DNA of 25,475 nucleotides from a virus, in the IMG/VR virus record IMGVR_UViG_3300042695_000484, positions 1 to 25,475 of that record, one strand, 5' to 3'. The notes beneath the pieces were generated by a model. That model was given only the letters and a program-made list of their open reading frames with translations, searched no databases and was not told the DNA's origin. Of this stretch, positions 1 through 25,475 are shown piece by piece. Both the position numbers and the translations under genes were made by a program. How positions within the stretch are numbered: the first letter of the stretch is position 1; every line of letters begins with the position of its first letter.

Positions 1-174
1 GATGATCCCGGCGCGCATGTCGGCGCGCTGGTTTCCGATCGCTCCGTCGATCGCCTCAAAGGCCATCCACTCGCTCAGTTCGTGGCTGCTCATGGTCTCC
101 TCTAGTTCTGCCACCGTCCTACCCAAAGCCAGCGCCAGCCGAAACAGGAACTGTCTCAGCGGGCGCTGTCGGAG
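1..174 (-). CDS. Tail assembly chaperone, T domain of the GT frameshift product (partial)
   Basis: This is the -1 frame extension of the upstream chaperone gene, comparable to lambda T in gpGT. After the slippery site the frame reads LRQRPLRQFLFRLALALGRT, then VAELEET, then MSSHELSEWMAFEAIDGA. The motif pattern LALGRTVAELEE, SSHELSEWMAFE, RADMRAGII is typical of T-like (DUF4035-like) chaperone domains of siphoviruses, which bind the tape measure and tail-tube subunits during tail assembly. The frame is open with no stop down to base 1, where the window cuts it inside the conserved RADxRAGI block, so perhaps 20-40 residues are missing. An internal ATG at 93 has a GAGGAG three bases upstream, so a short separate T protein is possible, but the open frame reaching back to the heptamer favours frameshifting. 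Confidence 0.85.
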
Positions 175-512
175 TTTCCCTCCAGCACTTCGCGATCCTT
201 GACGCCAAGGCCGCTGACGCGGCTCGCGATGTCATACAGGTGATCGACGAGGCCGGCGGGCAGTTCTCCGAGGGCGTCAACGTCAGCGGGTCCGAGCAGC
301 GGGGCGCCGTCGTGGTACAGACACAACGACACCAGGCTGGCTCGGATGTTGCGGACGGTGTTGCCCTTGTTGCTGAAGGTCTCCATCTCCCACCTATCCC
401 GCTTGGCGGCGGTGAGGCCACGCACTTCGACCTCACCGACGCCGGGGATGGACACGGTTTCAGATGGCACCTTCGACTTCAGGCCCAGCAGTTTGTCCTT
501 GATCTCGCTCAT
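156..512 (-). CDS. Tail assembly chaperone, G-like protein
   Basis: A 118-residue protein lying between the tail-tube gene and the tape measure, the position of lambda G. It begins MSEIKDKLLGLKSKVPSETV and carries a GVGEVEVRGLTAAKRDRWE segment often seen in this chaperone class. The expected role is cytoplasmic: coating the tape measure and recruiting tube subunits, then leaving before the tail matures. Its ATG at 512 follows the stop of the tube gene (516) by only a few bases, and no strong Shine-Dalgarno is visible, so translational coupling is likely. The slippery heptamer near residues 111-112 lets a minority of ribosomes continue into the T frame. Function rests on position, length and frameshift architecture more than on sequence identity. 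Confidence 0.85.
   Translation of the reverse strand: MSEIKDKLLGLKSKVPSETVSIPGVGEVEVRGLTAAKRDRWEMETFSNKGNTVRNIRASLVSLCLYHDGAPLLGPADVDALGELPAGLVDHLYDIASRVSGLGVKDREVLEGNSDSAR
174..180 (-). promoter_or_regulatory. -1 ribosomal frameshift slippery heptamer GGGAAAC
   Basis: On the minus strand the G frame reads GAG GGA AAC TCC, so the heptamer G GGA AAC has the X XXY YYZ form needed for tandem -1 slippage. It lies seven codons before the zero-frame stop (TGA, 158-156). The -1 frame is exactly the one that encodes the T-like domain. Lambda and many siphoviruses use such a site (GGGAAAG in lambda) to make a minor fraction of GT fusion from the G gene. Confidence 0.85.
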
Positions 513-515
513 GGA

Positions 516-935
516 TCAGCTCAGGGTTACGGCGCCGGTGATCTTCATGGTGAACGACGCGGTGAGCGCCGAATCCATGCCAGCCTTGACCGAGTAGTCG
601 GTCACGAAGCAGCTGCCGGATGCGGTGTGAACCTGGCCGCCAGTCACGCCGAACGAGAGCGCGAACGTCTGGGCGCTCGGGGCGGTCGTCGCGGCGGTGT
701 TGTCCAGCTGATCCCACAGTGCGCTGTGCGCGCCGAGGATGTTGACCTCCATCGAGATCGTGCCGCTGTCGATCAGGCCCGCGACGAACTTGCGATGACG
801 GTCGGTGAGCGTGGTCACGTCGATCGTGTTCAGCTTGAGACCGTCGATGTTCAGGCTGAGAACTTCGGCGACTGCGGCCGAGTTGAAGGTGATGGTGGTG
901 CCGAACGTGGGCACCGCTGCGGTGATGGCTGGCAT
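516..935 (-). CDS. Major tail (tube) protein
   Basis: A 139-residue protein rich in Thr, Ser, Val and Ala with alternating beta-type segments. It starts MPAITAAVPTFGTTITFN and carries a VTTLTDRHRKFVAGLIDSG segment, a pattern common in siphoviral tube proteins (TTLxD, GLxDxG). Subunits would stack as hexameric rings to form the tail tube. AGGAGG lies about nine bases before the ATG at 935. It sits between the tail-completion gene and the G-like chaperone, the canonical place for the tube gene. It is at the short end of the family and has no obvious C-terminal Ig-like domain. Confidence 0.85.
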   Translation of the reverse strand: MPAITAAVPTFGTTITFNSAAVAEVLSLNIDGLKLNTIDVTTLTDRHRKFVAGLIDSGTISMEVNILGAHSALWDQLDNTAATTAPSAQTFALSFGVTGGQVHTASGSCFVTDYSVKAGMDSALTASFTMKITGAVTLS

Positions 936-955
936 GGGGTGATCCTCCTAGATCA

Positions 956-1417
956 TCAAGGAACGCCACCACCGGGCTCGGTGATGGTCGTGGGTGAAAC
1001 GGAGCTGGAGCGGTACGTCGCTTCCAGCGTGACAGTCGTGACGTGGATGCCGGTCTCGGTGGCCTCGCTGCCCACGTCATACTGACTGGTGATCCCGGTC
1101 TCGCGGATCTCAAAGATCGTCACGCTCCGGGCTTGGCCGCTCGCGCCGTGCATCTTGACTCGCACGGCCTCGGCGATCTGCCGCGACACCTTCAGCGTCG
1201 AGGCAATGCAGTCCACCTCGACGGTGAACTTGCGCAGGCAGTCGGTGCGGCCGAAGGTCGGCGAGACGTTCGCATCCTGCCCCGTGGTGAGCACGATGGC
1301 GGGGAGCGTGGAGGTGTCGCGGAACGCGGTGAAGATGCGCGTGGACACCAGCGCCGTGACGCTGGTCGATTGCGTCAGGGCATCGCGGACGGCTGCGACG
1401 ATCGCCTGGCTGCTCAC
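956..1417 (-). CDS. Tail completion/terminator protein (DUF3168-like)
   Basis: A 153-residue protein with the DUF3168 pattern: an N-terminal helix (AIVAAVRDALTQSTSVTALV), then RIFTAFRDTSTLPAIVLTTG, and a beta-rich C-terminal half ending in an EATYRSS strand. Such proteins (relatives of lambda gpU and SPP1 gp17) cap the tail tube at the head-proximal end and join it to the head. The best start is GTG at 1417, which overlaps the stop of the preceding gene as GTGA and has GCGAGG upstream; an in-frame extension to about 1600 has no family-like sequence and lies inside the neighbouring gene. Position just before the tube gene supports the call. Confidence 0.8.
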   Translation of the reverse strand: MSSQAIVAAVRDALTQSTSVTALVSTRIFTAFRDTSTLPAIVLTTGQDANVSPTFGRTDCLRKFTVEVDCIASTLKVSRQIAEAVRVKMHGASGQARSVTIFEIRETGITSQYDVGSEATETGIHVTTVTLEATYRSSSVSPTTITEPGGGVP

Positions 1418-1956
1418 GACAGACCTCGCTTCGCTGCTTCGAGCAGGATGCGCCGCGGCAGTTCGGTCGCCATGTGCGCATTGATTCCGCCCGTGAGGCG
1501 CTTGTACAGGTTGAGGATGACGCGCCAGCCGGGGTAATTTCCTCCGAGGTTGCGGTCCATGTACCGGCCGGCGTCGATGATCCAGATGCCTGGCGCCCAC
1601 GCCTTCGTGCGGGAACGGAAGTTGCCGCGCTTGTCGGTCCAGAAGTGAAAGCCGAAGCCCTTGATGGAAAACGCACGCTTGACCTGAGCGCGAGAAAAGC
1701 CGGCAGACGCGCCCGCTTTGTAGTTCTTGAACATCCAGCGATTCCAGCGCCCGGTCTTCGACGGCTTCTGGCTGTCGTACTTGCCGCCGCGTGCGGAGAA
1801 CTCCGAGAGCAGGCCGAGGCGCACGGGCTCCATCGCCTCGGTCATGATCTCCTCGGTGAGCTCCTTGAGCACAGTGGTGCCGAGTTCGCGCATGGCCTTG
1901 TTGACCTGCTCGACGCCTTGCACCGCGACTGCCTTGTGCACGTTCGAGTAGCCCAT
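1414..1956 (-). CDS. HK97 gp10-like tail component
   Basis: A 180-residue basic protein, beginning MGYSNVHKAVAVQGVEQVNK. Its N-terminal helix (GVEQVNKAMRELGTTVLKEL) and position fit the HK97 gp10 family, whose members bind at the neck or top of the tail in siphoviruses. The middle is rich in Lys, Trp and Tyr (RWNRWMFKNYKAGASAG). The ATG at 1956 shares bases with the TAA stop of the upstream gene (TAATG), and GGGAG lies about eleven bases upstream. Longer in-frame readings to 2034 fall inside the upstream gene and look like shadow sequence. The family call is moderate; the neck/tail position is firm. Confidence 0.7.
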   Translation of the reverse strand: MGYSNVHKAVAVQGVEQVNKAMRELGTTVLKELTEEIMTEAMEPVRLGLLSEFSARGGKYDSQKPSKTGRWNRWMFKNYKAGASAGFSRAQVKRAFSIKGFGFHFWTDKRGNFRSRTKAWAPGIWIIDAGRYMDRNLGGNYPGWRVILNLYKRLTGGINAHMATELPRRILLEAAKRGLS

Positions 1957-2306
1957 TAGGTCACGATCTCCCGGCACATGAGGTCGAGGTACTGCCGTCG
2001 CTCCTGCCAGTCCACGACCGTCACGACCTCCCAAGTGCGCGAGATGGTGCCTTGCTCGTCGCTGACGGTGCGCAGTTGGCTGCGGTGGCTGACGGTGGGG
2101 TGCCAGCGCATGCGGATGCGGTGCGTCACCGTCTGATTCATCTGGCGGTGATTCATCTTCTCGTCTGCGCTCGCGTCGTTGATCGCGGCGAACAGGACCG
2201 TGCCGCTGCCGGCGGCGTTCACGGTGCGCACGGGCTGGCCGTACTCGTCGGTCGCGGTGGACGCGCCGAGCAGCTCGAGCGGGGTGCGCATGTAGCCCGG
2301 GTTCAC
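1956..2306 (-). CDS. Head closure / head-tail joining protein (SPP1 gp16-like)
   Basis: A 116-residue protein with the features of the Phage_H_T_join family: an N-terminal MRTPLELLG..TDEYGQPVRT segment, an internal RQMNQTVTHRIRMRWHPTV block, and a WEVVTVVDWQERRQYLDLMC ending. These proteins form the ring that closes the DNA channel below the connector. GTG at 2306 is preferred because it overlaps the previous stop as GTGA and has GGGGGA six bases upstream; ATG at 2291 is an alternative without a good Shine-Dalgarno. It is the second of the connector, head-closure, gp10-like, tail-completion series. Confidence 0.85.
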   Translation of the reverse strand: MNPGYMRTPLELLGASTATDEYGQPVRTVNAAGSGTVLFAAINDASADEKMNHRQMNQTVTHRIRMRWHPTVSHRSQLRTVSDEQGTISRTWEVVTVVDWQERRQYLDLMCREIVT

Positions 2307-2890
2307 TGGTAGTCCCCCGAGTGGTACTGCACGATCAGGCGCTGCACCGTGAAGGGGATCTCGTTTACGATGTTGCCGATGTTCACGCTGCTGCGGTTGT
2401 CGTACAGGTGCGCAGCCTGCAGCAGCACGGCGTGGCGAAGGGCGGCGGGGATGTTGGCGCTGGCTGCGCCATAGCCGGCGGTGAAGTTCACCGTCACGTC
2501 GAGCGCTCCAGTGCCCAGCGTGGCCGGCCAGGAGGAGGTGCTCTTCAGCACGACGCGGCCGATGTTGTCCACGCTGTAGGCGTGGTACTCGCTGCTCGCC
2601 AGCGTCTGCGTCGCGCCGGCGGTGTCGGTGTAGGTGATGCTGGACACACTCAGCCAGGGCGAGCGGGGCAGGATGATCTGCCCGGACGCTGGGAACTCCT
2701 CCAGCTGGTAGGAGAACGCCCGCGTGATCAGGGCACGCCGGGTCTCGTTCTCGATGCACTGCGTAGCCGTGAGCACCAGCGTGGCGATGTATCCGTCATC
2801 TTGAGAGTGGTACACCCTCGCGTGCGCTTTAAGGTCGCTGGTGCTCACGGCCGCGGTAACTGCGCCTGCGTCGGTCAGGTTCGTCTTCAT
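2303..2890 (-). CDS. Head-tail connector protein (gp6-like / phiE125 gp8 family)
   Basis: A 195-residue protein with the hallmark order of the gp6-like connector family: N-terminal DLKAHARVYHSQDDGYIATL helices, CIENETRRALITRAF, the FPASGQIILPRSPWLSVSSI strand region with ITYTDTAG, and a C-terminal IPAALRHAVLLQAAHLYDNR helix. It should form a ring below the portal. The start codon overlaps the stop of the upstream 67-residue gene (ATGA). Length is normal for the family. Confidence 0.9.
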   Translation of the reverse strand: MKTNLTDAGAVTAAVSTSDLKAHARVYHSQDDGYIATLVLTATQCIENETRRALITRAFSYQLEEFPASGQIILPRSPWLSVSSITYTDTAGATQTLASSEYHAYSVDNIGRVVLKSTSSWPATLGTGALDVTVNFTAGYGAASANIPAALRHAVLLQAAHLYDNRSSVNIGNIVNEIPFTVQRLIVQYHSGDYQ

Positions 2891-3090
2891 CGCTTGGCTG
2901 CCTTCCTCGTCGCCTTGCAGCAGTCGGGCTTCACGCAGGCTTCAGGCTGGTCTGGGTGGGCCTCGGCGCGCTCGGCGAGCCCGGTGGCGATCAGCTCGAT
3001 CGCGGTGCGCTCGTCGACGGTCAGGAGATCGCCGGGCGCATGCACGGCCTGCTGGACGATGAATGGCTGGATGACTCGCACGGTCTTCAT
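2887..3090 (-). CDS. Small head-tail region protein of unknown function
   Basis: A 67-residue protein, MKTVRVIQPFIVQQAVHAPG then DLLTVDERTAIELIATGLAE, with a basic cysteine-containing tail (CVKPDCCKATRKAAKR). Small proteins with a PGDxLTVDExTAxxLIxxGLAE core are common between capsid and connector genes of HK97-like phages, but I know of no proven role. It starts 57 bases after the capsid gene and overlaps the connector start (ATGA), so it is cotranslated with the neck genes. The CxxxxCC tail could bind metal or be incidental. Confidence 0.75.
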   Translation of the reverse strand: MKTVRVIQPFIVQQAVHAPGDLLTVDERTAIELIATGLAERAEAHPDQPEACVKPDCCKATRKAAKR

Positions 3091-3105
3091 GTTTGGAAAT
3101 CCGCC

Positions 3106-3123
3106 CGGGGGCTTTCGCCCCCG
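3106..3123 (-). terminator. GC-rich hairpin after the capsid gene, terminator-like
   Basis: On the minus strand CGGGGGC and GCCCCCG form a perfect 7-bp stem closed by a GAAA tetraloop, 25 bases after the stop of the larger capsid gene. No T-run follows, only GGCGGATTTCC leading into the next gene, so it may be a weak terminator, an mRNA-stabilising 3' structure or a processing point that sets capsid expression above neck-gene expression. Confidence 0.4.
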
Positions 3124-3147
3124 AGCGGTGTGGGTTCAGGTCAGTGA

Positions 3148-4452
3148 TCAGGTGGAGCTGGTGCTCAGGTAGCGGAAGGCGTTCACGTTGGTGACCGTGA
3201 AATCGACTCGGCTCTGCGCGTAGTAGCCACTTTGGTTGCTTTCCGCATAGCGCTCGCGCAGCACCTTGAGGGTGTAGCCGTTGCGCTCGCCGATCACGCC
3301 GTAATCGAACGCGCCGATGCAGGCCAGCTTGGCGGGGTTGCCAGTGGTGCCTGCGCTCGACACGGCGAACGACGGGTAGATCGGGATGCCCATGAAACGA
3401 TCGGGCTCGCCGAGCGCGCCGCTGGGCTGCCAGAAGTAGGTCGTGGTCGAGCTGCTGATGACCGCCAGCTTGCGCAGGTTCTGCAGGAAGGTGTCGCTGC
3501 AGACGATCGCGCAGCTGGGGTGCATGCGGTACTCGCGCGGCAGGCTGTAGACGAAGTCGATCACGTCAGCGATCGCGTAGGTCGGTGCAGCAGCCGTGCC
3601 AGCAAAAGCCTTTCCGTCTGCGATCAGGTTCTGGCCCGTGGCGGTGTAGGTCATCAGGCCGCGGGGGTTCGGTGCCGTTGCGTTGCCGGCGATGAAGCCG
3701 TTCTCCTCCACCTCGGCGAACTTACGGGCGAACTGCTCGGTCAGGATCGACTCGATCGAGAAGCCGGGGCCGCGAGCGGGGGCGTCTTCGATCAGTTCGT
3801 TCGAAACCAGCGCAAGGCCAGCCAGGCGACGAGGCTGCAGCGTGCGTGCAGCGAACGTGCCAGTGCTGTCGCTTGCAGCTCCGGCCTCGGACAGGAACGA
3901 TGCGCCGACCAGACCCGTTTCGATCGCGATCTCGCGCTTGAACGAGCCGAGAGGCATCACCTTGCAGAGCTTGCGCATGATGCACATCTGCTGCAGGCGC
4001 TTGGTCAGCTCCTGGTGGAACTCAGTCGGGGGCAGCACGTCGCCGGAGCCCGAGGTGCCCTCGGACAGGGCGCGCATTTCGGACACTGGGGTGTGCTCGC
4101 CACGCTTCAGGTAGGTCGCGTAGGCGTTCTGGTACTCGTCGCTGCAGCGGAAGTCGCCGAAACGCGGGGCGCGCTGGGCGGTCTCGCGAGCAGCGGGAGC
4201 ACGACGCACTTCGGGCGCGTCCGGGCCCACGTCAACGAAGCCCGCGTCCTTGTCCTTCGCGGCGAGGCCCATCAGCGCGTGGTTGCGCTCGATCTGGCTC
4301 TGCACGCTGCGGTACTCGGCGTTCAGCGCGTCGAACTTGGCAGTGTCCTCGGCGCTCATGTCGCCGCCGTTGGCGTTGGCCGCCTCGATCATGTTCTGCA
4401 TGGCGCGGTAGCGGGCGTCGTTGCCCTCGCGCAGTTCCTTGTAGCCCTTCAT
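3148..4452 (-). CDS. HK97-fold major capsid protein with N-terminal delta domain (capsid 1)
   Basis: A 434-residue HK97-type major capsid protein. Residues 1-100 form a charged, probably coiled-coil region (DAEYRSVQSQIE-like helices, then an Arg/Ala-rich linker), matching the scaffold-like delta domain that the prohead protease removes. The mature-like part begins near FRCSDEYQNAYATYLKRGEH and carries RALSEGTSGSGDVLPPTEF, LQPRRLAGLALVSNELIEDA, a GN..APNPRGLMT loop and a C-terminal R.ERYAESNQSGYYAQSRVDF strand region, all typical of the family. AAGGGA lies eight bases before the ATG. It is adjacent to and clearly related to the next gene (4480-5616). Because it has the delta domain and family-typical length, this is the more likely principal shell protein. 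Confidence 0.93.
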   Translation of the reverse strand: MKGYKELREGNDARYRAMQNMIEAANANGGDMSAEDTAKFDALNAEYRSVQSQIERNHALMGLAAKDKDAGFVDVGPDAPEVRRAPAARETAQRAPRFGDFRCSDEYQNAYATYLKRGEHTPVSEMRALSEGTSGSGDVLPPTEFHQELTKRLQQMCIMRKLCKVMPLGSFKREIAIETGLVGASFLSEAGAASDSTGTFAARTLQPRRLAGLALVSNELIEDAPARGPGFSIESILTEQFARKFAEVEENGFIAGNATAPNPRGLMTYTATGQNLIADGKAFAGTAAAPTYAIADVIDFVYSLPREYRMHPSCAIVCSDTFLQNLRKLAVISSSTTTYFWQPSGALGEPDRFMGIPIYPSFAVSSAGTTGNPAKLACIGAFDYGVIGERNGYTLKVLRERYAESNQSGYYAQSRVDFTVTNVNAFRYLSTSST

Positions 4453-4479
4453 GGTGTGTTCCCTTTCAATGTGCGGCGA

Positions 4480-5616
4480 TTAGCCGCGGTGGATTCCAAA
4501 TGCCGCGTTCACGTCAGTCAGCGCTCCAGCGCATCGAACCGACACGATGAACGCGACTTCGTTCGTGGCGGCGTAAGTTTCATTCAGTCGCGTCACGCTG
4601 ATCCCGTTGCCAGCGAGGGCGAGCATGTAGCGCGACAGGTCAGCGGCAACCACCAGCGGCTCGCCGGCGGCGGGCACGCTTGTGTTGGATGCCGGGCTCA
4701 TTTCCGCAAACAGCCACGGCTGGCCGAACAGTCGGCGCTCCGACCAGAGCGCGACCTGCGACTGTGCAGCCGGAACAATTCCAGCGCCCTGCGAAGATGC
4801 GGTCGGGTGGATGTTTAGCTGTGAGTTGAAGATCCACGTGGCCCGCTCAAAGTAGGCCGATGTCAGGCGCGCGTTCTGCACGAGGCCCAGCGTCGCATTC
4901 AAGATGCCGTTCGTAGACTGCGTCAGGACTCCATAGTCACCACCCAGCGCAGCAGTAGTAGTGATGCTGCGGCTGTATCGCTTGAGCGTGTTCACGATGC
5001 CGTGGCACGCATCGCTGCCCGCGGTGCTCGCCGTGCCGGCGGTCACGCTGTCGTCCTTGTTGCCGATCAGGATCTGTCGGCTGAGTTCTCGGTTGAGGTC
5101 TTGCGACGCCTGCTTGACGATGATGTTTTCGACGCTCGCGTCGCCCTGCGACGCAGAATCCTCGACCAGTTCCCGCGAGGCGCGCACCATGACGCTGATG
5201 CGCTTCAGGGTAAAGGTCGCGGTGCTGCTGCCCGTGTTGCTTGTGCCTGGCTGCGTGAATGACGGCACGGTCACGGTGGTCTGGCTGCCGGCTGTTGCGT
5301 CGATCAGGGTGCCAGCCTCGCCGGGGTTCTTCTGGACGCTAAAGCCAGCCGACCCGGTGGGGGTGATGATCGGCACGCTGAAGGTGCCCGTCGAGGTGTA
5401 GACCTTGCTCACCTGTCCGACGATGCGGTCGTCGCCCATCTCGGCCATGAACATGTTCGAGTAGGTCGTCGGGAACAGAACGGCGCCGCCCGTCGCGCTG
5501 CCCTCGCTCAGTGCGCGAGCTTCGACGTCGGTCAGACCGTTGTGCCCGCGGGCGAGGTAGCGCGAGAACAGGCCGCGGTACTCCTCGCTGTTCCGATCCA
5601 GTTTGTTCTTCTCCAT
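4480..5616 (-). CDS. Second HK97-fold capsid protein lacking a delta domain (capsid 2)
   Basis: A 378-residue HK97-fold protein paralogous to capsid 1. SEEYRGLFSRYLARGHNG and ARALSEGSATGGAVLFPTTY align with SDEYQNAYATYLKRGEHT and RALSEGTSGSGDVLPPTE of capsid 1. FTLKRISVMVRASRELVEDS matches its spine-helix region, and LALAGNGISVTRLNETYAAT matches its C-terminal strands. The N-terminal delta domain is missing: only about ten residues precede the mature-like start. GGAGA lies six bases before the ATG. It is encoded between the prohead protease and capsid 1, where a single capsid gene is usual. It could form pentamers or another special shell position, be a minor shell component, or be an ancestral capsid kept after recombination. 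Both frames are intact, so decay is not evident. Confidence 0.9.
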   Translation of the reverse strand: MEKNKLDRNSEEYRGLFSRYLARGHNGLTDVEARALSEGSATGGAVLFPTTYSNMFMAEMGDDRIVGQVSKVYTSTGTFSVPIITPTGSAGFSVQKNPGEAGTLIDATAGSQTTVTVPSFTQPGTSNTGSSTATFTLKRISVMVRASRELVEDSASQGDASVENIIVKQASQDLNRELSRQILIGNKDDSVTAGTASTAGSDACHGIVNTLKRYSRSITTTAALGGDYGVLTQSTNGILNATLGLVQNARLTSAYFERATWIFNSQLNIHPTASSQGAGIVPAAQSQVALWSERRLFGQPWLFAEMSPASNTSVPAAGEPLVVAADLSRYMLALAGNGISVTRLNETYAATNEVAFIVSVRCAGALTDVNAAFGIHRG

Positions 5617-5789
5617 CGCGTTCTCCGGTTAGCGCCGGGGTGCGACGAAAAAGGCGCACTAGCCCGGCGGTTCGTTGTCTTCCAGTTCAACGTCCGCATG
5701 CAGGCCAGTGCGCCACGAGGGCAAGCACGGAGGTCTGTCTCGCGCGGTGGTGTGCATGCACTAGGCAGGGGCACCCACGCGCGGCAGGT

Positions 5790-5817
5790 ATTCAATTGGC
5801 CGCCATTGTCGCGTCAA
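5790..5817 (-). promoter_or_regulatory. Candidate sigma-70 promoter for the capsid genes
   Basis: On the minus strand TTGACG (5817-5812) and TTGAAT (5795-5790) are separated by 16 bases, inside the 226-base non-coding gap between the protease and capsid 2 genes. This would give a leader of about 165 bases. The -35 box matches 5 of 6 consensus positions and the -10 box 4 of 6. The -35 box lies on a small CGCGT/ACGCG dyad (around 5810-5827), and a GTGCATGCAC palindrome lies at about 5752-5761. The promoter is inferred; a separate start for the most abundant virion proteins would make sense. Confidence 0.35.
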
Positions 5818-5842
5818 AAAAACGCGATGCAAGGGCGGGGGG

Positions 5843-6370
5843 TCAGCGCGGCGGCAGGAGCCGGATCGTGCGGCGCACCGCCTCGGCCTGCGCCTCGCGA
5901 GCCTCGACGCTGGTCGCCGGATTCGCGGGGAAGGTCACGAGGCTGATCTCCAGCAGGTCGGCGTCGAGGATGACGCGCACGGGCTTGTCCACGCCCTTCT
6001 CGTACTTCTCAGCCCGCACCATGAAGCCGAAGCTGCACTGGCTCACGACGCCGCTCTCGACCAGGGCGTGCGCCTCGCGGGCCGTCGCGGTGTCGGGGAG
6101 GGTGGCCTCGAAGCCGAGGCCCGTGGCGTCGGTGAACAAGCGCAGGTTGCCGGCGCGCACCCGGGCGAGGGGCTTGCCAGTGTCGTGGTTCCAGAGCAGG
6201 GCGATGTCGCCGGGCTCTTCCATCGAGCGCGCGAAGGCGTTGGGATCGACCCGCTCGAGCTCGCGACCCATGTCGTAGGAGTTCCAAGTCACGGCGTAGC
6301 CGCGCACCTTTAGGTCGGCGGCGGGGGCAAGGGTGCCGAGGGCACGGGTTTCAGTTCGCGGGGTTGGCAT
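5843..6370 (-). CDS. Prohead maturation protease (HK97 family)
   Basis: A 175-residue serine protease of the HK97 prohead type. The N-terminal strand LKVRGYAVTWNSYDMGRELE and EDPxAF-like VDPNAFARSM segment lead to the catalytic His in LLWNHDTGKPLARV. The catalytic Ser is in VVSQCSFGFMV, and the ILDADLLEISLVTFPANPAT block is the family's C-terminal signature. It cuts the delta domain from capsid subunits inside the prohead and then digests itself. The ATG at 6370 lies inside the end of the portal gene (20-base overlap) with GGAGA about nine bases upstream. Its substrate here is presumably capsid 1, since capsid 2 has no delta domain. Confidence 0.95.
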   Translation of the reverse strand: MPTPRTETRALGTLAPAADLKVRGYAVTWNSYDMGRELERVDPNAFARSMEEPGDIALLWNHDTGKPLARVRAGNLRLFTDATGLGFEATLPDTATAREAHALVESGVVSQCSFGFMVRAEKYEKGVDKPVRVILDADLLEISLVTFPANPATSVEAREAQAEAVRRTIRLLPPR

Positions 6371-8123
6371 TGGTGGTGGTCTCCAGCAGGGGTGCGTGTG
6401 TGGTTTCGAGGCGCACCATCTCCAGCAGCTCTTCGGCCGCCAGTTGGGGAAGGTCGCGCCAGCCGTCGATCGTTTCGGACAGGGTGCCGATGGCCGTCAC
6501 CGCGCTGCGCAGGTGGCGGGCGTGTCGGAGCAGGGCGGCGTCGAGCGCCTTCGTGGCGCGCTCTTCGTTGCCGAGGAGGCCGCCCAGGGTGCGCACCGTC
6601 GCGCGCAGGTCGTCGTCGATGCAGTCGATGGGCGGCTCCCACTTGTCCAGCTTCGACTGCGTGCGCTGCTTGAGCAGGTAGTCCGAGACACGCTGGAGGT
6701 GGCGACGGAAGGCGCCCTCCACCGCGGGACGCACGGCCGCCATCGCAGACGCCGCGGCGCGTGCCGAGCTGTACGCCTCGTCCTCCGCGTCCAGATCGAC
6801 GCTGGGAGCGACCGCCTCGGGCTCCACGTCCACAGACGGGGGCACGCCGTCCGACGGCGCAGCGGGCTCGCTCGGCGCTGGAGCGGGCTGCCCGGGCGCC
6901 TCGGTGTTCATCGGCAGGCGGATGCTGTCGCCGCCTTCGACCGCCGGCAGACCTTCGCGCGCGCGGATCTCGTTTGGTGTCAGGATGCCGTTGGTAACCG
7001 CGACTGCGTAGGCGGCGTAGCGGGTGCTCATGTCGGCCCGCAGCAGGCTGTCGAAGTTGATCCGGGTGCAGTAGCGCTCGCCGCGCTGGAGGAGCTTGCG
7101 GCTGGCTTCCTGCTCCAGTCGCGCAGCCCAGCCGGCCAGCGTGTGCTTCACAAACTCGGCGTCGGCCTGCTCGTTCGAGGAATACGACTGGCTCTCAGTG
7201 TCGCCGACCTTGTGCGCGGGCACGCCCATCGCCGCCGCGATCTGCTGGCGGCAATACTTCCGCATCTCGATTAGCTCGTTGTCGCGGGCGGTCGGCGTGA
7301 TCGGCTCGTAGGTGAGCCCGTCCTCGAGCACCGCCACGCGGCCGGCGCGGCTCGCGCCACCGTGCGCAGCATGCCACGCATCGCGCAGGCGCTTGCTGGC
7401 CTCGGGGCTCAGGCGGCCCGGCATCTTCAGCACGCCGCCGGGCACTGCGCCCTGGGCGAAGAACCGCGTCACGAACTCCGTGACCTCCAGCTCCAGCCCG
7501 ATCAGGTCGCGCATTTGGTGGATGAAGGGCACGCCGAGCATGCCCTCGAACGTGGTCGGCCCGACGAGGTGGAACATGTCGTATCCACGGAATCGGCGCA
7601 TCTGCTTCTCGGCGTTGTTGCCCGTGTACTTGCCCGTCCACACTTGGTAGTAGGGCTGGTTATCCCCGTCGCGGTACATGGCGACGTAGTCGCTGCGCAG
7701 GGGCTCCAGCGCGACCGGGCGGCCCGCCTTGTCGCGGTGGATGTAGGCGTAAAAGTTTCCCGTGAGCAGCGCCGAGGTGAGCGCCATCTCGCGCCACTGG
7801 ATCGCGCCGATGTCGTCGGACGCCTCGTAGTTCAGCAGGTTGTAGAGCGCGTGCTCGCTGTCCGCGACCTTGCCCTCGGGCGTCTCGCGCAGAACCTGCC
7901 AGTCAAGGCGGCTGATGCTCGACGCGATCAGGCGCACGCACGCGAACACGGTCGGCGCTTCGAGCGCGCGTGCCGGCGTGATGCTCTCGCCCGTGTAGGA
8001 GTACGACTGCACATACGACTGCACGCTGCCGCTCGTCGGCTGGCCGATGGGCACGGTGTCCTCGAAGTCAGAGCGCGGCGGGGTGGGGCCGAGGTATCGG
8101 CGCAGGATGTCGATCAAAGCCAT
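6351..8123 (-). CDS. Portal protein (HK97 family) with C-terminal extension
   Basis: A 590-residue portal, the dodecameric ring through which DNA enters and leaves the head. Family features in order are SARALEAPTVFACVRLIASS-like TVFACVRLIASSISRLDWQV, LTGNFYAYIHRDKAGRPVAL with PLRSDYVAMYRD, DMFHLVG, GVLKMPGRLSPEASKRLRDA, VLEDGLTYEPI, the RKYCRQQIAAAMGVPAHKVG block and NGILTPNEIRAREGLP. After the usual end near residue 420 come a Pro/Ala/Glu linker and a roughly 140-residue alpha-helical extension of unknown role. The ATG at 8123 has AGGAG seven bases upstream; a 22-residue in-frame extension beyond it is rejected. The start overlaps the terminase end by ten bases. Confidence 0.95.
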   Translation of the reverse strand: MALIDILRRYLGPTPPRSDFEDTVPIGQPTSGSVQSYVQSYSYTGESITPARALEAPTVFACVRLIASSISRLDWQVLRETPEGKVADSEHALYNLLNYEASDDIGAIQWREMALTSALLTGNFYAYIHRDKAGRPVALEPLRSDYVAMYRDGDNQPYYQVWTGKYTGNNAEKQMRRFRGYDMFHLVGPTTFEGMLGVPFIHQMRDLIGLELEVTEFVTRFFAQGAVPGGVLKMPGRLSPEASKRLRDAWHAAHGGASRAGRVAVLEDGLTYEPITPTARDNELIEMRKYCRQQIAAAMGVPAHKVGDTESQSYSSNEQADAEFVKHTLAGWAARLEQEASRKLLQRGERYCTRINFDSLLRADMSTRYAAYAVAVTNGILTPNEIRAREGLPAVEGGDSIRLPMNTEAPGQPAPAPSEPAAPSDGVPPSVDVEPEAVAPSVDLDAEDEAYSSARAAASAMAAVRPAVEGAFRRHLQRVSDYLLKQRTQSKLDKWEPPIDCIDDDLRATVRTLGGLLGNEERATKALDAALLRHARHLRSAVTAIGTLSETIDGWRDLPQLAAEELLEMVRLETTHAPLLETTTNANPAN

Positions 8124-9751
8124 GTGATACTCCTTTCGGGTTGTTCGTAGACGCTTGGTCCGGTTGCGTCGGTCTTCTGGTGCAGCCATGTCGCGAGCGC
8201 CGTCACCAGCGCCGCAGCTGCGTCGATTCGTTCGGTGCTGCTCGCCTTGCTGGGCTTCAGGTTCCCGGCGGGGTCCGACTCACAGACCACGTTCGAGATG
8301 CACCAGTTCAGCAGTAGGTTGTTCGGGTGCCGGATCTTTCGCGACACCACCAGCGACTCCAATTTCTTCGCCGGCTCGCTGAGGGTGCGGTAGCCCTGGC
8401 GCACTTCGATCATCGGCACGCCCTCGCCGTACAGCCCGCTCGCGAGCTGCGTGGCGTTCCACGGGTCAAAGCCGATCGACTTCACCGCGAAGCGCTTGCA
8501 GCACTGGCGGATGGTCTCGGCGATGAAGTCGTAATCGACCACAGCGCCCGGCGTGGGGTGCAGGAAGCCCTTCGCAGCCCACACGTCATACGGCGCGCGG
8601 TCGCTGCGGCTGCGCCGGCGGATGCCCTCCTCGGGGCACCACGACCACGACAGAACGTCCACGCTGCCGTCGTCGCACGGGAAGATCAGCGACAGCGCCG
8701 ACAGGTCGGTGGTCGTCGAGAGATCGAGCCCGCCGTAACACTCGCGTCCGGCAAGGCGCTCTGCGGTCGCATCGCTCGACGCGCACGCCGCCCAGGCGTC
8801 GGTGCTGATCCATGCTTTCTTCGACTCAGTCCACTGGCACAGGTACAGCTGGCGGAAGGTCGTTTCGTAGGCGGGAAGCTCCTTCGCCTTGTCGCACTCA
8901 CCCTGCAGGAAAGCCTCGGTGACGGTGACGCCCAGCGACGGGTTCGCCTTGTGCCAGACCTTCGGGCTCTTCCAGTTTGCGTCGATTGGAGCGCTGAACA
9001 CCGCAGGGTAAAAGGCGTGATCCTCGACCAGACCGTCGCGCACCTTCTCGGCGTATGCGTGCAATTCCCAGCACAGGCTCTCGCGGTCGTGGCCCGCCGT
9101 CGTGATCGAAACGATCAGCGGCTGCTGGCGCGCGCCCATCGAAGTCACCATCGCGTCGTACAGGTCGCGATCTGCGAACGTATGCACTTCGTCGAAGATC
9201 ACCGCGCTCGCGTTCTTTCCGTGCTTCGTGCCCGCGTCGCTGCTCAGGATCTCCAGCTTGCTGTTGCCGAACGTGATCACATTGCGGAACACCTCGACCG
9301 CTTTCGCCAGCGCCGGGTTCGACTGCACCATCTGCCGACAGGCATCGCCCACGATCGCAGCCTGGTCGCGCGCGCTCGCGCAGCAGTAGACCTCGGCGCC
9401 CGGCTCGCGATCTGCGAGCAGCAGCCACAGCGCGAGGCCGGCGACCAGCGTGCTCTTCCCGTTCTTGCGTGGCACGCAGATGTAGGTCTGACGGAATCGC
9501 CGCGTGCCGTCCGCGCGCTTCCAGCACAGCAGCGAGCCGAGCAGGTCGCGCTGCCACGGCAGCAGCTCGAACGCCTTGCCCGCCCAGATTCCCTTCTGGT
9601 GCGACAGCAGGCCGAAGAACTTGTCGATGCGCGCCAGTTCGTCGGTGTCAAACCAGTCGCCCTTCGCGGCGGTTGCCGATGCGTTGAAGCCCGCGACGGG
9701 CGCGAGCTTAGGCCGTCTTCGACTTGAGGATCGACTCGATCCCGCTGGCAT
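8114..9751 (-). CDS. Terminase large subunit (HK97-type, Terminase_1)
   Basis: A 545-residue packaging motor and nuclease. The N-terminal ATPase shows ELLPWQRDLLGSLL, a Walker A-type TYICVPRKNGKSTLVAGLAL near residues 88-107, and the Walker B NASAVIFDEVHTFADRDLYD near 180-200. A conserved STTAGHDRESLCWELHAYAE block follows. The nuclease half has GGLDLSTTTDLSAL near 340 with a metal-binding Asp, and a C-terminal ERIDAAAALVTAL near 508 supplying another. It cuts concatemeric DNA and drives it through the portal. The ATG at 9751 overlaps the small-subunit gene by 44 bases; AAGGGGG lies immediately upstream, so the exact start is less certain than the identity. Confidence 0.96.
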   Translation of the reverse strand: MPAGSSRSSSRRRPKLAPVAGFNASATAAKGDWFDTDELARIDKFFGLLSHQKGIWAGKAFELLPWQRDLLGSLLCWKRADGTRRFRQTYICVPRKNGKSTLVAGLALWLLLADREPGAEVYCCASARDQAAIVGDACRQMVQSNPALAKAVEVFRNVITFGNSKLEILSSDAGTKHGKNASAVIFDEVHTFADRDLYDAMVTSMGARQQPLIVSITTAGHDRESLCWELHAYAEKVRDGLVEDHAFYPAVFSAPIDANWKSPKVWHKANPSLGVTVTEAFLQGECDKAKELPAYETTFRQLYLCQWTESKKAWISTDAWAACASSDATAERLAGRECYGGLDLSTTTDLSALSLIFPCDDGSVDVLSWSWCPEEGIRRRSRSDRAPYDVWAAKGFLHPTPGAVVDYDFIAETIRQCCKRFAVKSIGFDPWNATQLASGLYGEGVPMIEVRQGYRTLSEPAKKLESLVVSRKIRHPNNLLLNWCISNVVCESDPAGNLKPSKASSTERIDAAAALVTALATWLHQKTDATGPSVYEQPERSITWL

Positions 9752-10184
9752 CCCCCTTCGCTCTCTTGGAAGACACTAACCCGACACGGTCGCTCGGCGT
9801 CAAGCCGAAGCATCGAGACAGGCGCGCGACCTCAGCCCTCGCATCATCGCGCGCCTTCTTCATCGGATTGATAACAGGCCCATGCGGCGTTTCAAGGACC
9901 AGCCCCTTTTCTTGAACTGCAGCCTGCGCCCGCTCGAACTCGGCCGACGCATGCGCGAGCGCGTTGTGCGCCTGGTAGTCCTCGGTCGCGTAAAGCCCCA
10001 GCCGGCGCAGGTCTTCGATCAGGCGGTCGAAGTAGCGCCGAGCCACCTCGTCGCTGGCGACGAACGGCAGCAGCAGCGGGGGGCCGTCGCTGCCCTCGGG
10101 TTCAGCCTCGCGCGCCATGCCCTTCTCACTTCCTCGGAACTTCAGCACGCTCGTCGGCGTTGGTTTTGGTCCTCTCTGACCCAT
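9708..10184 (-). CDS. Terminase small subunit (P27 family)
   Basis: A 158-residue protein of the P27/Terminase_4 class. It opens MGQRGPKPTPTSVLKFRGSE, the typical basic N-terminus, followed by helical segments (ARRYFDRLIEDLRRLGLYAT, DYQAHNALAHASAEFERAQA) and HGPVINPMKKARDDARAEVA with a LSRCFGLTPSDR ending, both family hallmarks. It recognises the packaging site and hands DNA to TerL. The ATG at 10184 has GAGAGGAAG upstream; a 23-residue N-terminal extension in frame looks like untranslated leader. Confidence 0.93.
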   Translation of the reverse strand: MGQRGPKPTPTSVLKFRGSEKGMAREAEPEGSDGPPLLLPFVASDEVARRYFDRLIEDLRRLGLYATEDYQAHNALAHASAEFERAQAAVQEKGLVLETPHGPVINPMKKARDDARAEVARLSRCFGLTPSDRVGLVSSKRAKGDASGIESILKSKTA

Positions 10185-10406
10185 GAATACTTCCTCTCTG
10201 CAGGCTGTCGATGCCTGCGTTTCTACGGCGTCAAAACGCCGCCAATGTCCCATACAAAAAATGCGCGGCCGCTACGATCGCCCACAAGCCACGCGCGCAA
10301 AAAACACCGCCAACGGCGCACGCACCCCCCACGCGACGCAGCCTGGAGGCTCCTAGAAAGCCCTTGCGGTAACCCACAGCCGCGTGTGTAGACCTCCGAA
10401 GGTTGG
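10185..10406 (-). other. Non-coding leader before TerS; candidate packaging (cos) region
   Basis: This 222-base gap separates the HNH gene from the TerS gene and holds no convincing ORF. It contains two small dyads: CGGCGT-CAAA-ACGCCG (10226-10241, perfect 6-bp stem) and CAGGC/GCCTG (10201-10217). It also has A-runs and alternating GCGCGC stretches (10262-10306). In HK97-like cos phages the cohesive-end site lies between an HNH endonuclease gene and terS, so this is the natural place to look for cos here. The cos assignment is inference from gene order. Confidence 0.35.
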
Positions 10407-10766
10407 TCATGCCGATAGCGGGCCAGAATCGCCACCCCCCCCGGTCTGACGCCGTTTCCTTGCATCCACGTCGCGCATGGTCTTTCGAAGGTGACATTCG
10501 TGACAGCACGGTGCGAGATTGTCGAGCGCGTTGTCGCCGCCGTCTCGCAGCGCGAGGATGTGATCGACTTCGGTGGCCGCAGTGACCATGCCACGCTCCA
10601 TGCAGTAGCGACACAGCGGCTCGCGGTTCAACGCAACGCGACGCGCCTGCTGCCAGTTCCACCCATAGCCACGCTCGTGCGTCGAGCCCGGCGCGCGCTC
10701 GGGGGCAACAGCCATCGGCATCTCGCGCGGCTTGCCCACGCGCAGCCTAGGCGGACGCTGCCTCAC
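10407..10766 (-). CDS. HNH endonuclease (packaging-associated type)
   Basis: A 119-residue HNH nuclease. A basic N-terminus and RGYGWNWQQARRVALNREPL lead into a zinc-supported beta-beta-alpha-metal fold: CRYC, then TEVDHILALRDGGDNALDNL with the catalytic His in the VDHI motif and the Asn in DN-ALDNL, then CHEC and LRKTMRD. It matches small phage HNH proteins such as HK97 gp74 that sit next to terminase and help cleavage at cos. The chosen start is GTG at 10766, which overlaps the upstream stop as GTGA and has GGAGG eight bases upstream; ATG at 10796 lies in the upstream gene with no Shine-Dalgarno. Confidence 0.92.
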   Translation of the reverse strand: MRQRPPRLRVGKPREMPMAVAPERAPGSTHERGYGWNWQQARRVALNREPLCRYCMERGMVTAATEVDHILALRDGGDNALDNLAPCCHECHLRKTMRDVDARKRRQTGGGGDSGPLSA

Positions 10767-11047
10767 TGATCCATCCTCCGGTAGCCGGCCTTCCACAGCG
10801 CGCGCGCGATGGCCGTGGCCGTGGCCTCGACTGCCTGCTCGTCGAGCTCAGGGCGTGCAGCGTGCAGCACCTCATGCACCAGCACGTCCATCGCCCGGTA
10901 GCCGCGCAGGGCGCGCCGCAGCTGGATGAGCGGGTGCCGGCCGGCGGGCAGCCAGCATCGGCCCCAGTCCTTGCCCATCGTCTTCGCGTCCTCGTACACG
11001 ATGCGCCAGGTACGGCCAGCGATCTTGCTGCGGAACTCACTGCGCAC
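10763..11047 (-). CDS. Small zincin-like protein with HEVLH motif
   Basis: A 94-residue protein with an HExxH zinc-protease signature: YRAMDVLVHEVLHAARPELD followed by EQAVEATATAIARALWKAGY. The helix-borne HEVLH plus downstream acidic residues (ELDEQAVE) resembles minimal gluzincin-type metallopeptidases. The N-terminal half (IAGRTWRIVYEDAKTMGKDW) may supply the beta-sheet edge. Start GTG at 11047 has GGAGG six bases upstream and overlaps the phosphoesterase gene by eleven bases; its stop overlaps the HNH start. No signal peptide is visible, so it would act in the cytoplasm. A substrate cannot be named; a role in cleaving a host or phage regulator would be guesswork. Confidence 0.75.
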   Translation of the reverse strand: MRSEFRSKIAGRTWRIVYEDAKTMGKDWGRCWLPAGRHPLIQLRRALRGYRAMDVLVHEVLHAARPELDEQAVEATATAIARALWKAGYRRMDQ

Positions 11048-11996
11048 GGGTCACCTCCGCTGCAAGTCGATACTCGCTCTGCTTGCCTGCAATGTGCAGA
11101 CGCATCCACACTGCGCCCTTGCTCTTCGGTGCCATGCCGCGCTCGACAGACCACCCGCCAAAGCCGTCGCCGTGTTCGTCCTTGTAGGTGCCGATGCGCA
11201 CATGCAGCTGCTCGTCGATCACCACCTCGGCTTGCCCGTTGAACTGGCGCAGGCGCTCGCGTGCGATGGGCACGGTCCAGTGGTGGTGCGAGTGTCCGGT
11301 TATCACCATGTCGGCATCAGGCCAGAACGACGCATGCCGGCGCGTGTCGAGCACGCCGTGCGTCATCATGGCGCCGCCGCCTGCACCGTGGAAGTAGCGC
11401 ACACGGAACGAGAACGAGCCGCCCTTGCTTGTGATCAGTCGGAACAGGACATAGCCGCCGTAGCCGCCCGAGTAAACGGGGCAGGGCGCGCTCGCACTGA
11501 GCCCGGCGCACAAGCGCTCGGTGAGGTCGGTCTCGTGGCGCTTGGTGATCGCGGTCTCGTGATTCCCGCGGCCGATCACCACGAAGCGGTCGGCATACGG
11601 CTTGTAGAACTCGGTCGCCTCGCGCACGAGCGCGTCGAGGTAGTCGCCGCACTGGTGCTCGGGCCTGCATGCGCTGCGGTCTGCTCGCGGATCCCACTTG
11701 CCCTGCATGCAGCAGAACAGGTCGCCGCAGTCGATCACGCCGCCCTTGCGCCTCACCAGTTCGTCGAGGTGCTTGCGCTCAAGGTCTTGGTCGGTGTGGC
11801 TGTTGTCGTGGTGGCGGTCGGATGCCAGCAGCCCGTTCCACTCGAACGCATGCGGCGTATCGGCCAGCATGGTCACGCGGTGGATGTTGCGGCCCATCTT
11901 CTCGACGGTCCACTTCGAGCCCGGCGATGCGCCTTCGCGCCAGTGGTGGCTGGCGAGCGGATCTTCGACGCGCTTGCGTTCGCTGAGTCGCTTCAC
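11037..11996 (-). CDS. Calcineurin-like metallophosphoesterase
   Basis: A 319-residue protein with all core metallophosphoesterase motifs in order: an Asp/His pair in GLLASDRHHDN (D-x-H), VIDCGDLF (GD), VVIGRGNHETA (GNHE) and MVITGHSHHHW (GHSH), which together bind two metal ions. Between them lie a Cys-rich loop (DLFCCMQGKWDPRADRSACR) and a YFHGAGGGAMMTHGVLDTRR segment. Phage relatives include nucleic-acid phosphoesterases acting in DNA processing, but the substrate is not visible here. Start GTG at 11996 has GGAGG seven bases upstream and overlaps the resolvase stop (GTGA). It lies within the nuclease gene cluster, which favours a DNA-related role. Confidence 0.88.
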   Translation of the reverse strand: MKRLSERKRVEDPLASHHWREGASPGSKWTVEKMGRNIHRVTMLADTPHAFEWNGLLASDRHHDNSHTDQDLERKHLDELVRRKGGVIDCGDLFCCMQGKWDPRADRSACRPEHQCGDYLDALVREATEFYKPYADRFVVIGRGNHETAITKRHETDLTERLCAGLSASAPCPVYSGGYGGYVLFRLITSKGGSFSFRVRYFHGAGGGAMMTHGVLDTRRHASFWPDADMVITGHSHHHWTVPIARERLRQFNGQAEVVIDEQLHVRIGTYKDEHGDGFGGWSVERGMAPKSKGAVWMRLHIAGKQSEYRLAAEVTRAQ

Positions 11997-12361
11997 GGCT
12001 TCACCTCCACGGGCACGGTCGCCTCGCCCAGCAGCTGCACGAGCCGGCGCGCGAACTCGGGCGCGTCAGACACCCGCAGCATCACCGTCCACTCGGTCGC
12101 CGCGTCCTCGCGCATCACCACGACGGGCACGGTGCCAGGCACCGCGTCGGTCTCGGCCTGCTTCAGGAATCGCAGCGCACTGATCGCGGCGTATCGCTTG
12201 ACCTCGACATGGATGCCGGGCACGCCGCTCAGGTCGGCATCGCCCGAGCGTCCACAGAACTGCACACTGCGACGGGCGTCGCGTGCGTTCCAGTGGTGCG
12301 CAAGTTGGGCAGCGGCTTCACGCTCGCCGCGCTTCCCCTTTTGCCGGCTGGCCTTACCCAT
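11993..12361 (-). CDS. PD-(D/E)XK nuclease, probable Holliday-junction resolvase
   Basis: A 122-residue protein starting MGKASRQKGKRGEREAAAQL, the KGxRGEREAA helix typical of Hjc/VRR-type resolvases. The nuclease core follows: GRSGDADLSGVPGIHVEVKR, where Asp in DADL and the EVK triad form the PD-(D/E)XK site. The rest is a helix and a sheet (SALRFLKQAETDA, TVPVVVMREDAATEWTVMLR). It would resolve branched recombination or replication intermediates before packaging. ATG at 12361 has GGGAG nine bases upstream; a GTG two codons earlier is possible. It suits a phage that also encodes RecE- and RecT-type proteins. Confidence 0.85.
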   Translation of the reverse strand: MGKASRQKGKRGEREAAAQLAHHWNARDARRSVQFCGRSGDADLSGVPGIHVEVKRYAAISALRFLKQAETDAVPGTVPVVVMREDAATEWTVMLRVSDAPEFARRLVQLLGEATVPVEVKP

Positions 12362-12406
12362 GCGCACACTCTCCCACGGGAAATGCGCTCCGCAAGGGCG
12401 GGGGGC

Positions 12407-12649
12407 TCAGGCGGGCGACCAGTACGCGCTCCCGCCCGCATCGCTGTAGCGCATGCGGCCCGCGTACCACCAGACCCCAGCCTCGTCCGGCAGGTAGATC
12501 GCCTCGGTGTACACGTCGCGGCCGAGGTTGGCCGGCAGCTCGTCCAGGCACACGCCACAGACCACAGGCACGCGCACCTCCAGCACGCCGTCCTCGATGG
12601 TCAGGCGATCCCCGTCGCACGGTCCCCAGCGCAGCTGCGTCTCGGTCAT
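12407..12649 (-). CDS. Hypothetical 80-residue protein
   Basis: An 80-residue acidic protein, MTETQLRWGPCDGDRLTIED, continuing with LEVRVPVVCGVCLDELPANL and a Trp/Tyr-rich C-terminal half (AGVWWYAGRMRYSDAGGSAY). I do not recognise a family. The C-x-V-C pair could bind metal but is only one pair. The Shine-Dalgarno is weak (GAGA). It is kept because it fills the space between two good genes on the coding strand and has ordinary composition for the region. Confidence 0.6.
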   Translation of the reverse strand: MTETQLRWGPCDGDRLTIEDGVLEVRVPVVCGVCLDELPANLGRDVYTEAIYLPDEAGVWWYAGRMRYSDAGGSAYWSPA

Positions 12650-12673
12650 AGGCGCATCGTCTCACGGGATCGT

Positions 12674-12985
12674 TCACCGTCTACCCCCTGGCGGCACGCC
12701 GAGCGCGTCGTAGACCAAGGCGACCATCGCCAGCAGGTTCTCGTCCTCGACCGGGTTCGACTTCAGGCGCGCCATGCAGACCATGCAGTCGCGCTGGCCG
12801 AGGCTCAGGCAGGCGTCGCAGGGGTCGGCATCGCAGACCACCACGATGACCCACACGGCCATCACGAGCTGCTCGCGGTCTCTGGACAGGTTCGCCAGCC
12901 ACGAGCGCATGGCGTTCCCCTGGCTCTTGCCCGTCTCCAGCGAGCACAGGGCGCGGACGACGGCGGTAGGGTGGGGGCGGGTCAT
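12674..12985 (-). CDS. Hypothetical 103-residue protein with cysteine cluster
   Basis: A 103-residue protein of unknown function. A helical N-terminal half (MTRPHPTAVVRALCSLETGK) leads to a hydrophobic stretch EQLVMAVWVIVVVC and then a cluster CDADPCDACLSLGQRDCMVC with five cysteines, which could coordinate zinc or iron. The end (LLAMVALVYDALGVPPGGRR) is again helical. Its ATG overlaps the stop of the small repeat-bearing ORF upstream (ATGA). The hydrophobic stretch is short for a membrane span, so a buried helix is as likely. Confidence 0.6.
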   Translation of the reverse strand: MTRPHPTAVVRALCSLETGKSQGNAMRSWLANLSRDREQLVMAVWVIVVVCDADPCDACLSLGQRDCMVCMARLKSNPVEDENLLAMVALVYDALGVPPGGRR

Positions 12986-13164
12986 CGAAGGTCCGCTTTC
13001 TGTCCGAGGCGGATCTGTCGGTCGATCTGTTCGTCCACCCAGGCAGCAGAACGAATCTGTCGGTGCGTTCCCTTTAGGGACGCACCGACAGATTCTTCTG
13101 CCCGATCTGTTTGAGTATCTGTCTGCACCGACAGATTCACCGACAGATAGTTATCAGTGCTCAT
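12982..13164 (-). CDS. Small ORF carrying the repeat array
   Basis: A 60-residue ORF directly after the primase-helicase gene, overlapping its stop (ATGA) and preceded by GGAGGTCACG, a good Shine-Dalgarno. The product (MSTDNYLSVNLSVQTDTQTD onward) is low-complexity and simply reflects the DNA repeats it spans, e.g. SVNLSVQTD, DTQTDR, THRQIR, DRQIR. No domain is recognisable. Either a real small protein tolerates an origin-type array within its gene, or translation through it merely couples primase-helicase to the next gene. Confidence 0.5.
   Translation of the reverse strand: MSTDNYLSVNLSVQTDTQTDRAEESVGASLKGTHRQIRSAAWVDEQIDRQIRLGQKADLR
13013..13148. repeat. Iteron-like array of ATCTGTCGGT
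   Basis: The 10-mer ATCTGTCGGT occurs five times exactly within 136 bases: plus strand at 13013-13022 and 13054-13063, minus strand at 13084-13093, 13127-13136 and 13139-13148. Half copies (ATCTGT) lie at 13025-13030, 13105-13110 and 13117-13122. The last two full copies form a 12-base tandem (ACCGACAGATTC, then ACCGACAGAT). Mixed orientation and position after a primase-helicase gene fit a replication origin or a multi-site operator. I saw no other full copy elsewhere in the window; near matches lie at about 14408 and 19558. Confidence 0.75.
13053..13095. repeat. 43-bp near-perfect inverted repeat inside the iteron array
   Basis: GAATCTGTCGGTGCG (13053-13067) and CGCACCGACAGATTC (13081-13095) are perfect complements. 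The dyad continues inward as TCCCT (13069-13073) and AGGGA (13076-13080), leaving one bulged T and a two-base loop. Twenty base pairs of stem could extrude as a cruciform in DNA or fold as a strong RNA hairpin. No T-run follows on either strand, so it is not a classical terminator. Each outer arm contains one copy of the 10-mer iteron. Confidence 0.8.
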
Positions 13165-15071
13165 CGTGACCTCCGGTAGGTGACATTTCGGGCCTCGCCG
13201 AGCACCTCCAGCAGGGGTCCGCGCTTGCCCGTTCCAGCCGTCGCCTCGCGCCGGAACTCCTTGACCCGGTAGGCGCTCAGGCCGCGCTCCTTGCCTCGTG
13301 CCAGCATCTCGTCGGTGCTCAGTTCGGACGTTCCGACCACCTCGTCCACGAACCGCTCCACGTTCCAGCCGTCGTCCTTCTTGGCCTTCTTCTTCAGGGT
13401 CGGGGCCAGCAGGGGCTCCGGATGGAACAGCGGGTACTCGAAACGCACCACGGTCGGCTCCAGAGGCTTCCACGAGCGCGTAGCGGCGTCGATCACGAGG
13501 TGCCCGGCCAGTTCGTGCTCGCGAAGCACCAGATGGGTGTCCGCGGCGCGGCTCATCGACCCTGCGCCGGCTCCCACGTCCGTCACCGCCTTGTCCGACT
13601 GGTTTCCCTTCGAGGTGTGATGGATGCAGACCAGGCAGCAGTCGAGGCTCTTCGCCAGCTTGTCCAGGCGATTGTAGACCGAGGCCATGTAGCCGTTGTC
13701 GTTCTCGTCTGCGCCGTCCTCCGTGTTGAAGCGATAGAAGGCGTCGAAGATGATCATCGCGTACTGCCCGGGCTTCATGCCCTTGAAGAGCGACTCCTCC
13801 AGCTGCGCAAACGACTGCAGCTCACCGCGCAGGCTCCGCACCTCCATCATGCCGTCGAGCGCGTCGATCTTGATGCCCTTCGCATCGGCGACCGTCTTGA
13901 TGCGCCCGGCCAGCGTCTCGTCGTGCAGCTCGTTGTCGATCAGCAGCACTGGTGCCTTCTCCACCGGGAATCGGTTGAACCACGGCCGGCCAGTCGCCAC
14001 GCACATGGCGAGGTCGAGAACCATCCACGACTTGCCAGTCTTCGGCGCGGCGATAATGTTCATGGTCTCGCCAGACCGCAGCACATGGTGAATGATCGGC
14101 CGACGCAGTTCGGTGTGCTTCCCCAGCAGTTCCCGGATGCCGATCGGCTTGATCTGCTCGACCACTGGCTGCGCGTCTTCAGCCCGCCCGAGTATCGGCG
14201 TGCGCTCCTTCGCGAAGGCGTTGCCGATTTGCCTCGGCAGGTCGAGCAGGTCGTCGGCGGTCAGGCCCACCGCCCGTGCGCGGTTGAGGATCGCCGCCTC
14301 GGCGTCGCCCTGGCGCCACTGGCGCGCCCGCATGTCGCAGGCCACGGTGTAGATCGTGTCCCGCCGGCCACGCCCGGGAATCAGGTAGCCGCTCTCCAAG
14401 AACCGCCGCGACAGATCGCTCAGGGTGCCCGCCGCAACGGGCTCAGGCTCGACGGGTGCCGCCGCCGGCTCAACAAACTGCGTCGGGTCGGGGAACTCGT
14501 CCAGGCTGTAGGCGTTGTCGGGGTCGCAGTTCTCGACCACGCACAGCGGCTGGTGCTGATACTTCCAGTTGACGAAGCCCGGCAGGCGCATGATGCGCGG
14601 CGCGTCGGTCACAGACTGGTCAGAGCCCAGCCGGCGGGCGATCCCCTTCTGGTGCTGCGTCCACAGGGCGAGGTCTTCCATCGGCTCCTGCAGCCTCCAC
14701 CAGGCATGCACGCCGCCGCCCGTAATCACGATCACGGTGGGCTCTGGGATGCACGCCTCACTCCAGCGGATGCGCGCCTGCTCGACGGTGGTGCCGCCAT
14801 CGAAGTCTGCGAACAGGCAGCGGGCGATGGCAACGTCATCGGCCTTGCCGCCGCGTCGCTTGCGCGGGTTGGCTCCGAAGTAGACCTGCGTGCCGTGCCC
14901 CAGCGTCGCGAGCTTCGCGATCGCCTGCGCGCCATCCCGCTGCTTAGCCCAGGTCGAGCCGACGACCTTGCCGAGCGTGCGGAACTCGATCAGGTCGTCG
15001 GCGTCGAAGATGAATCCGAGCAGCTGGTACGCGGCCTCGATGGCTGCGGCTGCGGTGTCGGTGGTGGTCAT
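13161..15071 (-). CDS. Primase-helicase fusion (RepB-like primase + RepA/RecA-type ATPase)
   Basis: A 636-residue replication protein. The N-terminal part resembles archaeo-eukaryotic-type primases of phages and plasmids: GHGTQVYFGANPRKRRGG, the catalytic-type CLFADFDGG near residues 86-94, VIVITGGGVHAWWRLQEP, and DAPRIMRLPGFVNWKY. The C-terminal part is a RepA/AAA_25-type ATPase: Walker A IIAAPKTGKSWMVLDLAMC near 342, Walker B YAMIIFDAFYRF near 440, then CLVCIHHTSKGNQSDKAV with the sensor-type HHTSKG. It should open the origin and prime synthesis. AAGGA precedes the ATG. The iteron array immediately downstream is a natural binding site. Confidence 0.9.
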   Translation of the reverse strand: MTTTDTAAAAIEAAYQLLGFIFDADDLIEFRTLGKVVGSTWAKQRDGAQAIAKLATLGHGTQVYFGANPRKRRGGKADDVAIARCLFADFDGGTTVEQARIRWSEACIPEPTVIVITGGGVHAWWRLQEPMEDLALWTQHQKGIARRLGSDQSVTDAPRIMRLPGFVNWKYQHQPLCVVENCDPDNAYSLDEFPDPTQFVEPAAAPVEPEPVAAGTLSDLSRRFLESGYLIPGRGRRDTIYTVACDMRARQWRQGDAEAAILNRARAVGLTADDLLDLPRQIGNAFAKERTPILGRAEDAQPVVEQIKPIGIRELLGKHTELRRPIIHHVLRSGETMNIIAAPKTGKSWMVLDLAMCVATGRPWFNRFPVEKAPVLLIDNELHDETLAGRIKTVADAKGIKIDALDGMMEVRSLRGELQSFAQLEESLFKGMKPGQYAMIIFDAFYRFNTEDGADENDNGYMASVYNRLDKLAKSLDCCLVCIHHTSKGNQSDKAVTDVGAGAGSMSRAADTHLVLREHELAGHLVIDAATRSWKPLEPTVVRFEYPLFHPEPLLAPTLKKKAKKDDGWNVERFVDEVVGTSELSTDEMLARGKERGLSAYRVKEFRREATAGTGKRGPLLEVLGEARNVTYRRSR

Positions 15072-15098
15072 GGCGTCCTTGCCAGCGGATCGAATCCG

Positions 15099-15407
15099 CT
15101 ACAGATGTTCCGCTGAGTTGTCCTGCCGCACCTCGTGCATGCAGGCGGCATAGCCCGCGATGTCGATGGCGTTGTCTTCCTTCGCCACCTCGGCGTCGCG
15201 CGCGAGCTTGTCGATGATCATCATTTTCGCCCAGTCCTCGGGCTCTGGGGTTCGCGCAAACAGGTCAGGCATGAGCGCGAGCAGAGCCCGCACGGTGCGC
15301 TCGAAGTGTTCGCGCGGCGGGCCGTAGTGGCGGCCACGCTCGACCACGGTGTCGGCGGCCTTCAGCAGTAGCCGCGCTCGCGGCGGGTAGGTCACGGAAT
15401 CATCCAC
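15099..15407 (-). CDS. DUF6378-type phage protein
   Basis: A 102-residue protein with the pattern LLLKAADTVVERGRHYGPPR, EHFERTVRALLALMPDLFAR, then EDWAKMMIIDKLARDAEVAK and DNAIDIAGYAACMHEV. The arrangement RGxxYGxPxxHF with KxxRD and DNxxDxAGYA is that of DUF6378, small helical phage proteins near replication genes whose acidic helices recall MazG-type nucleotide-binding bundles. No enzymatic role is proven to my knowledge. GTG at 15407 is favoured because AAGGAGG lies seven bases upstream; ATG at 15428 lacks a Shine-Dalgarno. It overlaps the small membrane ORF by 16 bases. Confidence 0.82.
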   Translation of the reverse strand: MDDSVTYPPRARLLLKAADTVVERGRHYGPPREHFERTVRALLALMPDLFARTPEPEDWAKMMIIDKLARDAEVAKEDNAIDIAGYAACMHEVRQDNSAEHL

Positions 15408-15580
15408 AGCAGTGCCTCCTTGCACCACGCGCCGGCGAGGAAAGCCGCAGGCGCGAACGCGCCCAGGGCGAAGCCAAGCCAGAAGGTGGTGATCTCTCCA
15501 ACGGTTGGGGAAGTAGCCAGGGCGGGGCTTGCGCCACCGCCCCGGCCTTCCGGGTGCTCAGAACGGAATGTCGCTTGCAT
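15392..15580 (-). CDS. Possible small membrane protein
   Basis: A 62-residue ORF whose second half is a plausible membrane segment: ITTFWLGFALGAFAPAAFLA, then GAWCKEALLWMIP. The first half is Gly/Ser/Pro-rich with no recognisable feature. The ATG at 15580 lies inside the end of the SSB-like gene, and the stop overlaps the DUF6378 gene, which fits the packed operon. No clear Shine-Dalgarno supports this start, and an alternative closer to the hydrophobic part is possible but not evident. It fills an otherwise empty 150-base gap. Confidence 0.45.
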   Translation of the reverse strand: MQATFRSEHPEGRGGGASPALATSPTVGEITTFWLGFALGAFAPAAFLAGAWCKEALLWMIP

Positions 15581-16031
15581 CGACCTTCACCTTGCCGGGT
15601 CCGGCCTTCTTGCCTTCGATCACGGCCTTCGGCGCGAGGTAGTCGCCCACCTTCGCCTTGCCCGTTGTCTTGCTGAGGTAGGTGCGGATGCGCACGGTCT
15701 TGCCGAGCAGCACTTCCTCGTTGAAGTCCTTCATGCCAGCAGACGGGACAGGAAGCCCGGCCGATGCGAGCACGGTGGTGATGCGCTCGGTGTGGGTGGC
15801 GGGGATGCCATCGAACACGCGGAATCGCCTCCCGTTGACATGCACGTCGAGCCACAGGCTCAGCTCCCAGCCTTCAGGGTTCTGCGCGGTCTTGACGTTG
15901 TCGAACGGGCTCTGCCGCGACTCGCTCTTCACGACCTCGGCCTCGTACTCACCAGCCGGCAGCACTTCCTGCGAGACGGTGGTGGGTTCCTTGCGTGCCT
16001 TCTCTTCGCCGCTATTCCAGATCAGCTTCAC
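15558..16031 (-). CDS. SSB-like recombination partner protein with DIPF tail
   Basis: A 157-residue protein beginning MKLIWNSGEEKARKEPTTVS and continuing LPAGEYEAEVVKSESRQSP, the pattern of DUF669-like phage proteins encoded beside recombinase genes. The middle is beta-rich (WELSLWLDVHVNGRRFRVFD, GKTVRIRTYLSKTTGKAKVG), compatible with an OB fold. It ends KVDASDIPF, and DIPF is the tip bacterial SSB uses to recruit recombination and replication enzymes. A single-stranded DNA-binding role beside RecT is likely. GTG at 16031 overlaps the RecT stop (GTGA) with AAGGAG eight bases upstream. Confidence 0.75.
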   Translation of the reverse strand: MKLIWNSGEEKARKEPTTVSQEVLPAGEYEAEVVKSESRQSPFDNVKTAQNPEGWELSLWLDVHVNGRRFRVFDGIPATHTERITTVLASAGLPVPSAGMKDFNEEVLLGKTVRIRTYLSKTTGKAKVGDYLAPKAVIEGKKAGPGKVKVDASDIPF

Positions 16032-16825
16032 TTCATGGTCTCCTTGTTAGTTGTGTTGCTCAGTGCCTCGTGCCACTCCTCAAGCACCGCACGGGTGCCT
16101 GCTTCGTCCTTGCCCTTCTTCTTCGCTGCTGCGAGCGCCTGCATCGCGGTGCGCTTCTGTCCAGACGCGCGCGCCAGTTCGGCGACCTGTTCGGCCAGCA
16201 CTTCGAGCGGCTCCACAGCAGGCGCCGGCGGCTGCTCCACCGCCGGCGCTGCCTGGGGAGCCACCGCGGACACCTCCGTCGGGAGGTCCGCGCTGGATGT
16301 CAGTAGGCGATTCATCGCGGCGAGGCGATCGTCCTGCGCAGCGCGCACGGGCTCGCCCACGATGGTCTCGCGGCCTTCGTCGTGATCCCACTCGGTGGGG
16401 CCAGCCAAGCCGAACGCGCGCTTCAGGGCGTGCACCTCGGCCTTCACGGCGAGCATGTGGCGCGGCATCCGGTTCCACAGCGGGCTGCCGCCCTTGAACT
16501 CACTCAGCCAGCAGGTCGCCGAGAAGCGCCCGCCGCCAGTCGTAAGCACGGTGTAAGTACAGAAGACACCGCACTCGTCCTCGCCGTAGATCGCTTCGCC
16601 GCTCAGGTATCGGCCCGTGGCGTGCGCGGCCTTGCGCCAGCCGTCCACGCCGATCACGATCTGCAGCCGCCCCTGGTAAGGGATCGCGTAGACCTCCTTG
16701 CGCAGCGGGTTGAGATCCATACTGCGCATCAGTTGCAGCATCGCGAGCTTGTCCATGTCAGTGCCGCGCGGGATCGCGTACTCCAGCAGCGCGCGAGTCT
16801 CAGTGTCGATGGTTGCCAGGCTCAT
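16028..16825 (-). CDS. bet: RecT/Bet-type single-strand annealing protein
   Basis: A 265-residue phage recombinase of the Bet/RecT class. The first ~160 residues carry the signature: AMLQLMRSMDLNPLRKEVYA, IPYQGRLQIVIGVDGWRKAA, then FSATCWLSEFKGGSPLWNRM and a PRHMLAVKAEVHALKRAFGL helix. The rest is a Pro/Ala/Glu-rich linker and a charged helical C-terminus. It anneals complementary single strands made by the exonuclease encoded just upstream. ATG at 16825 has AAGGAG eight bases upstream and overlaps the exonuclease stop (ATGA); a 12-residue extension is rejected. Confidence 0.93.
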   Translation of the reverse strand: MSLATIDTETRALLEYAIPRGTDMDKLAMLQLMRSMDLNPLRKEVYAIPYQGRLQIVIGVDGWRKAAHATGRYLSGEAIYGEDECGVFCTYTVLTTGGGRFSATCWLSEFKGGSPLWNRMPRHMLAVKAEVHALKRAFGLAGPTEWDHDEGRETIVGEPVRAAQDDRLAAMNRLLTSSADLPTEVSAVAPQAAPAVEQPPAPAVEPLEVLAEQVAELARASGQKRTAMQALAAAKKKGKDEAGTRAVLEEWHEALSNTTNKETMK

Positions 16826-17676
16826 GCTGCGACTCCTTCTTCCAGTTGACGGCGCAGCCACTTCGGCGCGCCCAGCTTCTGCACCTCGTCCGGGTAGGCC
16901 CGGAACACGCCACCACGCTTAGCCACGGCCCACGCCTCGATCGCACGATCGACCTCGGGCTCGAACAGCGCGACGATCTCCTCGTCGAGCGCGTAGCAGC
17001 CGACTCCGTAGGGGTCGCTGGTCTCGACCGCGATGAAGATGAACTCGCTCACCTTCAGCCCGGCCGCACGCGCTACGCGCATGTAGAACGCGGCCTGCGC
17101 GCCGTAGCCGTAGGACGCGAGCGTGCGCTCGAACTCGCTTCGCGACGCCAGCCCGCTCGTGGTCTTGATGTCCACGATGAACTCGCCGCGGTCGCCCGGC
17201 GCCCATGCATCGAGGCGTGCCTTGATGGGTAGCCCGATCAGCGGGTCGGTGGCGAACACAGATACCTCGCGCACGTTCGCCATCCGCAGCAGCCCGGCGG
17301 CTGCCTTCGACGCCCGCACCGCCTCGACCATGCCGGCCAGACTTTCGCCCTGGTCGGCGGTGATCACCGTGCGGCCCTCGGCCTGCAGCTGGAACTCCTC
17401 CCACGTCGCCTTGCCGTCCTTCGTGCGACGGTCGCACTCGGGCGCGATGGCGATCTGGGCCTCGAACTTCGCCGGCTCCAGCAGCGCAGCATGCAGGGCC
17501 GTCCCCAGCCGCTGGCTGGCGGTCTCCTCGCGGTTGCGCAGCGCAGCCATCGCGTGAGCGGGGGACGCCGACAGCACCTTGCGCAGCGTGCTTGAGCCCA
17601 GAGCGTCTACGGCGTGATAGACCGCCGCCGGCATGTCCTCGACGATGCGGTTCGGCAGGAGCTGCTCAATTTTCAT
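16822..17676 (-). CDS. RecE-type PD-(D/E)XK exonuclease
   Basis: A 284-residue nuclease of the RecE C-terminal/DUF3799 type. Family landmarks are AVYHAVDALGSSTLRKVLSA SPAH, RLGTALHAALLEP near residue 60, WEEFQLQAEGRTVITADQGE, and the catalytic core IKARLDAWAPGDRGEFIVDI followed by KTTSG (Asp and DIK residues near 155-172), then YGYGAQAAFYMRVA. It degrades the 5' strand from double-strand ends to feed the RecT-type protein. GGAGG lies seven bases before the ATG at 17676. The adjacent exonuclease, annealase and SSB-like genes form a full recombination unit. Confidence 0.92.
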   Translation of the reverse strand: MKIEQLLPNRIVEDMPAAVYHAVDALGSSTLRKVLSASPAHAMAALRNREETASQRLGTALHAALLEPAKFEAQIAIAPECDRRTKDGKATWEEFQLQAEGRTVITADQGESLAGMVEAVRASKAAAGLLRMANVREVSVFATDPLIGLPIKARLDAWAPGDRGEFIVDIKTTSGLASRSEFERTLASYGYGAQAAFYMRVARAAGLKVSEFIFIAVETSDPYGVGCYALDEEIVALFEPEVDRAIEAWAVAKRGGVFRAYPDEVQKLGAPKWLRRQLEEGVAA

Positions 17677-17815
17677 CGCAGGCCTCCGCGGCGAGCGCCT
17701 TCAGTTCACGATCGAGCAGGATCGCCAGGCGGATCTTCTGCAGTGCCCGCTTTTCGTGGTAGGCGACGGTGGTGCGATCGCAGCCGAGAATCTCGGCGAC
17801 TTCCTGCTGGCTCAT
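17666..17815 (-). CDS. 49-residue sigma-region-4-like HTH protein
   Basis: A very small ORF: MSQQEVAEILGCDRTTVAYH followed by EKRALQKIRLAILLDRELKA and a short acidic tail. The EVAEILGCDRTTVAYHEKRA segment matches the helix-turn-helix of sigma-70 region 4.2 (pattern: EIAExLGxSRxxVxxxExRALxKLR), which binds the -35 element, yet there is no region 2 or 3. The ATG overlaps the upstream stop (ATGA) and the TGA lies eleven bases inside the exonuclease gene. It could regulate phage or host promoters by binding -35-like DNA or core polymerase. Function is inferred from the motif alone. Confidence 0.75.
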   Translation of the reverse strand: MSQQEVAEILGCDRTTVAYHEKRALQKIRLAILLDRELKALAAEACDEN

Positions 17816-18192
17816 CGGGTGCCCCCAATCCGCGCGCACAGCTCGAGCAGCCAGTTGCGGCCCTCGGACTTCTTCACCTCGGCCTTCACCACGTCGGCCT
17901 CGTACAAGTCGCGGCGGTAGTCGCCCTGACCCAGAGACACCAGCGGCACCTGAGGCGGCCGCGAAGACTTGTTCAGGATGGCATCGACCGCAGCCACGAC
18001 AGCCGGCGCCTCGATGCGCCCAGCCTTGTGGGTTTCGGTCAGCAGTGAAATGGTCTCATGCAGGTTGTGCAGCATCACCAGCCGCACCCGCATCGCATCC
18101 ATGCTCCGGCCTGCGTTCAGGAGATCCTGAACCGCGACGCCGCAATCCTCAACGACCTGACCCCACCGCAAACGTTCCATCGCTTGCTCCAT
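17812..18192 (-). CDS. Hypothetical 126-residue helical protein
   Basis: A 126-residue, mostly helical protein I cannot assign: MEQAMERLRWGQVVEDCGVA, LNAGRSMDAMRVRLVMLHNL, ETISLLTETHKAGRIEAPAV, then GDYRRDLYEADVVKAEVKKS and a basic end. It is the first gene of the recombination operon. ATG at 18192 has AGGGAG eight bases upstream; the gene overlaps the 3' end of the integrase frame by 44 bases. It might be an early regulator or excision factor given its position beside att, but no HTH is visible. Confidence 0.75.
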   Translation of the reverse strand: MEQAMERLRWGQVVEDCGVAVQDLLNAGRSMDAMRVRLVMLHNLHETISLLTETHKAGRIEAPAVVAAVDAILNKSSRPPQVPLVSLGQGDYRRDLYEADVVKAEVKKSEGRNWLLELCARIGGTR

Positions 18193-19471
18193 CGCCGGCT
18201 CCCTGCTGCGTCAGCAGCATCTGGGCGTGGTGCATCAGCACGAGGGCACCTTCACGGTGGCCCGCTTGCGTTAGCATCAGCGCCGCTTCCAGAAGCCGTT
18301 CAGCCCGTAGGTGGGGGCGAAGGTTCGAATCCTGTAGCGCCCACTTTTCAGCAGACGGGACCGAACGGCTGCGAGCAGATCGAAGATCAGCGCGAGAGAT
18401 GGAATCAACGGCCGTAGGCGCGAAGCTCGCGCTGATCGTCGAAGTGTTCGCAGTGTTGGATGCGCCGTAGGCCATCGTTGATTCCGAGGGGAACCTATCG
18501 GCTGCACTAGTTTTCGGGGGAGAGTTTTTAGATATTTTTCCGCCGCGGCTCTCGGCCGCCTCCCGCAGGCGGGGCTCCCGGTGACGCAAGTATCGGTGGG
18601 TCTGGTCGATAGAGCGGTGGCGCACCAGACGCTGGATCAGTTCCGGAGGGGTGCCGTTCTCAAAGGATTCGGTGATGTAGCCGCAGCGGAAACTGTGGAA
18701 TCCGTAGCGCCCGGAGAGCCCTGCAGCCGCCAGATCCGTCGCGAGCCCCTTGTATGAAACGGTGCGCTTGAACAGTTTCGGCCCGTCCTTCGCCTTGCGC
18801 ATCTCGCGCAGCAGTTCCACCGCCGCGCTCGCGAGCGGGATGTTGTCGCGCCGGCGCGCCTTGTCCAGGCTGACCACGAGCGTGCCCGCGTCGAGGTCCA
18901 CGTCGGACCACAGCTGCGCATGCGCCTCGCCGCGGCGCAGGCCAGTGAGGCTGAGGAAGCGGTACAGGTTCGCTCGGTTGCGCGCGCTGGCTCGGATGGC
19001 TGGCGACGCGCCCTTTGTCTCCTGCTCGCGCGCGTGGGCGATCAGGCGCTCGACCTCGGCGTCGGTGAATGCGTCGCGCCCCTGACCCGCGCGCCCGCGC
19101 GGGCTGGGGACGTGCGCCCACGGGTTCGAATCGATGAGCCCCTGAATCAGCAGCCAGCCGGCGAAGCGCCTGCATGCGCTCATTCGGTTGCGAATCGTCT
19201 GCGGTGCGAGCGTGGCCTCGCGGGTCATCTCGCGCAGCCACTCGATGCAGGAGCCCGGGCCGATCTCGCGCGCGTTCGCCTTCACATGCTCCAGCCAGTC
19301 GCGCACCCAGCGCGCAGCCTGGCGGACGTGCATCTCGGCCTGCCCGTCGAGCTCACGGGTGGCAACGATCCACGCATCGACCTGCGTGAGAAGATCTACC
19401 CCTGTTTTTTCGCTAAAAACGGGGGGGGGGGGGGGTAATGGCACGGGGTATCTCCAAGCATGGCTCCGCAT
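18149..19471 (-). CDS. int: Tyrosine integrase
   Basis: A 440-residue site-specific recombinase. The core-binding domain spans about residues 30-130 (TIRNRMSACRRFAGWLLIQG); the catalytic domain has Arg179 in SLTGLRRGEAH, Lys204 in VSLDKARRRD, His259 and Arg262 in HSFRCGY, His285 in LVRHRS and Tyr294 in QTHRYLRH, the full R-K-HxxR-H-Y set. After residue ~320 the frame becomes non-conserved and runs through the att core, reading WALQDSNLRP near residue 376, a sequence often seen where integrase frames cross tRNA-derived att sites. The 5' end contains a C15 tract coding for prolines, so the start (ATG 19471 here; GTG 19483 possible) and the N-terminus are uncertain. Confidence 0.93.
   Translation of the reverse strand: MRSHAWRYPVPLPPPPPVFSEKTGVDLLTQVDAWIVATRELDGQAEMHVRQAARWVRDWLEHVKANAREIGPGSCIEWLREMTREATLAPQTIRNRMSACRRFAGWLLIQGLIDSNPWAHVPSPRGRAGQGRDAFTDAEVERLIAHAREQETKGASPAIRASARNRANLYRFLSLTGLRRGEAHAQLWSDVDLDAGTLVVSLDKARRRDNIPLASAAVELLREMRKAKDGPKLFKRTVSYKGLATDLAAAGLSGRYGFHSFRCGYITESFENGTPPELIQRLVRHRSIDQTHRYLRHREPRLREAAESRGGKISKNSPPKTSAADRFPSESTMAYGASNTANTSTISASFAPTAVDSISRADLRSARSRSVPSAEKWALQDSNLRPHLRAERLLEAALMLTQAGHREGALVLMHHAQMLLTQQGAGDGASDGTFAVGSGR
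18321..18343 (+). other. Probable attP core: 3' end of a tRNA gene
   Basis: On the plus strand this stretch contains the T-loop signature GGTTCGAATC followed by CCTGT and AGCGCCCA, which fit the T-stem 3' strand, acceptor 3' strand and discriminator base of a tRNA. The upstream bases do not give a D-arm, anticodon arm or matching GGGCGCT acceptor 5' strand, so only the 3' end is present, as expected for an attP core targeting a tRNA gene. Flanks on both sides belong to phage genes. Which tRNA is targeted cannot be told from the fragment. Confidence 0.85.
19421..19435. repeat. G15/C15 homopolymer in the integrase 5' end
   Basis: Fifteen consecutive G on the plus strand read as C15 in the integrase frame (Pro residues). 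Just beside it the minus strand reads a GTTTTT/AAAAAC-type dyad: CCCCTGTTTTT (from about 19399) pairs with AAAAACGGGGG (19416-19426) around a short loop. A tract this long is prone to replication slippage and to sequencing error. Confidence 0.9.
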
Positions 19472-19665
19472 GCACCGTATCACCCAGATCGAACTCGAAC
19501 GTCACCCGGACGCGCATTTCGGAAAACCTAGTGCGTTGCGTAATCAGAACGGGTCACGCGACAGATTATTCACACCATCATGCAAGTCGAAAAAATGCCG
19601 CAGATTCTTCTGTTTGTCGCCGTGCCTCGCGAGCACTATCGTGCGCGCTTCTGGAGGAGCCCCAC
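19472..19665. promoter_or_regulatory. Divergent control region between integrase and the rightward gene
   Basis: This is the only place where transcription diverges. It is more AT-rich than its surroundings (e.g. CAGATTATTCACACCATCAT at 19562-19581, an A-run near 19591). Leftward, TTCGAC and TAATCT lie 17 bases apart near 19590-19563 and could drive int. A short GCAC-TATC-GTGC dyad (about 19633-19644) overlaps the rightward -10 box and might be an operator. No repressor gene borders it. All sites here are predictions. Confidence 0.4.
19614..19642 (+). promoter_or_regulatory. Candidate sigma-70 promoter for the rightward gene
   Basis: TTGTCG (19614-19619) and TATCGT (19637-19642) are spaced 17 bases, about 24 bases ahead of the ATG at 19666, with GGAGGAG between. 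A transcript would have a very short leader. Supported by spacing and by the need of this isolated gene for its own promoter. Confidence 0.45.
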
Positions 19666-19929
19666 ATGGCGACAGTGCAAGAAGACGGTGGTCTGAGTCC
19701 CGACGAGGTGCGCAAGATCCGCGCGCAAGAACAGGTGCGCGTGCAAGTTCAGCGCGAAGAGAAAGAACGCCAGGAGCGCGAGAAGCTCCACCGCCACATG
19801 CAGCTGCAGGCGGCCGAAGATGCGGAAGCACGGCGACAGAATCAGAAGCGCAACATGAAGGCCATCGCCTTCGTCGTGGGCGTCTTTGTCTTCCTCGTCG
19901 TGATGATCATGATGATCAAGCCGGGCTAA
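19666..19929 (+). CDS. Small tail-anchored membrane protein, the only rightward gene
   Basis: An 87-residue protein. Residues 10-60 are very rich in Glu, Gln, Arg and Lys (VRVQVQREEKERQEREKLHR), a likely coiled coil. The C-terminus is a single membrane span (AIAFVVGVFVFLVVMIMMI) followed by KPG, so a tail-anchored inner-membrane protein is expected. GGAGGAG lies six bases before the ATG. It opposes all other genes and overlaps the convergent zinc-ribbon gene only in the stop codons (CTAA). Such an isolated, separately transcribed gene beside int is a good candidate for expression in the prophage, e.g. superinfection exclusion; that is inference. Confidence 0.85.
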   Translation: MATVQEDGGLSPDEVRKIRAQEQVRVQVQREEKERQEREKLHRHMQLQAAEDAEARRQNQKRNMKAIAFVVGVFVFLVVMIMMIKPG

Positions 19930-20435
19930 CTCAGCAGCCGCTTCACCTGGTCCGCGACCGTGCCGGCCACGCCACCGATCGCCTCGATCGCAGTGGCGAC
20001 GCTGCCGCCTTCTCCAGTCACTGGCTTCCACTTCGCGAGCGGGCAGGTGGCGCCGGCCAACGTCAGTTTCACAGACAACGCGGCGCGCTTGCTGGTGCAT
20101 CCGCACTTGGTGCAGAAGCCCACGCCGCCGGGGTCTGCCTTGCCTTCCATCTCGTCGGCGCGTCCGTCGCAGCCTCTGCAGATGACGGTGCGCTCGGCCA
20201 CCACCTCGGCGCTCGCCGGGCCTTGCGCGGCGTGACGCGCCTCGGCCGCCAGGTACGCCTTCGCGCGATCCATGAAGCCGTAGGTGATGCTGGTGCCGAT
20301 GGGCTGCTCGCCTCGCACCACGCGGTGCGGGCACTGTCCACAGACGCCCAGGCTCGGCCGGCCGCCGTAGTGCCCAGCGGCGCAGCAGCCGCCGCCCAGC
20401 ACCTTGCACTCGCTCCAGTGGTCGCAGTCGATCAT
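19926..20435 (-). CDS. Zinc-ribbon-type cysteine-rich protein
   Basis: A 169-residue protein with paired cysteines throughout: MIDCDHWSECKVLGGGCCAA, LGVCGQCPHRVVRGE, then VICRGCDGRAD and GFCTKCGCTSKRAALSVK with ATCPLAKWKP. The last set (CxxC, CxxCGC, CPLxKW) resembles small zinc-ribbon domains of phage and bacterial proteins such as DUF6171. The C-terminal 30 residues are a Gly/Ala-rich helix. ATG at 20435 overlaps the preceding stop (ATGA), so it is coexpressed with the cysteine-rich protein upstream. Its role is unknown; a late gene product with metal sites is the most that can be said. Confidence 0.75.
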   Translation of the reverse strand: MIDCDHWSECKVLGGGCCAAGHYGGRPSLGVCGQCPHRVVRGEQPIGTSITYGFMDRAKAYLAAEARHAAQGPASAEVVAERTVICRGCDGRADEMEGKADPGGVGFCTKCGCTSKRAALSVKLTLAGATCPLAKWKPVTGEGGSVATAIEAIGGVAGTVADQVKRLLS

Positions 20436-21379
20436 GTGACGCGAACCCACGAGCCTGCAAACTGATTTCCAGTCGTGTATTCAGCGCTGCCACAAGTGCT
20501 ACTCACAACCATCTTGTACAGGCCGCGGTGGTTGTTGCACGCTACCGGCGGGTTGTTCCCATTCTCATCCTCAACACGCACGAAAACCAATCTTCCCATG
20601 CTGGTGATCCCGTCGAAGCACAGCGTTTCATCTGTTCCACTAAAACACTCTTGCGAGGGGTAGGTAAAACTTTGAGAAGCCAGCGCGGTCGTATCTCCAG
20701 TCCAAAAAGTGGTGCAGTCGCAAGCCGAGGGTGAACCGCTGATGCAATTTTGATTCATCCAATAGTGTGCATCGACATCATAAATCCGCACAATCGTGCT
20801 TTCACCGTTGCAGCATGTCACCGTATTGCCTGGGTCTTTCCTAGCCACATCAATCGTGATCTGATGACAGTTGCAGCAACCCCATTCGGATGGCGTTCCA
20901 GCAGATGAACCTGACTCGATCATCGGCGGGCCGGAATCTACGAACAGGGAATACCCATCATTGACGCAGGCTTGGCAAGTAGGGCTAGCGGAAATGCTGG
21001 CATAAGTTGAAACGAAAGTGTCGGTGCCGATCAGCCCCTTTTTGTAGTAGGTGGTCGAGATACCGTTGTCGCATGACTTGTCATATGTGCCAAGCAATGG
21101 GGCATACGAGCATTGCGGGCTCGAACCTTCTGATCCGCACGCGGTCAAATTGGACCGTTGAACGATCCAAGACTTTGTGAACGAGAAACTTGATGCCGTG
21201 TAGGAGAGTGCGGAATTGCACTCGCTTGGGCATGGCGGTTCCTGTGGCGAACCTGCAACGCAGATTGGTTTCTGCCATGTGAACGCGATGTACACCTCCA
21301 CGCTGTAGCTCGTCGGAAGATTGTTGCCACATGCCGGGCAATTTGCACCGCAGCAGCAGCCCGCCGTCATCATGCTCAC
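20432..21379 (-). CDS. Cysteine-rich protein of atypical composition, possible host-range factor
   Basis: A 315-residue protein with about 25 cysteines, beginning with GCCCGANCPACGNNLPTSYS and continuing with many short Cys-containing loops (GCCNCHQITIDVARKD, VTCCNGESTIVRIYDVDAHY, SACDCTTFW). The DNA is visibly lower in GC than the flanking genes and richer in Asn, Ser, Thr and Tyr codons, suggesting recent acquisition. GTG at 21379 is preferred (AAGGA seven bases upstream) over the ATGs at 21373 and 21370. No signal peptide is seen. Late position after tail genes fits a tail-tip or adhesion protein, where swapping is common; this is not proved by any domain. Confidence 0.75.
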   Translation of the reverse strand: MSMMTAGCCCGANCPACGNNLPTSYSVEVYIAFTWQKPICVAGSPQEPPCPSECNSALSYTASSFSFTKSWIVQRSNLTACGSEGSSPQCSYAPLLGTYDKSCDNGISTTYYKKGLIGTDTFVSTYASISASPTCQACVNDGYSLFVDSGPPMIESGSSAGTPSEWGCCNCHQITIDVARKDPGNTVTCCNGESTIVRIYDVDAHYWMNQNCISGSPSACDCTTFWTGDTTALASQSFTYPSQECFSGTDETLCFDGITSMGRLVFVRVEDENGNNPPVACNNHRGLYKMVVSSTCGSAEYTTGNQFAGSWVRVT

Positions 21380-21382
21380 GGG

Positions 21383-21520
21383 TCAGTCCTTCTTGCCAGG
21401 AATCCACGAGGCGATGCGGGTCACGCTCACGAGGTGGCCGGCGATGTAGCCGATGGCGAGCATGGCGATCGCGGCCCAGGTCGAACCGACGAGGCTTTCA
21501 ATGGTGGCGAGGATGATCAT
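21383..21520 (-). CDS. 45-residue membrane protein, holin-like candidate
   Basis: A tiny gene, MIILATIESLVGSTWAAIAM followed by LAIGYIAGHLVSVTRIASWI and a basic end PGKKD. One membrane span fits residues 12-32. ATG at 21520 overlaps the lipoprotein stop (ATGA) with GGAGA seven bases upstream. Its place among small membrane-protein genes in the late region suggests a holin or antiholin, but size and a single span are weak grounds. Confidence 0.65.
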   Translation of the reverse strand: MIILATIESLVGSTWAAIAMLAIGYIAGHLVSVTRIASWIPGKKD

Positions 21521-22035
21521 GTGCGCTTCTCCTGCTGCGCGCGGAATGCGGAATCGAAGAGTGGGTCAACGGCGCGCTTGGCGCTGATCCACTCGCGGAC
21601 GTTCTCAGTCTTGGCCGGGTCAAGGGTGGCGGCGGCCAGCGCCGCCTCGGTGCGCTTGGCGCGCGGGATCAGCCCCACGGCTGCCCGCAGCGCCTGCCCG
21701 ATGCCGGTCTGCCACAGCAGCACCGCGGCGGCCACCACGATCACCGCCGCGAAGCCCCAGCCGAGCAGGCTGGCCCACCACGGGGTCTGATCCTCGACGC
21801 CTGGCAGCGCCTCGTGGATCGACGCAGCTGCGTGCTCGATCTTCTGGGCCTCGATCACGATGGTCGCGGCGTCGGCCACCACGTCGGGCTGCGTTGAGAC
21901 GCTGCCGATGTGGGTGGCGAGACGGGCGATGGTGCCCGCCCGTGCCTGCGCGTCGGTCGCCGAGACGGCGATCTGCCGGCTGGGGCTGCAGGCCGCCAGA
22001 GCGACGAGGAGCAGGAACAGCAGCGACCTGATCAC
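21517..22035 (-). CDS. Lipoprotein with internal membrane span, spanin-like candidate
   Basis: A 172-residue protein with an N-terminal signal MIRSLLFLLLVALAAC whose lipobox (LAAC, Cys16) predicts a lipid-modified N-terminus. A helical, presumably periplasmic region follows (residues 17-85), then a strong membrane span at about 88-108 (SLLGWGFAAVIVVAAAVLLW) and a charged 60-residue tail. Lipid anchor plus membrane span in one protein recalls the unimolecular spanin of phage T1, though there the span is at the very C-terminus. A tail-associated or chemosensing-like helical role is also possible. It overlaps both neighbours by ATGA. Confidence 0.7.
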   Translation of the reverse strand: MIRSLLFLLLVALAACSPSRQIAVSATDAQARAGTIARLATHIGSVSTQPDVVADAATIVIEAQKIEHAAASIHEALPGVEDQTPWWASLLGWGFAAVIVVAAAVLLWQTGIGQALRAAVGLIPRAKRTEAALAAATLDPAKTENVREWISAKRAVDPLFDSAFRAQQEKRT

Positions 22036-22322
22036 CGCCGCCCCTCCAGACGGTCCAAGCGGTTCGCGACCTGCTGGAGCGCCTCTGCGTGCTTCTGGTC
22101 GTTCGCGGCGCCCAGCACCTGCGACTTCACCAGGTCGCCCACGATGCTGCGCAGCTCCGTCAGGTCGCGGTCTTGCCTATCGAGGATCGCGTCCTTGCGG
22201 CCGAGCGTGATGAACACGCCGGCGACGCCCACCACCAGCACGAAGAGCTGCATCACGCTGATGGCCGTCGCGAGCTGCGGGTGGGTCTGGTGCCTGGGGC
22301 CGATAGGGGTGGGGCTCATCAT
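22032..22322 (-). CDS. Small membrane-anchored coiled-coil protein
   Basis: A 96-residue protein: a short N-terminus (MMSPTPIGPRHQTHPQLATA), one span at about residues 20-42 (SVMQLFVLVVGVAGVFITLG), then a charged helix with heptad character (RQDRDLTELRSIVGDLVKSQ, EALQQVANRLDRLEGRR). This N-in, C-out layout is that of inner-membrane spanins (Rz-like) and of some holins. ATG at 22322 overlaps the upstream stop (ATGA). Paired with the lipoprotein gene that follows, it could form a two-part spanin, but equally a tail-chaperone-like membrane protein. Confidence 0.65.
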   Translation of the reverse strand: MMSPTPIGPRHQTHPQLATAISVMQLFVLVVGVAGVFITLGRKDAILDRQDRDLTELRSIVGDLVKSQVLGAANDQKHAEALQQVANRLDRLEGRR

Positions 22323-22903
22323 GGGAATCCAATTTCTTCTTCGCCTGCGCCACCGTCGCCGGCGAGGCTGCTGGTGCAGGTTCCGTCCACGGCGTTCGGC
22401 ACGCTGAAGAAGAAGAGCGGCTCGCCGTTGTCGCGCGAGAGCGCGTACATGAGCACCACGGTGTTGGTGGCGATCTGCTTGAAGGTGAAGCCGCTCGGAA
22501 TGTTTGCGGTCGTGATGCCGGGCCCGAGCGTGGTGGTCGCACCGATCATCTGCACGCCCTCGCAGCCGTTGAACGCCTTGCCCTTCGTGCCTGCGAGCGT
22601 GCTGGTGCGTCGGTAAGCCTTCGCCGTCTCGTAGGTGCCGCCCGTGTTGAGGCTCACCTCTTCCCAGTCGTAGGTCCACGCGACAGGACGCGCCAACGGG
22701 TCTCCTCCGTATACGGCCGTCTTGCCGGCCACTGGGGTCGAGCCCGTGATGCGGGCGAGAAAGATCATCGGCGCAGATCGCTGCGCCGGCGCGGCGGTGT
22801 CCTGCCGTTCGCTCGCCGAGTTCACCGTATCGGCGATGACCTTGATCATGCTGGGCGACCACGGCCCGACCGAGTGCTTCCAGTTGCCTGCGACTCGGAT
22901 CAT
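22319..22903 (-). CDS. Probable virion protein, 194 residues
   Basis: A 194-residue protein with mixed beta-type sequence: MIRVAGNWKHSVGPWSPSMI, FLARITGSTPVAGKTAVYGG, VAWTYDWEEVSLNTGGTYET, then FKQIATNTVVLMYALSRDNG and EPLFFFSVPNAVDGTC near the end. No family is recognised. Placed after the tape measure and another structural-looking gene and coupled by ATGA on both sides, it is probably a distal tail or baseplate component. FKQI..NTVVLMY and LFFF.VPN are useful search seeds. Confidence 0.7.
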   Translation of the reverse strand: MIRVAGNWKHSVGPWSPSMIKVIADTVNSASERQDTAAPAQRSAPMIFLARITGSTPVAGKTAVYGGDPLARPVAWTYDWEEVSLNTGGTYETAKAYRRTSTLAGTKGKAFNGCEGVQMIGATTTLGPGITTANIPSGFTFKQIATNTVVLMYALSRDNGEPLFFFSVPNAVDGTCTSSLAGDGGAGEEEIGFP

Positions 22904-23829
22904 GTCGTCATCCCGAGAGCAGTGAAGTCAGCCGAACCGGGGAACGGCTGCCGCCAGTACACGCAGCGCGCGCGCGCAGTTTCACCCGTGCCGACTGCGG
23001 TGAACGAGCTCGTGCATGTGTCCGTTGACTTCGAGCACTCGATCTGCCCGGTGTCGGCGTTCTTCTTCGCGATCTGCCGCAGGTGGTACTTCGAGTCGTA
23101 GGAGAACGAATACACGATCTCGTAGGTGCTCGGACCCACCCGGCTGATGTTGCAGCCCGTGAAGAGCAGCGTGTCCTTCAGGAAGGAGTAGGGGCCGATC
23201 GAGAAGTTCGCGTCGTTGCGTCGGTTGATGTACGCCAGCGGGATGATCGGCTTGCCGGCGCTGCCAGGCCGGCCGGAGATGACGTTGCGCACCGTGATCC
23301 GTGCGACGTTCACGAAGGTGCTGATCGGCTCGCCAGCCGAATCGACCTTCGTGCCGCCGATGTCGTTGTCTCCGGGGTCGGCGATCGTGCCGCCGCTGAT
23401 CGGTGGCACGTTGGTATTTGCCCGCCAGATATCCACGGGCTCGCCGCTCAGGGAGTACTCGATCGCAATGAAGCCCACCTCGCGCTCGACCTTGTTGTCG
23501 GTCGTTGCGCCACCGTTGTCTCCGGTCTGGCTCGCGAAGTTGACCGTCGCTTCCCACACGAAGCCGCCGTCGTCCACCATCTTCAGGTCGAAGGTCGGCG
23601 AAGTGACCCGCCCGGAGAAGTAGCCGCCCTGGTCGGTGATAGCGCCGCCACTGCCGCCGTACTCAGTTGGGAACAGCTTCGCGACGACCGTCGCGTCGGC
23701 AAGAATGCCCGCAGCGGTCAGTTTTGCGCCGGCGCTGTCCGTGATCACATAGGACGCAGAGCCGCTCCACTTGCCGCGGTCGAACTGGATCGTGGTGCCG
23801 CCGGCACGCTGCGAGATGACGATGGGCAT
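22900..23829 (-). CDS. Probable tail protein downstream of the tape measure
   Basis: A 309-residue beta-rich protein: MPIVISQRAGGTTIQFDRGK, VAKLFPTEYGG, TFDLKMVDDGGFVWEATVNF, a Gly/Asn/Asp-rich middle, RPGSAGKPIIPLAYINRRND, SFLKDTLLFTGCNISRVGPS, TYEIVYSFSYDSKYHLRQIA and a C-terminal CVYWRQPFPGSADF. LLFTGCNISRVGP.TYEIVYSF suggests a tail-tube- or distal-tail-like beta fold. It starts with the A of the tape-measure stop (TGATG), the position of distal tail protein genes in siphoviruses. Exact role not proved. Confidence 0.75.
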   Translation of the reverse strand: MPIVISQRAGGTTIQFDRGKWSGSASYVITDSAGAKLTAAGILADATVVAKLFPTEYGGSGGAITDQGGYFSGRVTSPTFDLKMVDDGGFVWEATVNFASQTGDNGGATTDNKVEREVGFIAIEYSLSGEPVDIWRANTNVPPISGGTIADPGDNDIGGTKVDSAGEPISTFVNVARITVRNVISGRPGSAGKPIIPLAYINRRNDANFSIGPYSFLKDTLLFTGCNISRVGPSTYEIVYSFSYDSKYHLRQIAKKNADTGQIECSKSTDTCTSSFTAVGTGETARARCVYWRQPFPGSADFTALGMTT

Positions 23830-25475
23830 CAGGGTGCTCCTGCCGCGAGGGGTGAGGTGTTCTTTACGATCTGCTGCAGGGCAAGTTTCATGGCTTCCTG
23901 CGTAGGCATCATGCGCTCCAGGCTGAAGGAGGTCATGCCCGCCACCTTGACGCCTCCGATGGCTGTGCTGAGGCTTTCGACGTTGCTGAAGCCCATCATG
24001 CGCCCGGCCCGGTCGGTGGCCTGCTGTTCCATCTGCTTCGCCAGTTCCGCCTGCTGCTTCATGCTCTCTTCCGACTTCTTGCGCTGTTCCAGTTCAGCCC
24101 GTGTCGCTGCGGTCTTGTCGTAGGCCGCTCGGAGTTGGTTCTCCTGATCTTCGGTGATCTTGCGCTCGACCACCAGCCGGTTGACCTTTGAGAAGTACAG
24201 CTCGCGCTCGGTCCCGATCAGTCGATCGGCAGCCTGCTGCTGCTCCTGCAGCATCGAGGTAAACAGGGCGGGGTCAAGTTGGCGGGCCTGCTGGGCGTTG
24301 GCTGCAGACCTCTCGGCGTCCTGCAGTTCCAGCATCGCGCGACGCAGCCCGGCCACCTTTGAGTCGGCCTGGGTGTCGTTCAGTCCGCCGGCGATCAGTT
24401 TCTTCCGCTCGTTGGCGAGCATTTCCTCGCGATCCATGCGTGCGATCTCGTCGTCAGACTTGCCCACGCGCGCGCGCTTTCCGCTCACGCCCTCTTGAAT
24501 GGCGTCGAATGCAGCCACGGCGCTGATGCGCTTGTTGCTCGCGGACACCATCGCATCGGTCTGCTTCTGAATCTCTTCGGCACTTGGCCCGCCGCCGAAC
24601 AGCTTGTGCACCGATTGGGCGATGCTGTAGATCTTGTCGCCGCCTGGCAGACCCTTCACGAAGTCCGTGACGGTCGTGGCGTACATCTGCATCGCGTCGA
24701 TCTTGCCGCCGGACGCAAGCTGCGCCAGTCCTTCAGACAGAGCCCCCAGCCCGAGATCGACAGCCTTGAACCCCACGAAGCCCTTCAGCAGTGGGCCGAG
24801 GGTCTTGCCGAACATGGGCCCGCTCTTCATGCTGTCGGCGTACTGCTGCGTGCGCTGGTACTTCTGATCGGCGGCCGCCTTCTCGGCCATCAGCTGCTTG
24901 TGGATCTTGAGCTGCGTCTCCTTCGATCTCTGCGCTGCAGCGACCTCGGCGGCGCGCCGAGCCTCGGCGGCCTCCCTTGCCGCAGCAGCCTGAGATGCAG
25001 CAAGTTCTTTGGCTTGCACAAGCGATGCGGCTTCAGCAACCCGTCGCAGTTCGGCCGACTGCCTTGCTGCTTCCATCTGCGCCCGTGCCTCTTCTTTGAT
25101 CGCTGCAATTCGCGCCACTTCGGCCTGCTTTGCCGCAGCAGCCTGCGCCATCGCCTGATCCTTCGCGCGCTGCTCCTCGGCCGCCTTTGCCGCTGCGGCC
25201 GCCTTCTCGGCTGCCCGCACCTGCTCGACCTGGGCGAACCGGGCCTTCACCTGGGCGATCTGCTCGGGCGACGCTCCGCTGGCCGAGAGCTTCTCCAGAG
25301 TCATCTGCTCTTTCGACTTCGTTGCCATGTCCACCATGCGCTGGGTGGAGGACATAATCCCGGCGATCGACTTCTTCGACCGCTCGGCCAGCTTCTCGTT
25401 TGCCTGCGCTGCCCGCTCGGTCGCGTTGGCGTAAGCCTGCACGCCCGTCATCTCCAGCGCGATCTTGATGCTTGA
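23829..25475 (-). CDS. Tail tape measure protein (N-terminus cut by window end)
   Basis: 548 residues are visible, open to the right edge (SSIKIALEMTGVQAYANATE at the cut, which resembles the first residues of tape-measure proteins). Residues 15-220 are long Ala/Glu/Gln/Lys/Arg-rich helices (QRSKETQLKIHKQLMAEKAA), then a hydrophobic patch LKGFVGFKAVDLGLGALSEG near 240, then more charged coiled coil (NQLRAAYDKTAATRAELEQR). Such a layout sets tail length and is ejected ahead of DNA. About 550 residues predict a short tail of very roughly 80 nm. Its expected upstream partner, the GT chaperone, is at the other end of the window. Confidence 0.85.
   Translation of the reverse strand, partial: SSIKIALEMTGVQAYANATERAAQANEKLAERSKKSIAGIMSSTQRMVDMATKSKEQMTLEKLSASGASPEQIAQVKARFAQVEQVRAAEKAAAAAKAAEEQRAKDQAMAQAAAAKQAEVARIAAIKEEARAQMEAARQSAELRRVAEAASLVQAKELAASQAAAAREAAEARRAAEVAAAQRSKETQLKIHKQLMAEKAAADQKYQRTQQYADSMKSGPMFGKTLGPLLKGFVGFKAVDLGLGALSEGLAQLASGGKIDAMQMYATTVTDFVKGLPGGDKIYSIAQSVHKLFGGGPSAEEIQKQTDAMVSASNKRISAVAAFDAIQEGVSGKRARVGKSDDEIARMDREEMLANERKKLIAGGLNDTQADSKVAGLRRAMLELQDAERSAANAQQARQLDPALFTSMLQEQQQAADRLIGTERELYFSKVNRLVVERKITEDQENQLRAAYDKTAATRAELEQRKKSEESMKQQAELAKQMEQQATDRAGRMMGFSNVESLSTAIGGVKVAGMTSFSLERMMPTQEAMKLALQQIVKNTSPLAAGAP

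Follow-up and report, generated by a model that had tools for sequence, protein, structure and literature searches.

The window analyzed here, i.e. the whole stretch of 25,475 nucleotides, encodes three consecutive small membrane proteins whose lysis-like module recurs among uncultivated phages, and the wall-cutting step has one testable candidate, a small gluzincin. The window comprises an entire linear IMG/VR record (IMGVR_UViG_3300042695_000484, 25,475 bp, GC content about 0.65). Its source is a small temperate tailed phage with genes for an integrase, RecT, an exonuclease, a primase-helicase, a terminase, a portal, a prohead protease, two HK97-type capsid proteins and a tail tube, and nearly all genes of the record are carried by the minus strand. 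The genes that are central to the analysis are listed in Table 1.

Table 1. Coordinates of the membrane trio, the gluzincin and phosphoesterase genes, and the neighboring Cys-rich genes.
Feature	Coordinates	Strand	Description
tm95	22032..22322	-	96 aa, ATG start; N-terminal span followed by a coiled coil
lipo	21517..22035	-	172 aa, GTG start; u-spanin-like lipoprotein, one internal span across the inner membrane
tm45	21383..21520	-	45 aa, ATG start; one span, holin-like or amurin-like candidate
Gluzincin	10763..11047	-	94 aa, HExxH...E, SprT/IrrE-like; best wall-cutter candidate
Metallophosphoesterase-like protein	11037..11996	-	PF00149 E 0.053; PHROG DNA repair exonuclease 2.1e-9
Zinc-ribbon-like Cys protein	19926..20450	-	a similar protein is encoded directly before the cassette in L249 and L344
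Hypervariable Cys-rich protein	20432..21379	-	adjoins the cassette; relatives have other Cys-rich proteins in its place

The initial annotation had placed three consecutive small membrane-protein genes at 21383-22322, and the ORFs were found at these positions on the minus strand, with an overlap of 4 bp at each junction. All three genes are under strong purifying selection (dN/dS ~0.1), and the comparison with relatives yielded pN/pS values of about 0.1-0.2 in frame. For the lipo gene, the pN/pS pattern is reversed in the other two frames. The frame-specific purifying selection indicates that the trio is translated, and the in-frame pN/pS values together with the presence of homologues in about 200 viral contigs show that the three genes are not chance ORFs.

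Twelve other phage records, among them Mu-portal siphoviruses, podoviruses with a DNA polymerase, and T7-like phages, were searched with profiles made for 37 genes of the window. Homologues of lipo were found in all 12 records, and homologues of tm95 and tm45 in 9 of the 12 each. The 12 records were mostly chosen through lipo, and therefore the counts for tm95 and tm45 carry the weight. No window genes outside the trio have homologues in nearly all of these structurally unrelated records; most of the 37 genes had no match outside the cluster, except for the structural genes, which matched a prophage-like contig (G031), and a few scattered matches. When tm45 alone was used as the query, 61 loci were obtained; lipo lies no more than 5.5 kb away in 57 of them, and among the other four some run into a contig end.

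The gene order in the T7-like phage L384 is tail fibre, tm95, lipo, tm45, a small gene, and TerL. T7 keeps its holin and spanins between the tail fibre and TerL, in the order holin 17.5, TerS 18, Rz/Rz1 18.5/18.7, and TerL 19, so that the trio in L384 occupies the T7 lysis slot, and members of the trio lie between tail fibre and TerL in T7-like relatives. However, the proteins are not recognizably related to those of T7 in sequence, and lipo joins a lipoprotein and a span in one protein, whereas T7 uses Rz/Rz1. It had been suggested that the cassette resembles lysis genes in the usual lysis position. Recurrence as a unit in unrelated phages, the T7 lysis slot in L384 and the u-spanin architecture of lipo all speak for this reading, and mainly because of the joint recurrence and the position in L384 we regard the membrane trio as a probable lysis module.

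The lipo protein has a lipobox (LAAC-S) with a cysteine, Cys16, that is invariant in 15 divergent homologues. Its hydropathy profile comprises a signal peptide and one internal span (residues 89-107), and the median hydropathy of the span in the lipo family is 2.5. A lipobox was recognized in 81 distinct mature lipo sequences; the residue at +2 is mostly Ser or Ala and never Asp, and sorting to the outer membrane is predicted. Of these 81 sequences, 63, including the window protein, contain no periplasmic Cys, and the remaining 18 contain one each, probably derived from a double-Cys lipobox (LIACAAC). The span is followed by a conserved C-terminal tail of ~60 aa that is predicted to be cytoplasmic.

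Published u-spanins have a lipobox, no Asp at +2, no periplasmic Cys and one span (PMC6139136). Lipo shares with the unimolecular spanins of the phage T1 gp11 and PB1 families the N-terminal lipobox, an essentially Cys-free periplasmic segment, a single span after it, and the lysis-gene position. The earlier description of a lipoprotein with an internal span resembling a unimolecular spanin was thus borne out by the lipobox, the internal span and the overall architecture, and lipo may be a unimolecular spanin that acts on the outer membrane. There are two differences from the known proteins. The periplasmic part is beta-rich in T1 gp11 but predicted to be all-helical in lipo; because the AF2 model of lipo is helical, at moderate confidence (pLDDT 73.8, pTM 0.34), lipo is probably not a member of the T1 gp11 family. 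In addition, classical u-spanins lack the extra conserved cytoplasmic tail. A structure search with lipo matched only one “Lipoprotein” of an uncultured phage, all other matches being noise.

The tm45 protein contains the conserved motif GSxWxA...GYxAGH, which is kept between phages with GC contents from 0.32 to 0.65. It is holin-like in being small, in having one span, and in having a positively charged C-terminus. If holin candidates are defined as small proteins with at least one span that are encoded beside other lysis-like genes, tm45 is among them, and as a holin it would permeabilize the inner membrane at a set time. For tm95, hydropathy indicates one span (residues 20-38). In 87 of 101 sequences of the family the C-terminal side of the span is richer in Lys and Arg, which by the charge rule corresponds to an N-out/C-in orientation, and the coiled coil is predicted to face the cytoplasm. 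XhlA-type lysis accessory proteins likewise combine one span with a predicted cytoplasmic coiled coil, but in the opposite order. A comparison with PHROGs yielded a sub-threshold match of tm95 to an Rz-like spanin (E 0.063). An Rz-type i-spanin needs an N-in span and a periplasmic coiled coil; this role is disfavored by the charge pattern and less likely because the coiled coil of tm95 is predicted to be cytoplasmic.

In agreement with the initial annotation, which had seen no lysin motif in the window, scans of the window proteins (30 in Pfam, 20 in PHROGs) yielded no lysin match. For the portal, terminase, chaperone and small connector genes of the window, the assignments come from homology or visual inspection only. 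Five lysin Pfam families (Amidase_2, M15_4, phage lysozyme, SLT, and GH108) were searched in 50 related records, which were picked by matches to TerL, lipo, tm45 or the gluzincin, with no random comparison set. Amidase_2 and M15_4 were absent from the 50 records; the count for GH108 was also zero, but this search had no positive control, so that the zero is not evidence. A phage lysozyme domain was found in six records, all of them AT-rich T7-like phages, in ORFs of about 1200-1330 aa. An SLT domain was found in two records, in a protein of ~130 aa with a signal peptide, and one of the two matches was below the curated cut-off. Such a signal-peptide SLT transglycosylase accompanies the trio in G016/G017. 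At L385:2045-2443 and L161:11424-11855, the gene for the SLT transglycosylase with a signal peptide lies on the opposite strand, and the phages concerned have the trio but lack the gluzincin. Batch Pfam scans of the proteins of related phages revealed no further lysin among the matches listed (25 of 30 families in one case), and several trio-bearing lineages have neither the gluzincin nor a recognized lysin.

None of the 33 gluzincin-bearing records contains any of the five lysin families, in contrast to 8 of the 17 records without gluzincin, which contain lysozyme or SLT. This anticorrelation has a Fisher p value of 4.5e-5 by record and is not significant by lineage (p 0.18). In the gluzincin, an invariant HExxH is accompanied by a Glu farther downstream, and the AF2 model of the protein is a confidently predicted zincin (pLDDT 92.1). 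The closest fold neighbors are IrrE/PprI (Z 5.9-6.0) and Spartan (Z 5.4), with selecase also among them. No recognized peptidoglycan-hydrolase domain was matched; instead, there was a weak match to the SprT-like family PF10263 (16.4 bits, below the gathering cut-off of 25.6), and the gluzincin profile had no match among PDB sequences. The HExxH...E core and the predicted fold (Z 5-6) are shared with the SprT/Spartan and IrrE/ImmA gluzincins, but the window protein has only 94 aa and falls below the PF10263 cut-off, and in several lineages the gluzincin gene is associated with the lysis-like membrane genes. A literature search for zincin endolysins yielded nothing decisive.

The gluzincin gene is overlapped by the gene for the metallophosphoesterase-like protein. 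Similar pairs are present in G001, G012, L249, L250, L299, L306, and L315; most of the gluzincin lineages that were read have such a pair. The cassette order is tm95-lipo-phosphoesterase-gluzincin-tm45 in G001 and zinc ribbon-tm95-phosphoesterase-gluzincin-tm45-lipo in L249/L252. In L347/L349 the gluzincin gene directly precedes tm45 and lipo, and in L299 it overlaps tm95, the gluzincin and phosphoesterase genes lying inside or against the cassette. About 10 kb separates the gluzincin gene of the window, which has HNH and TerS as neighbors, from the trio. When the proximity of gluzincin and trio was assessed in a rough combined test, the p value was about 8e-4; it overstates the evidence, since the lineages are partly related to one another and hand-rounded distances were used. 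A comparison of L167:8024-8779 with the window gene showed that two different metallophosphoesterase subfamilies fill this slot in close relatives.

Three explanations had been offered for the apparent lack of a lysin: an unrecognized enzyme, a single-protein mechanism, or a gene in a missing piece. The first is the most likely, and the gluzincin is the named candidate. The structure search that had been proposed for finding a lysin was run on the gluzincin only; it revealed a zincin of the IrrE/SprT type, but not a known lysin fold. Taking together the predicted topologies, the putative holin and spanin functions and the putative lytic activities, the best explanation as a whole is that the trio and the candidate gluzincin are a joint lysis system, which we place slightly short of an even chance. 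tm45 would most likely be the holin, and tm95 possibly its partner, with the coiled coil toward the cytoplasm. Lipo would be a helical unimolecular spanin, with the lipid anchor in the outer membrane and the internal span in the inner membrane, and would disrupt the outer membrane. The trio would require a separate peptidoglycan-cutting enzyme, here most likely the small cytoplasmic gluzincin, which would be let out by the holin. The metallophosphoesterase would be a partner of the gluzincin, in a role that is unexplained. The assignment of the gluzincin as the lysin of this phage is somewhat more tentative than the joint system, and more tentative again is the generalization that minimal gluzincins with an IrrE/SprT fold are a new class of phage endolysins, acting with a widespread module of holin and helical u-spanin.

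Several observations do not fit the joint system easily, i.e. the distance between gluzincin and trio in the window, the lack of significance of the anticorrelation by lineage, with one SLT match of the eight below the cut-off, and the existence of trio lineages with neither gluzincin nor recognized lysin. Furthermore, the fold neighbors IrrE and Spartan act inside the cell as proteases in DNA-damage pathways, and the family that the phosphoesterase resembles is one of DNA repair nucleases. The main rival is that the trio is a lysis module, while gluzincin and phosphoesterase work together in DNA-protein processing or in regulation, as a Spartan/Mre11- or IrrE-like pair, and the lysin is another unrecognized protein or a virion-borne domain. 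We consider this less likely than the joint system, although it agrees with the fold neighbors, with the PHROG match of the phosphoesterase and with the location of the window pair among nuclease and packaging genes, and although lysins elsewhere are exemplified by the lysozyme domain in the long ORFs of the AT-rich T7-like relatives and by the SLT protein of G016/G017. The location of the pair in the membrane cassette in several lineages argues against it, as does the fact that no other lysin was recognized in the gluzincin-bearing genomes.

Lysis could also proceed without a muralytic enzyme, if tm45 (or tm95) acted as the single-gene lysis proteins of small phages do, by blocking the synthesis of the cell wall, and lipo finished the outer membrane. 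The constancy of the tm45 motif over the wide GC range may suit a host target better than a typical holin, and several trio phages have neither gluzincin nor a recognized lysin. However, we know of no precedent in tailed phages, and G016/G017 encode an exported transglycosylase along with the trio, which shows that a muralytic enzyme and the trio can occur together; lysis without such an enzyme appears improbable. To a similarly low degree, the trio might be an envelope module, e.g. for superinfection exclusion, instead of a lysis module. The large conserved cytoplasmic tail of lipo, unusual for a spanin, would be compatible with this, and the roles of all three members were read from sequence; the T7 lysis slot in L384 and the u-spanin architecture of lipo argue for lysis. 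There is a negligible chance that missing sequence at the window ends, which the initial annotation had considered, encodes a canonical lysin. Synteny with the relatives of 25-28 kb runs genome-wide. The record is linear and has no end repeats, but the positions matching the two window ends are exactly 168 bp apart in every close relative, and this interval covers the end of tail-T and the beginning of the tape measure gene. The genome is therefore effectively complete at about 25.64 kb, and the 168-bp gap within tail genes refutes a lysin hidden at the ends.

Among catalogued dsDNA phages, 97.4% are reported to carry a gene for one or more known lytic proteins (PMC12596118), whereas most of the trio carriers examined have no recognizable endolysin. 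No homologue was found when three members of the lipo family were compared with 50,697 GenBank phage records. Because the module is common to unrelated uncultivated phages and its lipoprotein had no homologue among these records, work on cultured phages has probably overlooked a lysis strategy. If the gluzincin cuts the wall, it would represent a new lysin class. The trio also provides a predicted helical u-spanin family and a handle for the annotation of lysis genes in environmental phages.

A host search yielded two matches in bacterial genomes, both to short phage-bearing MAG contigs; clade searches revealed no convincing prophage, and a literature search for a planctomycete-type host gave nothing decisive. 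The hypervariable Cys-rich protein next to the cassette is possibly an adhesin and probably outside lysis; relatives keep an N-terminal CCC motif, with bodies that differ. Two HK97-type capsid genes are adjacent in the window (3148-4452 and 4480-5616; PF05065 at 6.5e-43 and 2.1e-17), and the second is strongly divergent between relatives. A 57-aa protein resembling sigma-70 region 4 is encoded at 17666-17839 and has homologues in podovirus-type relatives. A single divergent gene by the integrase (19669-19929, plus strand) encodes a product with a conserved N-terminus and a variable C-terminus, the C-terminal anchor being very hydrophobic. The 3′ part of the integrase gene contains a tRNA T-arm-like stretch (about 18308-18343), which varies among relatives and is a possible attP.
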